Below, piece after piece: positions 1 to 64,000 of a stretch of 64,000 bases of DNA. The notes beneath the pieces are model-generated. The model worked only from the letters and a program-made list of their open reading frames with translations. It did no database searches and was not told where the DNA came from. Position 1 is the first letter of the stretch. Each line of letters starts with the position of its first letter. This stretch comes from Roseobacter sp. MH60115 (GTDB lineage: Bacteria; Pseudomonadota; Alphaproteobacteria; Rhodobacterales; Rhodobacteraceae), in the NCBI RefSeq assembly GCF_015644665.1, contig NZ_JADOBQ010000005.1, positions 248,001-312,000 of the forward strand. Reading direction: 5' to 3'. The position numbers were made by a program, and so were the translations under genes.

Positions 1-15
1 GGAGGTGCCGGTCAT
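1..15 (-). CDS. start of a downstream gene, probably chorismate mutase (partial)
   Basis: Only the first five codons (MTGTS) are present; the gene continues off the left edge. Its ATG overlaps the TGA of the preceding acetyltransferase gene by 4 bp, the same coupling used by the whole ffh operon. In related Rhodobacteraceae the ffh operon usually continues into a small chorismate mutase and rpsP, so chorismate mutase is the likely identity, but that rests on gene order and not on this sequence. Confidence 0.4.
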
Positions 16-569
16 GCGCGCGCACCTCCTGTGTTGTAACGCCAGACCTGGGCGTCATCGACCATACCGTCCCGCACCGCCCCAAGCCGCGATGCCAAAC
101 GGGCGGCGCGGGCGTTTTCGGGATCAATGTAGCTGACCAGCGTTGTCCAGCCCAGTGTATCAAAGGCATGCGCCCGGGCAGCTGTCGCCGCCTCAACGGC
201 GATGCCTTGCCCCTCGGCTTCGGGCAACAGGAGGAAGCCCAGTTCGGGTTCCAGATCACCGGGTTCAAATCCCAAGAGGACGAAGCCCGCGATATCGCCT
301 GCCGCGCCAATGGTCCAGACGCCATGGCCGTGCAGCAACCACGTGGCGGTCATCTGGGTGAAGTCGGCCCAGGCCTCCTCCCGCGTCATCGGGCCACCAA
401 AATACGCCCCGCGATCTGTGCAGGCAATGCTGGCAAAGGCGTCGAAATCCTCGACTTTCGGCGCACGCAGCACAAGGCGCTCGGTCACCAGAAGCGGCAA
501 CTGACCTTGCAACGCCAAGGCAAAGGCGGCTGCGGCACCGGTCGAGGGTGTTTCACAGGCAAACCTCAC
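12..569 (-). CDS. GNAT family N-acetyltransferase (RimJ/RimL type)
   Basis: 185-residue acetyltransferase-like protein of the GNAT_3 (RimJ/RimL) group, expected to transfer acetyl from acetyl-CoA to an amine; the substrate is unknown. The typical opening TERLVLRAP lies near residue 29, and the acetyl-CoA loop is seen as EGQGIA followed by a long helix; the later SYIDPENARAARLASRLGA segment is the usual GNAT motif B. The GTG start overlaps the upstream stop (GTGA). The first ~25 residues before the conserved core are extra, so a later start is possible. Last complete member of the ffh-linked acetyltransferase row. Confidence 0.85.
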   Translation of the reverse strand: MRFACETPSTGAAAAFALALQGQLPLLVTERLVLRAPKVEDFDAFASIACTDRGAYFGGPMTREEAWADFTQMTATWLLHGHGVWTIGAAGDIAGFVLLGFEPGDLEPELGFLLLPEAEGQGIAVEAATAARAHAFDTLGWTTLVSYIDPENARAARLASRLGAVRDGMVDDAQVWRYNTGGARA

Positions 570-1066
570 GCCGCCACCTCGTAGCGGTAGACCACGTCGT
601 CCGGATCATGGGTTCTGGCGTCCGGATCATGCGCCGCCCCCAGCCTTTCAGCCAAAGCGATGGAGCGGGCATTGTCACGGTGGATGTAGCTCACCAGCGA
701 CGCCGGTCTGATTTCCTGCCGTGTATAGGCCAGCGCCAGCGCGGCCGCTTCACAGGCAAGCCCGCGCCCTTCGAAACCGTCAAAGAGGATATAGCCAAGC
801 TCGGTTTCGGCAAAATGCGGCGGCTGCGTGATGGCGACCTGTCCCGCAATCTCGCCGTCCACTTCGATGGCCCAACCGCCCATGCCCATCAACTCCCAGG
901 AGCCAACTTCGGAGGCAAGCCCGTACCAGAGGTGGGTTTTGTTGTCCGGCCCGTCAACGAATTGCGCGCGCGGGGTCTGGAAGAAGGCCCAAAAGGCTTC
1001 CAGGTCTTCCATGACATGGGGACGCAGGCGCAGACGATCGCCGGTTATGACGGGTGCGGTGGTCAC
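566..1066 (-). CDS. GNAT family N-acetyltransferase
   Basis: 166-residue GNAT_3-type protein. TGDRLRLRPHVMEDL at the N-terminus and the acetyl-CoA binding loop EGRGLA followed by an alanine-rich helix mark the family; SYIHRDNARSIALAERLGA is motif B. It starts on a GTG whose bases overlap the stop of the upstream acetyltransferase, implying translational coupling. Paralogue of its three neighbours, but sequences have diverged clearly, so this is an old expansion and not a recent duplication. Substrate not predictable. Confidence 0.87.
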   Translation of the reverse strand: MTTAPVITGDRLRLRPHVMEDLEAFWAFFQTPRAQFVDGPDNKTHLWYGLASEVGSWELMGMGGWAIEVDGEIAGQVAITQPPHFAETELGYILFDGFEGRGLACEAAALALAYTRQEIRPASLVSYIHRDNARSIALAERLGAAHDPDARTHDPDDVVYRYEVAA

Positions 1067-1566
1067 GCGGCGATCCTATACGTCAGGGCGCCGGGATAGC
1101 GGTCAAAGGCGGGCGGCTGTCCGGCGCGCGCGCCCAGTTTCTCGGCAATGCGGCAAGAGCCGGTGTTCTCGGGCGCCACACGGATCAGCAGTTCTGTCCA
1201 CCCGATCCGATCCAGCAGGTGATCCACCACCGCGCGCGCGGCTTCAGTGGCAAAGCCTTTGCCCTCATCCGCGCCGTTCCAGATGGTCCAGGAAAGCTCC
1301 GGCGCTGTCTGGTCCGTCAAGTGCAACGGGCCCACGTGACCTACGGCGCGCCCCTCGTGTTCCATCACGTAGCGCCCAAAGCCCCGCAGGGCCCAGTGCC
1401 CAATCATGGCGGCGAACCGGTTGAATGCGGCAGGGGCGTCGAAAGGCCCACCTACGTGGACCGCGCGGTCGCTTGCGCAATAGACCGTGTAGGCGGAGAG
1501 GTCGTCCGCCCGTGGCTGGCGCAGCGCAAGCCGTGCCGTCGAGAGGGTGCGCGCCACCTGCATCAC
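1063..1566 (-). CDS. GNAT family N-acetyltransferase
   Basis: 167-residue GNAT_3-type protein. The opening STARLALRQPRADD, the acetyl-CoA loop DEGKGFATEAA and the RVAPENTGSCRIAEKLGA motif B support the family. Two starts are possible: GTG at 1566, overlapping the NIPSNAP-like stop by 4 bp, or the ATG one codon later. Third of four acetyltransferases in the operon behind ffh. Confidence 0.86.
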   Translation of the reverse strand: MMQVARTLSTARLALRQPRADDLSAYTVYCASDRAVHVGGPFDAPAAFNRFAAMIGHWALRGFGRYVMEHEGRAVGHVGPLHLTDQTAPELSWTIWNGADEGKGFATEAARAVVDHLLDRIGWTELLIRVAPENTGSCRIAEKLGARAGQPPAFDRYPGALTYRIAA

Positions 1567-1898
1567 ATCAGCCCCAGATCGGCCGGGCTTTCGCCTTCCA
1601 GAACGGGGCGGGTGAAGTGGCGGTCATAGCGGCGGATGCACTGCGTGCGTTCGGCGTGCGCATAGGTGGCGATGCAGGCGGGGTCGGTCGCCATTTCGGT
1701 ACGGTAGGCTTCGTAAGCCGCGAGCGACGGGAAGCTGAACGCACACCATGCCAGATCGGATGGCCCTTCGGAGGGCAGCCAGTAGCCATGATGCGTGCCG
1801 CCCATGCGGTTGATGTTGTGAATCCACGCTTTGGCATAGATTTCAAAATCAGCCACTTTCGCCGGGTCGATCTCGTATTTCAGGAAACAAGTAATCAT
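1563..1898 (-). CDS. NIPSNAP/DUF1330-like dimeric alpha-beta barrel protein
   Basis: 111-residue protein, probably of the NIPSNAP family: it opens MITCFLKYEIDPAKVADFE, has a histidine-glycine turn (GTHHGYW) and ends in a conserved-looking arginine-rich C-terminus. Small ferredoxin-like barrel proteins of this kind are often uncharacterised or act as monooxygenase-like subunits. It sits between acetyltransferase genes with ATGA overlaps on both sides. Function unknown. Confidence 0.75.
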   Translation of the reverse strand: MITCFLKYEIDPAKVADFEIYAKAWIHNINRMGGTHHGYWLPSEGPSDLAWCAFSFPSLAAYEAYRTEMATDPACIATYAHAERTQCIRRYDRHFTRPVLEGESPADLGLM

Positions 1899-2437
1899 GC
1901 GACCTCACCACGGTTTGCCAGTTCAAAGCCGAAGACGTCGCGGTTGTGCCCATCGGGGAAGCTGTCACGGCGCAGTTTCGTACCGCCCAGGCGATCCACG
2001 AGACGCAAGGCTGCCGCATTGGTGTCGCGGACGTGCGTTTCCACGACTGTCCACCCCAGCCTGTCTCGCGCGTACTCCAGCACGGCCAGGGCTGCTTCTG
2101 TGGCAAAGCCCTTGCCGCGCGCGGTGCCGAGCAGCCACCATGTCAGCTCATGGCTGGGCCAGCCGTCCCAATGCACGATCCCGCACCCGCCAATAGGCGC
2201 ATCTGTCTCGCGGTCGACCACGACGAATTTGCCGAAGCCCTTCATATGCCAATGCCCGATGTCCGCTGCCAGACGCACGCTGGCCTGATCCGGTCGCAGC
2301 GGCCCGCCATAGAAATAGCCGTCCCCTGTCTGCGCGTCGAAGAACGCGGCATAGAGCGCCGCATCCGCCGCAGAAGGCATGCGGAGCACGAGGCGCGTCG
2401 TTTCCAGCACCGGGGTATCAGCGACCGAGGGTGTCAT
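1895..2437 (-). CDS. GNAT family N-acetyltransferase
   Basis: 180-residue GNAT_3-type protein with LETTRLVLRMP near residue 11, acetyl-CoA loop ARGKGFATEAA and motif B around THVRDTNAAALRLVDRLGG. It directly follows ffh with an ATGA overlap at 2434-2437, so it must be co-transcribed with it. Acetylation of a translation or secretion component would fit the location but nothing in the sequence shows the substrate. Confidence 0.88.
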   Translation of the reverse strand: MTPSVADTPVLETTRLVLRMPSAADAALYAAFFDAQTGDGYFYGGPLRPDQASVRLAADIGHWHMKGFGKFVVVDRETDAPIGGCGIVHWDGWPSHELTWWLLGTARGKGFATEAALAVLEYARDRLGWTVVETHVRDTNAAALRLVDRLGGTKLRRDSFPDGHNRDVFGFELANRGEVA

Positions 2438-3939
2438 TTCTTTTTGCCAAATCCTGACAGGCCGGGGGGTAGGGGCATGCCGCCGCCCATCCCGCCGAGA
2501 CCACCTGGCAGCTTGCCGCCCATGGCTTTGGCTGCAGCCTCGAGCTGTTTGGGGTCCATTTGCGAAGGGTCCATACCGGGCATGCCGCCCTTGCCCATCA
2601 TGCCTTTCATGGCCTGTTTCAGCATGCCGCCTTTGCCCATGCGGCCCATCTTTTTCATCATGTCGCCCATCTGACGCTGCATCTTGAGCAGTTTGTTGAG
2701 CTCGGAAACTTCGAGCCCTGCGCCCTTGGCGATGCGTTTCTTGCGGGAGGCCTGCAGGATCTGCGGATTGGCGCGTTCCTTCTTGGTCATGGACTGGATC
2801 AGCGCGATCTGGCGCTTCAGGATACTGTCATCCATCCCTGCCGCCTCGACCTGCTTGGCCATCTTGCCCATGCCGGGCATCATGCCCATCATACCTTCCA
2901 TCCCGCCCATCTTGAGCATCTGTTCCAGCTGCATCTTGAGGTCGTTCATGTTGAACTGACCCTTGGCCATGCGCTTCATCATCTTTTCGGCCTGCTCGGC
3001 CTCGATGGTTTCCTGCGCCTTTTCGACCAAGGCTACGATGTCGCCCATCCCGAGGATGCGCCCCGCGATGCGTTCGGGTTCGAAGGTCTCGATGGCGTCC
3101 ATCTTTTCGCCGAGGCCTACGTATTTGATCGGCTTGCCCGTGACCGCGCGCATCGAGAGCGCAGCCCCGCCGCGTCCGTCGCCGTCCATCCGTGTCAGCA
3201 CGACGCCAGAGACACCGATCTTGTCGTCGAATTCGGTGGCGACGTTCACGGCGTCCTGACCGGTGAGGCCGTCGACCACCAGCAGTGTTTCACGCGGGTT
3301 CGCGACATCCCGTACGGCGGCAGCCTGGGCGATCAGCTCCTGATCGATGTGCAGCCGGCCAGCGGTATCGAGCATATAGACGTCATAGCCGCCCAAGCCC
3401 GCCTGGGTCTTGGCGCGTTTGGCGATGGCGACGGGATCCTCACCCTTGACGATGGGCAGGGTGTCGACGCCGATCTGGGTGCCAAGAATTGCAAGCTGTT
3501 CCATCGCGGCGGGGCGGTTTACGTCGAGCGAGGCCATCAGCACGCGCTTGCCGTCGCGGTCTTTCAGGCGCTTGGCCAGTTTCGCGGTGGTGGTGGTTTT
3601 ACCCGAGCCCTGCAGGCCGACCATGAGGATCGGCGCGGGCGGGTTGTCGATTTTCAGCGCGCCGGGCTCACCCTCGCCCTTCAGCACGTCGATCAGGGCA
3701 TCATGTACGATCTTGACGACCTGCTGACCCGGCGTGATCGACTTGGTGACGGCCTGTCCGGTGGCCTTTTCCTGTACGGCTTTGACGAAATCACGGGCCA
3801 CGGGCAGGGAGACGTCAGCCTCCAGCAGCGCCACGCGGACCTCACGCAGTGCGGTGGCCACATCATCCTCGGACAGGGCGCCCTGCTTGGTGAGCCGGTC
3901 AAAGACGCCAGAGAGGCGTTCGGACAGATTTTCAAACAT
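2434..3939 (-). CDS. ffh: signal recognition particle protein Ffh (SRP54)
   Basis: 501-residue GTPase that binds 4.5S RNA and signal sequences of membrane proteins and docks on FtsY. The N domain opens MFENLSERLSGVFDRL; the G domain has the P-loop GLQGSGKTTTTAKLA, the DTAGRL box and the TRMDGDGRGG segment; the C-terminal M domain is very rich in Met and Gly. The start at 3939 is preceded by an AAAGGGG ribosome site; an in-frame start 23 codons further up gives an unlikely N-terminus. First gene of a six-gene overlapping operon. Confidence 0.97.
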   Translation of the reverse strand: MFENLSERLSGVFDRLTKQGALSEDDVATALREVRVALLEADVSLPVARDFVKAVQEKATGQAVTKSITPGQQVVKIVHDALIDVLKGEGEPGALKIDNPPAPILMVGLQGSGKTTTTAKLAKRLKDRDGKRVLMASLDVNRPAAMEQLAILGTQIGVDTLPIVKGEDPVAIAKRAKTQAGLGGYDVYMLDTAGRLHIDQELIAQAAAVRDVANPRETLLVVDGLTGQDAVNVATEFDDKIGVSGVVLTRMDGDGRGGAALSMRAVTGKPIKYVGLGEKMDAIETFEPERIAGRILGMGDIVALVEKAQETIEAEQAEKMMKRMAKGQFNMNDLKMQLEQMLKMGGMEGMMGMMPGMGKMAKQVEAAGMDDSILKRQIALIQSMTKKERANPQILQASRKKRIAKGAGLEVSELNKLLKMQRQMGDMMKKMGRMGKGGMLKQAMKGMMGKGGMPGMDPSQMDPKQLEAAAKAMGGKLPGGLGGMGGGMPLPPGLSGFGKKK

Positions 3940-4029
3940 GGGCCATAGCCCCTTTCGATATCGGTTGCGGGATAGGCCTGATGTAGGCAGCCCGCGTGAA
4001 TTGCACAAACGCCTGCAGTCATTTTCAGC

Positions 4030-4123
4030 GGGGCCAAAACCAAATGGTTTTGCCCCCGTGGGCGCAACGCGCTGACGGAGGGCGATCCCGGACGACCCGG
4101 GACCGGAAGGCTGGTGCTTCCGG
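4030..4123 (+). ncRNA. candidate structured RNA/leader (three hairpins)
   Basis: Three adjacent inverted repeats lie between ffh and the methyltransferase gene: a 13-bp stem with one mismatch around a 2-nt loop (4030-4057), a 6-bp perfect stem (4086-4102) and a 7-bp perfect stem CCGGAAG/CTTCCGG (4103-4123). The block ends about 50 bp before the start at 4175, so it could be its 5' leader, or a dispersed palindromic repeat. No known riboswitch or SRP RNA consensus was recognised. Strand is assumed. Confidence 0.25.
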
Positions 4124-4174
4124 ATGTTGGAGGGCTATTACGAGGCCAGCGGCAGTGAGTCAAGGAGATGCGTG

Positions 4175-4882
4175 ATGCAAAGCGACTGGGACCGATCCGC
4201 TGCGGCGTGGATCGCCGCACAAGGTGACGAGGGGGATTTCAGCCGCAGGCGGGTCCTCGACACGCCGATGCTGCAGCGCGTAACCCAGGCCCGTCCCGAC
4301 AGGGTGCTGGACCTTGGCTGTGGCGAAGGACGCTTTTGCCGAAAGCTCGCAGAGCGGGGGTATGATGTGACCGGGCTCGATCCGACAGCGGCGTTGCTTG
4401 CACAGGCAGAAGCGCGCGGTGGTGCGCGCTATGTGACCGGGCGGGCCGAGGCGCTACCCTTTGGTGATGGCAGCTTTGACATGGTGGTGAGCTACCTGTC
4501 GCTGCTCGATATCGAAGGGATCGACGCGGCGCTGGATGAGGTGGCCCGCGTTCTGGCGCCCGGTGGCCACTTCCTGATCGCCAATCTGGCCGGGATCGCC
4601 ACCGCCGCGGATATCAAGGGCGGCGGTTGGGAGGCGTTGCCTGATGGCGGTCGGCGCATCATCATCCGCCACTATCTGGAGAGCCGGGCCATGCAGTCCG
4701 AGTGGAAAGGCATTTCGGTGACCAACTGGCACCGCCCCTTGTCTGTCTACATGCAGGCGCTGCTGGAACGCGGCTTTCACCTGACCCATTTTGATGAGCC
4801 GTCGGTGCCTGACCCGCAGTGGCCGCAGGAGGAGGCCTATAATCAGGCCCCCTACCAGATGATGATGGAGTGGCGGCTGTAA
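4175..4882 (+). CDS. class I SAM-dependent methyltransferase
   Basis: 235-residue Methyltransf_11/25-type enzyme. Motif I VLDLGCGEGRFCRKLAERG binds S-adenosylmethionine, followed by the acidic strand-2 end GLDPTAAL, motif FGDGSFDMVVSYLSL and post-motif ARVLAPGGHFLIANL. AAGGAG at 4162-4167 precedes ATG 4175; the 17 in-frame codons upstream look untranslated. Monocistronic and divergent from ffh. Substrate unknown. Confidence 0.9.
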   Translation: MQSDWDRSAAAWIAAQGDEGDFSRRRVLDTPMLQRVTQARPDRVLDLGCGEGRFCRKLAERGYDVTGLDPTAALLAQAEARGGARYVTGRAEALPFGDGSFDMVVSYLSLLDIEGIDAALDEVARVLAPGGHFLIANLAGIATAADIKGGGWEALPDGGRRIIIRHYLESRAMQSEWKGISVTNWHRPLSVYMQALLERGFHLTHFDEPSVPDPQWPQEEAYNQAPYQMMMEWRL

Positions 4883-4897
4883 ATCAGCAGCACACCG

Positions 4898-5476
4898 TCA
4901 GGCCGCAAGGGCTGCGATCTGGGCGTTGGCAGCGGCCATGGCCTTGTCGGCATCGGCCATCAGCCGGTCTGCCGCGACGATCTCCACATCCGTGATGCCG
5001 ATGAAACCCATGATGTGACGCATGTACCCGGAGGCAAAATCGACATCCGAACCCACTTCGGTGCCGCCGGTGGCCAGCGCAATGATTGCGCGCTTCCCCT
5101 CCAAAAGACCCACCGGGCCGTTTTCCGTATACTTGAAGGTGAAGCCCGCGCGGGCAATCTGGTCGATCCAGGCTTTCAGGGCTGCCGGCACGCCGAAGTT
5201 GTAGACCGGCACGCCGATCACCAGCACATCCGCCGCCTGAACTTCGTGCACGAGCGTGTCGGAAAGGGCGAGCGCGGTTTTCTGATCATCCGTCCGCGCG
5301 TCGCTTGCGGTGAAATTGGCATTCACCCAGGTCTCGTCGATCTGTGGGATGGCGTCAGTCAGATCGCGACGGATCACCGTGCCGCCAAGTGTCTCCACGA
5401 TGGCAGCAGTGAGGTGGCGCGACGCAGAACCTTCGGTGCGAGCGGAGGCGTCGATATGCAGAATGGTCTGTGTCAT
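4898..5476 (-). CDS. azoR: FMN-dependent NADH-azoreductase / NAD(P)H quinone oxidoreductase
   Basis: 192-residue flavodoxin-like fold enzyme that reduces quinones and azo compounds with NADH through FMN. ASARTEGSASR near the N-terminus is the FMN phosphate loop and PVYNFGVPAALKAWIDQIAR with GFTFKYTENGP is the family signature. An AAGGA ribosome site supports ATG 5476; the longer reading frame adds 36 residues of non-family sequence. It is divergent from a LysR gene with a palindrome between them, which suggests substrate-induced control of quinone defence. Confidence 0.92.
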   Translation of the reverse strand: MTQTILHIDASARTEGSASRHLTAAIVETLGGTVIRRDLTDAIPQIDETWVNANFTASDARTDDQKTALALSDTLVHEVQAADVLVIGVPVYNFGVPAALKAWIDQIARAGFTFKYTENGPVGLLEGKRAIIALATGGTEVGSDVDFASGYMRHIMGFIGITDVEIVAADRLMADADKAMAAANAQIAALAA

Positions 5477-5527
5477 GTCAGTATCCTTGAATGAGGTCGG
5501 GATAGTTGGTGTCCTCCCAACATGCCT

Positions 5528-5547
5528 ATTGCAATTACGAACGCAAT
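5528..5547. promoter_or_regulatory. candidate LysR operator between azoR and lysR
   Basis: ATTGC and GCAAT arms separated by 10 bp lie midway between the two divergent starts (52 bp from azoR, 56 bp from the LysR gene). The site contains the T-N11-A pattern of LysR-type binding sites. Assignment is by position and symmetry only. Confidence 0.45.
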
Positions 5548-5602
5548 TTCTGATATTCCACATAAAATGTGCGTTGACGCACAATTATCGGGGTAGGATG
5601 CG

Positions 5603-6481
5603 ATGGAGAATTGGGACGAGATCAAGACCGCCTATCAGGTGGCGCGTATGGGCACGGTGAGCGGTGCGGCGGACGTGCTGGGCGTGCACCATGCGACGGT
5701 GATCCGCCATATCGATGCGCTGGAAGGGCGGCTGGGCGTCAAGCTGTTCCAGCGCCACGCGCGCGGATACACGGCGACCGAGGCGGGGCAGGATTTGCTG
5801 CGCGTGGCGCAGGCGACGGATGATCAGTTTAGTCAACTTGCCGGTCGTATCAAAGGGTTGGGCGATGAGGTGTCGGGCGATCTGGTGATCACCTCACTGA
5901 TCAGCCTTGCGCCGCGCATGGTGCCCCTGCTCGCAGGATTTCAGGCGCTCTATCCGGATGTCGTGGTGCGGTATCTGACCGGCGAACGGCTGTTCCGGCT
6001 GGAATATGGCGAAGCGCATGTGGCAATCCGTGCCGGGACCGCGCCCGATCAGCCCGACAACGTGGTGCAGACCTTTCACCACCAGCATATGGGGCTCTAT
6101 GCGACACGCGGGTATCTGGAAACGCATGGCACGCCGACCTCGCTGGCGGATCTGAAACATCACCGGTTTGTCGGCCATGACAACGACCAGAGCCGCGCGC
6201 CCTTCAACCGCTGGCTGCGTGCGCATGTACCGCCCGAGGCGATCACCTTCCGCTCGACTGACAATCGCGCGCTCGACATCGCGGTCAAGTCCGGCGCGGG
6301 CATCGGCTTTGTCGCGGTGCTGGAGGCCCAGGCCGATCCAGATCTCGTGGAAGTGCTGGAACGCCAAGAGGACTGGGCCGCGCCGCTGTGGCTGGTCACC
6401 CATGTGGATCTGCACCGCACGACGAAGGTGCAGGCCTTTTTGAGCTTCCTGAAAGAGCAGGCGAAAGACTGGGAGGTATGA
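5603..6481 (+). CDS. LysR family transcriptional regulator
   Basis: 292 residues. The N-terminal winged helix-turn-helix is seen in VARMGTVSGAADVLGVHHATVIRHIDALEGRLGVKLF, and a substrate-binding domain follows from about residue 90. GTAGGA precedes ATG 5603. Divergent from azoR, its probable target, and overlapping the next gene by ATGA, so the EamA transporter is in its transcript. The inducer may be a quinone or aromatic electrophile (inference from azoR). Confidence 0.92.
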   Translation: MENWDEIKTAYQVARMGTVSGAADVLGVHHATVIRHIDALEGRLGVKLFQRHARGYTATEAGQDLLRVAQATDDQFSQLAGRIKGLGDEVSGDLVITSLISLAPRMVPLLAGFQALYPDVVVRYLTGERLFRLEYGEAHVAIRAGTAPDQPDNVVQTFHHQHMGLYATRGYLETHGTPTSLADLKHHRFVGHDNDQSRAPFNRWLRAHVPPEAITFRSTDNRALDIAVKSGAGIGFVAVLEAQADPDLVEVLERQEDWAAPLWLVTHVDLHRTTKVQAFLSFLKEQAKDWEV

Positions 6482-7395
6482 ACCCCGCGGCTCAGGGGCA
6501 TCTGGCGATGCTGACCTTTTCCGCCTTGGTGGCAGGGTCTTTCTCGCTCGGTGCGCAGGCCGCGAATGCCATCGATCCCGCAGTGCTGAACGCGGCGCGC
6601 TTCATGATCGCAGCGGGGGTGATCGGGGCAGTGGCAGGTGCCACAACGGGATTGCCGCGCAGCGCCTTTCGCGCGCCATGGCGATATGCGCTGCTCGGTG
6701 GGACGTTCGCGGTTTACTTTGTGCTGATGTTCGAGGGGCTCAAAACCGCGCCGCCGGTCAGCGCCGCAGCCGTCTTCACGCTGACACCGGTGATGGCGGC
6801 AGGCTTTGGCTGGCTGCTGTTGCGCCAGATCACCACCCCGCGCATGGCACTGGCGCTCAGCATCGGAGCAGCGGGCGCGCTCTGGGTGATTTTCCGCGCC
6901 GATCTGGCGGCTTTGCGTGCCTTCGAGATCGGACGCGGCGAGGTGATTTATTTCTTCGGCTGCGTCGCACACGCCGTCTACACGCCCATGGTGCGCAAGC
7001 TGAACCGCGGGGAACCTGCTGTCGTCTTCACCTTTGGCATGCTGGTGGCAGGCGCCCTGCTGCTGACGCTCTACGCGTGGTCGGACATCGTGGCGACCGA
7101 TTGGGCGGGCCTGCCCGCGATCGTCTGGGTCACGCTCCTCTACATTGCCCTCTTTGCATCTGCGGCGACCTTCGTGTTGCTGCAATTCGCAACGTTGCGC
7201 CTGCCCAGTGCAAAGGTCATGGCCTACACCTACCTGACGCCAAGCTGGGTCATCTTATGGGAAATCGCCTTTGGCAATGGCGTCCCGCATCCCCTGGTTT
7301 TGGGCGGCGTCGCCCTGACCGTTGTGGCGCTTGCGCTGCTGTTACGCGATGACAGCGCCAGAGCGGCGGAACAAAAACCGCGAAAAGCGCGTTAG
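6478..7395 (+). CDS. EamA/DMT family transporter
   Basis: 305-residue inner-membrane protein with about ten predicted hydrophobic segments arranged as two EamA repeats (the second begins near FFGCVAHAVYTPMVRKLN). Such transporters usually export metabolites or amino acids; the substrate is unknown. The ATG overlaps the LysR stop by 4 bp; an upstream in-frame start inside lysR is less likely. Cotranscribed with the regulator. Confidence 0.9.
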   Translation: MNPAAQGHLAMLTFSALVAGSFSLGAQAANAIDPAVLNAARFMIAAGVIGAVAGATTGLPRSAFRAPWRYALLGGTFAVYFVLMFEGLKTAPPVSAAAVFTLTPVMAAGFGWLLLRQITTPRMALALSIGAAGALWVIFRADLAALRAFEIGRGEVIYFFGCVAHAVYTPMVRKLNRGEPAVVFTFGMLVAGALLLTLYAWSDIVATDWAGLPAIVWVTLLYIALFASAATFVLLQFATLRLPSAKVMAYTYLTPSWVILWEIAFGNGVPHPLVLGGVALTVVALALLLRDDSARAAEQKPRKAR

Positions 7396-7426
7396 TCCGG
7401 TGACAACTCAATGAGAGGAAGCAAAA

Positions 7427-7495
7427 ATGCGTGGTATTATTTATCTGATCGGTCTTGTGGTCGTGGTCATGGCGGTGATCAATCTCGCGACCTGA
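7427..7495 (+). CDS. 22-residue hydrophobic microprotein
   Basis: A complete tiny reading frame with a good ribosome site (AGAGGAAG, 7414-7421) 5 bp before ATG and a stop at 7493-7495. The peptide is MRGIIYLIGL followed by VVVVMAVINLAT, essentially one transmembrane helix with an Arg at position 2 that would hold the N-terminus in the cytoplasm. Very short peptides of this form occur in Rhodobacteraceae genomes as unnamed proteins. It sits 31 bp after the EamA gene. Function unknown; coding status is inferred from the ribosome site and the composition. Confidence 0.6.
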   Translation: MRGIIYLIGLVVVVMAVINLAT

Positions 7496-7519
7496 CTACG
7501 CCGGCATAGCAATAAGCGC

Positions 7520-7852
7520 TTACGCGCTTTCTTCGGGCAGTTCGGTCGCGAGGAACCTCTCAAATGCGTCTAGGTTCACCGGCTCGAACTGCCCGAAACC
7601 CTGCATCCAGACCGACGCCGCTCGGAGCGCGTCCGGCTCCAGCTTGCACCATTTGACACGTCCCCGCTTTTCCTGAGAAATCAACCCCGCTGCTGTCAGC
7701 ACGCCAAGATGTTTGGAAATGGCAGCAAGCGACATCGCAAATGGCTCCGCGACATCCGTGACGGCCATGTCATCTTCCAACAACATCGTCAGAATCGCCC
7801 GCCGCGTCGGATCCGCCAGTGCCGCGAAGGTCTGATCAAGGTCACGTGTCAT
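7520..7852 (-). CDS. ArsR/SmtB family helix-turn-helix regulator
   Basis: 110 residues. The winged helix core runs ALADPTRRAILTML, then FAMSLAAISKHLGVLTAAGLI, matching the ArsR subgroup that pairs with SRPBCC proteins. No metal-binding Cys pair (CVC) is present, so it is probably not a metal sensor. No SRPBCC gene is adjacent. Target not evident. Confidence 0.9.
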   Translation of the reverse strand: MTRDLDQTFAALADPTRRAILTMLLEDDMAVTDVAEPFAMSLAAISKHLGVLTAAGLISQEKRGRVKWCKLEPDALRAASVWMQGFGQFEPVNLDAFERFLATELPEESA

Positions 7853-7891
7853 GCGCTTTCATACCGCCGGGAGCTTTGCAGGGAAAGCCCG

Positions 7892-8113
7892 TCAGCCCCG
7901 AGGATGGTGATCCGTCTGCGATGGCAATGTTAGACGGAGCCGCTCCAGATCAGCCTTTGAAAGCCCGATGTCGCGCGCCAGATGATCGCTGATATCACCG
8001 ATGTGCAGGCCTTTCGGACGGGGTCGCAGCCATCGAACAAGGCGTGTCAGCGTGATTTTTTCAAACATAGTGGCAAAACCTGAGTCTGCGCGCGAACGCG
8101 ATGCATCAGTCAT
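7892..8113 (-). CDS. DUF1127-like small basic protein
   Basis: 73 residues. The C-terminal half (DHLARDIGLSKADLERLRL) resembles the DUF1127/YjiS motif of small arginine-rich alphaproteobacterial proteins, some of which act in phosphate, RNA turnover or stress responses. An AGGAG site supports ATG 8113, though an internal ATG at 8068 would give the more usual short length. Its promoter region is shared with the divergent GcvA-type LysR gene. Confidence 0.65.
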   Translation of the reverse strand: MTDASRSRADSGFATMFEKITLTRLVRWLRPRPKGLHIGDISDHLARDIGLSKADLERLRLTLPSQTDHHPRG

Positions 8114-8192
8114 GAAACATACTCCTGTAAGGGGGTGTCAGGATGGTGCCCCAGGTGCCATCAGATTTCAAAATCAATTGCTTGACCTGACT

Positions 8193-8209
8193 TGTGCAAA
8201 AAAGGCACA
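8193..8209. promoter_or_regulatory. palindrome next to the GcvA-type LysR start
   Basis: TGTGC-N7-GCACA ends 7 bp before ATG 8217 and lies between two divergent genes. It may be an autoregulatory operator or a start-site hairpin; evidence is symmetry and position only. Confidence 0.3.
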
Positions 8210-8216
8210 TATAGGC

Positions 8217-9110
8217 ATGGTCCGACAACTTCCCCCGTTGAATGCCCTGCGCGCCTTTGAGGCAGCAGGTCGGCACGAGAGCTTCTCGCGCGCCGCCGGG
8301 GAACTTGCCGTGAGCCATTCCGCGATCAGTCGCCATGTGCGCGGGCTGGAGCACCGTCTGAATACGCGGCTCTTCCGGGATGTGTCCCGCGGTGTCGAAC
8401 TCACGGCAGAGGGCGCAGCCTACCTGAGCGAAATCACACCCGCACTGGATGCCATCGCCGATGCGACCGAGCGGGTGACAGAACGCCCCGCTGGCGTCGT
8501 CATGATCAATGGCGAGCCCCTGTTTGCAGCCAAATGGCTGATCCCGCGGCTCTCCGACTTCTACGCCGCCTATCCGGACATCGAGATCCGACTGGAAGGA
8601 TCGCGCTGGCTGGCCGATGTAAATCGCTACGAGGCCGATGTTGCCATTCGCTTTCTCAAAGTGCCGGGCTCCAACCCCGACGGCATCCTGTTGAGCGATG
8701 CGCCGCTCTATCCCTATGCGGTGCCCGGCCTGGTCGACCTGCCGCTCTCCGAGCCGCGCGATTTGGCGCAACATACCCTGTTTCGGGACAGGTCAAGCGG
8801 CACCTGGGGCGTCTGGTTTGCCCTTGCGGGAGAGAACGACCCCGAGGTGGTCCCGGCGTCGGGCTGGCGGATGCGCTCGCATCTGGCGTATGAGGCCACA
8901 CTGGCCGGGCAGGGTGTCTATCTGACCTCTGACGAGGTGACATCGCTCGATGTCGCCGCAGGCCGATTGCAGCGCCTCTCTGACATCGGATTTCGTGAAG
9001 GCGGATACTACATGTTGCTTGGCGAAGGCGCGCTGCGCCGCAAACCTGTCCGGCTCTTTCGGGACTGGCTGCTCGCCACCAGTGCCCCACACCGTGGACA
9101 GCCGATCTGA
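8217..9110 (+). CDS. GcvA-type LysR family transcriptional regulator
   Basis: 297 residues starting MVRQLPPLNALRAFEAAGRH, the hallmark of the GcvA/AmpR subgroup of LysR regulators, with the recognition helix in ELAVSHSAISRHVRGLEHRL. The substrate-binding domain follows. The reading frame extends 72 codons upstream but the conserved start and the divergent neighbour favour 8217. Ribosome site weak. The only divergent gene is the DUF1127-like one, so the true target may be elsewhere. Confidence 0.9.
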   Translation: MVRQLPPLNALRAFEAAGRHESFSRAAGELAVSHSAISRHVRGLEHRLNTRLFRDVSRGVELTAEGAAYLSEITPALDAIADATERVTERPAGVVMINGEPLFAAKWLIPRLSDFYAAYPDIEIRLEGSRWLADVNRYEADVAIRFLKVPGSNPDGILLSDAPLYPYAVPGLVDLPLSEPRDLAQHTLFRDRSSGTWGVWFALAGENDPEVVPASGWRMRSHLAYEATLAGQGVYLTSDEVTSLDVAAGRLQRLSDIGFREGGYYMLLGEGALRRKPVRLFRDWLLATSAPHRGQPI

Positions 9111-9255
9111 AAAGATCAACCAAACGGTTGAATACGGGAAACGCGACAAATGCGCCTTCCACCACCGCAACAGGCATATGGGCCGTCTTTCATTGTTCCA
9201 AAAATATGCATAAAAACAAAGTCTTGAAAAAGTCAGGCGGCTTCAGGTGGACCGC

Positions 9256-9284
9256 TTGACTCACACCGTCCCGCGCAATAGCAA
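9256..9284 (+). promoter_or_regulatory. candidate promoter of the atp Fo operon
   Basis: TTGACT (9256-9261), a 17-bp spacer and TAGCAA (9279-9284) lie just before the favoured GTG start of atpI at 9316. If real, transcription would start near 9291, which excludes the longer atpI reading frame that begins at 9247. Confidence 0.4.
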
Positions 9285-9315
9285 CGGCGCAACCATCCAA
9301 CGGGGTGTTTTGCGT

Positions 9316-9645
9316 GTGACCGATCCGGACGAACAGCAGCGACTGGCGCAGCTTGAGGCGCGGATCGAGGCAGCAAAACAGGGTCAGGCGCCCAAACCCC
9401 GGCAGGATGAACACTATTCCCAGGCGCAGTTGGCCTGGCGCATGGTGATCGAATTGGTCGCCGGTCTCGGGATCGGCTTTGGCATTGGATACGGGCTCGA
9501 CAGCCTGTTCGGGACACTCCCGATCTTTCTGGTGCTCTTTACATTGCTGGGTCTCGCGGCGGGGATCAAAACGATGCTCCGCTCTGCAGAAGAAATCCAG
9601 GAAAAGAAGTTGGCCGAAGAGGCCGAAAAGGACGAGGGAGCCTGA
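9316..9645 (+). CDS. atpI: ATP synthase subunit I (AtpI/AtpZ family)
   Basis: 109-residue membrane protein that helps assemble the c-ring and may take part in Mg transport. A charged N-terminal helix ([18 protein letters not shown]) precedes two hydrophobic helices containing [17 protein letters not shown]. The GTG at 9316 gives the usual family start TDPDE; the longer frame from 9247 adds 23 residues that overlap the putative promoter. First gene of the Fo operon. Confidence 0.9.
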
Positions 9646-9646
9646 A

Positions 9647-10393
9647 ATGGCGGACAAAGCAGAAGAAGGCGGTCTGGTATTCCACCCGATGGACCAGTTC
9701 ATCATCAAACCGATCTTCGGGGGCGATGTGACATGGTACACGCCGACGAACGCAGCGTTGTGGATGGGTCTGTCGATCCTGGCGATTATCCTTTTGCTGG
9801 TTCTGGGCAGCTCCAAACGCTCCATTGTCCCCAGCCGATCCCAGTCCATCGCCGAACTGGCCTATGGGTTCGTTTACAAGATGGTCGAGGATATCTGCGG
9901 CAAAGAAGGCCTGCGCTACTTCCCCTACATCATGACGCTGTTTATGTTCATCGTCTGCGCCAACTTCCTTGGCCTGATCCCGACGTCTTTCACGCCCACC
10001 TCGCATTTCGCCGTCACCGTCGTGCTGGCGCTCGCGGTGTTCCTCACTGTGACCGTGCTGGGCTTTGTGAAAAACGGCGCGGGCTTCCTGAGCCTCTTCT
10101 GGGTCTCCTCCGCACCGCTTGCCTTGCGACCCATCCTCGCAATCATTGAGCTTATTTCCTATTTCGTGCGCCCTGTGAGCCACTCCATTCGTCTGGCAGG
10201 GAACGTCATGGCAGGCCACGCGGTGATCAAGGTGTTCGCAGGCTTTGCGGCGCTCACTGCCGTGAGCCCCGTGGCCGTGCTCGGCATCACTGCGATGTAT
10301 GGGCTGGAGGTGCTGGTGTCCTTTATCCAGGCCTACGTTTTCACCATTCTGACATGCGTCTATCTCAAGGACGCATTGCACCCGCATCACTAA
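9647..10393 (+). CDS. atpB: F-type ATP synthase subunit a
   Basis: 248-residue Fo subunit forming the two proton half-channels against the c-ring. The essential arginine is in [14 protein letters not shown], and the C-terminal helix [18 protein letters not shown] is typical. Begins one base after the atpI stop region with GAGGGAG as ribosome site. Five to six membrane helices. Confidence 0.97.
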
Positions 10394-10448
10394 TTCGGGC
10401 GGAAACACCCGTTCAAATACTCAACTTCCAATCGTAAGGAGAATTCAC

Positions 10449-10673
10449 ATGGAAGGCGAACTCGCACACATCGGCGCAGGTCTGGCGGCAATCGGTTCCG
10501 GCGCTGCAGCCATCGGGGTTGGCAACGTGGCCGGCAACTACCTCGCAGGCGCCCTGCGCAACCCCTCCGCTGCTGCCAGCCAGACAGCGACCCTTTTCAT
10601 CGGCATCGCCTTTGCAGAAGCGCTGGGGATCTTCGCATTCCTCGTCGCCCTGCTGCTGATGTTCGCCGTCTAA
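10449..10673 (+). CDS. atpE: F-type ATP synthase subunit c
   Basis: 74-residue hairpin proteolipid of the rotor ring. Two glycine/alanine-rich helices flank the polar loop ALRNPSAA; the ion-binding Glu is residue 57 in [11 protein letters not shown]. The surrounding residues lack the extra polar groups of sodium-binding rings, so proton coupling is expected. Strong AAGGAG site at 10436. Confidence 0.97.
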
Positions 10674-10759
10674 GACGTCTACGACGACATTCCTTACGGT
10701 CGGGCGGCGGTGACCTACACCGCTGCCCGATGTAATGGGGCGGTTCGAAGGAGACCAAC

Positions 10760-11287
10760 ATGGCAACCGAAACACACAGCGCGGACGCGGCTTCCTCCGG
10801 GGGCATGCCACAGCTCGATTTTTCGACCTGGGGCAACCAGATCTTCTGGTTGGTGCTCACGCTCATCGTTATCTATTTCATTCTGTCGCGGGTGGCGCTG
10901 CCACGGATCGCGGCCATTCTGGCGGAGCGTCAGGGGACGATCACCAGCGATCTGGCTGCAGCTGAAGACCTGAAGTCAAAAGCGAAGGAGGCGGAAGCCG
11001 CCTACGACAAAGCACTGGTTGATGCCCGTGCCGAAGCACATCGCATCGTTGCCGAAGCCAAGGCCGAAATCCAGGATGATCTGGATGCAGCAATCGCCAA
11101 GGCGGACGCCGAGATCGCGGCAAAATCTGCGGAATCCGAAAAGGCCATTGCCGACATCCGCGCGGGCGCGATGGAAGCGGTCAAGGATGTTGCCACGGAA
11201 ACGGCGCAGGAAATCGTCAGCGCCATGGGTGGCAAGGCCGATGCGAAAGCCATCACAGCGGCCGTTGACGCCCGGCTGAAAGGATAA
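10760..11287 (+). CDS. atpF': F-type ATP synthase subunit b'
   Basis: 175 residues: short polar N-terminus, one membrane helix ([20 protein letters not shown]) and a long alanine/glutamate-rich coiled coil that forms the peripheral stalk. The divergent b' plus b pair is typical of phototrophic and related alphaproteobacteria such as Rhodobacteraceae. GAAGGAG precedes the ATG. Confidence 0.94.
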
Positions 11288-11292
11288 GCGAC

Positions 11293-11856
11293 ATGCGGAA
11301 GTTGACCGGACTTACACTGTTGGCCCTGCTTGCCGCTGGCCCCGCTGCCGCTGCGAGCGGTCCCTTCTTCTCTCTGAAGAATACCGATTTCGTCGTGCTC
11401 TTGGGTCTGATCGTCTTCGTGGCGATTCTGATCTACTTCAAGGTGCCCTCGATGATCGGTGGCATGCTGGACAAACGCGCCGACGGCATCCAGTCCGAAC
11501 TGGACGAGGCCCGCGCGCTGCGGGACGAGGCGCAATCGCTGCTGGCCAGTTACGAGCGCAAGCAGCGCGAAGTGCAGGAACAGGCAGATCGCATCGTGGC
11601 TGCTGCAAAAGAAGAATCCACTGTTGCGGCAGAGCAGGCGCGTGCCGATCTTGCCGTCTCGCTTGAACGCCGGATGGCAGCAGCGCAGGAGCAGATTGAA
11701 AATGCACAAAGCGCCGCCATCAAGGAAGTGCGTGACCAGTCCATCACGGTCGCGATGTCCGTGGCGCGGGATGTCATTGCAAAGCAGATGACTGCGGCAC
11801 AGGGCAACAGCCTGATCGACAGCGCAATTCAGGAGGTGGATGCCAAGCTGCATTGA
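11293..11856 (+). CDS. atpF: F-type ATP synthase subunit b
   Basis: 187 residues. A signal-like N-terminus (LTLLALLAAGPAAAASG) is followed by the membrane helix (FVVLLGLIVFVAILIYF) and a charged coiled coil. Partner of b' in the stator stalk. Last gene of the operon; the F1 genes are not in this window, consistent with the split Fo/F1 arrangement of alphaproteobacteria. Confidence 0.94.
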   Translation: MRKLTGLTLLALLAAGPAAAASGPFFSLKNTDFVVLLGLIVFVAILIYFKVPSMIGGMLDKRADGIQSELDEARALRDEAQSLLASYERKQREVQEQADRIVAAAKEESTVAAEQARADLAVSLERRMAAAQEQIENAQSAAIKEVRDQSITVAMSVARDVIAKQMTAAQGNSLIDSAIQEVDAKLH

Positions 11857-11881
11857 TTGGCGCTTCACACAGAATTTCGAA

Positions 11882-11910
11882 AAACCCGGTTTCAAGACCG
11901 GGTTTTTTTT
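11882..11910 (+). terminator. intrinsic terminator of the atp operon
   Basis: AAACCCGGT, loop TTCAAG, ACCGGGTTT followed by a run of T residues to 11910: a 9-bp perfect stem with U-tract, 26 bp after the atpF stop. Confidence 0.92.
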
Positions 11911-12074
11911 GGTTCAGGTGACCTCACCGCACAGATGTACCTGAACAGGGTGTCGGACGGCGTACGCCCTCAATTCGGGACACCTTTTTGGACCTTAGTG
12001 CGTATCAGGAACCTCTGGTAGACGGGCAAACGTTCAAAGAGGTGGGGCACCCGAAAGGGCGGGCTGGCATTATG

Positions 12075-12575
12075 GCTGCTTTTGGTCCGCGAGGGTTGGG
12101 ATGCCGATGCTGTGGTTGGTTTTTCCTGGGCGGTGCGGGGCCAATACGACCGCAGCAGTCGCGCAAATCAGCAACTCCACTAGAAACGGCCAGTGAAACG
12201 GAAATGATAGAATCCATTGGCTGTGAGTTGCCTGAACGGTAACCACAGCGACATTCAAATCTCAGAGCGGCCATGCCCAGTTGATCTGACCCTGGATACT
12301 GTCCAGCACGACATGCAGCACCGAGGGGTAGCGCGACGGGAACGCCGCCTGCGCCGCTGGCCATCCTGCTGCGTAACGTCACACCTGCAATGAGAAGACC
12401 AATTCAGTGGGCGGGGCGATGGGTCAGATAGTCATGATGGTGCACCTGACGGTCATGCAGGAAACAGAGGAGCAGCCTGTCCATATCAGGCGCGGTGCCG
12501 CCAAATAGAAAGGTCTAATCCGCACGGGGTCGCAGATTCGGCGCGTTGTGCGAGACAGGCGCTTGGCAGATGCCC
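12075..12575 (-). pseudogene. degraded inner-membrane metal-dependent hydrolase (YdjM/DUF457-like)
   Basis: Family-like pieces occur in order on the minus strand but in different frames. They are GHLPS (near 12572), LFGGTAPDMD then HHHDYLTHRPAH ending in TGA at 12404-12406 (where Trp is expected), LHVVLDSIQGQINWAWPL (12330-12262, other frame), and THSQWILSFPFHWPFLVELL (around 12200). The PDxD, HHHxYxTH and LDS metal-site motifs fit membrane metal-dependent hydrolases. At least two frameshifts and one stop make it non-functional. The start lies within about 10 bp of the GntR gene end. Confidence 0.7.
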
Positions 12576-12583
12576 GACGAATA

Positions 12584-13354
12584 TCAGTGTTTTTGTACTT
12601 CGTGGTCGAGCCGTTGCCGGGCGACCTCTTCGTTCCGGCTCGCCTTGATCTGGTCCTGCAGGCAAACCTCCACATAGTCGAGATGCGCCTCGACCGCCGC
12701 CCGTGCGCCCTCTGCGTCACGCTCTTGCAATGCCTGGTTGATAGCCTTGTGCTGGTCAAGCAACATGCCGCGGGTCGCGCGCTGTTTGAACATGACCTGC
12801 CGATTGTAAAACACGCCCTCGCGCAGCAGTTCGTACATGGACCGCATCATATGCAGCATGACCACGTTGTGGCTGGCCTCAATGATCGCCATGTGAAATT
12901 GCGCATCCAGCCGCGCCTCGTCTTCGGGATTGCGTTTGGTATGGGCGGCTTCCATCTTGTCGAACACGGCCTGCACCACACGCAGATCAGTGTCAGAGGC
13001 CAGCCGTGCTGCTCGTTCCGCAGCCAGCCCCTCCATGTCCCGGCGAAAGGAAAGATAGTCGAAAACGGCCTCATCATGGCGGGCGAACAACTGAACAAGC
13101 GCAGGTGCAAAGGCGGAGCCCAGCACATCTGCCACATAGACACCGGCACCGGCGCGGGCTGTCAGCAACCCCTGCTCTTGTAAGGTACCGATGGCGTCCC
13201 GCAGGCTGGGCCGGGACACATGCAGTCGCTCCGCCAATTCGCGTTCCGCCGGCAGCCGCTCGCCCGGCCGCAGTATGCCGCGCAGGATCAGCTCCTCGAT
13301 CTGGCGGACCACCGCCGAAGAGAGTTTTTCAGACTGTACCGGGCGAAAAGGCAT
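12584..13354 (-). CDS. GntR family regulator, FadR (FCD) subfamily
   Basis: 256 residues. The N-terminal winged helix contains GILRPGERLPAERELAERL and HVSRPSLRDAIGTLQEQGLL; the C-terminal helical FCD domain has metal-ligand type residues (LDAQFHMAIIEASHN). The group includes PdhR, LldR and GlcC, which sense carboxylic acids. ATG 13354 is preferred over the adjacent TTG because of the GGAG spacing. A 19-bp palindrome 13 bp upstream suggests autoregulation. Linked metabolic genes are absent; only a pseudogene lies downstream. Confidence 0.92.
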   Translation of the reverse strand: MPFRPVQSEKLSSAVVRQIEELILRGILRPGERLPAERELAERLHVSRPSLRDAIGTLQEQGLLTARAGAGVYVADVLGSAFAPALVQLFARHDEAVFDYLSFRRDMEGLAAERAARLASDTDLRVVQAVFDKMEAAHTKRNPEDEARLDAQFHMAIIEASHNVVMLHMMRSMYELLREGVFYNRQVMFKQRATRGMLLDQHKAINQALQERDAEGARAAVEAHLDYVEVCLQDQIKASRNEEVARQRLDHEVQKH

Positions 13355-13367
13355 CAAAGCTCCGTTT

Positions 13368-13386
13368 TGGTCAAATTATATGACCA
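13368..13386. promoter_or_regulatory. GntR/FadR-type operator
   Basis: Perfect inverted repeat TGGTCA-N7-TGACCA immediately upstream of the gntR start. The TGGT/ACCA core matches operators of PdhR/LldR-type FadR-subfamily regulators, so this is a strong autoregulation candidate. Confidence 0.65.
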
Positions 13387-13578
13387 CTTCTCCCCAAGGG
13401 TAAACTCTTTTCCTCATTCCGCAGCGTCTTTAAGCCATGGTCGGCTCAGTTTTGTCGGAGAATTCCGTGATGCATGCGCCATCCGCCGTATTTGGGGCAA
13501 AGCCGGACTTTCGACCCGGCAGTGCAACAATATCTTGTGGATAACTCCGCTTACTACCCATCTTGTGGGGTGTTTTGG

Positions 13579-13608
13579 TTGACAGGCCCTGCTGTCACCC
13601 ACAGTCTA
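13579..13608 (+). promoter_or_regulatory. candidate smc promoter
   Basis: A consensus -35 TTGACA at 13579-13584 is followed after 18 bp by AGTCTA, a weak -10. It is 32 bp before the smc start. The region 13387-13578 holds no gene. Confidence 0.3.
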
Positions 13609-13639
13609 GCGGACCATAGGAATCAATGTCAGGCACGTT

Positions 13640-16600
13640 TTGCGCTTTTCCAAACTCAGACTGACGGGCTTCAAAAGCTTCGTGGATCCCACCGACCTGA
13701 TCATCGCGGATGGTCTGACCGGCGTGGTAGGCCCGAACGGCTGTGGCAAGTCCAATCTGTTGGAGGCGCTGCGTTGGGTCATGGGGGAAAATCGCCCGAC
13801 GGCCATGCGTGGCGGTGGCATGGAGGACGTGATTTTTGCCGGTGCCGCCACGCGGCCCGCGCGCAACTTTGCCGAAGTTGCCCTGCACATTGATAATTCG
13901 GATCGTCTGGCACCTGCCGGTTTCAACGACGCGGATCAGCTTGAGATCGTGCGCCGGATCACCCGCGATGTCGGCAGCGCCTACAAGGTTGGGGCCAAGG
14001 ATGTACGCGCCCGCGACGTGCAGATGCTTTTTGCCGACGCTTCCACCGGTGCGCACAGCCCCGCGCTGGTGCGGCAGGGGCAGATTGCGGAGCTGATCAA
14101 CGCCAAGCCGAAGAACCGGCGCCGTATTCTGGAGGAAGCTGCCGGGATCAGCGGGCTCTACCAGCGGCGGCACGAAGCGGAACTGAAGCTCAAGGGGGCA
14201 GAGACGAACCTGGCGCGGGTCGATGATGTGATCGAGCAATTGGCCAATCAGCTCAGCCAGTTGGCACGCCAGGCGCGCCAAGCAGCGCGCTATCGCGAGA
14301 TCGGCAATGAGCTGCGCCGGGCGGAAGGCATGTTGCTCTACCGTCGCTGGCGCGAGGCGGATGAGGCGCGGGCCGTGGCCGAAGAGAGCCTGCGCGGGCG
14401 CGTCACCGAGGCGGCGCAGGCCGAGGCCGCTGTGCGGCAGGCGGCCAAGGTGCGGGAAGAAGCTGAAAACGCCCTGCCTTCACTGCGCGAGGAGGAGGCG
14501 ATTGCGGCTGCCGTCCTGCAACGCCTGACGGTGGAACGTGACACGCTGAACGATCAGGAATCGCGGGCTCTGGCGTTGATCGAAACGCTCACCGGTCGGA
14601 TTGCACAGCTGGGCCATGACATCGAACGCGAAGGCGGGTTGAACCGGGACGCGGGCGAGACCATCGAACGGCTGGAGTGGGAAGCGGGCGAGTTGGCCAA
14701 GGCCGCCGAAGGACATGAGGAAAAGCTGGTCGAAGCCGCGGAGGCGGCACGCGAGGCGGCGGCGGTGTTGCAGACCCGCGAAGACGATATGTCTCAGCAG
14801 ACCGAAGACATGGCACGTTTGTCCGCCCGGCACAGCTCTGCGCAGCGCTTGCTGGAAGACAGTCGGAAGACGCAGGACAAATCCGAAGCGGAAGCCGTCA
14901 AGGCGCGTGAAGCCGTCGCGGCGAGCCAGGCGGCGCTGGCACAGGCTGGTGTGGACTTTTCCGCTGCTGAAGTGGCCGAAAAAGAGGCGGTTGCAACGGC
15001 GGAAAAGGCGGATGCGGCGCTGATCGAGGCCGAAGAGGCGCGGGCGGAAACCCAAGCCCGCGAAGCCGATGCCCGCGCACAACGCTCCGAGGCCGAAGGC
15101 GAGATGAATGCGCTGCGCGCGGAGGCCGGCGCGCTGGCCAAGCTGGTGGATAGGGATACCGCCGAGGGCGGACAGGTGCTTGACCAACTGCATGTGAAAT
15201 CAGGCTACGAAAAGGCGCTGGGGGCCGCGCTGGCCGATGATTTGCGCGCGCCGGAAGTGGCAGCGGATGGCCCGTCCGGATGGGCGGCTCTGCCCGCTTA
15301 TGATCGCCATCAGGCCTTGCCTGAGGGGGTAAAGCCCCTGTCGCTATTCGTTGACGTCCCGGAGGTTCTTTCGCGGCGGATCAGCCAGATCGGGTTGGTT
15401 GAGGCCGACGAAGGGCCGCGTTTGCAGGCCGCCTTAAGCCCGGGTCAGCGACTTGTGTCATCCGAGGGAGACTTGTGGCGGTGGGATGGGTTCCGCGCCT
15501 GGGCCGAAGACGCGCCCTCTGCTGCGGCGTTGCGCTTACAGCAGCTCAACCGGCTGGAAGAGCTCAAGCAAAATCTGGAAGTGGCCACGCAGCGCGCCGA
15601 GGGGGCGCAGGCGGCGCATGAAATGCTGGGCGCGCGATTGGCGGAGCTGACCAAGGCGGATGCCTTGGCGCGCGAGGCTCGGCGGGCGGCAGACAAGCTG
15701 ATGGCCGATGCCGGGCGCCGTCTCAGCCGGGCGGAAGCGGACCGCAATCTGGCAGAGGGCAAGCTTGAATCGCTTGGGCTGGCGGTGGCGCGCCACGAGG
15801 AAGAAGCGATGGCGGCGCGCACCCGTTTCAAGGAAGCGGAGCGGGCGCTGGAGGAACTGGGTGATCTCGATGAAGCCCGTGCGTTGGTCGAGACCGTGCG
15901 CATGGCGGTGGAAGCGGCGCGGATCACCATGATGTCGCGCCGGTCTGCCCATGACGAGCTGCGCCGCGAGGGGGAGGCGCGCACCAAACGCGCGCAGGAA
16001 GTAACCAAGGAGATCAGTGGCTGGCGGCACCGTCTGGAGACGGCGGAGAAGCGCAGTGCCGAGTTGGTGGCGCGCAAGACCGCCACCGAAGAGGAACTGG
16101 CGCTTGCCAGCGCGGCGCCCGAAGAGATTGCCGAGAAACGTGCCGAAATGAGCACGTCGATCACCATTGCCGAGGCGCGCAAGGCGCAAAGCTCGGACGC
16201 GCTCTCGGTCGCAGAGGGCGCTTTGCGCACGGCCACCCAGTCCGAGCGCGACACGGAACGGGTGGCGTCAGAAGCACGCGAGGCCCGGGCCCGCGCAGAG
16301 GCACGCAGCGATGCAGCACGCGAGACCGTGGCGCTGGCGGCGGAACGTATCGCGGATGAGGCGCAGGTCACGCCCAACCAGCTTTTGGGCCAATTGGAAG
16401 TCACACCGGATGCGATGCCCGGCGCGGATACGCTTGAAGCGGACGTCAACCGGTTGAAACGGCAGCGCGACGCCTTGGGTGCGGTGAACCTGCGCGCCGA
16501 GGAAGACGCCTCAGAAGTGCAAACAGAGTACGACACGCTGACGGGCGAAAAGGCCGATCTGGAAGAGGCGATCAAGACGTTGCGGGGCGGGATTGCGAGC

Positions 16601-17095
16601 CTGAACCGGGAAGGGCGCGAGCGGCTGCTGACCGCGTTTGAGCAGGTGAATTCGAATTTCTCGATGCTCTTCACCCATCTCTTTGGCGGCGGCGAAGCCA
16701 ATCTGGTGATGGTGGAAAGCGACGACCCGCTGGAGGCGGGTTTGGAGATCATGTGCCAGCCGCCCGGCAAGAAACTCAGCACTCTGAGTCTGCTCAGCGG
16801 GGGCGAACAGACGCTGACGGCCATGGCGCTGATCTTTGCCGTGTTCCTTGCGAATCCGGCACCGATCTGTGTTCTGGATGAGGTGGATGCGCCGCTCGAT
16901 GATGCGAATGTGACCCGTTTCTGCGACCTGCTGGACGAGATGTGCCGCCAGACCGAAACGCGGTTCCTGATCATCACGCACCATGCGGTGACGATGGCGC
17001 GCATGGATCGGCTGTTCGGGGTGACCATGGCTGAGCAGGGGGTGAGCCAACTGGTGTCCGTTGACCTCAAGAAGGCGGAAACGCTGGTCGCCTAG
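13640..17095 (+). CDS. smc: chromosome segregation protein SMC
   Basis: 1151-residue condensin ATPase. The N-terminal head has Walker A GPNGCGKSN (residues 31-39) and a Q-loop region; coiled coil runs from about 165 to 500, a hinge from about 500 to 640, then the returning coil. The C-terminal head has signature LSGGEQTLTAMA (near 1051), Walker B ICVLDEVDAPLDD (near 1077) and a switch His. The start is an unusual TTG (RFSKLRLTGFKSF follows) with a weak AGG site; the nearby ATG at 13626 is out of frame. ScpA/ScpB are not in the window. Confidence 0.96.
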   Translation: MRFSKLRLTGFKSFVDPTDLIIADGLTGVVGPNGCGKSNLLEALRWVMGENRPTAMRGGGMEDVIFAGAATRPARNFAEVALHIDNSDRLAPAGFNDADQLEIVRRITRDVGSAYKVGAKDVRARDVQMLFADASTGAHSPALVRQGQIAELINAKPKNRRRILEEAAGISGLYQRRHEAELKLKGAETNLARVDDVIEQLANQLSQLARQARQAARYREIGNELRRAEGMLLYRRWREADEARAVAEESLRGRVTEAAQAEAAVRQAAKVREEAENALPSLREEEAIAAAVLQRLTVERDTLNDQESRALALIETLTGRIAQLGHDIEREGGLNRDAGETIERLEWEAGELAKAAEGHEEKLVEAAEAAREAAAVLQTREDDMSQQTEDMARLSARHSSAQRLLEDSRKTQDKSEAEAVKAREAVAASQAALAQAGVDFSAAEVAEKEAVATAEKADAALIEAEEARAETQAREADARAQRSEAEGEMNALRAEAGALAKLVDRDTAEGGQVLDQLHVKSGYEKALGAALADDLRAPEVAADGPSGWAALPAYDRHQALPEGVKPLSLFVDVPEVLSRRISQIGLVEADEGPRLQAALSPGQRLVSSEGDLWRWDGFRAWAEDAPSAAALRLQQLNRLEELKQNLEVATQRAEGAQAAHEMLGARLAELTKADALAREARRAADKLMADAGRRLSRAEADRNLAEGKLESLGLAVARHEEEAMAARTRFKEAERALEELGDLDEARALVETVRMAVEAARITMMSRRSAHDELRREGEARTKRAQEVTKEISGWRHRLETAEKRSAELVARKTATEEELALASAAPEEIAEKRAEMSTSITIAEARKAQSSDALSVAEGALRTATQSERDTERVASEAREARARAEARSDAARETVALAAERIADEAQVTPNQLLGQLEVTPDAMPGADTLEADVNRLKRQRDALGAVNLRAEEDASEVQTEYDTLTGEKADLEEAIKTLRGGIASLNREGRERLLTAFEQVNSNFSMLFTHLFGGGEANLVMVESDDPLEAGLEIMCQPPGKKLSTLSLLSGGEQTLTAMALIFAVFLANPAPICVLDEVDAPLDDANVTRFCDLLDEMCRQTETRFLIITHHAVTMARMDRLFGVTMAEQGVSQLVSVDLKKAETLVA

Positions 17096-17177
17096 CATTT
17101 TCCTCGGTGGGTGGCGCAGGCGCGAGGATCACCTGATCGTGTCTTGGGTCTTTTGCATTCAGAGATAGAGTGACAGG

Positions 17178-17546
17178 ATGAAAAGATGTCTCTTTTTAAC
17201 CGTATTGCTCATCTCTCCCATGGCCGTCCTTGCACAGGATTGGCCGTTTCGCGATGGCGACCGGGCGCTCGATCATGCAGAGGTTATGGCGCTGACCGAA
17301 GGGCAGACGCTTGTGTTCTTCGATGAAGGCCAATCGAAATTTTCATCCGGCGGCGCCTATTCCTATACTTACGCCAGTGGCGAATCCGCCTTTGGCCGGT
17401 ACCGCGTGGAACCTGATGGCACGGTGTGTATCGACTATCGCAATGGTTTCGCGCGGTGTGACCGCTATGTGGAGAGCGGCACCCGTATCGTGATGCTGAC
17501 CGAGAAGGGCGAGCGTTTTCCGCTGCGACCGCGCGCCGCGGAATAG
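17178..17546 (+). CDS. hypothetical secreted/periplasmic protein
   Basis: 122 residues with a clear signal peptide (KRCLFLTVLLISPMAVLAQ, cleavage after Ala-Gln region). The mature part is small and beta-rich, with two cysteines in VCIDYRNGFARCDRY that could form a disulfide. Family not recognised. It follows smc by 82 bp but need not share its promoter. Confidence 0.75.
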   Translation: MKRCLFLTVLLISPMAVLAQDWPFRDGDRALDHAEVMALTEGQTLVFFDEGQSKFSSGGAYSYTYASGESAFGRYRVEPDGTVCIDYRNGFARCDRYVESGTRIVMLTEKGERFPLRPRAAE

Positions 17547-17550
17547 AGAA

Positions 17551-17579
17551 GACCCTGCGGCACAGGGGCACGCAGGGTC
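17551..17579. terminator. hairpin between convergent genes, possible terminator
   Basis: GACCCTGCG and CGCAGGGTC arms (9 bp, perfect) around an 11-nt loop, right after the stop at 17546. No T-tract follows, so intrinsic termination would be weak; it may block both convergent transcripts or stabilise mRNA. Confidence 0.45.
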
Positions 17580-17660
17580 AAAGGTAAAAACAAACCTGAA
17601 TGTATGTTTCGCCTGAGAAATTAGGGATTTGCCGCTAAAAAGAGGTAAACGGCGAGCACG

Positions 17661-18827
17661 TCAAAGCCGCGCAAGCAGGGTCGGCGTGGGCCAGGCATCA
17701 GCCGGCAGGCCCAGCCTTTTCTGCTCTGCTTGAACGGCTGCGCGGGTGCGCGCGCCCAGAATGCCGTCGACCTTTCCGACATTGTGTCCGCGCGCCTGCA
17801 GCTTGCGTTGCAGCTCCTTGGTTTGCGCGCCGTTCAGTCCTTGTTCTGGCGATCCGGCATCATAGACCGGCGCCCCCTGCAACCGCGTACCAAAGTAAGC
17901 CGCTGTCAGAACATAGGTAAAGCTTTGATTCCATTCGAAATAAACGCGGAAATTGGGGTATGCGATAAAGGCAGGGCCCTTATGGCCCTGCGGCAGGATC
18001 AAAGACGCCTTGAGCCCCCGTTGCAAGCCGCCTTGCCGGGCGCGGACGCCCATGGCTTCCCATTGTGAGGTGGATTTGACAACATTCAGACCGCTTTGGG
18101 ACCAGTCGAACTGGGTCGGGACCTGCACTTCCTGCAGCCACGGCTCACCCGCACGCCAGCCAAGACTTTGCAGCATCTTGCCACCAGACATAAGGGCGTC
18201 GGCGGGCGAGGTTTTTAATGAAACCTTACCGTCGCCGTCGCCATCGACGCCATTTTCCAGGATATCCTGTGGCAGCATCTGCACCATACCGATTTCCCCT
18301 GCCCAGGCCCCTGTGGTGGTACGGGGATCGAAGGCGCCCTGTTCAAAAAGCTCCAGCGCGGCAAAGATCTGTGGCCGAAAGAGTTCTGGCCTGCGACAGT
18401 CGTGCGAAAGGGTGACCAGGGCGTTTGCCGTGTTGAAATCCCCCTGAAAGCCGCCGTAATCCGTCTCAAACGCCCAGAAAGCCAGCAAAACACCACGGTC
18501 CACGCCATATCTTCGTTCGACCTGATCAAAGATCGCATCATACTTCCGGGCATTGCTTTGCCCGCGTTTCAGGCGATCTGCGGAAATCAGGCGCTTGGAG
18601 AAATCGAGGAACGGGCGCTGGAAAACACCTTGGGCGCGGTCTGCCTTGATGACCCTCGAATCCTGCCGCACACCCGAAAAGAACTGCTCAACGGCGGAGT
18701 TACCGTGTCCCTTCGCAAGCGCCTCGGCCTTGAGGTCGTTCACAAAAGCGCCAAACGATCCGCCACAGGCCTGAGCGGCAAAGGGCAGGGCAGACAGACA
18801 AAGGGCAAGAAGGGGAAGGCGCATCAT
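17661..18827 (-). CDS. lytic murein transglycosylase (MltB/SLT_2 family) with peptidoglycan-binding domain
   Basis: 388 residues, signal peptide at the N-terminus (MRLPLLALCLSALPFAAQA). The SLT_2 domain cleaves glycan strands; catalytic Glu is in FWAFETDYG, with WAGEIGMVQMLP and FRVYFEWN as family blocks. From about residue 325 a PG_binding_1 repeat follows (ELQRKLQARG, VDGILGARTRAAV). Two ATG codons are adjacent at 18827/18824; the second is better spaced from GGAG. Periplasmic cell-wall remodelling enzyme. Confidence 0.93.
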   Translation of the reverse strand: MMRLPLLALCLSALPFAAQACGGSFGAFVNDLKAEALAKGHGNSAVEQFFSGVRQDSRVIKADRAQGVFQRPFLDFSKRLISADRLKRGQSNARKYDAIFDQVERRYGVDRGVLLAFWAFETDYGGFQGDFNTANALVTLSHDCRRPELFRPQIFAALELFEQGAFDPRTTTGAWAGEIGMVQMLPQDILENGVDGDGDGKVSLKTSPADALMSGGKMLQSLGWRAGEPWLQEVQVPTQFDWSQSGLNVVKSTSQWEAMGVRARQGGLQRGLKASLILPQGHKGPAFIAYPNFRVYFEWNQSFTYVLTAAYFGTRLQGAPVYDAGSPEQGLNGAQTKELQRKLQARGHNVGKVDGILGARTRAAVQAEQKRLGLPADAWPTPTLLARL

Positions 18828-18844
18828 AAATCTCCGCGATCAGG

Positions 18845-19750
18845 TCACATCAAAACAAGCAGAACACAGAGCGCGAGGAACCCGGCCCATGCTTTCCACA
18901 GCATTGCGATACCGGCGTCTATGTCTACCGGTGTGAGGATACTGCGACCGTCAGGGTTAACATAAGGAAAATCCTGCATCTGGCCGTCATAGGCGCGAGG
19001 TCCGGCCAGCGCGACGCCAAGCGCGCGGGAAAGCGCCGCTTCTGGCCAGCCGGCATTGGGAGAGCGGTGGCGACCCGCGTCTGCGCGGATGCCTGCGAAG
19101 TCAAAGCAGCGGGCGGGCAGGGCCAGCAGCGCTGCGGTAAGCCGGGCAGGGATCAGGTTCAGCACATCGTCAAGCCGCGCCGCGGCCCAGCCGAATGCTT
19201 CGTGGCGCGGGGTCCGGTAGCCGATCATGCTGTCTGCGGTGTTGATCAGTTTATAGACCACCAATCCGGGCAGCCCTGCGATCAGGAACCAAAAGGCGGG
19301 CGCGATGACCCCGTCAGAGAGGTTTTCCGCCGCACTTTCGAGCGCCGCGCGGGCCACCAGGGTTTCGTCCATTACGCTGGTATCGCGGCTGACGATGCGG
19401 GCGACCATGCGTTGCCCCTCACGGAGCGACATCCGTAACCCGTCCGCGACAGCGGCCACATGTTGCACGAGGGATTTTTGCGCAAGGAGCATGGCGGCAA
19501 CGATGATCTCGACCAGCGGACCCGCCGTGCTGAGCAGGTACCCCAGCGCGCCGCCAATAATCACGAGGGCTATCGTGCACAGGATGCCGTTGCGGCGTTT
19601 GTTGCGCCCGGTGTTAAATCGTTGGTCCAGAAAGCCAACGAACCGCCCCATCAGAACAGCCGGATGCGGGACGCGGTCCCAGAGCCAGCGGGGCTCCCCC
19701 AGAAGGGCGTCGAGGCACAGCGCACAGATCAGGACGGCTGCAGTGCTCAT
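18845..19750 (-). CDS. cbiB: adenosylcobinamide-phosphate synthase CbiB/CobD
   Basis: 301-residue membrane enzyme that joins the aminopropanol(-phosphate) arm to adenosylcobyric acid in cobalamin synthesis. Family blocks: DALLGEPRWLWDRVPHPAVLMG, ESAAENLSDGVIAPAFW and GYRTPRHEAFGWAAARLDD. ATG 19750 overlaps the cobC stop (ATGA), so the two steps are coupled. The longer frame starting 20 codons upstream lies inside cobC and is unlikely. Confidence 0.94.
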   Translation of the reverse strand: MSTAAVLICALCLDALLGEPRWLWDRVPHPAVLMGRFVGFLDQRFNTGRNKRRNGILCTIALVIIGGALGYLLSTAGPLVEIIVAAMLLAQKSLVQHVAAVADGLRMSLREGQRMVARIVSRDTSVMDETLVARAALESAAENLSDGVIAPAFWFLIAGLPGLVVYKLINTADSMIGYRTPRHEAFGWAAARLDDVLNLIPARLTAALLALPARCFDFAGIRADAGRHRSPNAGWPEAALSRALGVALAGPRAYDGQMQDFPYVNPDGRSILTPVDIDAGIAMLWKAWAGFLALCVLLVLM

Positions 19751-20703
19751 GCAAGCGCGACCGCAACCCGCGGCCAGTGCAGCGCATGTGGCAGACCGAG
19801 GCGCAGCCAACGCGGATTATAGGGAAAGACGCGGCTCCAGATCCTGTGGCGGGCAAGCCGGGTTTGCCATGCTGCGGCGTCGTCCACCTCGTAGAGCCGG
19901 AAGAGGGTGGTGCCACCCAGCATCCGCGCCCCTGCAATCTGCATCTGTGCGTCCAGTCGTGCGGCGTCTTCGGCCAGACGCGCCCTGGTGTCGCGCGCCC
20001 ACTCCACATCGGCCAGCGCAGCCGCGCCCACATGCAGGGCGGGTCCTGACACGGCCCAAGGTCCCACGGCATCCTTCAGACGTGCAATGAGGGCAGGATC
20101 ACCTGCGATGAAGCCGAGGCGCAGCCCGGCCAGCCCCCAGAATTTGCCAAAGCTCTTGAGGACCAGCGTACCGGGCCGCGCGGAGAGAGAGATCAGCGAT
20201 TGCATCGGTGCCACGTCGCAAAAGCTTTCATCGATGATGGTAAGCGCAGCGTCAGGGCAGGGCAATGTCTCCGCCGTCCATGTCTTGCCATCGGGGTTGT
20301 TGGGGTGCACGACGACCTGCGCCTCTGCCGGTGCCGCATCCGTGAGGCGCCAGTCCGCGGCGCGAAAGGCTGCCGCATGTTCGTTATACGTCGGCCCGGG
20401 GATGTAGACCGTACCCCTTGCTGCAAGTCGTGGGATCTGCGCGATAAGCGCGGATGCCCCGGAGGCCGCCATCAGCCCGACGCCTTCCGGTACCTGCCAA
20501 AAGGCGCGGGCGGCGGCAATCAGATCGGCAAGGGCGTTCTTGTCCGGCAGGGCGGTCCAACAGTCTGCAGGCAGTGTCTTGAGCGGGTAGGGATGCGGAT
20601 TGATCCCCGTCGACAGGTCGATCCAGCCGATTCGTTCGCCCCCAAACCGTGCAATTGCAGCATCCAGCCCGCCCCCATGATCGCGTTCGCGTTTCGTCAA
20701 CAA
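19747..20703 (-). CDS. cobC: threonine-phosphate decarboxylase CobC (CobD-like)
   Basis: 318-residue class I/II PLP aminotransferase-fold enzyme making (R)-1-aminopropan-2-ol phosphate for cobalamin. The N-terminal DHGGGLDAAI and IDLSTGINPHPYP are diagnostic; PLP-binding Lys is in LKSFGKFWGLAGLRLG, and HPNNPDG contacts the cofactor. The start is uncertain: TTG at 20703 has a GGAG site, while TTG at 20733 has none. No cobalamin riboswitch is visible upstream. Confidence 0.92.
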   Translation of the reverse strand: MLTKRERDHGGGLDAAIARFGGERIGWIDLSTGINPHPYPLKTLPADCWTALPDKNALADLIAAARAFWQVPEGVGLMAASGASALIAQIPRLAARGTVYIPGPTYNEHAAAFRAADWRLTDAAPAEAQVVVHPNNPDGKTWTAETLPCPDAALTIIDESFCDVAPMQSLISLSARPGTLVLKSFGKFWGLAGLRLGFIAGDPALIARLKDAVGPWAVSGPALHVGAAALADVEWARDTRARLAEDAARLDAQMQIAGARMLGGTTLFRLYEVDDAAAWQTRLARHRIWSRVFPYNPRWLRLGLPHALHWPRVAVALA

Positions 20704-20898
20704 TATGCTCCAAAACCGAGAAACGTGGCGCAAAACCGCAGCTTTGCCCGTTGCTAAAAGCGGAAACTGGCCGGTTATTCAAGTGTGATCAGAATTGATA
20801 AAGATGTCGTGGATTGCTTAATGGTTTGTTAACCTTTGAGGCAGACGACAGATGTTACGGTGTGAAACAATTCCGGAGCTTACCGGAATGGAGGACAG

Positions 20899-21279
20899 AT
20901 GAAGGTTCTGATTGTTGAGAGCCAAAACGATCTGGCTAAAATTTGGCAAAGGCATCTCGAGCGCATGGGTATGAGCGTTGCGAGCGCATCCGGGCAATCG
21001 GAGGCGATTGGCCACCTGAGCACACACGAAACGAATATCATCATCATGGACCTTGTCCTGAATGAGGGATCCGCCCTGGCGGTTGCGGATTATGCGAGCT
21101 ACCGGCTGCCCGAGGCCAAGGTGATCTTTGTCACCAACACCTCGTTCTTCTCGGACGGCTCGATCTTCTCGCATGCGACAAATGCCTGCGCTTTCGTGCA
21201 AAGCGCGACACCTCCCGAAGACCTTGCGGCGATGGTCGAACACTATGGTGCGCCAACCCAGCATTCCGGCGCGGCCTGA
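20899..21279 (+). CDS. orphan receiver-domain protein with degenerate active site
   Basis: 126 residues, one receiver (REC) domain and no output domain. The phospho-acceptor Asp51 is kept (IIIMDLVLNEGSA), and Thr79 is in the usual VTN position. The first acidic pair is reduced to Glu7 followed by Ser, and the conserved Lys of strand 5 is replaced by Gln101 (FVQSATPP). It may still bind phosphate poorly, or act as a phosphate-independent adaptor. Flanking genes give no histidine kinase partner. Confidence 0.85.
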   Translation: MKVLIVESQNDLAKIWQRHLERMGMSVASASGQSEAIGHLSTHETNIIIMDLVLNEGSALAVADYASYRLPEAKVIFVTNTSFFSDGSIFSHATNACAFVQSATPPEDLAAMVEHYGAPTQHSGAA

Positions 21280-21311
21280 CCGCACGGAGAGGATGCCAAA
21301 ATCACAAAGGG

Positions 21312-22286
21312 CTAACCGCGGCCGTGCGGTGCCATGAAATCCAGATCGGGTCCGATGGGCACGATCCGGTGCGGATTGATGCTTTCATGGCTGTAGTGGT
21401 AGTGCCGGATGATATGCTGGAAATTCACGGTCTCTGACACGCCGGGTGTCTGATAGAGATCACGGGTGTAGGCCCAGAGGTTTGGGTAGTCGATCAGCCG
21501 TTTTCGATTGCACTTGAAATGCAGGTGGTACACCGGGTCAAAGCGCACCAGTGTGGTGAAGAGCCGCCAGTCGGCCTCCGTCTGCCGGTCTCCCATCAGG
21601 TAACGCGTGTCCGACAGGCGGATTTCCAGCCACTCCAGCGTGTCGAAAAGCGGCGTCACCGCTGCGTCATAGGCCGCTTGAGTTGTAGCAAATCCGGCTT
21701 TGTAGACGCCGTTGTTGACCGTGCCGTAGATACGGTCGTTGACCGGAGCGAGGGCATCGCGCAGCGCTTCTGGCCAGAAGTCATCGGTGTTGCCCGTCAG
21801 GCCGTTGAACGCCCCGTTGAACATGCGGATGATCTCAGAGCTCTCATTGGACACGATGGTTTCGCGTGACGTGTCCCAGAGGATCGGCACCGTGACCCGA
21901 CCGGAAAAGCAGGGATCGGCCTTGGTGTAGAGATCACGGGCAAAGGGCAGGTCGTAGAGCGTGTCACCCGTCGCGCCCGCATCGTCCTGCTCAAAAGTCC
22001 AGCCGTCAGTCAGCATGTCAGGATGCACCGCTGAGACGGAGATATGCGGTTCCAACGCCTTCAGTTTGCGGAAAACCAAAGTCCGATGCGCCCAAGGGCA
22101 CGCGTAGCTGACATAGAGGTGATAGCGGCCCGAATCGGGTGTGAACCCTCCCGTGCCGCTAGGCCCCGGGACGCCGTCTGCCGTAATCCAGTTGCGAAAC
22201 TGCGCATCAGCCCGTTTGAAGCTGCCGCCTGTGGACTTCGTATCGTACCAGCGATCGTGCCACACCCCGTCGACCAAAAGCCCCAT
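21312..22286 (-). CDS. glutathionyl-hydroquinone reductase (YqjG/ECM4 type)
   Basis: 324 residues, Xi-class glutathione transferase that removes glutathione from glutathionyl-hydroquinones. Catalytic Cys is in VSYACPWAHR; the SNESSEIIRMFN glutathione-binding block and the C-terminal TPGVSETVNFQHIIRHYHYSH are characteristic. AAGGAG supports ATG 22286; the earlier in-frame TTG is poorly spaced. Cytosolic. Confidence 0.93.
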   Translation of the reverse strand: MGLLVDGVWHDRWYDTKSTGGSFKRADAQFRNWITADGVPGPSGTGGFTPDSGRYHLYVSYACPWAHRTLVFRKLKALEPHISVSAVHPDMLTDGWTFEQDDAGATGDTLYDLPFARDLYTKADPCFSGRVTVPILWDTSRETIVSNESSEIIRMFNGAFNGLTGNTDDFWPEALRDALAPVNDRIYGTVNNGVYKAGFATTQAAYDAAVTPLFDTLEWLEIRLSDTRYLMGDRQTEADWRLFTTLVRFDPVYHLHFKCNRKRLIDYPNLWAYTRDLYQTPGVSETVNFQHIIRHYHYSHESINPHRIVPIGPDLDFMAPHGRG

Positions 22287-22467
22287 GCTCAAACTCCTTC
22301 AATTCCAGGGTCGACCCTAAGACACACCACCTAAACGTCACAGTGGAAACCGCGCGCAGCCCCTCTGCATCTGCGCACAGGGCAGCACGGCTGACATAAA
22401 AACTTAACTTGATTTTTAGTCGATGAGTCCATCATGTTACGGTGAGAACGATGTAGGATGTAACGAG

Positions 22468-22818
22468 ATGGAAGCGATTTTTTCCAAGGAAATTCAAGCG
22501 GGTCTGGATCAGGCGCGGGTGGAGGCACTAAAGCGGTCGTCGCGGCTGCGGGTGAACGTGGACGGTGATATTCTGCCGGTTCTGCGCATGTGGAAGACCG
22601 GTTTCGCGCTGGAGGCGGACACGCCGAGCCTGCGCGGATTTGTGGATCTCTACGATGGCAGCCTGCATCTTTTCCAGTGCCTGATTGTCACCAGCTACGA
22701 CGAAGAGGGTGAGCGGCGCTACGAGTTCAAACGCGCCACGGCCGTGTCGGAAAAACCCGCTGTGGATTTCGAGATTGGTGAAGACACCCCCGTCGGTCTG
22801 ATCGAAGACGCCCGCTGA
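22468..22818 (+). CDS. conserved hypothetical protein, PilZ-like size
   Basis: 116 residues. LRVNVDGDILPVLRMWKTGF, LRGFVDLYDG and YEFKRATAVSEKPAVDF suggest a compact beta-barrel protein of a family present in Rhodobacteraceae, not named with confidence. The PilZ c-di-GMP motif RxxxR/DxSxxG is not present. ATG 22468 follows AGGA with loose spacing; an upstream in-frame start adds 15 residues. It ends 6 bp before the convergent patB gene. Confidence 0.7.
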   Translation: MEAIFSKEIQAGLDQARVEALKRSSRLRVNVDGDILPVLRMWKTGFALEADTPSLRGFVDLYDGSLHLFQCLIVTSYDEEGERRYEFKRATAVSEKPAVDFEIGEDTPVGLIEDAR

Positions 22819-22824
22819 ACCTGC

Positions 22825-24018
22825 CTATTGAAGGTCGCCGAAGGCGGTTGCGAGGCGTTCGCAGGCTTCTTTGACGCGCGACCGGGGTGTGCCGAGATTG
22901 AAGCGCATGAAGCTTTCGCCGCCTGTGCCAAAGCTGGACCCGTGGTTGGCCGCGATCTGCGCATCTTCCTGCACACGCCGAATGATCTTAGTCGTTTCCA
23001 TCCCGGTATCTTTGAAATCCACCCACGCGAGATAGGTGCTTTCAAGGTTCATTGAGGATAGGCCGGGGATCGCATTAACCGCTGTGTCGAAAAGCCGGCG
23101 ATTGCCGTCGAGATATTCGGTCAAATCATCTACCCAGGCCGCACCTTCCGGAGAATAGGCTGCTTTGGCCATCACCAGCCCGAATGAGTTTGCCGAAAGA
23201 CCGAGAGCGGACATCCGGCGGGAGAAGATCGCACGCAGGTCCGGGTCTTCGATGATCACATTGCCCGTGTGGTGCCCTGCGAGGTTAAAGGTCTTGCTCG
23301 TCGCCGTCATCATGATCAGACGGTCGGTGATCCCGTCGATAAGGGCTGCAGGTATGTGGGAATGGCCGGGCATCACCAGATCATGGTGGATTTCGTCGGA
23401 GACAAGGATCAGGTCGTGGCGACGGGCGAAATCCGCCAGCTGTTGCAGCTCTTCCCGCGTCCAGACCCGTCCGCCCGGATTGTGCGGAGAACACAGGATG
23501 ATCATCTTCTCTGCGCCAGTCATCTGGGCGTCATAGGCGTCAAAATCCATCTGGTACTGGCCATCCACTTGAACCAGGGGGCATTCCACGATCTTGCGTT
23601 CAGCGGCGTCGATGACGCGGGCAAAGGCGTGGTAGACGGGGGTGAAAAGGATCACGCCATCACCCGGTTCGGTAAAGGCGTCAATGCACAGACCCGTGCC
23701 ATTCACCAGCCCGTGGGTGTTGAAAATCCAGTTCTTCTCGATCTGCCACCCATGGCGTTCCTGCATCCACCACTGGATGGTTTCGCGATAGCTGTCTTCG
23801 CTGCCGTAATATCCGTACACGCCGTGATCAATCATGCCCTGCAGTGCGTGCTGGACGCAGTCCGGGGGCCGGAAGTCCATATCGGCGACCCACATGGCAA
23901 GACCCTGATCGGCCGAAACCCCGTATGTTTGCTGCATGCTGTCCCACTTGCAGCAATCGGTGCCGCGCCGATCAATCAGGGTATCGAACCGGGCGTCATG
24001 GGGGGTGTCGAGGCTCAT
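22825..24018 (-). CDS. patB: PatB/MalY-type PLP-dependent C-S lyase (cystathionine beta-lyase-like)
   Basis: 397-residue fold-type I PLP enzyme that cleaves cysteine-type C-S bonds releasing a thiol, pyruvate and ammonia. WVADMDFRPP at the N-terminus, CSPHNPGGRVWT, SDEIHHDLVMPG and the PLP lysine in TATSKTFNLAGHH are diagnostic of the MalY/PatB group. In Phaeobacter a patB gene supports sulfur incorporation into tropodithietic acid, but no tda genes are seen here. AGGAG precedes ATG 24018. Confidence 0.92.
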   Translation of the reverse strand: MSLDTPHDARFDTLIDRRGTDCCKWDSMQQTYGVSADQGLAMWVADMDFRPPDCVQHALQGMIDHGVYGYYGSEDSYRETIQWWMQERHGWQIEKNWIFNTHGLVNGTGLCIDAFTEPGDGVILFTPVYHAFARVIDAAERKIVECPLVQVDGQYQMDFDAYDAQMTGAEKMIILCSPHNPGGRVWTREELQQLADFARRHDLILVSDEIHHDLVMPGHSHIPAALIDGITDRLIMMTATSKTFNLAGHHTGNVIIEDPDLRAIFSRRMSALGLSANSFGLVMAKAAYSPEGAAWVDDLTEYLDGNRRLFDTAVNAIPGLSSMNLESTYLAWVDFKDTGMETTKIIRRVQEDAQIAANHGSSFGTGGESFMRFNLGTPRSRVKEACERLATAFGDLQ

Positions 24019-24107
24019 CAGGATCTCCTTTTTACCTGCCGCAAGCTAGCGGGAATTTCGCGCGCCGCAAGCCCGCGTGTGTTGCAGCCGCTGTGATGCT
24101 GGCTTAC

Positions 24108-24635
24108 ATGAAACCCATGAAGAGAAATATTCTGTTACATCCTGACCCACGGCTGAAAAAACAGGCAGCTCCTGTCGCTGATCTGAGCGATGAGTTGCGT
24201 GCATTGGCCGATGACATGCTGGAAACGATGTATGATGCGCCGGGTGTCGGGCTCGCGGCGCCGCAGGTGGGTATTCTGCAGCGGCTTGTGGTGCTGGATT
24301 GCGTAAAAGGCGAGAATGAGCGCCCGCGCCCGCTGATCATGTTCAACCCGGAAATCGTTTCCTCCTCGGACGAGATGAACGTCTACGAAGAGGGCTGCCT
24401 GTCAATCCCGGAACAGTTTGCTGATGTCACGCGCCCGGCGGAGGTCGAGGTACGCTGGATCGACCAGAACGGCAAAGAGATGCAAGAGACGTTTGATGGC
24501 CTTTGGGCCACCTGCGCGCAGCACGAGATTGATCACTTGGATGGCAAGCTTTTCATCGATTATCTCAAGCCGCTGAAGCGTCAGATGATCACCCGCAAAA
24601 TGGTGAAGATGAAGCGGGAACTGGCCCGCGCATGA
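24108..24635 (+). CDS. def: peptide deformylase (active)
   Basis: 175 residues. Removes the N-formyl group from new proteins; zinc/iron site from Cys97 (EGCLS) and the HEIDH pair (139-143), with loop GVGLAAPQ (46-53) all intact. The start may be ATG 24108 or ATG 24117; neither has a strong ribosome site. First of three deformylase-like genes with 4-bp overlaps, followed by fmt, so deformylation and formylation genes share a locus. Confidence 0.95.
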   Translation: MKPMKRNILLHPDPRLKKQAAPVADLSDELRALADDMLETMYDAPGVGLAAPQVGILQRLVVLDCVKGENERPRPLIMFNPEIVSSSDEMNVYEEGCLSIPEQFADVTRPAEVEVRWIDQNGKEMQETFDGLWATCAQHEIDHLDGKLFIDYLKPLKRQMITRKMVKMKRELARA

Positions 24636-25135
24636 CGGTGCGCGACATTGTGTTATGGCCGGACCCTCGTTTGACTGATGTCTGCGCCCGGATTGCGGCA
24701 ATCACACCGGAAATTGAAACCTTGGCCACCGATATGCTGGAGACGATGTATGACGCGCCGGGGCGCGGGTTGGCAGGCCCGCAGGTTGGCGCCATGCACA
24801 GAATATTCGTCATGGATACGGAATGGAAGGAAGGCTCACCTGCGCCGATGGTCTTCATCAACCCAGAGATCGAGGCCCGCAGCGCGGCACAATCGGTTCA
24901 AAGCGAAGGGTGTCTTTCCATCCCCAGCATCACGGTGGAGGTGTCTCGCCCCAAGGAGGTCACGCTGCGCTGGACGGATTTGGCGGGGCAAGAGACGCGG
25001 GGTGTGTTTTACGGGTTTGCGGCCGCCTGCGTGCAGCACGAACTGGATCATCTGAATGGCATCGTGACGTTGGACCATTTGACGGAGGTGGCGCGCGCGT
25101 CCGCAGAAGCCGATTATGCGGAGGCTCTGTCATGA
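24632..25135 (+). CDS. def2: peptide deformylase paralogue
   Basis: 167 residues, with the metal ligands present: Cys94 in EGCLS and HELDH (136-140). The first motif is changed from GxGLAAPQ to GRGLAGPQ (44-51), which lines the active site. It should be active but may differ in substrate range. ATG overlaps the first def stop by 4 bp and its own stop overlaps the third gene. Confidence 0.92.
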   Translation: MTVRDIVLWPDPRLTDVCARIAAITPEIETLATDMLETMYDAPGRGLAGPQVGAMHRIFVMDTEWKEGSPAPMVFINPEIEARSAAQSVQSEGCLSIPSITVEVSRPKEVTLRWTDLAGQETRGVFYGFAAACVQHELDHLNGIVTLDHLTEVARASAEADYAEALS

Positions 25136-25629
25136 CCCTGCGGGCGTTCGTGAAATGGCCCGATGCCCGATTGCGGACCAAGGCCGCCGCTATTGACGAA
25201 ATTACAGACGACATTCGGACCCTGTGGGATGACATGATCGAGACGATGGATGCCATGCCAGGGGTCGGGCTTGCGGCACCGCAGATTGGGGTCATGTTTC
25301 AGGTCGCCGTGGTGGATGCCTCGGATGCCAGAGATCGGCGCATTCGGATGGCCAACCCGGAAATACTGGACGCCTCGGCCATCATGAACCTGCATGAGGA
25401 AGCCAGCCCAAATCTGCCGGGGGTCTCTGCCACGATCTCGCGGCCCAGAGGGGTTGCGGTGCGGTTTATGGATGAGACCGGGCTTTACGTCCGGCGTGAT
25501 TTCGTTGGATTGGAAGCGACAAGCGTGCAGCACCAGATCGATCATTTGCAGGGACGCATGTACTTTGACCATCTGAGCAAGGTCAAACGTGACATGCTGC
25601 TGCGCAAAGCCCGCAAGCTAAGGAACTAA
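25132..25629 (+). CDS. peptide deformylase-like protein lacking catalytic residues
   Basis: 165 residues, full-length deformylase fold with intact GVGLAAPQ (44-51), but the EGCLS motif is EASPN, replacing the metal Cys with Ser92, and HEIDH is HQIDH (134-138), replacing the catalytic Glu with Gln135. Metal binding and hydrolysis should be lost. The frame is intact with no stops, so it is a maintained pseudo-enzyme candidate. A possible role is binding formylated or nascent peptides, which is inference. Confidence 0.9.
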   Translation: MTLRAFVKWPDARLRTKAAAIDEITDDIRTLWDDMIETMDAMPGVGLAAPQIGVMFQVAVVDASDARDRRIRMANPEILDASAIMNLHEEASPNLPGVSATISRPRGVAVRFMDETGLYVRRDFVGLEATSVQHQIDHLQGRMYFDHLSKVKRDMLLRKARKLRN

Positions 25630-25706
25630 GGTGGCCTGAAAGCCCACCTTACCTGTTGGGAGCAAAGGCATGTGGTGGCAGGTAGGGTGGGCTTTCAGGC
25701 CACCTT
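25628..25706. repeat. 28-bp inverted repeat, REP-like palindrome
   Basis: Arms 25628-25655 and 25679-25706 match at 27 of 28 positions around a 23-nt loop; the core is GGTGGCCTGAAAGCCCACC. The left arm begins inside the stop codon of the third def gene and the right arm ends 5 bp before the fmt ribosome site. It could form a strong hairpin that weakens read-through into fmt; the CCACCTTTT end resembles a terminator. GGTGGGC-rich palindromes of this style occur as dispersed elements in roseobacter genomes. Confidence 0.8.
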
Positions 25707-25722
25707 TTGCAGGAGATGGAAA

Positions 25723-26628
25723 ATGCGCGTGATCTTTATGGGGACACCTGAATTTTCGGTGCCCGTCCTTGATGCCCTGGTGGCGGCGGGACACGAGATT
25801 GCCTGCGTTTACGCGCAGCCGCCTCGGCCCTCCGGACGGGGCAAGAAAGAGCGACCCGGCCCTGTCCACAAACGTGCGCTGGAGTTGGGATTGCCCGTGT
25901 TGACGCCGGTCTCTCTGAAAGATGAAGACGCGCAGGACGTATTTCGGGCATTCCATGCGGATGTGGCGGTTGTCGTCGCCTATGGATTGATCTTGCCACA
26001 GGCTATTCTCGATATGCCGAAACTGGGGTGCCTAAACATTCACGCCAGTCTTCTGCCAAGATGGCGCGGTGCTGCGCCGATCCACCGTGCGATTATGTCC
26101 GGCGACGCGGAGACAGGTGTTTGTATCATGCAGATGGAAGCCGGATTGGACACGGGGCCGGTGCTGTTGCGGGACGCCACAAAAATCGGTGAGGAGGAGA
26201 CCACGGCCACGCTGCACGACCGGCTCAGTGCGATGGGGGCTGCGCTGGTTGTGGACGCGTTGGCGCAGATCGGCCAGTTGGTCCCGCAGCCTCAAACCGA
26301 AACCGGAGTGACCTATGCCGACAAGATCGACAAATCAGAAGCCCGCGTGGACTGGCACCAGCCCGCAGAGCATGTGGACCGCCTGATCCGGGGGTTGTCC
26401 CCGTTTCCGGGTGCCTGGATCATGGATGGCGATACGCGCATAAAACTGCTCGGCGCGCGTCTTGCGGAAGGGCAGGGCGCGCCCGGTACCGTTCTGTTGG
26501 ATCCATTGCGGGTTGTCTGTCAGGACGGGGCCGTCGAACTCACCCGCTTGCAGCGCGCGGGCAAAGCTGTGCAGGATGCGCAGGACTTCCTGCATGGTTG
26601 GCCAATGGCTGCGGGAAAGCAGCTTTGA
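25723..26628 (+). CDS. fmt: methionyl-tRNA formyltransferase
   Basis: 301 residues. Formylates Met-tRNA(fMet) with 10-formyl-tetrahydrofolate. [20 protein letters not shown] opens the transferase domain; [20 protein letters not shown] holds the catalytic Asn-His, and MEAGLDTGP the Asp. A C-terminal OB-fold follows (from about 205). AGGAGA at 25711 fits ATG 25723. Partner of the def genes just upstream. Confidence 0.97.
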
Positions 26629-26641
26629 GGGAGAAGGCGCG

Positions 26642-26878
26642 ATGTTTCCAACGCTGATCGGCACCGTCGTGATTGCCGGAATTGTCGGCTATCTCTGTGA
26701 AAAAACCGGGTTTACCCACAACGGCTATCTGCAGAGCATCATCATCTGCGTGGGCGGTGCGTTTCTGTTCTACTTCATCCGACTGATGTTCGGCTTCGGC
26801 TTTTCCAGTCCCGGTCTAAACGCAATTGCCTCTTCCATCGGCGCCTTGATCATCGTGCCTTTTCACTGGCGAAAATAG
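26642..26878 (+). CDS. GlsB/YeaQ/YmgE-like small membrane protein
   Basis: 78 residues with three hydrophobic segments (LIGTVVIAGIVGYLCEK, SIIICVGGAFLFYFIRL, GALIIVPFHW), glycine-rich like transglycosylase-associated stress membrane proteins. Family placement is probable, not certain. GGGAGAAGG precedes ATG 26642, 13 bp after fmt. It ends 2 bp from the convergent RND gene. Confidence 0.75.
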   Translation: MFPTLIGTVVIAGIVGYLCEKTGFTHNGYLQSIIICVGGAFLFYFIRLMFGFGFSSPGLNAIASSIGALIIVPFHWRK

Positions 26879-26880
26879 CA

Positions 26881-29800
26881 CTATTCGGCGGGCCGACCGG
26901 TCAGAGCAGCCTCTTCATCCGGGCGCGGTGCCCGCACGCAAAGACGCAGGAGCGGCGGCACCGTGAGCAGTGTCAGGAAGGCGGACATCGACAGTCCCCC
27001 GACAACCACGGCACCAAGGCCACGGTAGAGCTCTGACCCTTCGCCCGGGATCAGCACCAGCGGCAGCATCCCGAAGACCGAGGTCAGCGTCGACATGAAG
27101 ATCGGCCGGATACGGTTGCTGGTCGCCTCTTCGATGGCGGCAATGGGGGCCATGCCTTCATCGCGCAGGTGGTAGAGCGTCTGGTGCACGATCAGGATCG
27201 CGTTATTCACCACGATCCCGACCAGAATAATAAAGCCCAGCAGGGTCAGCATATCCAGAGGCTGGTTCTGAAAGGTGTTCAGCAGGGCGAGCCCGCCAAC
27301 GCCGCCGGCTGCAGCGACCGGCACGGAGATCAGGATCACCAGCGGCAGAACGAAACTCTCAAAGAGGATCGCCATGACCAGAAAGACGATGATCAGCGCC
27401 ACGGCGAGGTTGATCTGGATGGCATCCCAGGTCTGGCTGAGTTGATCGGCGGTGCCGGACACGCTGACGCGGATGCCGTTGGGCAACCCCTGCTCTTCCA
27501 GAACCGAGACAACCTCGGTTTCCAGCAGTTCCACCGCCGCCTCCAGTGGCAGGGCGTCCGAGGGGCGCACTTCCAGCGTCACGGTGCGCAACCGGTCGCG
27601 GTGCCTGATCTCGGTCGGACCTGCAGTGACGACAACATCGGCCAGTGCGGTCACGGGCACGATCTGCCCCGAGGGCGTCACCACCGGGTAGTTGCCGATG
27701 TCCTGCGTTCGCTGGGCGACCTGCAGACCCGGATCGCCTTTCAGCATCAGGTTCAACCGCTCTGCCCCGACCGTGATCTCGGCCACGCGCAGCCCGTCGT
27801 TGAAGGCATCAACCGTCAGCGCCAGATCAGACGCGCTGAGCCCTGCATCGGCCAGCCGCAGCCGGTTAGGCACCAGCCGAACCTCGGGGGCGCCAAGCTC
27901 CAACCCCGGGATCGGACGGAACTGATGGCCTTCGGAGCGGGGCAGCAGGCCTGCGATTGTGCCTGCCGCCTGACCGGCGACGGCCAGAATTTCATCCAGA
28001 TCCTGCCCTGAGATGTTGAGTTCGATGGTGCGCCCCCCGCCAACACCGCGCCCAAAAAGCGAGGGTTGTGTCATGAACCCGAAAGTGCCGGGCTCCGCGA
28101 ATATCGGCGTCGACAGGACGGGGATAAGCTCGCCTGCGCGGGTTCCGTCAACGGCGGCGGCCCCCACAAAGCTGTTGCCGGGGGTGGCCACGAAGAAGAA
28201 GTTCTCGATCGTCGGCGTACCGTCTTCCATCTGGGGCGCGGGGGCGGCTTCCCAGAGCGGGCGGGCCACGCCTTCGATCCGCTGCGCGATTGTCTGTGTC
28301 GTGTCGAGGTTATACCCGGGCGGCGGAATGATCAGGCCGAACACCAGATTTCGATTGCCTTCCGGCAGGTATTCCAGGCGCGGCAAAAAGATGACGCTGG
28401 CGATAGCCGCACCGCCCGCGATGGCGGCCACCATCATCAGACCAATGGCCCGGAACCGCACCGTCATGCGCACGTAACGCATCACCAGCCCGTGGAACCC
28501 ATGGGCCAGATGATCGAGCCCCCAGATTCTCATGGTGACCTGTTCGCCCTGTTTCAACAGGCGGCTGGCGAGGGCGGGAATGACCGTGACCGCAACGACG
28601 AGCGACAGGAGCACGGAGACCGAAATCGCAACGGCGATATCGCGAAAGAGCTGACCGGCTTCGAGTTGCATAATCAGGATCGGGATGAAGACCAGCACGG
28701 TGGTCAGGGCGGAGACGAGGATCGCGCCCCAGACCTGTTTGGCGCCCTTGTAAGCCGCCTCGCGCCGGGTCAGCCCCTGTTCACGCAAGCGGTAGATGTT
28801 TTCCAACACAACGATGGCCGCATCGACGATCATGCCCACGGCAAAGGCAATTCCGGCCAGCGAGATCACGTTCAGCGTGCGCCCGGTGGCGGCCATGGCG
28901 ACAAAGGTTGCCACGATACTGACCGGAATGGCCAGCGACACCACAAGCGTGGCGCGCGGGCTGCGCAGAAAGGCGAGCAGGACCGCAGCGGCCAGCGCGC
29001 CGCCGATCCAGATGTTCTGTGTCACCAGATCGATGGCCCCGTTGATGTAGATGGTTTCATCATAGACCTGACGCATCTGTAGCCCGGCATCGGAGACGGG
29101 GCCTTCGTCCAGTTCGGTCAGCACCGCGCGCACGGATTCCATGGTCTCGATGACATTGGCGCCGGGTTCGCGCACAATGTTGAAGGCCAGTCCGGGCTCC
29201 CCGCGGAAACGCAACCGGGCCCCGGGTTCCTGATAGGCAAAACCGACCTCTGCCACATCCCCGACCCGCACGCGACCCGACCCGCCATTGCCAAGCTCGG
29301 AGCGCAGCACGACTTCTTCGATGGCGGCAACCGTGTTGAGGTTGCCCTCGGCGCGCACCACATAGCGGCGTTTGCCCTCTTCCACATCCCCGGCGGAGAG
29401 GGAAATGTTTTCGTTGCGCAGGATGTTCACCACGTCCGGCACCGTCAGATCAAACCGGGCCAACTGCCTCGGATCAACCACGACCTGCAATTCGCGGGTC
29501 ACCCCGCCGAAGACATTCACCGCAGAAACACCTTCGATCCGCTCGACCCGGTCCTTGATGATGTCTTCGACAAAATCGCCATAGGTCGGCATGGATTGGG
29601 TGTTGCCCTCCTGCGCGGTCAGCAGGACCCAGGCAATCGGGCTGTCATCTGATCCAGAGGTGTCCAGCGACGGCTCGCCGGCCTCATCGGGATAATCCCC
29701 CACCCGATCCAGACGGTTCGAGACAAGCAGAAGCGATTGGCTCATATCCGTGCCAATGCCGAATTCCAGCGTCACCGATGCCTCGCCGGTTTGCGCGCGC

Positions 29801-30045
29801 GAGGTCATGACGTCGAGCCCCTCCAACCCGCGCAAGGCCTCTTCCTGCCGGTTGATGATTTCCCGTTCGATCTCTGAGGGGGCGGCGCCGGGCCAGTTCG
29901 TGCTGATCACGACGATGGGTTTGCGGACGTCAGGCGCCAACTGGATCGGAATACGGGTGACCGCGATGACACCGAACAGGACGGCCATCACGACCGCGGC
30001 CATGACGGCGACGGGGCGATCGATGGCGAACCGGATGAAATCCAT
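26881..30045 (-). CDS. RND efflux transporter, inner-membrane permease (AcrB/HAE1-like)
   Basis: 1054 residues with about twelve membrane helices and two large periplasmic loops. MDFIRFAIDRPVAVMA starts the protein, and the fourth helix has GMIVDAAIVVLENI, with one of the two Asp of AcrB replaced by Ala. GGAGG sits before ATG 30045; the 82 codons upstream lie within the adaptor gene and are not coding in this frame. It is one base after the adaptor stop. No outer-membrane TolC-like gene is next to it. Confidence 0.94.
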   Translation of the reverse strand: MDFIRFAIDRPVAVMAAVVMAVLFGVIAVTRIPIQLAPDVRKPIVVISTNWPGAAPSEIEREIINRQEEALRGLEGLDVMTSRAQTGEASVTLEFGIGTDMSQSLLLVSNRLDRVGDYPDEAGEPSLDTSGSDDSPIAWVLLTAQEGNTQSMPTYGDFVEDIIKDRVERIEGVSAVNVFGGVTRELQVVVDPRQLARFDLTVPDVVNILRNENISLSAGDVEEGKRRYVVRAEGNLNTVAAIEEVVLRSELGNGGSGRVRVGDVAEVGFAYQEPGARLRFRGEPGLAFNIVREPGANVIETMESVRAVLTELDEGPVSDAGLQMRQVYDETIYINGAIDLVTQNIWIGGALAAAVLLAFLRSPRATLVVSLAIPVSIVATFVAMAATGRTLNVISLAGIAFAVGMIVDAAIVVLENIYRLREQGLTRREAAYKGAKQVWGAILVSALTTVLVFIPILIMQLEAGQLFRDIAVAISVSVLLSLVVAVTVIPALASRLLKQGEQVTMRIWGLDHLAHGFHGLVMRYVRMTVRFRAIGLMMVAAIAGGAAIASVIFLPRLEYLPEGNRNLVFGLIIPPPGYNLDTTQTIAQRIEGVARPLWEAAPAPQMEDGTPTIENFFFVATPGNSFVGAAAVDGTRAGELIPVLSTPIFAEPGTFGFMTQPSLFGRGVGGGRTIELNISGQDLDEILAVAGQAAGTIAGLLPRSEGHQFRPIPGLELGAPEVRLVPNRLRLADAGLSASDLALTVDAFNDGLRVAEITVGAERLNLMLKGDPGLQVAQRTQDIGNYPVVTPSGQIVPVTALADVVVTAGPTEIRHRDRLRTVTLEVRPSDALPLEAAVELLETEVVSVLEEQGLPNGIRVSVSGTADQLSQTWDAIQINLAVALIIVFLVMAILFESFVLPLVILISVPVAAAGGVGGLALLNTFQNQPLDMLTLLGFIILVGIVVNNAILIVHQTLYHLRDEGMAPIAAIEEATSNRIRPIFMSTLTSVFGMLPLVLIPGEGSELYRGLGAVVVGGLSMSAFLTLLTVPPLLRLCVRAPRPDEEAALTGRPAE

Positions 30046-30046
30046 A

Positions 30047-31174
30047 TCAGCCTCCGTTACTGGCGCCCATGGGCGCGATGGCTTGCCCGGGGCGCAGACG
30101 TTCATTGCCGCGAGTGACGACAACCTCGCCCTCCTGCAGGCCGCCCAGAACTTCGAACCGGTCCCCGAGTGCGACGCCGATTTCCACCGTGCGCGGTTGC
30201 GCTTGTCCGTCCGCAGCGACGAAAACGGTCCAGCCACCGCGCGCCTGGACAAGCGCATCCTTGGGCACGGACAAGACCTCGCGCGGTTCACTGATCGGGA
30301 TGGACACGGTGATCGATTGCCCGATCGCGACGGTTTTCATGTCGATCAGAAGCGGTGAGGAAAAGCGTACCGGCCGTGTCCGGGTTGCCGTGTCCTCGAC
30401 CGGCAGCAGCACCCGTACCGTCAGGGCGAGCTCCTCACCTGCTTCCGTGATGCCGCTGACCTCAAGTCCCGGCTCCAGCACGCGGATGTATTTCGAGGGC
30501 ACGCTGGCTTCGATCTCGAAGGATTGTGTGTCCAGCAGCGACACGACCGGCGCGCCGGAACTGATGAATTCGCCGGGGTTGGTGTTGACCTCCAGCACGA
30601 TCCCGGAAAACGGTGCGGTGATCCGGGCGCGGTCCAGCTGATAGCGGGCTTCGGCCTCATTGGCTTCGGCTGTCTGGACCCGCGCTTCGGCCTCGGCCAG
30701 CTGTCCCTGGGCCTCGAAAAAATCGCTCTGGGCTTCGTCGAAGCGGCTGGAGGAGAAAGAGGTGGTGCCGCGCAGCCCTTCGATCCGCGCCAACGACTTG
30801 GTCGTGCGGTCGACACGTGATTTTGCGGTTGCGATCCCGGCGCGCGCTTCGGAAAGACCCGCATCCGCCTGGCGTGCAAGGATTTCCAGCAACTCTGTAT
30901 CCAGCTCGGCGAGGATATCGCCCTGGGACACTGTAACCCCTTCCAGCACATGAACCTTATCGACGGTTCCGGCAATCCGGCTGGCCACGGTGCCCTCGCG
31001 CGACGTGACCACCTCGGCAAAAAGCGGCACCGTTTCGGCGATGGATTGCACTTCAACGGTCTCGACGCCAACGGCAGCGGGCCCGCCTTGCGCGGCCACC
31101 GTGCTGCCCGTCGCCAGAAGAACACCGGTCACAAGCAAAGAACGCAGCAGATTCGGAAACGGATTTATACTCAT
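30047..31174 (-). CDS. RND efflux periplasmic adaptor (membrane fusion protein)
   Basis: 375 residues: signal segment (LLVTGVLLATGSTVAAQ), lipoyl/barrel half (GTVDKVHVLEGVTVSQGDILAELD), alpha-hairpin coiled coil (residues 95-180), second lipoyl half (APFSGIVLEVNTNPGEFI) and beta-barrel/MP domains. It links the permease to an outer-membrane channel. Ribosome site is poor. Translational coupling to the permease is likely (1-bp gap). The TetR gene upstream may regulate the pair. Confidence 0.92.
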   Translation of the reverse strand: MSINPFPNLLRSLLVTGVLLATGSTVAAQGGPAAVGVETVEVQSIAETVPLFAEVVTSREGTVASRIAGTVDKVHVLEGVTVSQGDILAELDTELLEILARQADAGLSEARAGIATAKSRVDRTTKSLARIEGLRGTTSFSSSRFDEAQSDFFEAQGQLAEAEARVQTAEANEAEARYQLDRARITAPFSGIVLEVNTNPGEFISSGAPVVSLLDTQSFEIEASVPSKYIRVLEPGLEVSGITEAGEELALTVRVLLPVEDTATRTRPVRFSSPLLIDMKTVAIGQSITVSIPISEPREVLSVPKDALVQARGGWTVFVAADGQAQPRTVEIGVALGDRFEVLGGLQEGEVVVTRGNERLRPGQAIAPMGASNGG

Positions 31175-31276
31175 GGATATGCTTTCTGTGCCTGACGCAG
31201 GCGGTAGGGCTGGGACCTAGGTAAGTCCTGCAGCAGTCAAATACCACTTTGGCGCGCAAACGCACCTGCAAATTCC

Positions 31277-31286
31277 AGTGATCACT
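31277..31286. promoter_or_regulatory. palindrome between tetR and the RND operon
   Basis: AGTGATCACT, a perfect 10-bp palindrome, just downstream of the tetR stop and about 100 bp upstream of the adaptor start. Position would suit a TetR operator; the symmetry is short, so weak evidence. Confidence 0.25.
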
Positions 31287-31290
31287 CAGA

Positions 31291-31974
31291 TTATTCCGGC
31301 GCTTTGCCCGATTCAAGGTCACGCGCATAGGCGATGAGGGCATCCACTTCTTCGGCAAGGGGCTCTTGCCCGGTAAATCCCAGCAGATAACTGGACACCA
31401 GACGGCTGCGTGCCTCCATCGGCTCATTCAATTGCGCGTCGTCGTACCCGATCTGCATATAGTAGAGGATACGCGCCCGCGCGACGGCTTCGAGATCGGG
31501 ATAGCCGAACCGGGCGAACATCGCCCGCAGCGCTTCCAGCCGTTCCGCTTCGGAGGCATGCAAGACCTCGCGCACGCGCGGTGCACGGCGTGCCCAGTCC
31601 CGTATGGCAAAATCGAGCCGCGTGCTGAACAGCGCGGGGTTGATCACGCAGCGAAAGACATTGCCGACCGCTTCGGTGATGGTGTTTGCCGGGGTTTGCG
31701 CCTTGGCCACAAGGGCGGCGGTGTTGGTTTGCCGCCAGTGATCGAGCAGGGCATCCAGCAAATCCTGCCGCGATTTGAAATACCAGTAGAAGCTGGAGCG
31801 GGAGACCTGCAGTTTCTCCCCGATGAGCTGGATTTTCACACCCTCCACGCCGTGGGCCAGCAAGGCCTCCAGCGCCGCGTCCAGCCAGTCCTGCCGGGTC
31901 ACCTTGATGTTCCCGACAAGGGGCGCGTTCTGAGGGATGTCCGGGGGCGGGCCGGGCTTTCGGGGGGCGTTCAT
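31291..31974 (-). CDS. TetR/AcrR family transcriptional regulator
   Basis: 227 residues. N-terminal helix-turn-helix in GVKIQLIGEKLQVSRSSFYWYFKSRQDLLDALLDHW; the C-terminal ligand domain is helical. ATG 31974 is 4 bp after the mttB-family stop, with GGAAAG within the end of that gene. The longer frame starting at 32085 overlaps mttB and is unlikely. It is cotranscribed with the methyltransferase and dehydrogenase, so it probably regulates methylamine use, and possibly the RND pump next to it. Confidence 0.92.
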   Translation of the reverse strand: MNAPRKPGPPPDIPQNAPLVGNIKVTRQDWLDAALEALLAHGVEGVKIQLIGEKLQVSRSSFYWYFKSRQDLLDALLDHWRQTNTAALVAKAQTPANTITEAVGNVFRCVINPALFSTRLDFAIRDWARRAPRVREVLHASEAERLEALRAMFARFGYPDLEAVARARILYYMQIGYDDAQLNEPMEARSRLVSSYLLGFTGQEPLAEEVDALIAYARDLESGKAPE

Positions 31975-31978
31975 GGGT

Positions 31979-33520
31979 TCAGCTTTCCGGCGGCGCGCCG
32001 CCGGCGTCGGACTTCCGGCGGATGTCGTCGCGCAGGCGGGCCAGGGCGGTTTCATCCGCGCTCGGGCCTGCAGCCTCCGCCACAATCTGTTTCCACATAT
32101 CGGTCGCGCGGGTGGTTGCGTCCTTGCCGCCGCGTTCCTGCCATGTGCCGAAATTCGTGAGGTCCCCGATCAGCGGCTCGTAGAATGCCGTCTGATACCG
32201 CTCCATCGTATGGGGGGTGCCAAAGAAGTGCCCGCCCGGCTGCACGTCTTCCAGTGCCGCGAGGCCGATATCGGCGGCATCCGCCGGGGTTTCCGTGCAC
32301 AGCTCTGCAACCATTTGAAGGACTTCCAGATCGGTGATGAGTTTCTCGTAAGATACGGTCAAACCCCCTTCAAGCCAACCGGCGGCATGGATCACAACCG
32401 TCGCACCGGCCAGCAGACAGCCCCATGTGCCAAATTGCGTTTCATTGGCCGCCTGCACGTCGCTGAGGTTGGCCGCCGAGCCGCTGGCGCAGCGCCACGG
32501 CAGGCCGATTTTGCGGGCCAATTGTCCGGCGGCGAGGCTGGCTTTGAAGTGTTCTGGCGTGCCAAAGGCGGGCGCGCCGGATTTCATGTCCACGTTGGAG
32601 GTGAAGGTGCCGTAGCAGACGGGTGCACCGGGGCGGGTGAGCTGGGTCAGCGTGATCGCGGCGAGCGCTTCGGCATGGCTGAGGGTCATGGCGCCTGCCA
32701 CGGTGATCGGGGCCATCGCGCCCATGAGCGTGAAGGGGGTCACGATGCTGACCTGTCCGGCCATGGCAAAGTCCATGAGCCCCTGCGCCATGGGGATATC
32801 CAGCGTGCGGGGCGAATTGGTGTTGATGATCGTGTAGCAATGGCTCTCGGTCGCGAACGCATCGTCGGACAGACCGCGAAAGTCGCGCAGCATCTCGAAG
32901 CTTTGCATGACCTGCGGTGTGCCGCGCGAGAAGATGAAGGGGACCTTGTCGGACAGCGACAGCTGCGCATCCAGCGTCGCGTAGTGACGCAGGTGCATCG
33001 GCACGTCCTGCGGCTCGATCAGCGGCGGAACCATGTGCAGCACGTCGAAATGCTGGGTGAGCTGCACGAGCTCGCGGAAGTCGCGCTCCGTGCCCGGGCG
33101 GCGACCTCGCTCCAGATCTGTGGCGTGGGGCGCGCCGGCGCCAGGTTGGAACACCAGATTGCCCAGCTCCAGTGTGATGTCGCGGTCGGGCACGGCCCCG
33201 CGCACGGGGATCGACCTTGGCGCGCTGGCAAGCGCTGCCTCCACCATCTCGCGCCCGATATGCACCATCTCACTGTCCTCATGCACTGTGGCACCGCCCG
33301 CCTTGTAGGCATGGCGCGCGGCGGGCAGGAGCACCTTGATGCCGAGGCGTTCGAGCACATCTAAAGCGGCCTCGTGGATCGCTTCGATCCGGTCGTCCGA
33401 GAACACCGACATGGGTGGGAACGGGTTGCGCAGATGGCGATAGTCCACCTTGCGCTTGGCGGGCGGGGCGCCGCCACCCCGACGGGTGCGCCGCCGCCCG
33501 GTGTTCTCGGCCAGCGTCAT
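31979..33520 (-). CDS. trimethylamine methyltransferase (MttB) superfamily protein, non-pyrrolysine
   Basis: 513 residues of the MttB family, with conserved blocks FGTPEHFKASLAAGQLARK, VQPGGHFFGTPHTMERY and TPFTLMGAMAPITVAGAM. There is no in-frame TAG, so it is the non-pyrrolysine type; characterised relatives (MtgB) demethylate quaternary amines such as glycine betaine with a corrinoid partner. No corrinoid protein gene is present here. The ATG overlaps the upstream dehydrogenase stop by 4 bp. Confidence 0.9.
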   Translation of the reverse strand: MTLAENTGRRRTRRGGGAPPAKRKVDYRHLRNPFPPMSVFSDDRIEAIHEAALDVLERLGIKVLLPAARHAYKAGGATVHEDSEMVHIGREMVEAALASAPRSIPVRGAVPDRDITLELGNLVFQPGAGAPHATDLERGRRPGTERDFRELVQLTQHFDVLHMVPPLIEPQDVPMHLRHYATLDAQLSLSDKVPFIFSRGTPQVMQSFEMLRDFRGLSDDAFATESHCYTIINTNSPRTLDIPMAQGLMDFAMAGQVSIVTPFTLMGAMAPITVAGAMTLSHAEALAAITLTQLTRPGAPVCYGTFTSNVDMKSGAPAFGTPEHFKASLAAGQLARKIGLPWRCASGSAANLSDVQAANETQFGTWGCLLAGATVVIHAAGWLEGGLTVSYEKLITDLEVLQMVAELCTETPADAADIGLAALEDVQPGGHFFGTPHTMERYQTAFYEPLIGDLTNFGTWQERGGKDATTRATDMWKQIVAEAAGPSADETALARLRDDIRRKSDAGGAPPES

Positions 33521-35919
33521 ACCCGCATGACCTTGCCCTCTGGGTCGTAAGGTGAGGGCGGGATGACCTTCGCGGCGCGCTCGATCCCCACCACATGCAC
33601 GCTGAGCGCGGTGTCGGGCTTAGCGTGCTCGGTGTTGACCAGCGCCATCGCCAGCGATTTGCCGGTGGTGTGACCGTAAGCGCCGGAGGTGACGAAGCCC
33701 ACTTTCTCCGCCCCGGCCCAGATCGGCTCATAGCCGCTCGCATCCGCGTCCTTGGCGTCGATCTCGAGCGTGACCTGAATTTGCGCCGGGCCATTCCCGT
33801 CGCGCTCGGCAAGTGCGGCGGATTTGCCAACGAAGTCTTTCTCCCAGTCGATCCAGCGGTCCATGCCGGTCATGCCGGGGGTGTAGCCTTGGGTGAATTC
33901 GGCGTTCCAGATGCCGAAGCTCTTCTCGATCCGCAGGCTGAGGAGCGCGTTGAAGCCGACCTCGCGGATGCCTTCTTCCTCGCCCGCCTCCAGCAGGATG
34001 CGGCGCAGGGTGGCGTGATCGCCAGCACGGCAGTGGATTTCGTACCCCAGCTCGCCGGTGACCGACAGTCGCCCCACCTTGCAGCGCAGAAGGCCGATGT
34101 CGAAGGCGCCGCAGCCCATGAAGGGCAAATCGCCGATGGGACCGTCGGTGAGTTTCTCAATGACCGCCCTTGACGCTGGCCCGGAGAGCGAGAACCCGGC
34201 GGTATCCTCGCCCAAATCGCGGATGGTCACGCCGTCGTCCATATGGTCGTTGAACCAGCGCATGTGCCAGCTGCGCAGATAGTAGCTGCCCATGATCCAC
34301 CAGATGCCGTCGCCCCAGTTGAAGATGGTCAGGTCTCCCTTGAGACGCCCGTCTTCCGCCAGCATGGGCGCGAGCTTCGCCCGACCCGGCTTGGGCAGTT
34401 TCGAGGCCATGATCCGGTCGAGCCAAGCTTCGGCGTTCGGACCGGTGACCTCGAAGCGGGAGAACCCGGTGATGTCGAGCAACCCGACGCCATTGCGCAC
34501 GGCGTGACATTCATCGGCGACGATCAGATGCGCGTTCGAGCGTTTCAGGGAAGGGGTTTCCTTGAACCCGGGCTCAGCGAAATAGAGCGGCACTTCCAGA
34601 TCCCAGCTTTGGCCCCACTGGCAGCCCGCGGCGGTCATGTCCGCATAAGCGCCTGCGGTTTTCAGCGGGCGGCCCGCAGGCAGCTGTTCGTTGGGATAGG
34701 TCATCACGAAGCGGCGGGTGTAGAACTGGCCCGTGGTCTCCTTGATGTACTGCCTGTTCTCGGCCCAGACACCGTAGCGGGCCACATCCATGCCGAAGAC
34801 GTCCGCCTCGGGCGTGCCGTGGATCATCCACTCGGCAAGGCTCTTACCGACCCCGCCGCCCTGCAGGAAGCCCGCCATGACCGCACAAGCGGACCAATAG
34901 CCGCGTTTGCCGGGCACGGGGCCGACCAACGGATTGCCATCCGGCGAGAAGGTGAAGGCGCCGTTGACCCAGGTCTTCACGCCGACCTCCTGTAGGCAGG
35001 GGTAGCGTTCGAACCCCAGGGTCAACTCGTGTTCGATCCGGTCGGGATCTTCCTGCTGCAGCTCGAAGCCATACTCCCACGGCGCGCCGTCCATCATCCA
35101 GTGTTGGTGGTTGATCTCGTAGATGCCCAGCAGCACGCCTTTCTGATCCTGCCGCAGATAGGTGAAGCCTTCCAGATCCACAGTCATCGGCACCTCAAAG
35201 TCGATGTCTTCCAGCTGCGGGATGGTGTCGGAAATCAGGTAGTGGTGGTTGAGCGGGGAGACGGGCAGTTCGATTCCCGCCATGCGCCCGACCTGCTTGG
35301 CCCAGAGACCGGCGGCATTGACCACATGCTCGCAGGTCACGGTGCCCTTTTGGGTGACGACCTCCCAGCCTTGCAGCGTCTGGTTCAGCTCCAGCACGCG
35401 GTTGTGTTCGATCACCTCTGCGCCGCGTTTCCTGGCCGCACCGGCATAGGCGTGCACGGTGCCCGTGGTGTCGATATAGCCCTCGCGGTCCGCCCACATG
35501 CCGCCCAGAAGCCCGTCGCCGGACATGATCGGGTTCAGCGCCATCGCCTCTTCTACGGTCACGAGACGGCAATCCTCGATGCCGATGGACTGGAACGTGC
35601 GGTAGGCCGATTGCAGCCATTCCCAGCGATCAGGCGTGCCCGCCATGGTCAAGCCACCGGTCATGTGCAGCCCGATGTTCTGGCCGCTCTCTGCCTCAAT
35701 CTCGCTCAGCAGATCAATCGTGTAGGCCTGCAGCTGCGCAATATTCGGATCCGCATTCAGCGCATGAATGCCACCCGCCGCGTGCCAGCTGGACCCTGCC
35801 GTCAACACCGAGCGTTCGATCAGGCAGACGTCGGACCAGCCCATCTTGGCCAGATGATAGAGAACAGAGGCGCCGACAACGCCGCCTCCGATCACGACAA
35901 CGCGGTAATGCGACTTCAT
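33517..35919 (-). CDS. FAD/folate demethylating dehydrogenase (dimethylglycine/sarcosine dehydrogenase-like)
   Basis: 800 residues. DAO-type FAD domain with VVVIGGGVVGASVLYHLAKMG at the N-terminus, a middle FAO_M region and a C-terminal GCV_T/aminomethyltransferase domain (ending SDTALSVHVVGI) that binds tetrahydrofolate. Such enzymes oxidise N-methyl groups of dimethylglycine or sarcosine. GGAGG precedes ATG 35919; 23 upstream codons are not needed. Leads the operon with the MttB-family gene, so a betaine/methylamine pathway is likely. Confidence 0.92.
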   Translation of the reverse strand: MKSHYRVVVIGGGVVGASVLYHLAKMGWSDVCLIERSVLTAGSSWHAAGGIHALNADPNIAQLQAYTIDLLSEIEAESGQNIGLHMTGGLTMAGTPDRWEWLQSAYRTFQSIGIEDCRLVTVEEAMALNPIMSGDGLLGGMWADREGYIDTTGTVHAYAGAARKRGAEVIEHNRVLELNQTLQGWEVVTQKGTVTCEHVVNAAGLWAKQVGRMAGIELPVSPLNHHYLISDTIPQLEDIDFEVPMTVDLEGFTYLRQDQKGVLLGIYEINHQHWMMDGAPWEYGFELQQEDPDRIEHELTLGFERYPCLQEVGVKTWVNGAFTFSPDGNPLVGPVPGKRGYWSACAVMAGFLQGGGVGKSLAEWMIHGTPEADVFGMDVARYGVWAENRQYIKETTGQFYTRRFVMTYPNEQLPAGRPLKTAGAYADMTAAGCQWGQSWDLEVPLYFAEPGFKETPSLKRSNAHLIVADECHAVRNGVGLLDITGFSRFEVTGPNAEAWLDRIMASKLPKPGRAKLAPMLAEDGRLKGDLTIFNWGDGIWWIMGSYYLRSWHMRWFNDHMDDGVTIRDLGEDTAGFSLSGPASRAVIEKLTDGPIGDLPFMGCGAFDIGLLRCKVGRLSVTGELGYEIHCRAGDHATLRRILLEAGEEEGIREVGFNALLSLRIEKSFGIWNAEFTQGYTPGMTGMDRWIDWEKDFVGKSAALAERDGNGPAQIQVTLEIDAKDADASGYEPIWAGAEKVGFVTSGAYGHTTGKSLAMALVNTEHAKPDTALSVHVVGIERAAKVIPPSPYDPEGKVMRV

Positions 35920-36027
35920 GGCAGATCCTCCCGATGATCGTTGCGTTCTGGACAGTAATGTACAGTCCTGCTCAAACGCTAAGATCAAACGGGCCCACCC
36001 GTCAAGAAAATGCTGATACCGGGCGTG

Positions 36028-36681
36028 TCAACCGGGTTTGCGCGCGACGATGAAGATGCCCTTGCGCGGGCCGGGGCGCCAGGATTGCTCGATTTCGAAC
36101 CCGGCGTCCCTGACCATTTCTTCCAGCTCCGAACTGGTGACAAAAAGGACATGCGGCAGCAGCTTTAGCGCCCTGCCAACAACGGCAATCGGTTTGAACC
36201 ATCTCATCCCGTCACCGAGGCAAACGGTACTCGAAAACATCATCCCGCCCGGTTTCAACATGTCGAAACTCTTGGCAATGGCTGCACGCGGGTCTTTGAG
36301 AAGGTGCAGAATACTCATCGCCAGCACCGCGTCATAGCGATTGTCCGGCGGTTCGAAATCCTCGATCCGGTTCTGCACGAAGGAGACGTTTTCGATGCTC
36401 TGATCCTGCGCTTTCCGCTCGGCAATGGAGATCATTTCGGCAGAGAAATCAAAAGCCAGAACGTGGTTGACATAAGGCGCGTGGATCAGCGCGGTTGTGC
36501 CGGTGCCGCACCCGAATTCGAGCAGGTCCATGTCACGGGTCAGGAAAGACCGGGTGATGGCCAGCTTGCGCTCATAGGTCGCCTGATCTGCAACCGGGCG
36601 TTTGGCGTAGCCCTGCGCAACGCGGTCCCAAAAACGCGATTCGCCTGCGTTGGATAGAGAGGGCGGGGAGGCATAGGTCAT
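36028..36681 (-). CDS. class I SAM-dependent methyltransferase
   Basis: 217 residues. Motif I LLEFGCGTGTTALIHAPYV, acidic loop AFDFSAEMISIAERKAQ, YDAVLAMSILHLLKDP and LKPGGMMFSSTVC define the fold. AAGGTG precedes ATG 36681. It is divergent from the LysR gene on the other strand, a common regulator-target arrangement. Substrate unknown; ubiquinone-type or small-molecule methylation is possible. Confidence 0.9.
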   Translation of the reverse strand: MTYASPPSLSNAGESRFWDRVAQGYAKRPVADQATYERKLAITRSFLTRDMDLLEFGCGTGTTALIHAPYVNHVLAFDFSAEMISIAERKAQDQSIENVSFVQNRIEDFEPPDNRYDAVLAMSILHLLKDPRAAIAKSFDMLKPGGMMFSSTVCLGDGMRWFKPIAVVGRALKLLPHVLFVTSSELEEMVRDAGFEIEQSWRPGPRKGIFIVARKPG

Positions 36682-36775
36682 AGATGTTCACCTTCGAATA
36701 GAGATGGCACTGTCTTATATCTGCATGGATCGTAAATAAATTGACCAAATACGCTTTCCTGATATGCATTTTTGC

Positions 36776-37690
36776 ATGGATTGGCGTTCGATGAAATTTG
36801 ACTGGAACCACGCGCGGGCTTTTCTGATCACGGCGGAGGAGGGGTCGCTTTCGGCGGCTGCACGGGCGTTGGGAATGACACAGCCGACGCTGGGTCGGCA
36901 GGTCTCGGCGCTGGAGGAAGAGTTGGGTGTGTTGTTGTTCGACCGCGTCGGTCGCAGCCTGAAGCTCACCGCGAACGGGTTGGAGCTGGTGGATCACGTG
37001 CGGGCGATGGGGGATGCGGCCAGCCATGTTTCGATGACCGCATCGGGGCAATCAACTTCGGTAGAGGGCACCGTGCGCATTACCGCGACGGAGGTGGCGT
37101 CGGCCTATGTTCTGCCCAGGATGATCGCCCGCCTTCGACAGCAGCATCCGGGGATCGAGGTCGAAGTCGTTGCCACGAACCACCTGCGGGATCTGCGTCG
37201 CCGCGAGGCGGATATTGCGATCCGCACGGTGCGGCCAACCGACCCACAGCTTATCGCACGTCAGTTACCTTCTGAAACAGCGGATCTCTACGCCAGCCTG
37301 AGTTACCTGGACCAGAACGGGCCTTTCGACCAGCCAGAAGCATTGTCGACTGCCACCTTACTCGGATTTGATGAGAACAACCAGTTTCTGGAGGCTCTGA
37401 ACGCGCGCGGTCTGCGGCTCTTTGAACACCAGTTCCCGGTGCGCACGGCGTCACATCTGGCCCAGTGGGAAATGGTTCGTCAGGGTCTGGGTATTGGGGT
37501 GATGCTCTCGCGTGTGGGTGAGGCCGATCCATCAGTGCGGCGTGCACTGCCCTGGTTCGATCCTTTTGCCTTCGATGTGTGGTTGGTGGCCCACCGCGAA
37601 GTAAATTCCAGCAGGCGCGTGCGGCTGGTGTTCGACTGGCTGGTGGGCGAATTCAATGCCCTTCCGGATGTACCCGGATGCAAGGAATAA
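36776..37690 (+). CDS. LysR family transcriptional regulator
   Basis: 304 residues. Starts MDWRSMKFDWNHARAFL, with recognition helix in LGMTQPTLGRQVSALEEELG. Effector domain from residue 95 on. Three in-frame ATGs (36764, 36776, 36791) exist; 36776 fits relatives that open MDWRS. No ribosome site is clear. An ATGCA-TTTT-TGCAT palindrome (36764-36777) overlaps the start and may be an autoregulatory site. Confidence 0.9.
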   Translation: MDWRSMKFDWNHARAFLITAEEGSLSAAARALGMTQPTLGRQVSALEEELGVLLFDRVGRSLKLTANGLELVDHVRAMGDAASHVSMTASGQSTSVEGTVRITATEVASAYVLPRMIARLRQQHPGIEVEVVATNHLRDLRRREADIAIRTVRPTDPQLIARQLPSETADLYASLSYLDQNGPFDQPEALSTATLLGFDENNQFLEALNARGLRLFEHQFPVRTASHLAQWEMVRQGLGIGVMLSRVGEADPSVRRALPWFDPFAFDVWLVAHREVNSSRRVRLVFDWLVGEFNALPDVPGCKE

Positions 37691-37767
37691 GGCATGCGGT
37701 GACGGGAAATCTTGAAATACAGATAGACACCTGAAAGGATATCTTTGGAAATCTGGTGGGGGTTCAG

Positions 37768-38151
37768 ATGGTCAAAATGCGATATATACTGCCGTTTCTG
37801 CTCGGATATGGAGCGCCGGGGTTGGCCTGTGACTACTGCTCGGCCGAGGTTACGCTGACATCGGAACTGGCGGAGTGTTACCTCACGCGCGTCGATGGCG
37901 AGATCGACAAGATGATCGAAGCGAACCTGCCCGCCCAATTGATCAACCTGGCGTCTTGTGACGGTGCGGCAACGGCCACGCGCGGAACATCTGGCCTGCC
38001 CGGGGTCAGCCCCGGCACAAGGAAGCCCGACCTGAGTTTCCTGATGGATGCGGATGGAATGCGCTGTCTGGCCGTGGCGCTCCGGGGAGAAAGCTGGTCA
38101 CCGGATCCTGTGAAGACCTTCGAGGTGCACCGTGACTGCGAAGCGCGATAA
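37768..38151 (+). CDS. hypothetical secreted protein, cysteine-containing
   Basis: 127 residues with a signal peptide (MVKMRYILPFLLGYGAPGLA) and a mature start CDYC. Four to six cysteines suggest disulfides (CDYC, ECYL, ASCDG, MRCLA). No family recognised. Its end overlaps the start of the following gene by 20 bp, so the two unknown genes are linked. A GTG start 12 bp upstream is possible. Confidence 0.65.
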   Translation: MVKMRYILPFLLGYGAPGLACDYCSAEVTLTSELAECYLTRVDGEIDKMIEANLPAQLINLASCDGAATATRGTSGLPGVSPGTRKPDLSFLMDADGMRCLAVALRGESWSPDPVKTFEVHRDCEAR

Positions 38152-38881
38152 ACCCCGCAAACCGCTCTCCCATGAGATGATGAACGAGGCGCTGGCAGAC
38201 CCGGCACCGGATTTGGATGCGCCCCGCGACAGCGCCGAAGATCATGATGTGGATGATGATGCGCGCCGACCGTCAGTGCGGCGTCCGACAGAGCCCGGCA
38301 AAACCAGCGCTGACCGCGTGACCTTGTCAACTCGCGTTGAGCAATACACGCGTATTGCGGCCAGTCTGGGCGTGGCATTGGCAGCAATCACCGGCGCCTA
38401 TCAGTACGTCGAAGCCAATGAGGACAATCGCCGCGAACGCTCGCTTGAGATCGTGCGGAATTGGCAGTCCGAAACCAATATCGAGCGGTACACGGCGATA
38501 CAGGCGTTTGTTGAAGGCAAGGTCAACGAACCCACGCTGAAAGCACAGCTTCAGGTGCTGTCGCCAGACGCCCTGCCAGATGCGCAAGCCAATCTGGGCC
38601 GGGCGTGGACAGCGGCTTTGCGCGACAGCGACGCGTCGGAGGACAAGCGGATTGAGCGCCACATCGACCGGCTGATGCTGTTTTTTGCACAGATGGAAAT
38701 CTGCATCGATTCCGAGCTCTGCAACGCGAAGGTGCTGCGCGACTATTTCGAGCTCGAAGTCTCAACTTTCTGGACCTACTTCAAGGGCTATGCCGAGCTG
38801 CGCCAGAGAGCGAGTTATCAAGGGTACGGGGATCCGGTCGCCCGCCTGGTTGAGCGTTTTGCGGCGATGCCGGATCCCTGA
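38132..38881 (+). CDS. hypothetical membrane-anchored protein
   Basis: 249 residues. A charged, disordered N-terminus (to about 65) is followed by one membrane segment (IAASLGVALAAITGAYQYV, 75-93) and a helical C-terminal region with RNWQSETNIERYTAIQAF and IERHIDRLMLFFAQMEICI, which suggests a DUF4760-like helical domain, not confirmed. GTG 38132 starts inside the previous gene. It converges on the peroxidase gene with 12 bp between stops. Confidence 0.65.
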   Translation: MTAKRDKPRKPLSHEMMNEALADPAPDLDAPRDSAEDHDVDDDARRPSVRRPTEPGKTSADRVTLSTRVEQYTRIAASLGVALAAITGAYQYVEANEDNRRERSLEIVRNWQSETNIERYTAIQAFVEGKVNEPTLKAQLQVLSPDALPDAQANLGRAWTAALRDSDASEDKRIERHIDRLMLFFAQMEICIDSELCNAKVLRDYFELEVSTFWTYFKGYAELRQRASYQGYGDPVARLVERFAAMPDP

Positions 38882-38893
38882 AAGGGCCTTGGT

Positions 38894-40894
38894 TTACTCC
38901 CGGACCCATCCGGTCTGGGTCATGCCGACAAACCCGAGGTTTTCGGGCGCGGGAATGTTACGCAACACCAGATCGCGCATTGATCCGCAGGTGGTGATCT
39001 GCTCCCATCCGTAGTTGGAGAAGGTGGGATGCTCCTGTGACGGGTCTTCGGGCGGGGTGAAAACATGCTCTGACAGCAGCGGGTTTGTCAGCGCCTGCGA
39101 AAAGGCGTCCAGGGCGACAAAGGATAGGATCGTGCGCGGCAGCGGCGCGTTTTTGACCCGATCCTCGCAAAACAGACCCACGAAGAAATCCACGCGGTTC
39201 ACGTCGCCGTAGGTATCCTTGAGCAGCTTTGCGACATCCCGGTCCGCGCTGATCTGCGACATCTCTGTGATCGGCAGGCGCTGCAGATACTCCAGATAAT
39301 CCGCGAAGGGACGCAGTCGGCAGAACCGACCCTGTGCGACAGAGGCTTCCTCCACATGCATCAGCGATTTGGTGGTGTTGCGTGGCCCGACTTCACCTGC
39401 GGATTGCGCGCTCATGTCTTCGAAAGCGCGCCCCAGCCCGATGTCGATCAGCGGCTTGTTTTCCATGAAATAGGACGGGTTGACCTTGCGCGTGGTCTCG
39501 CCCCAGGTGATCTGATCGGGGATCAGCGCGTGCCAGCGGTAGAGCAGGCTGAATTCCGTCGTGATCCAGTTGGGCCGGTTCCATTTCGCGCCCCAGGCCG
39601 CTTTGGGGTCTGCCTTGATCCGGAAGGCGGTGGGCGCGATGTGGTTGATGTAGTCTTCAACCACGATCTTGATGAATTGCACCACAACGATGTTGCGTGC
39701 TGTCTCGAACACGCGATCATCATCCCAGTCGGGGTTGCGCCCCCCAAGCTCACTGGCAAGCCGGTTGTGTTCGCGCAGAAGCACCGTGTTGATCATCGCC
39801 GTTTGTGGCACCGAATTGGCGCGGTCGCCCCCGAAGGCGAAAAGCCTGCCGCGCTTCTCGCGCACCCGTGCGGCTACTTCCGGCGTGCCTGATGTGATCG
39901 CCGCGTTCAGGTTTCCGAGACCCAGGGGTTGGTCGAGGATGTCGAACTCCTGCTTGATGTCATCGCCGTCGAAGAGGAAGGGCGCAAATTCTTCGCCGTC
40001 CAGCATCTGGCTTTTCAACTTGCCGCGATCCTCCGGTGCCGGGGAGGCGACCCTTAGGGCCGCCGTCTGTGCCGCTGTCCGTCCATAGAGCGGGCAGAGG
40101 TCGATATTGTGGTTCGACGTGTTTCGCTTCAGGCGGTCGGGGTCCTTTTCATCCGTTGTGGTGCGGATGAATCCGTCCGTCAGATACTGCGCAAAGGAGG
40201 GGAAAAGGCAGGTCGATTTAGGACACAGGCGTTGTGTGTCCCCCGTCCGTGCAAAAAGGTGTTGGATGTCATCCCAGGGTGGCAGGCTTTCAGGATCAAC
40301 GGGGGAAGGACCAAGATGGCGGGCACTCCATTCCGTGTCCGTGAGGCTGGACCAGGAGGTGTAATCGCTCCTGGTGGAGAAGGGATGCGGCCGGTTGCGG
40401 ACCTGATTGACGATACGGTTGATGACGATGCGGTTGATCAATGCATCCAGTGGCGGGATCTTCCCGATGAGATCAACGATCCACTGGACATTCAGCAATC
40501 CCATCGCCTTGTCTCCGATCCAGCCGAGAACCCGCCGCTGTGTCAGTTCGACCCGGCGGGATTTCTTCATGCCGCCGTAGAACAGCCGGAAGATCGCGGG
40601 AAAGACGAGAATGAAAAACAGCTGACGCGACCAGGGGAGGTCGAGGGCATAGACGGACCAGAGCCCCGAAAAGACACTCAGCCCGGTGAAAATCCACCAG
40701 CCTTCCTGTTGTTCGCACCAGATACGATAAATGCCATACAGGCATCCCAGATAAACGGGAACCAACAGCAGTCGTGCGTTCTCGCCGGGGAACTGCGTCG
40801 CATGTGTCATCGTGTGGTAAACGAAAATTGCGCCGATGATGAAACAGGTTGCTGTCAAAAGGGTTTTGCGCTGCTGCGCGCTATCGGTTGCCAT
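38894..40894 (-). CDS. membrane-anchored cyclooxygenase-like haem peroxidase
   Basis: 666 residues. Four hydrophobic segments at the N-terminus (about 11-28, 41-58, 66-83, 90-107) precede a catalytic domain that aligns by eye with animal prostaglandin synthase: FAQYLTD (234-240), NIDLCPLYG, LREHNRL (373-379), FIKIVVEDY, and LYRWHALIPD (451-460). The proximal His455 and catalytic-type Tyr452 are kept; the distal His position is Asp240. Fatty-acid dioxygenase or peroxidase role is inferred. Two TTAATTAA boxes lie just upstream. Confidence 0.85.
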   Translation of the reverse strand: MATDSAQQRKTLLTATCFIIGAIFVYHTMTHATQFPGENARLLLVPVYLGCLYGIYRIWCEQQEGWWIFTGLSVFSGLWSVYALDLPWSRQLFFILVFPAIFRLFYGGMKKSRRVELTQRRVLGWIGDKAMGLLNVQWIVDLIGKIPPLDALINRIVINRIVNQVRNRPHPFSTRSDYTSWSSLTDTEWSARHLGPSPVDPESLPPWDDIQHLFARTGDTQRLCPKSTCLFPSFAQYLTDGFIRTTTDEKDPDRLKRNTSNHNIDLCPLYGRTAAQTAALRVASPAPEDRGKLKSQMLDGEEFAPFLFDGDDIKQEFDILDQPLGLGNLNAAITSGTPEVAARVREKRGRLFAFGGDRANSVPQTAMINTVLLREHNRLASELGGRNPDWDDDRVFETARNIVVVQFIKIVVEDYINHIAPTAFRIKADPKAAWGAKWNRPNWITTEFSLLYRWHALIPDQITWGETTRKVNPSYFMENKPLIDIGLGRAFEDMSAQSAGEVGPRNTTKSLMHVEEASVAQGRFCRLRPFADYLEYLQRLPITEMSQISADRDVAKLLKDTYGDVNRVDFFVGLFCEDRVKNAPLPRTILSFVALDAFSQALTNPLLSEHVFTPPEDPSQEHPTFSNYGWEQITTCGSMRDLVLRNIPAPENLGFVGMTQTGWVRE

Positions 40895-40913
40895 GATAAT
40901 CCTCCGGCGTAAT

Positions 40914-40933
40914 TTAATTAACTTTTTAATTAA
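40914..40933. promoter_or_regulatory. tandem TTAATTAA operator candidate; otherwise empty intergenic region
   Basis: Two perfect TTAATTAA palindromes 12 bp apart lie 20-39 bp upstream of the peroxidase start in an otherwise GC-rich genome. The spacing of about one helical turn suits cooperative repressor binding. The rest of 40895-41195 is AT-rich and holds only promoter-like sequence; no gene is apparent. Confidence 0.45.
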
Positions 40934-41195
40934 CTTTTCAAAATATGTGCCATTTCACACTAAAACGGCGCATTTTTCCAGTTTAGATTGTAACCGGCTC
41001 GAATCCCATTAGATTTCTGTGTCAGGGATGCCTTCGGCCAATGCACAGGCTGCGGCGCCTTTTGTGGTATTCAGCGTACCGTCATCGCCGCACTATTTAG
41101 CAGCGGGGCGCAATTATTTTTCATTGGATTATGTTCAATTTCCTGAGTTCGCATTGTAGAAATGCACTGCTGGCCGATTTCAGAAAGTTTCTATA

Positions 41196-41963
41196 ATGTT
41201 CCCGCCTTCCTCTCGTTCTCCGCAACCCGCTGTGCGGCGTAGTCGTCCAATGCGTGTTGCGGACACGATCAAGGAACTGGTGATGGTGCGCGATCTCAAG
41301 CGCGGCGATCGCTTGCCAGCGGAATCTGAGATGATTCAAAGCTTCGGGATGGCCAAAAGCACGATCCGCGAGGCGATGCGCATTCTGGAGGCACAGGGCC
41401 TGGTCGAGACCCGGACAGGCCCGGGCGGCGGCAGTTTCGTCGGAGAACCGTCGGCAGAGCGTGCACGTGCGCTGCTGGGCAACTACTTCTACTTCAAGGA
41501 CGTCAAGTTTGCGGAAGTCTATCAGCTGCGCCGTTTGCTGGAGCCGGAACTCGTTGCCTCACTGGCGGGGGGGCTGAGCGAGGATCAGTTGGAGGAATTG
41601 GAACTGCTCGCAGAACGGTTTCCCACACCACCCCAGACTGTAGAAGAGGCGCGGGCCTATCACATCGGATCACTGGAGTTTCATGTGCGGCTTGCCTCTT
41701 TTGCGCAAAATGATCTGTTGGGTTTCGTGATCGGTTTTCTGGCGACCACCCTGTCGGAACTCACGGTGAGCCAGGGAGGGGCCGAGCACGCGGCGGCAGC
41801 GCTTTGGCGCAAGGGGCGGTTGTGCCGCAGGCATCTGCTGATGGCGTTGCGCGAGGGGGCGCCCGGGGAGGCGCGCAAGGTGATGCTCGAATTCATGCTG
41901 GCGGAGGAGGCGATGATGTTGTCACAAAACGCCGCCTTGCGGCGACGTTTCGTGCCGGGGTGA
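41196..41963 (+). CDS. GntR family regulator, FadR (FCD) subfamily
   Basis: 255 residues. Helix-turn-helix in RGDRLPAESEMIQSFGMAKSTIREAMRILEAQG and an FCD domain (LRRLLEPELVASLAGG). The start may be ATG 41196 or the ATG at 41250. A 163-bp segment covering its last 47 codons is repeated in tandem downstream. Neighbouring amino-acid catabolism genes are the probable regulon. Confidence 0.9.
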   Translation: MFPPSSRSPQPAVRRSRPMRVADTIKELVMVRDLKRGDRLPAESEMIQSFGMAKSTIREAMRILEAQGLVETRTGPGGGSFVGEPSAERARALLGNYFYFKDVKFAEVYQLRRLLEPELVASLAGGLSEDQLEELELLAERFPTPPQTVEEARAYHIGSLEFHVRLASFAQNDLLGFVIGFLATTLSELTVSQGGAEHAAAALWRKGRLCRRHLLMALREGAPGEARKVMLEFMLAEEAMMLSQNAALRRRFVPG

Positions 41964-42145
41964 TATCCGCGCCACTTGCCGATTGTGCCGTAGACATCTG
42001 CTGATGGCATTGCGCGAGGGCGCGCCCGGTGAGGCGCGCAAGGTGATGCTCGAATTCATGCTGGCGGAGGAGGCGATGATGTTGTCACAAAACGCCGCCT
42101 TGCGGCGACGTTTCGTGCCGGGGTGATATCCGCGCCACTTGCTGA
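41820..42145. repeat. 163-bp tandem duplication of the gntR 3' end
   Basis: Copy 1 is 41820-41982, copy 2 is 41983-42145, followed by an 8-bp start of a third copy. They differ at 6 of 163 bases by my reading; the five inside the reading frame are all synonymous third-position changes near its left end. The unit is not a multiple of 3, and the first copy keeps the intact stop at 41961. Confidence 0.92.
41983..42126 (+). pseudogene. gntR 3'-end fragment (copy 2)
   Basis: Codes for the C-terminal tail of the FadR-type regulator in the original frame, ending at a TGA at 42124-42126, but has no start or upstream domain. The region 41964-42269 otherwise holds only the ribosome site of the next gene. 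Confidence 0.85.
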
Positions 42146-42269
42146 TTGTGCCGGAAACCGGTCTTGGCGCCTTTTCCCCAAAAACCCGATTGCACCTTGG
42201 CCGGGAAGTGGATTTGCATGGGCGGACCGGGGCAACGAGTCGCCGAACGGGTTTTGAAAAGGGGATGGA

Positions 42270-43346
42270 ATGAAACGTATCGTGGTCTTGGGGATGGGCA
42301 AGGTTGGCACCTTGTCGGGCGAGCTTTTGCATGAGGCGGGTTTTGCCGTCACCGGCATAGACGCGCTTGGGAAATCCGATCACTTGCCATTCGAAACCCA
42401 GGTGTGTGACCTCTCCGACCCGGCGCAGTTCTCTGCGGCTTTGCAGGGGGCGGAAGCGGTCCTGTCCTGTCTGCCCTACCATTTGAATACGGGCATTGCA
42501 GAGGCCGCGCATGCCGCGGGTCTGCACTATTTCGACCTGACGGAGGATGTCCCGACCACCAAGGCCATTCTGGAGTTGTCCAAGACGTCCAAGGGTCTGA
42601 TGGCCCCGCAATGTGGACTGGCACCGGGGTTCGTGGGGATTGTCGGTGCGGATCTGATCAGCCAGTTTGACGACTGCCGTGCCTGCAAGATGCGCGTGGG
42701 GGCCCTGCCGCAGCACCCGACCGGCCTGATGGGCTATTCGTTCAACTGGTCCCCCGAAGGCGTGGTCAATGAATACCTGAATGATTGCGAAGTCTTGGAA
42801 GACGGGCAGATCAAATCGGTCTCGCCGATGGAATGGATCGAAAAGCTCTATATCGACGGGACGGAACTGGAAGCTTTCACCACCTCTGGCGGTCTTGGCA
42901 CCATGTGCGAGACCTATCTGGGGCGGGTGCCCAACATCGATTACAAGACCATGCGGTATCCCGGGCATGTGGACCTGATGAACTTCTTTTTCCATGAGCT
43001 GCTGATGCGGGACCGACGCAAGGACGCAGGTGAAATCCTCGTGCACGCGAAACCCCCGGTGGAGGATGATATCGTCTATGTACACGTCTCCGCCGAAGGG
43101 ATGATTGATGGCAAGCTGGCCCGGCGCGAGTTTGTGCGCGGGTACAAGCCCATTGATCTGGCCGGGCGGCGGCGCACGGCCATCGCCTGGACAACCGCCT
43201 CCTCGGTGGTGGGGATCATTGAAATGGTGCGCGATGGTACCTTGCCCGGCGCCGGATTCCTGAAGCAGGAGGATGTGCCGCTACCCGCTTTTCTGGCAAC
43301 CCGCACCGGGTCTGCCTACGCCGCAGAAGGGGCTTTTTCAGCCTAG
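42270..43346 (+). CDS. saccharopine dehydrogenase-like NAD(P)-binding enzyme
   Basis: 358 residues. An N-terminal Rossmann fold (VVLGMGKVGTLSGELLHEAGF) and the block APQCGLAPGFVGIVGADLIS place it in the saccharopine dehydrogenase NADP-binding family. It probably acts on an amino acid in lysine or related catabolism; the exact reaction is not set by the sequence. AAAAGGGGATGGA precedes ATG 42270. Its TAG stop shares the CTAG bases with the convergent racemase stop. Confidence 0.88.
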   Translation: MKRIVVLGMGKVGTLSGELLHEAGFAVTGIDALGKSDHLPFETQVCDLSDPAQFSAALQGAEAVLSCLPYHLNTGIAEAAHAAGLHYFDLTEDVPTTKAILELSKTSKGLMAPQCGLAPGFVGIVGADLISQFDDCRACKMRVGALPQHPTGLMGYSFNWSPEGVVNEYLNDCEVLEDGQIKSVSPMEWIEKLYIDGTELEAFTTSGGLGTMCETYLGRVPNIDYKTMRYPGHVDLMNFFFHELLMRDRRKDAGEILVHAKPPVEDDIVYVHVSAEGMIDGKLARREFVRGYKPIDLAGRRRTAIAWTTASSVVGIIEMVRDGTLPGAGFLKQEDVPLPAFLATRTGSAYAAEGAFSA

Positions 43347-44086
43347 CCGTGACGCGGGTCGTCCAGTTCTGCCGGGAAGGCGCGTGGTAGCAGTGCGGCC
43401 TGAAACCAGGTCACCAGCGTGTAGATGGAGTAGACCGGCAGCCCGGTCACGCGCCGGATGTCGCGGGCATAGGGCACCATGTTGGTGCATTCCAGCACGA
43501 TGGCGCCTATGCCGTCATGCTCGCAGACCAGCGCCTGCGCCGCTTCCAACATGTCCAGGCGGCAGGCATCGAAATCGAGGTCCGGCTGGTCTGTCAGGAT
43601 CGCCTGCGAAAAGCAGCGCCCGCCGTCCGTGCCCATGATCGGCGTATCGGGCGGCACGCCTGCGCAATAGAGATGATCGGGGGTCAGACTGTCCTTGGCG
43701 ATGGTCAGTACACCCACCCGCTGGCCCGGCGGCAGGGTCTGGGCAATCATCGGCACCTGCATGAGCGCCGAACTGGCAACCGGTACCTCCAGTTCGGCCT
43801 TGAGATCATTCTGCAGCACCGACAGAAAGCCACAGTTGGTCACAATGCCATCGCAGCCCATGCGCACCAACGCCCGCCCTTCGTGGATGAAGGCGTCGCG
43901 CATCGCGCGGGCGTCCTGCAGCACGATCCGGTCAGGCGTGGCACCGTCCACGACGCGGTAGTGAACGGGAAAAGGCCATGTGGACGCATTGCCGATATCA
44001 CCGGGAATGCGGGGGAAGCGGGTCTCCAGCATCAAGATGCCCACCGTTGCGCCGTAGATGGTTTTACCGCCTGACTGAACACTCAT
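43343..44086 (-). CDS. Asp/Glu racemase-family protein
   Basis: 247 residues. The two catalytic Cys of the aspartate/glutamate/hydantoin racemase superfamily are in VTNCGFLSVLQ and VLECTNMVPY. The substrate may be a D/L amino acid, in keeping with the FAD dehydrogenase next to it. GGAGA precedes ATG 44086. The stop codon overlaps the neighbouring convergent stop, so no base separates the two genes. Confidence 0.85.
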   Translation of the reverse strand: MSVQSGGKTIYGATVGILMLETRFPRIPGDIGNASTWPFPVHYRVVDGATPDRIVLQDARAMRDAFIHEGRALVRMGCDGIVTNCGFLSVLQNDLKAELEVPVASSALMQVPMIAQTLPPGQRVGVLTIAKDSLTPDHLYCAGVPPDTPIMGTDGGRCFSQAILTDQPDLDFDACRLDMLEAAQALVCEHDGIGAIVLECTNMVPYARDIRRVTGLPVYSIYTLVTWFQAALLPRAFPAELDDPRHG

Positions 44087-44276
44087 GTAACGTCTCCGCG
44101 CTGGTCCTCAGACACCCGGCATAGCATGCAAGGTGCCACATCCCTAGTCGACTTTCTGATTACACGCCGCCGGGATGAGCGTCATTCAGCACCCACCATT
44201 CTGTCCACTTGATGTCGAAACCAATTGACCCCGGACAGCCGACAGGCAAGGTGATCCACAGGGGGTGGGAGGAACA

Positions 44277-45521
44277 ATGTCGCAACATGTCATCGTCATC
44301 GGTGCGGGTATCGTTGGGGTGTCCACCGGCATCTGGCTGCGGCGGTTCGGGACGGAGGTCACCCTCGTTGATCGCGCGGCACCGGGGCAGGGCACGTCCT
44401 ACGGCAACGCGGGCGTGCTGGCGGCCTGCTCCATGGTGCCGGTCACGGCGCCGGGGCTGATTGGCAAGGCACCGGGGATGCTCCTCAACCCGGATTTCCC
44501 TTTGTTCCTGCGCTGGGCTTATCTGCCAAAGCTTGCGCCCTGGCTGATGAAGTATCTGCGCAATGCCAATGACGCGGATACCCGCCGGATCGCCCAAGGT
44601 CTGACGCCCATCGTTTCGGATGCGGTCGAGCAGCACAAAGCGTTGACCGATCAGACCGGTGCGGCCCATTGGGTGACGGACAGCGATTATCATTTCGCCT
44701 ATGCGACCCGCGCGGATTTTGACGCGGATGGCTATACTTGGGCGCTGCGCAAGGCCGCGGGCTTCGTACCGGTCCTCTCGGAAGGCGGCGGGGTCCAGGA
44801 CAGGGAGCCGAACCTCTCCTCCGCCATTGGCTGTCTGGCCACGATGAAGGATCACGGATTTATTCGCGATCCGGGGGCGTATGTGGCGGCACTGGCCGAG
44901 GAATTCCGCCAGATCGGCGGGAAGATCGTCACCACGGAGGTGGTGGACTTCGAGCTCTCGGCGGGGCGGATCACGGCTGTGCTCACCAAGGACGGACTCA
45001 TGCCGTGCGATACCGCCGTGCTGGCAACGGGCGTGTGGTCCAAACCCCTGATGCGTAAACTCGGTGTCTCCGTGCCGCTGGAGAGCGAACGGGGGTATCA
45101 CATCGTCTTTGAAGGGGCGGAGAATGGCCCGCGCGCGCCGACCATGGTGGCCAGTGGCAAATTCGTGGCGACCCCGATGGCGGCGGGTTTGCGGTGCGCC
45201 GGCGTCGTGGAGTTCGGCGGACTGGAAGCAGGCCCGTCCAAAGCCCCTTTTGCCTTGCTGCGTCGCAAAGTCAAAGAGGCTTACCCGGCCCTGACACATT
45301 CCGGCGAAGAGGAGTGGATGGGGCACCGGCCAGCACCCTCAGACAGCCTGCCGCTGATTGGGGAAATCGGACAAAGCCGCGTAATGACTGCCTTCGGGCA
45401 CCACCACATCGGCCTTACCGGCGGGCCGAAAACGGGTCGTCTGATTGCGGAAATGCTGACCGGGCGGTCTCCGAACATGGATGCAAGTGTTTACTCTCCA
45501 AATCGCTTCGCCACGCCTTAG
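44277..45521 (+). CDS. FAD-dependent D-amino-acid dehydrogenase-like oxidoreductase
   Basis: 414 residues of the DAO/DadA family. The FAD-binding VIVIGAGIVGVSTGIWLRR lies at the N-terminus, and C-terminal blocks DSLPLIGEIGQS and GHHHIGLTGGPKTGRL bind FAD. It likely oxidises a D-amino acid or N-substituted amine into the membrane quinone pool. GGGAGGA fits ATG 44277; an in-frame ATG at 44265 is less good. Divergent from the racemase-like gene. Confidence 0.9.
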   Translation: MSQHVIVIGAGIVGVSTGIWLRRFGTEVTLVDRAAPGQGTSYGNAGVLAACSMVPVTAPGLIGKAPGMLLNPDFPLFLRWAYLPKLAPWLMKYLRNANDADTRRIAQGLTPIVSDAVEQHKALTDQTGAAHWVTDSDYHFAYATRADFDADGYTWALRKAAGFVPVLSEGGGVQDREPNLSSAIGCLATMKDHGFIRDPGAYVAALAEEFRQIGGKIVTTEVVDFELSAGRITAVLTKDGLMPCDTAVLATGVWSKPLMRKLGVSVPLESERGYHIVFEGAENGPRAPTMVASGKFVATPMAAGLRCAGVVEFGGLEAGPSKAPFALLRRKVKEAYPALTHSGEEEWMGHRPAPSDSLPLIGEIGQSRVMTAFGHHHIGLTGGPKTGRLIAEMLTGRSPNMDASVYSPNRFATP

Positions 45522-45533
45522 CGGTGGTGATGC

Positions 45534-47291
45534 TCAGAGCAAGAGCGGGAAGAAGATGACGAGCAGCCCGCCAAACAAGAAACCGGCGCGCAGGACAGCA
45601 GCGCGTGCGCCGATGAGGGCAAAAGAGATCAACGCCAGGCCGAGCCCGATCTGCACCGCTGCCAGGAACGCTTGGGTTGGTGCCGACTGCAGCCTGATCA
45701 GCGCAGGGTTTGCAATCATCGCCAGCGGGATGATGTAGAGGCCGAAGCCGAGGGTCATGGCCGTTAGCGCCACTTTCAGCCAGTTTTCCCCGATCATACC
45801 GGCCGCGATGAACACCGCGCCACAGACCGGTGGCGTGATGGTGGAGAGCAGCGCGAACCAGAACACAAAAAGATGCGCCTGCAGCGGCTCCAGCCCCAAC
45901 TGGATCAGCGCCGGTCCGGCAACCGATACGCAGATCACATAGGCTGCGGTGGTGGGGACTTCCATGCCGAGGATGAGGCAGGCGAGCGCCGTCAGCAGCA
46001 AGGCGGGCCATAACATGCCACCCGACCCCGAGAGGATCAGGGATGTGATCTTGACCCCCAGCCCGGTGATCGACAGGACGCCGATGATGATCGAGGCGCA
46101 GATGATGATGGCCGCAATCATCGATACCTGCCGTGCTGCATTCAGCGCCGAAGTTTCGATCCGGTCGCGTGTCTCCGGCCACGATCCCAAACCTTTCGTG
46201 TTGAAGAACAGCAGTAGAACGCTTGTGAGGATGGCGAGGCTGGCGGCGTATTGTGGCGTCACCTTGCTCCAGAACATGCCCACCAGCAGAACGGTGAAGG
46301 GCACGGCAAAGAACGCGGATGTAATGATCACATCCCGGGTCGAGGGCTGATCCTTTGCGTCGATGCCGGATAGGTTTTCCCGCGCGGCATAGGCATCGAC
46401 GCCCACCCAGACGGCCAGAAAGTAGAGCACCGCCGGGAGCAGCGCCGCCGCCATGATGGAGGTGTAGGACACGCCTGTCAGTTCGACCATGACAAAGGCG
46501 CCGGCACCCATCAGCGGGGGCATGATCTGCCCGCCGGAGGACGCCACGGCCTCGACTGCGGCGGCCAGCCGTTTGGGATATCCCAGGCGCGTCATCGCAG
46601 GCAGGGTGATCGCCCCGGTGGAGGCGACATTGGCGGAGGCGGACCCGGAGATCGATCCGAAAAAGGCGGAGGAGAGCACGGAGACTTTTGCCGCCCCGCC
46701 TTTGAGTCGACCAGCGGCGGCAGAGGCGACATTCATGAAGCCTTGCCCGGCCTCCCCGGCGTTCAGCACGGCGCCGAAAATCACAAAAATCGCGACCACG
46801 TTTACGGAGACGCCCGTCAGACTGCCCCAGATGCCGCCCTCGGCAATGGTCAGCGTGCCCAGAAAGCTGCGGAGCGGCGTGCCGGAATGGCCGAATTCGC
46901 CGGGGATGTACTGCCCGAACAGCCCGTAAAGCAGGGCGGTCAGCGCAACCATCGGCAGCGGCCAGCCAATCGCGCGCCGCGCGGCCTCAAGCACCACGAC
47001 CAAAAGGGTCACGGCGATGGCCATCTGAAAGGGGCTTTCCAGGAAACCGTATTGATCGGACAACGCGTCATGCGACCAGGCCACCCAAAGACACGCGCCA
47101 ACGCCCGCGACGGCGAGGGCTGCGCCGCTGAGGCGCGTCATGCGGGATTGCGCCCCAGCCAACAGGATCCACGGCAAGGCCAGCGCCAGGTGCAAAGGGC
47201 GGCTGACAAGGTTCGGCACCAGACCGGAAAAGATCAAGGCCAGATGAAAGGCAACCAGACCGAAGGCGGCGGCAAAGATGACGAAGCGCAT
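45534..47291 (-). CDS. TRAP transporter fused 4TM/12TM permease
   Basis: 585 residues with about fourteen to sixteen membrane segments, fusing the small DctQ-like and large DctM-like subunits. AFFGSISGSASANVASTGAITLPAM and SSGGQIMPPLMGAGAFVMVE are signature DctM blocks. Works with the TAXI binding protein encoded upstream on the same strand. AAGGG precedes ATG 47291. Confidence 0.93.
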   Translation of the reverse strand: MRFVIFAAAFGLVAFHLALIFSGLVPNLVSRPLHLALALPWILLAGAQSRMTRLSGAALAVAGVGACLWVAWSHDALSDQYGFLESPFQMAIAVTLLVVVLEAARRAIGWPLPMVALTALLYGLFGQYIPGEFGHSGTPLRSFLGTLTIAEGGIWGSLTGVSVNVVAIFVIFGAVLNAGEAGQGFMNVASAAAGRLKGGAAKVSVLSSAFFGSISGSASANVASTGAITLPAMTRLGYPKRLAAAVEAVASSGGQIMPPLMGAGAFVMVELTGVSYTSIMAAALLPAVLYFLAVWVGVDAYAARENLSGIDAKDQPSTRDVIITSAFFAVPFTVLLVGMFWSKVTPQYAASLAILTSVLLLFFNTKGLGSWPETRDRIETSALNAARQVSMIAAIIICASIIIGVLSITGLGVKITSLILSGSGGMLWPALLLTALACLILGMEVPTTAAYVICVSVAGPALIQLGLEPLQAHLFVFWFALLSTITPPVCGAVFIAAGMIGENWLKVALTAMTLGFGLYIIPLAMIANPALIRLQSAPTQAFLAAVQIGLGLALISFALIGARAAVLRAGFLFGGLLVIFFPLLL

Positions 47292-47387
47292 GACAAAACC
47301 CTTGTGGTCCAGGCGATTGGAGCCGCAGCACTAGAGAGGAAAGCCGCAGGTATGCCTGGGCTTTCGTGATGTTTCATCGCTGGTGGA

Positions 47388-48338
47388 TCACATTTGTGCG
47401 TCGGTGAGCGCGTATCCGATCTCTTTGTAATAGCGGATTGCGCCAGGGTGCAGCTTGCTGGTGATGCTGCTCATGAGACCTTCGTTCACGCCGTTCCACC
47501 AGGGCGCGGCTTCCCCCATCTTTTTGCGCTGCTCCCAGAAAGTTTTGGTCAGCTGATAGGCGACATCATCGCTCATCGCGGTGGTGGTAAAGGCAGCCAC
47601 GGGCAGGGAGGTCGTGGTGATGTCGCTGTCCTGACCGGCATAGGTGCCTGCCGGGATGACCAGCTTGGTGCGCTTTGTCTGGCCGATCTGATCCTCATCC
47701 AGCGACAGGACCGTCACGCCCGTGGTTGCTGCCGCTTCGATGACATTCGGGGCGGGGTAGGACCCGGCGGTCACGAAACCATCGATCTGGCCGTTTTTCA
47801 GGGCGGCCACGGCGTTGGAGAGCTCCACATCGGCAAGATCGACCTTTCCTTCAAGCCCGAAAAGCCCCAGATATTTTTCCCCTTCGCGCGCGCCAAAGGA
47901 TCCCTTGCCGAGCAGGATGGTCTTGCCCTCCAACCCGCTGAAATCGGTGACGCCACTGGCATCGGATACCACGAAATGCATCGTCAGCGACGGGATCGGG
48001 AACAGGGCGCGAATGGTGTCAAAGGCGGGGTCGCTCTTGCCGTCGAACATCGCCTTGCCCTGCTGCGCAAGACCGATCAACGCAGGGGGCGTTGTAAAGA
48101 CATAATCTGCACCGCGTGCGCGTACTTCCATCACATTCTGGACGGAGCCCTGGCTCTCCTCGACGGTCACGATCACACCGCCGTCCGTGCCCTCTTTCAT
48201 CGCCTCGGCGATCTGCACACCCATCTGATAGTAAGACGACGTCGATTTGGCAGACTTGTAGGTGACGCGTTCCTGTGCAGTCGCAAAGCTCGCCGTCACA
48301 GCGACAGCAGCGCTCAATAGAATGGTTGCTAGTTTCAT
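47388..48338 (-). CDS. TAXI family TRAP transporter substrate-binding protein
   Basis: 316 residues. Signal peptide (KLATILLSAAVAVTASFATA) and TAXI blocks KSTSSYYQMGVQIAEAM and ILLGKGSFGARE. The periplasmic receptor of the transport pair; GGGAGG precedes ATG 48338. The ligand is probably a carboxylate or amino acid from the catabolism genes nearby (inference). The 96 bp to the permease hold no gene. Confidence 0.93.
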   Translation of the reverse strand: MKLATILLSAAVAVTASFATAQERVTYKSAKSTSSYYQMGVQIAEAMKEGTDGGVIVTVEESQGSVQNVMEVRARGADYVFTTPPALIGLAQQGKAMFDGKSDPAFDTIRALFPIPSLTMHFVVSDASGVTDFSGLEGKTILLGKGSFGAREGEKYLGLFGLEGKVDLADVELSNAVAALKNGQIDGFVTAGSYPAPNVIEAAATTGVTVLSLDEDQIGQTKRTKLVIPAGTYAGQDSDITTTSLPVAAFTTTAMSDDVAYQLTKTFWEQRKKMGEAAPWWNGVNEGLMSSITSKLHPGAIRYYKEIGYALTDAQM

Positions 48339-48855
48339 GTCTTCCTCCCTTGGAATCTCGGTTCGCCCCTGACGTCCCGGGTATTGGGCTTCTTAAGGGA
48401 GCGCAGGTTTTGATTGTGTATTTGGTCGCATGTTCTGGAGAATGAAAACAACCTGCTTTTATCGTCTCGATCAGGACGGTTTTCCCGGCAGGCGTCACTT
48501 ACAGCATCATTTGCGCATCATGGTGCCTGAAGGCCGACAGGTGGGTATCCGATCCCTCTCCCTGCCGGATTTCAAGTTTTGCGATATGATCGGCATTGGC
48601 GTCAGACGAAAAAAAACAGCTTGCTTGGCAATCCATGGGCGAGGAGGCGCACCTCTGCGCGCGAAGACATCCAGCCTCCGGGTTCCGCGCGACCATGCCG
48701 TGGCAAGGCCAACAGCCACTCGGATGGGTGGATTCGGAGTACGGCCAGGGCAATGGAGACTTTTGGAAGGCCCAATCGGTGCGTTCAGCTAAGGGGGCTT
48801 CAGCCTGTTGGTCATCAAGAAATCCGCCGACCAAAGATTTTGCACGTTGAACGCT
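48339..48855. other. intergenic region without recognised gene
   Basis: About 520 bp. Several short open frames exist on both strands (for example 48430-48792 and 48596-48850) but none has a recognisable domain, a good ribosome site or family-like composition. The right part must hold the promoter of the zinc operon. A decayed gene cannot be excluded. Confidence 0.5.
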
Positions 48856-48873
48856 GTTACTTTATAAAATAAC
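48856..48873. promoter_or_regulatory. Zur box
   Basis: GTTACTTTATAAAATAAC: 16 of 18 positions fit a perfect palindrome and the GTTA-N10-TAAC frame resembles the alphaproteobacterial Zur site. It is 28 bp upstream of the Fur-family gene, where it would let zinc-bound Zur repress the operon. Confidence 0.75.
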
Positions 48874-48900
48874 AAATCTGCAAGTATCAGAGAGAGTGCC

Positions 48901-49287
48901 ATGCGAAAGCGAGCGACGGCGCGGCAGGACGACGTTCTCACCGTCTTGCGCGGGTGCGAAAAGCCCATGACCGCCTACCAGATCCTTGAGATGCTGCAGG
49001 CGGATGAGCCCGATATCGCGCCGCCGACGGTGTACCGGACATTGTCGGCCCTGACGGATCAGGGACGTGCGCACCGGCTCGAATCCATCAAGGCCTTCGT
49101 GCCCTGTCGCTGTGACCACGTCGAAAGCGTCCCGGTGCTTGCCATCTGCGAGGATTGCGGATCGGTCGAAGAGCATGACGGCAGCGCGCTCTTGCCAAAA
49201 TTGACGACGCTCACCGCATCCAGCGCTTTCCATGCGGATCGGCACATCGTTGAAATCCACGGGCGGTGCGGGATCTGCGCCGCTTGA
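48901..49287 (+). CDS. zur: Fur family zinc-uptake regulator Zur
   Basis: 128 residues. Winged helix PPTVYRTLSALTDQGRAHRLES is the Fur/Zur recognition part. C-terminal CEDC (83, 86) and CGIC (123, 126) form the structural zinc site and FHADRHIVEIHG supplies regulatory His. Short for a Zur, but the fold is complete. AGAGAG is the ribosome site. Autoregulation is suggested by the box upstream; the genes after it are in the same direction. Confidence 0.88.
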   Translation: MRKRATARQDDVLTVLRGCEKPMTAYQILEMLQADEPDIAPPTVYRTLSALTDQGRAHRLESIKAFVPCRCDHVESVPVLAICEDCGSVEEHDGSALLPKLTTLTASSAFHADRHIVEIHGRCGICAA

Positions 49288-49320
49288 TCAAATCTCAAAC
49301 CAGTAACAGCGGAGAATGAC

Positions 49321-49953
49321 ATGAAACGGACAGTCCTTTTGCTTCTTGCGGTCAATGCCGCGCCGGCTCTGGCAGAAGACACGCGCCAGCTTGATGCCCA
49401 TGAACACGGGGTCGGCGCTTTGAACATCGCCATTGACGGCACGACCGTCGCGATGGAGTTCCATGCGCCCGGCGCGGATATTGTCGGGTTCGAGTATGCT
49501 GCTGAAAGCGAGGCAGATCGCGCCGCCGTCGATGCGGCGGTCGCTACGCTTGCCCGCCCGCTCGACCTGTTCGTTCTGCCCGCAGCGGCGGCCTGTTCGG
49601 TGACACAGGCCAGTGCGGAGCTCGAAAGCGAACAGGCCCACGACGACCATGACCATCATGATCATGACGCGCATAAGGATCACGACGACCATGCGGAGCA
49701 TTCCGGCCATGAAGACCACGCGGAACACTCTGATCATGCAGAACACGCAGAAGAGGCCGGCCACTCGGAGTTCCACGCGGAATACACGCTGACCTGCGCT
49801 GATCCGACGGCGCTGACCGAGATCAGTTTTGCCTATTTCGACACGTTCGAGAATGCACGCGAACTTGAGGTGCAGGTCATCGCCGGTTCCGGCGCGCAAG
49901 CCTTTGAGGTCGAACGCGATGCTCCGACACTGGACCTGCGGAGCCTGTTTTGA
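49321..49953 (+). CDS. zrgA: ZrgA-like histidine-rich periplasmic zinc protein (DUF2796)
   Basis: 210 residues. Signal peptide (KRTVLLLLAVNAAPALAE), DUF2796 start LDAHEHGVGALNIAIDG, and a long His/Asp/Glu-rich stretch (about 105-150, many HDDH and HAEH units) likely to bind zinc. Homologous to ZrgA of Vibrio cholerae zinc uptake. It follows zur by 33 bp. The ATPase start overlaps its stop region. Confidence 0.88.
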   Translation: MKRTVLLLLAVNAAPALAEDTRQLDAHEHGVGALNIAIDGTTVAMEFHAPGADIVGFEYAAESEADRAAVDAAVATLARPLDLFVLPAAAACSVTQASAELESEQAHDDHDHHDHDAHKDHDDHAEHSGHEDHAEHSDHAEHAEEAGHSEFHAEYTLTCADPTALTEISFAYFDTFENARELEVQVIAGSGAQAFEVERDAPTLDLRSLF

Positions 49954-49954
49954 T

Positions 49955-50650
49955 GTGACGGATGCCATTCTGCACCTAGCGACTGTCGACTTTCGCTGGC
50001 GCGGGCGGTCGGGGTTTTCCGTGTCGGTGCCGAATTTCGCCATGAACGCAGGTGAAACAGTGCTGCTGCTGGGAGAAAGCGGATCGGGTAAATCCACGCT
50101 CCTGTCGCTGATCTGCGGCACAATGCTGCCAGATGCCGGGCGGGTAAACATTGCGGGCCAGGATTTGGCTACGCTTTCGAGCAGCGCGCGCGACAGGTTC
50201 CGGGCGGAGCAGATTGGTGTGATTTTTCAGCAATTCAACCTGCTGCCGTTTGGTACGGTGATCGACAACATCCTATTGCCACTCCGGTTCGCGCCCGAGC
50301 GACGCAAGCGGGCGGGGGATGCGAAGGCCACTGCGGCCACACTCTGCACCGCACTTGGCCTGCCCGGAGAGATTCTCGGCCACCGCGCCAACACGCTGAG
50401 CGTCGGGCAGCAGCAGCGCGTTGCGGTGGCACGGGCACTGATCGGTCAGCCGCCGCTGATCATCGCGGATGAGCCGACATCGGCGCTGGACGCAGACAGC
50501 CAGGCGGTGTTTTTGGATCTGCTGTTTCAGCAAACCGCGGCAAACAAGGCCTCGCTGCTGATGGTCAGCCATGATCCGCGTCTCGCAGATCGGTTTGATC
50601 GGGTGGTGCGGATGGAAGATATCGCCCGCATTCATCGGGTCGCTGCATGA
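49955..50650 (+). CDS. ABC transporter ATP-binding protein (MacB/LolD type)
   Basis: 231 residues. Walker A GESGSGKSTLL, Q-loop VIFQQFNLLP, signature LSVGQQQRVAVARAL (C-motif LSVGQ), Walker B LIIADEPTSALD and switch His in VSHDPRLADR. The GTG start at 49955 gives the usual length; the frame runs further into zrgA but is not needed. Couples with the FtsX permease next to it, so it should act on a periplasmic substrate. Confidence 0.9.
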   Translation: MTDAILHLATVDFRWRGRSGFSVSVPNFAMNAGETVLLLGESGSGKSTLLSLICGTMLPDAGRVNIAGQDLATLSSSARDRFRAEQIGVIFQQFNLLPFGTVIDNILLPLRFAPERRKRAGDAKATAATLCTALGLPGEILGHRANTLSVGQQQRVAVARALIGQPPLIIADEPTSALDADSQAVFLDLLFQQTAANKASLLMVSHDPRLADRFDRVVRMEDIARIHRVAA

Positions 50651-51897
50651 TCCTGCGACTGGCCATCGCCTCGCTCATCGCGCGGGCTCTGACCGTGGGC
50701 ATGACGATCCTTGCGATCGCCCTGTCCGTGGCCCTCTTTCTGGGTGTGGAAAAGGTGCGGACCGGCGCCAAGGAAAGCTTTGCCGATACGATCTCCGGCA
50801 CCGATCTGATCGTCGGGGCCCGGTCAGGGTCCGTGCAACTGCTGCTCTACTCGGTGTTCCGCATCGGCAACGCGACGAACAACGTGAGCTGGGAAAGCTA
50901 TCAGGACATCGCGACACGTCCGGATGTAGAGTGGATCGTGCCGATCTCGCTGGGCGACAGTCACCGGCAGTTCCGGGTAATGGGCACGACGCGCGCCTTT
51001 TTTGACCACTACAAGTACCGTCAGGGCAGATCGCTGGAGACAGCGGACGGCGTCATCATGGACGACCTTTTTGATACGGTCATCGGCGCCGATGTGGCGA
51101 CAACCTTGGGCTACAGCGTCGGTGATCCCATCGTGGTTGCGCATGGTCTTGCCTCCTTCTCCGAGCACAAGAACCAGCCTTTCCGCATCTCCGGTATCCT
51201 CGCCAAAACCGGCACGCCGGTTGACCGCACAGTGATTGTCAGCATGGAAGCGATTGAGGCCATTCATGTGGATTGGCGCAGCGGCGCGCAGATCCCCGGT
51301 CAGGTCACCCCGGTCGATGTCATCCGGCAAATGGAGCTGACGCCCAAGGCCATTACGGCCGCACTTGTGGGGGTCGAAAGCCCGCTGCAGACCTTTGCCC
51401 TGCAACGGGCGATCAACGAATACCGACAGGAACCGCTGCTGGCTGTGCTGCCGGGCGTGGCTCTGCAGGAGCTATGGGGGATCGTCGGCATTGCCGAAAC
51501 CGCCTTGCTCGCAGTCTCTGCGATGGTGGTGGTCACGGCGTTGATCGGCATGATGGCGACGATCTTTTCCAGCCTGAACGAACGCCGCCGCGAGATGGCG
51601 ATTTTCCGGGCGATGGGCGCGCGGCCCACAACGATCCTGGGGTTGCTGGTGCTGGAGGCGATGCTGATGGCGGCCCTTGGCGCGCTCCTTGGTCTTGCGC
51701 TGCTCTACGCGGGTCTGAGCGTCGCGCAACCGATGATCGACAGCGCCTTTGGGCTGTGGCTGCCCGTTACCGCGCCGTCATTGCAGGAGCTATGGGTGAT
51801 ACTGGCGGTTGTCGGTGCTGGCGCGATTGTGAGCATGGTCCCGGCCCTGCGCGCCTACCGCATGTCGCTGGCAGATGGTATGTTGGTGAGAACGTAA
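50647..51897 (+). CDS. FtsX-like ABC permease
   Basis: 416 residues, MacB-type permease: an N-terminal membrane helix, a large extracytoplasmic domain (about 40-270) and three C-terminal helices in the FtsX domain (LLAVSAMVVVTALIGMMATIF, LNERRREMAIFRAMGARP). The ATG overlaps the ATPase stop by 4 bp. MacB-type units usually do mechanical work in the periplasm and do not pump across the membrane. Confidence 0.9.
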   Translation: MILRLAIASLIARALTVGMTILAIALSVALFLGVEKVRTGAKESFADTISGTDLIVGARSGSVQLLLYSVFRIGNATNNVSWESYQDIATRPDVEWIVPISLGDSHRQFRVMGTTRAFFDHYKYRQGRSLETADGVIMDDLFDTVIGADVATTLGYSVGDPIVVAHGLASFSEHKNQPFRISGILAKTGTPVDRTVIVSMEAIEAIHVDWRSGAQIPGQVTPVDVIRQMELTPKAITAALVGVESPLQTFALQRAINEYRQEPLLAVLPGVALQELWGIVGIAETALLAVSAMVVVTALIGMMATIFSSLNERRREMAIFRAMGARPTTILGLLVLEAMLMAALGALLGLALLYAGLSVAQPMIDSAFGLWLPVTAPSLQELWVILAVVGAGAIVSMVPALRAYRMSLADGMLVRT

Positions 51898-51916
51898 CGC
51901 ATGAAGTGAGGTCGAA

Positions 51917-52417
51917 ATGCTGAGCCGCAGGTCTGCCCTTACCCTTTTTTCGGCGTCTGCCCTTGTGCCGACATCGGCGGTTGCCGCCGCACCCAGAGAG
52001 GTGATGTGGGATGATCTGATCCCGCCCGGCACGCCTTATTCCGAGATCATCGGCGAGGGGGAAATAGACGAGGTCAACGATACGTGGAACCCGATCTACG
52101 ACGCCAATGCGACCAAGCTGAACGAGACATTGAATGGGGCTTACGTGCGGATGCCGGGCTACATCATCCCGCTTGATTTCAACTCCAAGGGCGTGAAGGA
52201 TTTCATCCTGGTGCCCTATGTCGGCGCCTGTATCCACACGCCGCCACCGCCGGCCAATCAATTGGTGATGGTCAATGCCGACAGCTATTGGCCGGGGAAC
52301 CAGCTTTGGGACGCGGTCTGGGTGACAGGCACCATGCACACGCAATTGCAATCCACCGAGTTGGGGCAGACCGGCTATGCCATCCTGGCTGACGAGATGG
52401 AGGCTTACGAATGGTGA
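51917..52417 (+). CDS. DUF3299 periplasmic protein
   Basis: 166 residues with a Tat-like signal (SRRSALTLFSASALVP). DUF3299 core: GAYVRMPGYIIPLDF, FILVPYVGACIHTPPPPANQ. One Cys (in GACIH) next to a His could bind a metal. Encoded after the FtsX permease in a probable zinc operon; it ends overlapping the second DUF3299 gene by 7 bp. Confidence 0.85.
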   Translation: MLSRRSALTLFSASALVPTSAVAAAPREVMWDDLIPPGTPYSEIIGEGEIDEVNDTWNPIYDANATKLNETLNGAYVRMPGYIIPLDFNSKGVKDFILVPYVGACIHTPPPPANQLVMVNADSYWPGNQLWDAVWVTGTMHTQLQSTELGQTGYAILADEMEAYEW

Positions 52418-52920
52418 GCCGCCTGCTTCAAAGGCGCAGCGTCCTTGCGGGTCTCGCAGCCGGTCTCTGCCTGCCGCGGGCTGGGATGGCTGAGGATTTC
52501 GTTGATCTGGACTGGGTTGACCTGCTGCCCGAGAATGAGACAAGCATTCCGACTTTCCTGCGCGGCATCGTGGATCATGACGCAGCACCCCTTGCCAGCC
52601 AACAACCCGCCTCCAGCGGGGTCAGAACCGATTGGAATGGTCAGATCGTCCGTATTCCTGGGTTCATGGTGCCCATCGAACACCGCGGAACTGGTGTCGT
52701 GGCCTTCATCCTGGTGCCCTATGTCGGGGCCTGCGTGCATGTGCCGCCACCGCCCGCCAATCAACTGGTGTTCGTCACCACGCAGCAGCCGTATGAAAGC
52801 GCAGGTCTCTTCGAGGCCATCAACGTGACCGGCATGTTCGGCGTGTCGGCCGTTTCAACGCAACTGGCTGAAATCGGCTACGCGCTGTCGGCGGACAAGA
52901 TTGAGCCGTTTCGGGCATAG
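52411..52920 (+). CDS. DUF3299 periplasmic protein (second copy)
   Basis: 169 residues, signal peptide with QRRSVLAGLAAGLCLPRAGMA. The core GFMVPIEHRGTGVVAFILVPYVGACVHVPPPP matches the first copy, including Cys-x-His, but the rest has diverged. ATG 52411 lies within the first gene. Paralogous pairs suggest two substrates or a heteromeric complex. Last gene of the zinc-linked run. Confidence 0.84.
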   Translation: MVSRLLQRRSVLAGLAAGLCLPRAGMAEDFVDLDWVDLLPENETSIPTFLRGIVDHDAAPLASQQPASSGVRTDWNGQIVRIPGFMVPIEHRGTGVVAFILVPYVGACVHVPPPPANQLVFVTTQQPYESAGLFEAINVTGMFGVSAVSTQLAEIGYALSADKIEPFRA

Positions 52921-52936
52921 TCGTACGCGCGCGGCG

Positions 52937-53515
52937 CTAAGCACACCTCAGCGTTTGCCCAACTACTCCGTTGCCGAGGGTCTCTGATCTCACCTGCGCA
53001 AGTGCCACCGGTTTGGTCCCTGGCTCGAACAGCCTTTTGCCTGTGCCCACCACGACGGGAAACGTCCATAGTCGAAACTCATCGATCAGGTCATTGGCCA
53101 GCAGCGTCTGGATCAACTGCGCGCTGCCATGCACCTGCAAAAGCGGGCCGTCTTGGCGCTTCAGTTCCCGAATGGTCTGCACAACATCGCCCCTGATCGG
53201 ATGGGAATTCTGCCAGGTCAGAGGGTCAGGGCGTGACGTCACGACATGCTTTTGCGCCTGGTTCAGCTGGTCCGACTGATCCGATTTGGGCGCGTTTGGC
53301 CAATGCCCGGCGAAGATGTCATAGGTTTTTCGACCGAAGAGGATGTCGTAGGGTGCCGTCATGGCGGTCGCTGCAACGCGCGGCATGGTCTCTTCCCAAA
53401 AGGGTGCGGCCCAGCCGCCATGTTCAAAGCCATTGTCGGGATCTTCTTCAGCCATGCTCGGGGACTGCATGACCCCGTCGAGCGTTACGAAAGTCAAGAT
53501 TGCAAGATCACGCAT
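52937..53515 (-). CDS. dihydrofolate reductase-family protein (RibD C-terminal domain)
   Basis: 192 residues. The RibD_C fold opens LAILTFVTLDGVMQSP, with PYDILFGRKTYDIFAGHWP and a C-terminal LWTFPVVVGTGKRLF segment. It is a general NAD(P)H reductase family; the substrate is unknown. AGGAG fits ATG 53515, whereas the 27 upstream codons are not conserved. No partner gene. Confidence 0.88.
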   Translation of the reverse strand: MRDLAILTFVTLDGVMQSPSMAEEDPDNGFEHGGWAAPFWEETMPRVAATAMTAPYDILFGRKTYDIFAGHWPNAPKSDQSDQLNQAQKHVVTSRPDPLTWQNSHPIRGDVVQTIRELKRQDGPLLQVHGSAQLIQTLLANDLIDEFRLWTFPVVVGTGKRLFEPGTKPVALAQVRSETLGNGVVGQTLRCA

Positions 53516-53676
53516 GATAGTCTCCTGATTGTTTCTTGTCCGCGCACGCCAGGCGAGATCAAACGCGCACGGATTGAAACGCCGCAGCATGCACACCGTT
53601 GGTCATCCGAACGCCGCGGCCTTGAATTTTCTCAGGCGACACGAATACGCCAAGGACCGCAAAGCGTAGCGTCTGA

Positions 53677-54162
53677 TCAGCCCACTTTGTCGATCAATTC
53701 CTCAAGCTTGTCGAAGGCCTGGTGCCATCCGCCGGCGCCTGCCGTGCCTTCTTCGACACCGACATGCACCATGACCATGCGGGTTTTGCCGCCGACTTCC
53801 GTCAACTCCACGATCACTTCGGTGATGTCGGGAAAGTTGTCAGGCATGCCTATGCTTTGCGGCGGTATGATCGTGCCTTCCGCGTCGCACATGCTTTCCG
53901 TGTAGACGAGCCGGTGGGGCGGATCGATTTCCTTGTAGACGCCGGTGAACCACATTGTCATTGACCGCTCGGGGCTCTGCATGGCCATGCAGATTTTCCG
54001 CGTGCCGCCGGGGGCCACATTCATCTCGGCGGTCGGAACGGACATGCCTTTGGGGCCGTACCATTGTTTGAACAGATCCGGATCCGTCCACATCCGCCAG
54101 ACCATATCGATTGATGCGTCAAAGTTCCGTTCAATGCGCACCCATTCCTGCTGATCAGTCAT
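53677..54162 (-). CDS. SRPBCC/AHSA1-like protein
   Basis: 161 residues of the START-like SRPBCC superfamily. RNFDASIDMVWRMWTDPDLFKQWYGP is typical of the AHSA1 group, with a C-terminal GWHQAFDKLEELID. It binds hydrophobic ligands in other members. Its start overlaps the arsR stop by 8 bp, as in many ArsR-SRPBCC toxin-like or stress pairs. Confidence 0.9.
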   Translation of the reverse strand: MTDQQEWVRIERNFDASIDMVWRMWTDPDLFKQWYGPKGMSVPTAEMNVAPGGTRKICMAMQSPERSMTMWFTGVYKEIDPPHRLVYTESMCDAEGTIIPPQSIGMPDNFPDITEVIVELTEVGGKTRMVMVHVGVEEGTAGAGGWHQAFDKLEELIDKVG

Positions 54163-54493
54163 TTGGTGTATCCTTTAGTTCATTCAGTAGCTTGCCCATC
54201 ATGTCAAAGCGCGTTTCCCAGATGTGCCTGTATTGATCGGTCCAGCTGGCAACTGCTTCGAGGGGCTTTGTGTCGAGCGTACAGGGGCGGAACTGGGCAT
54301 CCCGGCCGCGTTTGATCAGGCCCGCTTCTTCCAGCACTTTGATATGCTTGGAGATCGCTGGCAGAGACATGTCGAAGGGTTCAGCAAGGTCGTTGACCGT
54401 CGCCTTCCCCTGCACCAGCCGGGCCAGGATCGCGCGCCGCGTTGGATGGGCCAGTGCAGCAAATGCCGCGTCGAGTTGATCGCTGTCGGTCAT
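54155..54493 (-). CDS. ArsR/SmtB family helix-turn-helix regulator
   Basis: 112 residues, same subgroup as the regulator at 7520-7852 (ALAHPTRRAILARL, FDMSLPAISKHIKVLEEAGLI). No metal-binding motif. Controls itself and the SRPBCC gene from the palindrome 10 bp upstream, by inference from layout. Confidence 0.91.
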   Translation of the reverse strand: MTDSDQLDAAFAALAHPTRRAILARLVQGKATVNDLAEPFDMSLPAISKHIKVLEEAGLIKRGRDAQFRPCTLDTKPLEAVASWTDQYRHIWETRFDMMGKLLNELKDTPND

Positions 54494-54503
54494 AGGTTCT
54501 TAT

Positions 54504-54519
54504 TTAACTATTGAGTTAA
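54504..54519. promoter_or_regulatory. ArsR operator
   Basis: TTAACT-ATTG-AGTTAA, a perfect inverted repeat directly in front of the arsR start. A further GTTAAAT half-site lies at about 54531. Such TTAAC/GTTAA sites are typical of this ArsR subgroup. The rest of 54520-54701 has no gene. Confidence 0.7.
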
Positions 54520-54701
54520 TTAGTCAAGTGGTTAAATACATGATTTGGACACCCCCGCCGGAAGTAAAAATCTTGGTCATTTCCGTTGTAGCGATGGGTC
54601 GACTGCGGTCCTCCGGCCTTTTCCCGCGAGGGGTGAGCCAAGGAGCAAAACGGTTCTGTTCTTTCGGTGACGCTAAGGAGGCTGCCACGAGGGCGCAGCG
54701 G

Positions 54702-56174
54702 TCAATCCGTCCAGCCACAAACGTTTTGCGCGAATGCATCTGCGTCTTCGCGCATTTCAAATGGCGCAATCGCATTGGCTGTTGTCAGCAATTCCGCCAC
54801 GGATCCATACGGGCGGTCGCATGAAGTCTCATCGCCCAAATAGAGCTTCTCATCCAGGACATCCAACCAGAAGCCCCAGGCTTGGGGGTCCTGCGGTGCA
54901 TCCTTGGCCCACAGCTTGGCGTCCGCCAAGGCGTCGTCGATGTCCTGATCCGTAGCGTGGTAGCGCACCAGAAAAGGATCATCAGGCGCAAGGCTCTTGG
55001 CAATCCTGAAATTCTCCGCCGCCTCATCCGGTGCGTCGGCCGCCAGCAATGCACGGCCCAATTCGCTCCAAGCGTAGGGGTCGAGTTTGTCCACATCCAC
55101 GGCCATTTGGTAAAACGCAATGGCATCGTCGTATTGTTCGAGATCCTCCATGGTGCGGGCCTGCGCCGTCCGGATAAACCCGTAGTCAGGCGCGAGCTCT
55201 GCCGCTTGCTCAAAGAGATCCATCGCCTGCAGTTGCATCTCATCTTGCTCAGAGAAGTAGCCTTTTTCCGAGAGAACTTGCCCCTTCAGCAACAAAGACT
55301 GCGCTCTGACCGTCCTCCAGTCATCATTTCTGCGCGACCAGAAGCCCTTTTGTCGCCGTACCTCGTCTCCAACGGCAATCGCCGCTTCGCTGTATGCCAG
55401 GGCCTGATCGTACTCCTGTCGGTCCAGCGCGGCAAATCCCAGGAGGGCTGCGGCTTCTTCGGCGTTCTCCCCGCGCTGCAGCAAGAGCTCGGTGGAGATT
55501 TTGACGGCGTATACACTCCAGTCGTTCGAGGTGTCGAAATAGTAATATCGTGCCGCGACCAGAGGATCGATCTCCTCTTCCAGCAGGTGCAGGGCGGTGT
55601 CGTGGAAGTAATCCTCCATTGTCCGGCCATCGATGGCACCGGCGGAGATGACGCGCGTGCCGTCCCCTGAAAAAATCCGAATTCTGAGAGATATCTGGTC
55701 ATGGCTACAGGTGCTTTCGAGGCAGACAAACTCCCCGGCGATGCGCGTCTGCGGCAGGTTGAAAAGCGACCGCAACACTTTTGTTATCCGTTGCAGGGAC
55801 AAGCCTGAACCCGGCTCAACCACGTCCAGCTGGCGGGATGCCGTCTGGATGCGTACATTCTGTTTGCTGTCGCCGGTAAAGCTCCTGATGTCTTCGATGG
55901 CGTCCCAAAGCATGTTCGAGGCGACAAGGCCCGTGTAGCCCTCTTGGCTCAAGGGCGCGATGACGCCAATCTCTTCCAGAACAATCGGCGCGCGGGTCAG
56001 GTCTCGAATGGCGACGACCAGCATGGCGATGACCGCCAGCACGGCGACCATGCTCAACAACCCGGACCTCAAAGACGCAAGACTTGTCAAAACGCGCTCT
56101 CTGCGGGAGGGGCCGCTCGTTAGGTCGGGACTTTTGTCCGTGCTGGCGGCGATCTCTTGGTTTCCGTCTGGCAT
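54702..56174 (-). CDS. membrane-anchored tetratricopeptide-repeat protein
   Basis: 490 residues. One membrane segment (LLSMVAVLAVIAMLVVAI, about residues 38-55), a periplasmic-type alpha/beta region with APIVLEEIGVIAPLSQEG, and C-terminal TPR-like repeats (DLFEQAAELAPDYGFIRTAQ, AIAFYQMAVDVDKLDPYAW, LGRALLAADAPDEAAENFRIA). A longer frame to 56264 is possible; neither start has a good ribosome site. Such TPR scaffolds recruit partner proteins. Adjacent to a TetR and a patatin gene, but on the opposite strand to the latter. Confidence 0.7.
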   Translation of the reverse strand: MPDGNQEIAASTDKSPDLTSGPSRRERVLTSLASLRSGLLSMVAVLAVIAMLVVAIRDLTRAPIVLEEIGVIAPLSQEGYTGLVASNMLWDAIEDIRSFTGDSKQNVRIQTASRQLDVVEPGSGLSLQRITKVLRSLFNLPQTRIAGEFVCLESTCSHDQISLRIRIFSGDGTRVISAGAIDGRTMEDYFHDTALHLLEEEIDPLVAARYYYFDTSNDWSVYAVKISTELLLQRGENAEEAAALLGFAALDRQEYDQALAYSEAAIAVGDEVRRQKGFWSRRNDDWRTVRAQSLLLKGQVLSEKGYFSEQDEMQLQAMDLFEQAAELAPDYGFIRTAQARTMEDLEQYDDAIAFYQMAVDVDKLDPYAWSELGRALLAADAPDEAAENFRIAKSLAPDDPFLVRYHATDQDIDDALADAKLWAKDAPQDPQAWGFWLDVLDEKLYLGDETSCDRPYGSVAELLTTANAIAPFEMREDADAFAQNVCGWTD

Positions 56175-56633
56175 ATTCGCTTTCTGAGATGAGATCCCCG
56201 TCACTGGAATGCATCCTGGTGTCGGAAGTCTCCTTGGCTTGGTATCGCCGTTGGATCTGACCATAGACCACGTTGATCATTCGCGCCAAGTCTCGTGTCT
56301 CCAGACCTCGTGAACGCTGCATCCGGGTCACACGGGGGCGTCGGGATCAATGACGCTGAGCTCTGCTCGGACAAGGGCGTCAGTTCAAAACCGGCACGGA
56401 TTAATGTCGCGACCCGCTCGGCGACAAGGTTTTCGCGCGCATAGTATTCGTCGCCCCCTTGAGGCTGGTCCACCGGATTTGCGCAACACCTTCATGGACG
56501 TAACAGAAACTAGTGCCGGATCACCCAGGTTGCTTGATAGCACATTGGGGGTGAGTGATGCGCCCTCATTCATGGCTGATGCGCATTTGCGGGAAACCAC
56601 GCTTGCGGGCGCGTCGGGGACGGTTCCCACAAA
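56175..56633. other. gap without recognised gene
   Basis: About 460 bp between the TPR gene and tetR. Minus-strand frames 56201-56473 and 56385-56630 are open but do not resemble a known family and lack good ribosome sites. It could hold an old gene remnant; nothing firm is seen. Confidence 0.4.
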
Positions 56634-57245
56634 TCACTTTGTCAGCAGAAAGTGCATGATTTCGGCGGTATCCTGTATCATGACGGCCTCGTCCATGCCG
56701 GGATTTTCCACCACCATTTCCACCACTGAATTACCGATTTCAATCATCAGGCGCACTCTTCTTCGAAGTTCGGCTTCCGCCAAGCCAAGGTCCAGATTCA
56801 TGAGCGAGGACGTCAACCCGTCAGTAAGCTCTTCATGAGAGGTCAGTCGGACTTCAACGAGCTGCGGTGTCGCATACATCGTTTTCAAAACGGCAACGCC
56901 GCCAGGGAAGTCACGCGTGATTTGCACTTGTCCAGACAGGATCGTGGCGGTTCTGTCTACGTCTAGGCCATCTTGTTGTATGTCAATTGAACTCTCTGCC
57001 ACCGCCACGTTCTGCAAGTGCATCAATTGCTTGGCCAGCTCAGAGATAATGGCGTATTTATTTGGAAAATAACGATAAAGAGCGGGGGGCGTCAGCTCTG
57101 CCGCCTTGCATATCTTGTTGGTTGTCAGCTCTTCAAAGCCAATTTCCTCTAGCAACTTAGCGGCTGTTTCCAAGATCAGTTTGACAGTCTTGTTCGCCCG
57201 CGTCTGCAAAGGCGTGGTCCGTCTTTCCAAATGTTTCGACGTCAT
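56634..57245 (-). CDS. TetR/AcrR family transcriptional regulator
   Basis: 203 residues. Helix-turn-helix in EELTTNKICKAAELTPPALYRYFPNKYAIISELA; ligand domain after residue 75. AGGAG supports ATG 57245, and the 30 upstream codons are not conserved. A palindrome 57 bp upstream may be its operator. The region 57246-57552 otherwise contains promoters only. Confidence 0.9.
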   Translation of the reverse strand: MTSKHLERRTTPLQTRANKTVKLILETAAKLLEEIGFEELTTNKICKAAELTPPALYRYFPNKYAIISELAKQLMHLQNVAVAESSIDIQQDGLDVDRTATILSGQVQITRDFPGGVAVLKTMYATPQLVEVRLTSHEELTDGLTSSLMNLDLGLAEAELRRRVRLMIEIGNSVVEMVVENPGMDEAVMIQDTAEIMHFLLTK

Positions 57246-57301
57246 AACATTCTCCTGCCAGCCGCGGGTTCGAAGCCACCAAACCCAGACAGGTTTATAT
57301 A

Positions 57302-57313
57302 TAGTATTTACTA
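57302..57313. promoter_or_regulatory. candidate TetR operator
   Basis: TAGTA-TT-TACTA perfect palindrome inside an AT-rich stretch between tetR and the divergent patatin gene. Short, so moderate evidence. Confidence 0.4.
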
Positions 57314-57552
57314 CATATTCTCTGAGTGCTACCAAAATTTGTAAGTACGTTCTGCCTTGCGACTGAGCATTCGGTGCTCAATTTGGCCAGATGCCAAGAA
57401 GGGAATTTGCCATCTCTGACAACGTGGCTAAGCAGGAGGGAGGTTGCATACAACAGCCGTACAGCCGTCTCGGACATCTCGCGGGCATCAAGGGCCGACG
57501 CGCTTCACCACCCAAAATCGGCACATGAATTCGTATCACTTCCTCTGGCAGC

Positions 57553-58887
57553 ATGCCAATGAACCGTAAGAGCAACGTTTTGTCGTCTCAGCTGTTACGT
57601 TCCTCATCCTATATGATCGCCTTTTGGGGGCTGGTGACGATAAACAAAGGTGGCGATCCAGCGGGACATCTCACGCAAAAACTGGAGAGGATTTGGTGGC
57701 GGGCTCGGCTTTTCGGCTTCCTTTTCCTGCTTGCGATCTTGGCCGCAGGATGCGCGACGCATGATCGGGCATTTCTTGCGCCGTCAGAGGATGATTATGA
57801 AAGTTTCGCGCCCGTGGGTGTGCCGTCAGATATCCGAACTTTCGGCGACATCTCCGAATTTGATGAAGAGTCCATTGTCACAGAGTTCAAATCCGTTTTT
57901 GCGAGACCGGGGAAACAGGGCGGCGTAAACATCCTTGCACTTTCCGGTGGTGGGCCCGACGGGGCGTATGGCGCAGGCGTTCTGAACGGATGGACCGAAA
58001 CAGGACAAAGGCCTCAGTTCGATGTTGTAACAGGTATTTCCACTGGTGCGATCATAGCGCCCTTTGCATTCCTGGGCCCCGAATATGACGCCGCCATTCG
58101 TCGTTTCTATACGACAACGGACACGACACGCATTGCCAGGTTCAGGGTCGTCGGTGCGCTCATCGGAGGAGGCGCGCTTGCTGACAACAAGCCACTGGCG
58201 GATGCCATCGCAGAAGAGCTGACGGACGATATTATCCGCAAAATCGGTCAAGAGCATCAGAAGGGCCGCCGCCTGATTGTCGGCACCACCAACATCGACG
58301 CGGAACGTCCGGTCCTCTGGGACATCGGCGCACTTGCCAGCGCAGGCACACCAGAGAGCTTTGCGCTGGTCCGAAAGATTATTCTTGCCTCAGCCGCGAT
58401 ACCCGTGCTCTTCCAGCCGGTTCGAATTTCTGTCACCGACGGGATAACCACCAAAGAAGAACTTCACGTCGACGGGGCATTGACCCAACAGATTTTTGTA
58501 TACCCGGCCAACTTACCGATGAAACGCACTCTTGCAGAGGTCGGTTTGGCAAACGCAAAGAACACCATCTGGCTCATCCACAACAAACGCTTGGAGCCGC
58601 GTTTTGAACCGCAAAGTACCCGTTTGACAAGCATGGCGGGCCGGACATTGTCCACTCTGATCCGGTCGCAAAGTTATGGTGACATCGCGTTCATCATTGC
58701 ACTGGCCAAGCGTGACGGCCTGCGGGTGAACGGGTTGGCCGTTCCAAAACGATTTAACGAAAAGCCGACCCAAGCCTTTGATCCGGTCTATATGAGGGTA
58801 CTGTACGAGCTGGGTGTTGAAGACGGGCGTCAGACCAATTCATGGCGTCCTGATCTGCAAGAAGAGCTTTTTGCCATCGGAAACTAA
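57553..58887 (+). CDS. patatin-like phospholipase lipoprotein
   Basis: 444 residues as drawn. A lipobox LAAGC (Cys at residue 67 of this frame) follows a hydrophobic stretch, so the true start is probably nearer, perhaps GTG 57634 or ATG 57613. The patatin domain has glycine loop SGGGPDGAYGAG, nucleophile Ser in GISTG and Asp in the dyad block HVDGAL. Outer-membrane or periplasmic lipase. Divergent from tetR. Confidence 0.85.
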   Translation: MPMNRKSNVLSSQLLRSSSYMIAFWGLVTINKGGDPAGHLTQKLERIWWRARLFGFLFLLAILAAGCATHDRAFLAPSEDDYESFAPVGVPSDIRTFGDISEFDEESIVTEFKSVFARPGKQGGVNILALSGGGPDGAYGAGVLNGWTETGQRPQFDVVTGISTGAIIAPFAFLGPEYDAAIRRFYTTTDTTRIARFRVVGALIGGGALADNKPLADAIAEELTDDIIRKIGQEHQKGRRLIVGTTNIDAERPVLWDIGALASAGTPESFALVRKIILASAAIPVLFQPVRISVTDGITTKEELHVDGALTQQIFVYPANLPMKRTLAEVGLANAKNTIWLIHNKRLEPRFEPQSTRLTSMAGRTLSTLIRSQSYGDIAFIIALAKRDGLRVNGLAVPKRFNEKPTQAFDPVYMRVLYELGVEDGRQTNSWRPDLQEELFAIGN

Positions 58888-59057
58888 AGTGGCATGAGGC
58901 ACTGCTTTTCGCCAAAATCTTGTACCCATCGCGCGGCGTGGTGTTGTGAGGACAGGTTCTTTCCAACGTGTTGGTGTTGAGTTTTGCGCCCTAGTAAGGG
59001 CCCTCATGCAGGTGGGGGTGGGGCATTGTGTCGTCAAAGAATGACGCATTCGGAACT

Positions 59058-59252
59058 TCAGGAGCTTTCGCCTATCCCGGTGAGAGCCCTGCGCTGCGCA
59101 TCGTTCATCGGCTTGTCTTCGGCCTCAAGAATGCGATGTGCATCGCTTTCCATGTTGTCATATTGGCTCGCACGCACGGACCAGAAGAACCCGAGAAGGG
59201 CGCAAAGCCCAAGGCCAATGGAGATCGGGATGAGATAAGTGATAGCGGTCAT
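59058..59252 (-). CDS. ccoS: cbb3 oxidase assembly protein CcoS
   Basis: 64-residue small membrane protein. One helix (YLIPISIGLGLCALLGFFWSV) is followed by ASQYDNMESDAHRILEAED, the CcoS signature. Needed for insertion of haem b and copper into CcoN. Its ATG overlaps the ccoI stop by 4 bp. Last gene of the operon. Confidence 0.93.
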   Translation of the reverse strand: MTAITYLIPISIGLGLCALLGFFWSVRASQYDNMESDAHRILEAEDKPMNDAQRRALTGIGESS

Positions 59253-61333
59253 TCGGGCCTCCTGAGACGAAGGCCGTTCGCAAGAACGACGATGGAGGAC
59301 GACGACATCAGGATCGCGGCGATAAGTGGGCTGAGATAGCCGGCAAGGGCAAGGGGCACCGTTACGATGTTGTAAACGGCTGAGAAGGTCAGGTTCTGCC
59401 CGATCAGGTCGCGGGCGGCCCGGGCCACCTGAATTGCGCGCGGCACTAATGTGAGGTCGGGCTTGACCAGCACGACGTCTGCCGCCACCTGCGCGACCTC
59501 CGTGGCACCAGCGAATGAGATCGAGACATATGCCGCCTTGAGCGCAGGCGCATCATTGATCCCGTCGCCCAGCATCAAAGGTTTTTTATCGGCTTCCACC
59601 GCCTTTGTCAGAAACGACAATTTGTCATTTGGTGCGGCACCGCCATGGTGCGCTGGGATGGCATTTCTGTTGGCGAAACCCGCGACCGAGGATTGCGTAT
59701 CGCCCGATAGCAAGGTCAGTGGCATGCCCAATGCGTCCAAAGCCCTCAGCATATCCGACAATCCTGCGCGCGCGGTTTCGCGGAACCGAAAACCGTGTAT
59801 TTGGCCGGTGGCGGTGCGATACCACAAGGTTGGAAACTCTGCTGTTTCGGTTCCTCCGACGAATTGTGCAGAGCCAAGCCGCGCGCCATCAGGGGCTTCA
59901 ATTCCCTGTCCTGGAACCTCTCGCAGATCGGGCAACGGCGTCACCTCCAGCCCGTCACACAACATCTTGGCCAGTGGATGCGCGCTGCCTGCTGCAAGCC
60001 TTGCGGCGGCGTGACGCACAGCGGCATCAGGAGCCTGCAGCACCGGGAACGGCTCGGACAGCGTGCCTGTCTTATCTGCAACCACACTCTTTGCGTCACT
60101 CAGCCGTTCCAATGCATCACTTGATTTCACAACGATGCCTGCGCGCATCAACATATCGACGGCCCGTGCAGAAACCGCCGGGGTCGCGAGCCCGGCAGCG
60201 CAGGGGCAGGTTACCACCAGCACGGCAACGGCGATCATCAATGCGTCGGCAAAACTGGCGCCGAAAAGAAGATACCACAGAGCAAAACCCGCAGCACCAC
60301 CGCCCAGCACGAGCGGAATATACCCGCGCGCGAATTGGTCGGCCCGTTGTTGTGTCGCACTCTTGTTTGCAACGACATCCGTGATCATTTGGGAGATTTT
60401 GCCGATCTGCGCATCTGCGCCGACATGGGTGACCTGCAGTCTTGCCGGACCGGTATGCACGATGGCCCCTGCCACGATGGCCTGGGATCTGGTGACCTCC
60501 CGAGGAAGGGTTTCACCCGTTATGACGCTTTCATCCACCTGTGCATGATCCGACAACAGCACGCCATCAGCAGGGACCCGTTCGCCAGTGCCGACGATCA
60601 CGATGTCGCCAGGCAGCAAGTCAGCCGCCGCGATGGTCTCTATGCGCCCGTCCGCCCCTTCGCGCCGTGCATCGATCTGCATGAGGTTGCGCAGGTTCTC
60701 TGCCGCATCGCCTGAGCGCCGTTTCAGCGCGCGTTCGATGACGCGGCCGATCAGCAGGAAGAAGACCAACGTCGTAACCGCGTCAAAATAGACGTGTTCG
60801 GTGCCGCGCAGGGTTTCAAACAGGCTGGCCAGATAGGTGATCGCGATGGCGATGGAGATCGGCGTGTCCATCGTCATCGATCCGTGTCGCAAAGCACGCA
60901 GTGAGGGCGCGTAAAAGACCGCCCCGGAATAGAAGACGACGGGCGTGGCAAGGGCGGCTGAAACCCAATGCAGAAACTGCATGCTGCCTGCCCCCATGTC
61001 GGTGGCGTCACCTGCCCAGACGGCAAAGGAAATCGCCATTATGTTCATCATCGCAAAACTGGCCAATCCCAGGTGCGGCAGCAAGGAAGGCTCGACCGGT
61101 GTTGTGTCTCCTATCTGAAACGGCAGCGCATCATAGCCAATGGCGCGGATCTGGTCGATCAGCGTATCGGCGGTTTGCAGGGCGGGGTCCCAGACCAGTC
61201 GAATGCGTTTGACCGTGGCGTTGCCGCGGGCGAGTACCACTCCTCGCTGCGCGCCCAAATGGCGTTCGATCTTGGCAATGCAGCCTGCGCAATTCACACC
61301 ATCCAAGGCAAAGGTCAGGCTTGCCTGTGTCAT
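59249..61333 (-). CDS. ccoI: copper-translocating P-type ATPase CcoI/FixI
   Basis: 694 residues. An N-terminal HMA domain with CAGC (VNCAGCIAKIERHL), eight membrane helices, the CPC motif VTCPCAAGLATPA, phosphorylation site VADKTGTLSEP and hinge MLGDGINDAPALK. Exports Cu to the periplasm for cbb3 assembly. The ATG overlaps the preceding 54-residue gene by 4 bp. Confidence 0.94.
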   Translation of the reverse strand: MTQASLTFALDGVNCAGCIAKIERHLGAQRGVVLARGNATVKRIRLVWDPALQTADTLIDQIRAIGYDALPFQIGDTTPVEPSLLPHLGLASFAMMNIMAISFAVWAGDATDMGAGSMQFLHWVSAALATPVVFYSGAVFYAPSLRALRHGSMTMDTPISIAIAITYLASLFETLRGTEHVYFDAVTTLVFFLLIGRVIERALKRRSGDAAENLRNLMQIDARREGADGRIETIAAADLLPGDIVIVGTGERVPADGVLLSDHAQVDESVITGETLPREVTRSQAIVAGAIVHTGPARLQVTHVGADAQIGKISQMITDVVANKSATQQRADQFARGYIPLVLGGGAAGFALWYLLFGASFADALMIAVAVLVVTCPCAAGLATPAVSARAVDMLMRAGIVVKSSDALERLSDAKSVVADKTGTLSEPFPVLQAPDAAVRHAAARLAAGSAHPLAKMLCDGLEVTPLPDLREVPGQGIEAPDGARLGSAQFVGGTETAEFPTLWYRTATGQIHGFRFRETARAGLSDMLRALDALGMPLTLLSGDTQSSVAGFANRNAIPAHHGGAAPNDKLSFLTKAVEADKKPLMLGDGINDAPALKAAYVSISFAGATEVAQVAADVVLVKPDLTLVPRAIQVARAARDLIGQNLTFSAVYNIVTVPLALAGYLSPLIAAILMSSSSIVVLANGLRLRRPE

Positions 61334-61494
61334 TTCGCAGCCCCCTTGGTGCTGCGTTCCAGAACCTGCCCTTGGTAGGCGTCAATTGAGATATGGATGT
61401 GCCAGGACTTGATCCCGATATAGCCCAGCAACAGCAGTCCGATCATCACGAACATCTTGTTGCGGAATTGCGGCTCTCTTTCAGTTCGAGGCAT
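61330..61494 (-). CDS. 54-residue membrane protein in the ccoG/ccoH position
   Basis: MPRTEREPQFRNKMF leads into one hydrophobic segment (VMIGLLLLGYIGIKSW) and a short polar tail (HIHISIDAYQGQVLERST). It overlaps ccoP at its start (14 bp) and ccoI at its stop (ATGA). CcoH proteins are usually about 150 residues, and this has none of their conserved Asn-Ala motifs; it may be a reduced CcoH or an unrelated assembly helper. Confidence 0.7.
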   Translation of the reverse strand: MPRTEREPQFRNKMFVMIGLLLLGYIGIKSWHIHISIDAYQGQVLERSTKGAAK

Positions 61495-62362
61495 CGTCCT
61501 GTTCCTCATCCTGACCCGCCCACAGCACATACATCGTCAGTTTCTTGATCTCTTCTTCGGTCAGCCGCCCCAACCAGCCCGGCATGACGCCTTGGCGTCC
61601 GTATTTGAGGGTCTCGGTCAGCACCTCGCGCGATCCGCCGTATATCCATGCGTCATCCACGAGGCTGGGCGCGCCGCTTTCTATGCCGCCAATGCCACCC
61701 TCTTCGTGACAGCTGGCGCAATTGTCCTCGAAAACAGATGCGCCGACTTTCGCCAGCTCTGTGTCATGCTCGGCGCCGGAAATCCGGAGGACATATTCCA
61801 CCACAGCTTTCAGATCAGAGCGTTCGATCATGCCATCGCCAAAGGCTGGCATCTCCGCCCAACGGGTATCGTCATCAAGGTGGTTGATCCCGACTTGCAG
61901 CGTGTACTCGATCTCCTCGGGCGTGCCGGACCAAAGCCAATGATCATCTGTCAGATTGGGAAAGTTTATCTGCCCTTTAAGGTCGCGCCCATGGCAGACC
62001 GCGCAATTGTCGCGATAAAGCACGCCAATTGCCTCGCCATATTTGGCTTCAAGGGTAGGGTCATGGGCCAATGCGGCAACATCGAGTGCGGCAAACTCCG
62101 GCATTTGCATCAGGCGCAGGTCCTGGCGCGCTTCCACAGCCTCTGCGACCCTGTCCCGCGAGGAGTATCCCGCAAGACCCTTTACATATCCCGAGATGCC
62201 AGGCCACGAGGGATAAAGCACCCACATGATGACTGAGACTATGATCGTCAGCCACAGCGAGATGTGAAACACTAGGGGCACCGGCGTGTTCAGCTCCTTC
62301 AACCCGTCCCATTCATGGCCCGTGGTTTCCTGCCCGCTTGTCTCGTCCAGCTCAGGTTTCAT
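61481..62362 (-). CDS. ccoP: cbb3 oxidase diheme subunit CcoP
   Basis: 293 residues. N-terminal membrane helix (FHISLWLTIIVSVIMWVLY) and two c-type haem sites, DNCAVCHGRDL and DNCASCHEEGG, with MPAFGDGM and VMPGWLGRL supplying axial Met. Transfers electrons from cytochrome c to CcoN. The ATG overlaps the ccoQ stop. Confidence 0.96.
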   Translation of the reverse strand: MKPELDETSGQETTGHEWDGLKELNTPVPLVFHISLWLTIIVSVIMWVLYPSWPGISGYVKGLAGYSSRDRVAEAVEARQDLRLMQMPEFAALDVAALAHDPTLEAKYGEAIGVLYRDNCAVCHGRDLKGQINFPNLTDDHWLWSGTPEEIEYTLQVGINHLDDDTRWAEMPAFGDGMIERSDLKAVVEYVLRISGAEHDTELAKVGASVFEDNCASCHEEGGIGGIESGAPSLVDDAWIYGGSREVLTETLKYGRQGVMPGWLGRLTEEEIKKLTMYVLWAGQDEEQDDASN

Positions 62363-62520
62363 CGTTTGATCTCCTCGTTGCTGAGAGGGGATTGCGCGGC
62401 ATCGTCATAGGTTTTCTTGTGCGAGGGCCAATAGACCCAGAGAGCGGCCAGCAGGAACACGACCAGCAGGTAAACCGCCCCCCAGGTCTTGGAGAAAACA
62501 AGGACTGTATCATGGGTCAT
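62359..62520 (-). CDS. ccoQ: cbb3 oxidase subunit CcoQ
   Basis: 53 residues, MTHDTVLVFSKTWG then a single helix (YLLVVFLLAALWVYWPS) and a KKTYDDAAQSPLSN tail, the standard CcoQ pattern. ATGA overlaps both ccoO (62517-62520) and ccoP (62359-62362). Stabilises the complex. Confidence 0.93.
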   Translation of the reverse strand: MTHDTVLVFSKTWGAVYLLVVFLLAALWVYWPSHKKTYDDAAQSPLSNEEIKR

Positions 62521-63248
62521 CTGTTGTTTGCCTCCGCATCGAAGCTGTCAAAATCAACGAGCGTCCCCAGCATTTGCAGATAGGCGACAACCGCGTCCAT
62601 TTCGGTCAACCGGTCAGGCTGGCCATCAAAATCGCGAACCTGCACGTTGTCGCCATAGCTTTCGCGCAGATCATCCTCGTAATCCGCAAGCGGGTCGGCC
62701 TGCCGCAAGGCGTCTCTTGCCGCATGGTTGATCTGGTCATCTGAATAGGGCACGCCGACGCGCCGCAATGCGGTCAAGGCGCCGCTCAGCTGCTGCGTAT
62801 CAAGCCTGTTTTCCAGCAGAAAGCTGTAACCGGGCATCACCGACCCTTCGACAGACTCCCGTGGGTTGGCCAGATGTGCCACATGCCAGGTGTCGGAGTA
62901 TTTCGCGCCGACGCGGGAGAGATCCGGCCCGGTGCGTTTTGACCCCCATTGGTGCGGGTGATCGTACATGCTTTCAGCAGCAAGGCTGTAATGACCATAT
63001 CGGTCCACATCCGAGCGCAACGTCCGGATCATCTGGCTGTGGCAGGCATAGCACCCTTCGCGCACATAGATATCGCGCCCGGCGTTTTCCAACGGCGTAT
63101 AGGGGCGCATCCCGTCGACCTCTTCCACAGTGTTTTCAATGGTGAACAGAGGGGCAATCTCAAAGAGGCCACCCAATGAGGCCACGAACAGGATCATCAG
63201 CGCGAACCCGATGCCGTTACGTTCAAGTCTTTGGTGTGCTGTGCTCAT
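62517..63248 (-). CDS. ccoO: cbb3 oxidase monohaem subunit CcoO
   Basis: 243 residues. One membrane helix (GIGFALMILFVASLGGLFEI), a CXXCH site in EGCYACHSQMIR, and family block WGSKRTGPDLSRVGAKYSD with an axial Met in GSVMPGYSFLL. ATG 63248 is 4 bp after ccoN; the 22-codon longer frame lies inside ccoN. Confidence 0.96.
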   Translation of the reverse strand: MSTAHQRLERNGIGFALMILFVASLGGLFEIAPLFTIENTVEEVDGMRPYTPLENAGRDIYVREGCYACHSQMIRTLRSDVDRYGHYSLAAESMYDHPHQWGSKRTGPDLSRVGAKYSDTWHVAHLANPRESVEGSVMPGYSFLLENRLDTQQLSGALTALRRVGVPYSDDQINHAARDALRQADPLADYEDDLRESYGDNVQVRDFDGQPDRLTEMDAVVAYLQMLGTLVDFDSFDAEANNR

Positions 63249-63252
63249 CGCT

Positions 63253-64000
63253 CTATTCCCCGGGCTGCAGAATTGGACGGTTTGCATCAGATGCGGGTGC
63301 CATGCGGGGTCCATTGACGGTCATGTAGATATTGTAGGCTCCGAGGCAGGCCCCGATCAGGTACAACAGCCCGCCGATGGCCCGGGCAAAGTAATAGGGC
63401 CGCATCGCATCCACCGTATCGATGAACGCGTAGACGAAATTGCCGTCCGCATCATAGGTTTGCCACATCAGCGCTTGGGTGATGCCGCTGTTCCACATCG
63501 CGCCGACGTAGATCAGCGTGCCGGAGAGGGCGAGCCAGAAATGCCAGGCCTCAAGGCGCAGTGAATAGGTGCCCTCCCGCTTCCAGATCCATGGCACCAT
63601 CTTGTACATCGCGCCGAAGGTGATGAAGGCGACCCAACCCAGCGCGCCCGCGTGCACATGGCCCACGGTCCAGTCCGTGTAGTGGCTGAGCGTGTTTACA
63701 GGGCGAATGGCGAGGAACGATCCCTCGAACGTCGCCAGCCCATAAAACAGGATCGCGACCATCATGAAGCGCACGGCAGGATCGGTGCGCACCTTATCCC
63801 AGGCCCCGTTGATGGTGAGGATGCCGTTAAAGACCGACCCCCAGCTGGGCACCAGCAGGATGACCGACATGGTCATCCCCAGATACTGCACCCAATCGGG
63901 CAGGGCCGTATAATGCAGGTGGTGCGACCCGGCCCAAAGGTACAGGAAAGTGATGCCCCAGAACCCGATGATCGACAGCCGGTAGGAATAGATCGGGCGG
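63253..64000 (-). CDS. ccoN: cbb3 oxidase catalytic subunit CcoN (5' end beyond window)
   Basis: The C-terminal ~249 residues are present; the frame is open to the window edge. YLWAGSHHLHYTALPDW near the edge contains the CuB His pair, and SHYTDWTVGHVHAGALGW supplies further haem His ligands, followed by several helices. First gene of the ccoNOQP operon. Promoter and any FNR box lie outside. Confidence 0.95.
   Translation of the reverse strand, partial: RPIYSYRLSIIGFWGITFLYLWAGSHHLHYTALPDWVQYLGMTMSVILLVPSWGSVFNGILTINGAWDKVRTDPAVRFMMVAILFYGLATFEGSFLAIRPVNTLSHYTDWTVGHVHAGALGWVAFITFGAMYKMVPWIWKREGTYSLRLEAWHFWLALSGTLIYVGAMWNSGITQALMWQTYDADGNFVYAFIDTVDAMRPYYFARAIGGLLYLIGACLGAYNIYMTVNGPRMAPASDANRPILQPGE

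Follow-up and report, generated by a model that had tools for sequence, protein, structure and literature searches.

The six-gene operon that follows a Zur-like box in the stretch of Roseobacter sp. MH60115 DNA analysed here (the window, 64,000 nucleotides) raises the questions of which regulator controls it and whether its MacB-type ABC unit imports zinc, exports a metal or passes zinc on within the periplasm. The Zrg literature on which we draw is divided between zinc import (Vibrio; PMC9820375, PMC9817125) and export of a cobalt chelate (Pseudomonas; PMC11481552). By its sequence, the operon is a real, conserved unit of the zinc-starvation type and of the known Zrg kind, carried by a marine Roseobacter-like bacterium.

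Table 1. Features of the operon, in window positions.
Feature	Position	Strand	Description
Palindrome-like Zur2 operator (putative)	48855..48874	.	20 bp, TGTTACTTTATAAAATAACA, overlaps -10-like TATAAAAT
zur2	48901..49287	+	The genome's second Zur-like regulator (Fur family, 128 aa), with its His/Cys ligands intact
zrgA	49321..49953	+	Periplasmic His-rich zinc-binding protein (predicted)
His-rich loop of ZrgA	49630..49764	+	About residues 104-148, from sequence
zrgC-type ATPase	49955..50650	+	GTG start; ABC_tran 115 bits
zrgB-type permease	50647..51897	+	Predicted type VII / MacB superfamily fold; FtsX 59 bits, MacB_PCD 54 bits
Codon of periplasmic His106	50962..50964	+	His in 82/85, 13/13 ZrgA-less
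Codon of periplasmic His166	51142..51144	+	Invariant, 85/85, 13/13 ZrgA-less
Codon of periplasmic His174	51166..51168	+	Invariant, 85/85, 13/13 ZrgA-less
Codon of periplasmic His207	51265..51267	+	Invariant; insert of ZrgA-less permeases comes directly after
DUF3299 copy a (zrgE-like)	51917..52417	+	OB fold, Tat-like signal
CxHxPPPPxNQ loop of DUF3299 a	52229..52261	+	All 63 aligned sequences share C, H, P, N and Q
DUF3299 copy b	52411..52920	+	Old paralogue of copy a, OB-fold protein

All six open reading frames lie on the + strand in the order zur2-zrgA-ATPase-permease-DUF3299 a-DUF3299 b ("Zur2" being our label for the product of the first gene), contain 0 internal stops in the ORF reading of the window and are spaced by 33, 1, -4, 19 and -7 nt. 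The gene order and the small gaps or overlaps proposed in the initial annotation were thus borne out, with every family matched by profile search. ZrgA scored above the cut-offs of PF10986 (183 against 27.4 bits) and of the NCBIfam equivalog NF047873 (215.9 against 185 bits), the latter confirming the Zrg-type identity, and matched the PDB entries 7ahw (PA4063, E 2.4e-25) and 8ezw ("zinc-binding protein", E 1.1e-15). The ATPase and the permease are separate genes beside zrgA, unlike the fused MacB arrangement; the ATP-binding and signature motifs of the ATPase are intact, and its closest curated models (LolD, DevA and FtsE) all remained under cut-off. DUF3299 a and b reached 131 and 128 bits (cut-off 22), and copy a matched 4hsp (PA4066) in sequence (E 4.4e-25) and in structure (Z 18.9), its other structure matches staying at Z ≤8.4, the range of common arrangements. 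Our quick trees contain many open forks and long branches. The proposed likeness to V. cholerae ZrgABCDE stands for ZrgA, permease, ATPase and DUF3299 but not for zrgD: this small single-helix protein was not found, the six ORFs leaving no space between them. ZrgD is also reported missing from V. fischeri and Photobacterium profundum in the part of PMC9817125 used here, and we therefore do not take it as defining for Zrg. Between 48700 and 53100, a sigma-70 scan gave 0 promoter-like matches, and terminator-like matches numbered 2 against 3.0 expected.

The gene annotated as zur does encode a Fur-family protein (FUR PF01475, 34.6 bits, cut-off 23.1) with conserved His/Cys ligands, but it is the second zur of the genome, the ordinary one being located at C12:684 kb beside znuB, with 15-bp boxes of the ordinary type. 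H58, C69, C71, H73, C83, C86, E91, H92, H115, H120, C123 and C126 are invariant in 13 Zur2 sequences, and Zur2 shares 31-35% identity with the ordinary Zur over the matched part (128 versus 171 aa). The NCBIfam Zur equivalog gave Zur2 82 bits for a cut-off of 167, and this cut-off was dropped as an uninformative test since the ordinary Zur also falls short (112 bits). In 79 of 80 Zur2 loci zrgA comes next, and the ordinary zur adjoins znuB, away from the operon, in 19/19 Zur2 genomes. The open-licence literature, as far as the available texts extend, yielded no description of a second zur, of DUF3299 or of zrg in roseobacters.

The Zur-like box placed at 48856-48873 proved to be a palindrome upstream of zur2, one base pair from perfect, but it extends one position further on either side and differs from an ordinary Zur box: upstream in the window, the best 15-mer has 2 mismatches of 12, and the 20-mer has 0. 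The -10-like element is our own reading of the letters, the promoter scan having given none there. Searched across all 4.76 Mb of the genome at ≤3 mismatches, the pattern returned the operator as its single site, with 0 mismatches, and a backward control pattern likewise returned one site. The operator exceeds chance expectation, because shuffled upstream regions (100 each, for 50 relatives' loci) never came within 3 mismatches of the 20-mer, which is found at that threshold upstream of zur2 in 19/19 Zur2 loci.

Zinc-linked regulation was rightly predicted. A Zur-like protein is the likely agent, as had been claimed, but the operon is most likely controlled by its own Zur2 through the diverged 20-bp operator and not (or not only) by the ordinary Zur, and the co-occurrence of operator and Zur2 favours this self-regulation. 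It is unlikely that the ordinary Zur, or both proteins, would regulate the operon with Zur2 as a minor or differently tuned co-repressor. Such an arrangement would agree with the 15-mer boxes (≤2 mismatches) in 19 of the 31 Zur2-less zrg loci, for which shuffles predict 0.4, with the near-15-mers lying inside the 20-mer in 18/19 Zur2 loci (≤2 mismatches), and with the 8/31 Zur2-less loci that match the 20-mer at ≤3 mismatches while lacking its core; it does not agree with the TATAAAA-cored 20-mer, which 19/19 Zur2 loci carry and none of the 31 others does, nor with the scan of 59 genomes, where matches with 0-1 mismatches were confined to zur2 promoters and the 11 matching genomes without Zur2 had 2-3 mismatches in every case. 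Published data on a TDA-less mutant of Phaeobacter piscinae describe a FurB transcript that fell together with zinT, znuA and znuC; mapped by gene order, this FurB is zur2, which counts in favour of self-regulation and of the zinc hand-off discussed below. Public P. piscinae transcript data are listed under BioProject PRJNA859106 (PMC9942592), and Phaeobacter inhibens 2.10 also has the operon, on pPGA2_239. We infer a cycle in which, under zinc-replete conditions, Zur2-Zn would occupy the operator over the promoter and keep its own operon off, and under zinc shortage Zur2 would leave the operator and the operon would come on. A second Zur with a private operator, next to relatives without Zur2 that show ordinary boxes, would neatly illustrate how regulation is rewired in nature, here among marine bacteria.

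Turning to function, the assignment of the permease as MacB-type was supported by its profile scores and by a predicted structure (pLDDT 90.4) with full-length matches to 5xu1 (Z 25.2), LolE (Z 22.1), HrtB (Z 20.0) and MacB (Z 18.7). In the profile search it matched only FtsX and MacB_PCD and not ABC-3 (PF00950), the four ABC-3 matches of the genome being on other contigs. Four periplasmic histidines are almost invariant (82 or 85 of 85, and 13/13 in ZrgA-less permeases), His106 being replaced by W, F and Y in L240, L230 and L231, respectively, and conserved His or Cys residues are absent from the membrane helices in the 85-row alignment and predicted structure; this alignment takes in ZrgB matches above 500 bits from Rhodobacterales and above 330 bits from the phylum, which leaves out L225. 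The control permeases comprise five ORFs from 26 loci, all in genomes G640 and G598 and two of them probably one gene; the 26 loci included some zrg loci, and ORFs scoring under 15 bits, one of the window genome among them, were not alignable and are excluded. The control rows are mostly gapped, at position 207 in 5/5 and at position 166 in 4/5, and are therefore informative mainly for positions 106 and 174; we count these gaps against a zinc hand-off. The type VII fold, the four periplasmic His and the lack of conserved membrane-helix His/Cys favour a hand-off; the early doubt about plain import was well placed, and the suggested role in zinc loading or chaperoning fits the comparative evidence.

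A hand-off is further favoured by permeases from operons without ZrgA. In 13/13 of them (L145, which ends at a contig edge, left out) a His-bearing insert with 3 to 33 His stands right behind His207, and zrg-type permeases carry 0 or 1 His at this place in 85/85 and the insert in none. It looks as if ZrgA had been replaced in cis. The surroundings of zrg also point to a hand-off, since different inner-membrane importers stand beside one and the same Zrg unit: zrg is contiguous with znuCBA in L232, sits after zur-znuCB in L095 and is joined to a ZIP gene in L217 and L227 and, divergently, in L242, the last three in genomes without ABC-3. An apparent ZnuA-ZrgA fusion in L232 was rejected as an overlapping reading frame. 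Among 39 phylum loci, 7 have COG0523 genes nearby, which we also count for a hand-off, and 3 (L215, L226, L229) have ZrgA without ZrgB. Several genomes of the ABC-3 comparison are <90% complete; in it, ABC-3 was clear in 24/36, weak only in 2/36 and absent in 10/36 phylum genomes with ZrgABC, against 29/36, 3/36 and 4/36 of those without ZrgA. "ZnuABC feeder only" was accordingly rejected as a general rule. The lack of any excess of ABC-3 among zrg genomes counts against a hand-off, as do the 10 genomes without ABC-3, where an importer was identified in 3, as a ZIP gene in the locus, and in none of the rest. In Rhodobacterales this test does not discriminate, because 59/59 genomes carry ABC-3 whether zrg is present or not.

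The absence of ABC-3 from 10/36 zrg genomes would suit ZrgBC being the zinc importer itself and ZrgA a solute-binding protein of a new kind, as proposed for V. cholerae. There, cells lacking znuA need zrgA to grow normally and to survive when zinc is low (PMC9820375), an effect most simply explained by ZrgBC import and counted against a hand-off, and in V. parahaemolyticus ZrgA has a part in acquiring zinc (PMC9817125). We consider direct import quite unlikely in view of the MacB/Lol-type fold, the membrane helices devoid of conserved His or Cys and the importer genes physically joined to zrg in five loci; for the P. aeruginosa homologue, MacB-type proteins were already argued to make a zinc importer unlikely (PMC11481552). 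In P. aeruginosa the evidence leans towards cobalt-pyochelin export, deletion of PA4065 giving higher, pyochelin-dependent cellular cobalt, and no evident zinc binding is reported for PA4066 in the part of that paper cited (PMC11481552); both observations count against a hand-off. A MacB-type exporter moving periplasmic metal or metal chelate out of the cell, although compatible with the permease fold and with the HlyD-like adaptor gene immediately upstream in three ZrgA-less operons, seems improbable here: with one adaptor protein as query, no relative was found beside zrg-type operons, the two weak matches (L276 and L318) being several kb upstream, and zrg is linked to zinc importer genes.

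We give an even chance to a Zrg operon regulated by its own Zur and performing an ATP-driven hand-off of periplasmic zinc that feeds another importer; the steps that we infer are as follows. ZrgA would capture periplasmic zinc with its His-rich loop and dock on the permease at its periplasmic domain; there, His 106, 166, 174 and 207 would take over the metal. The ATPase pair would then power a MacB/Lol-like movement (mechanotransmission), freeing zinc to a partner. The OB-fold DUF3299 pair, exported by Tat and bearing a Cys-x-His loop, would act as relay or lid. It would not be ZrgBC but an ordinary importer, ZnuABC in this genome and ZIP in certain others, that finally takes zinc into the cytoplasm. 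More tentatively, and with confidence somewhat short of even, Zrg may represent a new type VII ABC use, ATP-driven transfer of zinc from one periplasmic carrier to another through a four-His permease site, feeding ZnuABC or ZIP, whichever the cell possesses. A sister family would have its His-rich catcher built into the permease and manage without ZrgA, and roseobacters would run the unit from a private Zur and operator, lost several times over, with control passing to ordinary Zur boxes. New here are the pairing of Zur2 with the 20-mer, the assignment of FurB to zur2 by gene order, the four periplasmic His, the sister-group insert and the importer joins, features read from genomes together with the gene set and the predicted fold class. 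The four named His, the family with "ZrgA built into the permease" and the ZnuABC/ZIP joins lead to direct tests of periplasmic hand-off.

Compared with known systems, the operon shares ZrgA, a MacB-type permease, a separate ATPase, DUF3299 (ZrgE) and low-zinc control with ZrgABCDE of V. cholerae and V. parahaemolyticus, but lacks zrgD, has two DUF3299 paralogues with Tat-like signals and begins with its own zur behind a diverged operator. P. aeruginosa PA4063-PA4066 has four protein families in common with it, as the resemblance of PA4066 to DUF3299 a illustrates, but is a four-gene operon without zur or a second DUF3299, for which cobalt-pyochelin export was proposed. ZnuABC, the Cluster A-I zinc importer, differs in its ABC-3 permease. 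Paracoccus denitrificans, of the same order, also has a Fur-family zinc repressor and a divergent zur-znu layout matching the ordinary zur-znu cluster of the window genome, but its Zur uses a 15-bp box (PMC5387054) in place of the 20-bp operator paired with Zur2. With the type VII systems LolCDE, MacAB-TolC (where ATPase and permease are fused), HrtBA and FtsEX, the operon has the permease fold in common, and its ATP is probably likewise spent on mechanical work; it differs from them in having no MacA or LolA gene among its six genes, in its four conserved periplasmic His and in its metal-binding partner ZrgA.

The six genes proposed in the initial annotation (a zur gene, termed zur2 here as the zrg-linked copy, zrgA, an ABC ATPase, a permease and two DUF3299 genes) were all found as described, closely spaced on a single strand, and it is close to certain that they constitute a Zrg operon. 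ZrgA scored above the curated equivalog cut-off of its NCBIfam model, and a sequence search with this protein retrieved the solved PA4063 structure (7ahw) together with 8ezw, which is annotated as 'zinc-binding protein' and which we take to be V. cholerae ZrgA. The ATPase retains intact ATP-binding and signature motifs, family profile searches matched the permease to FtsX and MacB_PCD and not to the ABC-3 family of ZnuB, and the last two genes both belong to DUF3299, the first copy also matching 4hsp (PA4066) by sequence. The operon lies on contig C15 of a 4.76-Mb genome with 99.96% completeness, and an identical Zur2 is present in 'Uncultured Roseobacter sp. isolate 269'. The operon is adjoined by a fused TRAP transporter gene, apparently unrelated to it (see the table of features).

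The window genome contains four Fur-family matches. The zur-znuC-znuB unit of the ordinary Zur is divergent from znuA, zevA/zevB-like and COG0523 genes (names read from the sequence, only ABC-3 being a family match), and the cluster carries the ordinary Zur boxes TGTTATGACATAACA and TGTGATTGTATAACA. The zur and znuA genes are likewise divergent in P. denitrificans, in which, as described in passages of PMC5387054, a 15-bp palindrome was found and such promoters were bound by Zur in EMSA. With the ordinary Zur as query, matches were obtained in 39/39 zrg genomes, the best being 55-100% identical in 38 of them and just 30% in genome G010. By coordinates, the ordinary zur lies no more than about 2 kb from an ABC-3 permease gene in all 19 Zur2 genomes. 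Zur2 shares 31-35% identity with the ordinary Zur over the matched part, and its His/Cys ligands are invariant in an alignment of 13 members.

Operators were compared in 50 Rhodobacterales zrg loci, comprising the window's own (L014) and L075-L123. The 20-mer TGTTAYTTTATAAARTAACA with a TATAAAA core, allowing up to 3 mismatches, was found in 19/19 Zur2 loci, beginning 45-56 bp upstream of the zur2 start, and in 0/31 Zur2-less loci, a contrast that is descriptive because the core was derived from the Zur2 loci themselves; without the core requirement, the counts at the same threshold were 19/19 versus 8/31. Shuffled regions yielded no 20-mer. The ordinary 15-mer, with up to 2 mismatches, was present in 19 of the 31 Zur2-less loci (0.4 of 31 in shuffled regions), and another Zur2-less locus, L095, is placed within a zur-znuCB unit. 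We also scanned 59 whole genomes (19 with Zur2 and 40 others) for the 20-mer with up to 3 mismatches, using the reversed pattern as control. In every Zur2 genome the zur2 promoter carries the site, with 0-3 mismatches, and additional sites occur only in G003 and G147 (3 mismatches). Among the 40 others, 11 matched, all with 2-3 mismatches, and in 7 of these 11 the match lies at the genome's own zrg promoter. The reversed pattern gave a single site each in 9/59 genomes, the window genome among them. Zinc-linked control of the operon by Zur2 is very likely. At L012, two Zur-box-like palindromes precede the gene of a 160-aa secreted protein that lacks an NCBIfam match.

The Zur2 alignment, used as query against the GTDB genome collection, returned 86 relatives. 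Among the best 80 of these, zrgA follows zur2 in 79, the remaining contig stopping 64 bp past zur2, and the 20-mer is present within 3 mismatches in 78, the other two contigs offering 43 and 2 bp of upstream sequence. Two DUF3299 genes lie downstream in 62 of these 80, one in 15 and none in 3, cut contigs included, and their hosts are, by record titles, mostly Rhodobacterales genera and families, plus one Robiginitomaculum MAG and one alphaproteobacterial MAG. On the permease tree, Zur2 presence requires at least 10 changes among 50 loci, of which well-supported forks force just 2. At L122, a zur2 decayed to 87 aa, with no operator site, stands upstream of a zrg operon with a single DUF3299 gene. 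We infer that Zur2 was lost repeatedly and zrg rewired to ordinary Zur boxes.

Published expression data touch this regulator. According to passages of PMC9942592, transcripts were lowered in a TDA-less mutant of Phaeobacter piscinae S26 for ZinT, which changed more than any other gene, for ZnuA (OL67_003813) and ZnuC (OL67_003815), and for a 'FurB homologue' (OL67_003754). Plasmid pS26_248 encodes ZnuA-like OL67_RS18930, ZnuC-like RS18940 and the zrg Fur-family gene RS18635, and OL67_003754 is most likely zur2, because a 59-gene distance agrees in both numberings. The S26 zur2 operator has one mismatch, at -45. The available text of PMC9942592 does not tie OL67_003754 to zrg or mention other zrg genes. 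TDA would likely connect to the zinc genes as a metal chelator; the metabolome of that paper (PMC9942592) showed no chelation. The zur-znu and zur2-zrg clusters lie together on this 248-kb plasmid (NZ_CP080276.1), and plasmids of Phaeobacter often carry zrgB relatives (56 records).

Locations of the features described (L, loci; G, genomes; C, contigs)
Feature	Location	Strand	Remark
Zrg operon	window 48901-52920	+
TAXI-type TRAP transporter	window 45534-48338	opposite	permease and binding protein fused
Ordinary zur	C12, 684 kb		171 aa; first in zur-znuC-znuB unit
Two Zur-box-like palindromes	L012:2165-2211 (G000 C14:76664-76710)
Secreted protein c7	L075:6987-8204; L087, L092, L130, L138, L144, L262, L263, L302, L307		adjoins DUF3299 in both operon types, zrg and ZrgA-less
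Twin DUF3299 genes without zrgABC	L133:5528-6525		near HTH_21 (transposase-like) gene
ZrgA-less operons with His-bearing permease insert	L132, L135-L144, L148, L149

The DUF3299 proteins share the fold of 4hsp (Z 18.9 for the first copy in a predicted structure comparison), termed OB-like in a passage of PMC8561739, and 63 aligned members have invariant Trp31, Gly81, Pro100, Gly103, Cys105, His107, Pro109-112, Asn114, Gln115, Gly138 and Tyr154. Their tree has one branch (support 99) with all 32 first copies and 10 single ones, and another (93) with all 32 second copies and 7 single ones. Judged by this tree, the twins are old paralogues, and since single copies occur in both branches, either copy can be lost. 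An RR pair occurs within the first 60 residues of 79/80 Rhodobacterales zrg members; when a hydrophobic run was required in addition to RR, 70/80 remained, most misses being ORFs started too early, compared with 6/37 other phylum members, some probably false, and 0/13 from ZrgA-less loci (L145 included, L132 left out). From these counts, Tat export of roseobacter DUF3299 seems likely. The neighbouring protein c7 (350-400 aa) has a CAF/CSF start after the signal in four sequences and gave no match to Pfam (three tested) or NCBIfam (one tested). The isolated twin genes of L133 are perhaps a relic of a lost zrg operon.

The permease model (pLDDT 90.4) aligned over its full length with type VII permeases, namely 5xu1 (Z 25.2), LolE (22.1), HrtB (20.0), MacB (18.7) and YtrF (18.2). 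His166, His174 and His207 are invariant in 85 zrg-type permeases, and His106 is kept in 82, being W, F and Y in L240, L230 and L231, respectively; these four are among only five histidines of the window permease. In the predicted model all four follow the first long helix (residues 14-48) and precede the second (269-312), and the helices hold no conserved His or Cys in the 85-row alignment. None of these four histidines occurs in five control MacB_PCD ORFs (from G640 and G598), but the controls have gaps at position 207 and, in most cases, at 166; all five share Asp193 and Glu316, and four share Glu337.

Of 21 DUF3299 loci examined in which ZrgA is not close by, 13 have the full ATPase-permease-DUF3299 operon. 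The permeases of these 13 group in a single branch (support 99), all retain the four histidines, and all carry, immediately after His207, an insert with 3 (L132) to 33 His, mostly rich in His/Asp/Glu, where the 85 zrg-type permeases have 0 or 1 His. This points to a His-rich catcher built into the permease where ZrgA is absent, and the swap is the best clue for metal delivery to the periplasmic domain of the permease. No Zur-type box (half-site mismatches up to 1) was found in these 13 operons in the region covering the 300 bp before the ATPase ORF and its first 60 bp; at L135-L137 the promoter may lie upstream of this region. At these three loci, an HlyD/CusB-like adaptor gene immediately upstream favours export in the ZrgA-less branch. 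Separately, in genus g22 (L124-L129), a solitary ZrgA-family gene has genes for imelysin and di-haem oxidoreductase as neighbours, with ZrgBC absent from the surrounding stretch.

Neighbouring genes link zrg to importers. At L232, znuC, znuB, znuA, zrgA, zrgC, zrgB and DUF3299 all run in the same direction, and at L095 zur-znuCB is followed by zrgACB. An ABC-3 permease was clear in 24, weak only in 2 and missing from 10 of the 36 phylum genomes with ZrgABC, and clear in 29, weak only in 3 and missing from 4 of the 36 compared genomes without ZrgA. A ZIP transporter gene adjoins zrgA in 3 of the 10 ABC-3-less zrg genomes (same strand at L217 and L227, divergent at L242); in the other seven, no importer was seen in the loci read, the scan of neighbours covering 20 proteins from 12 loci. 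TonB-dependent receptor genes occur near zrgA at L237 and L239, and phylum zrg loci have nearby COG0523 genes in 7/39 and Zur in 5/39, plus one Zur2-like gene at L239. The znu and ZIP neighbours thus suggest one Zrg unit working with differing importers of the inner membrane, as a helper acting in the periplasm should.

We favour, at even odds, a mechanism in which zinc starvation would induce an ATP-driven periplasmic zinc hand-off through MacB/Lol-type movement; we infer how zinc is transferred, what part DUF3299 plays and which way zinc moves. Publications on Zrg homologues are split between import and export: the Vibrio proteins are read as importing (PMC9820375, PMC9817125), and the Pseudomonas ones as exporting cobalt-pyochelin (PMC11481552, PMC13083405), a PA4065 mutant colonising wax-moth larvae without defect (PMC13083405).
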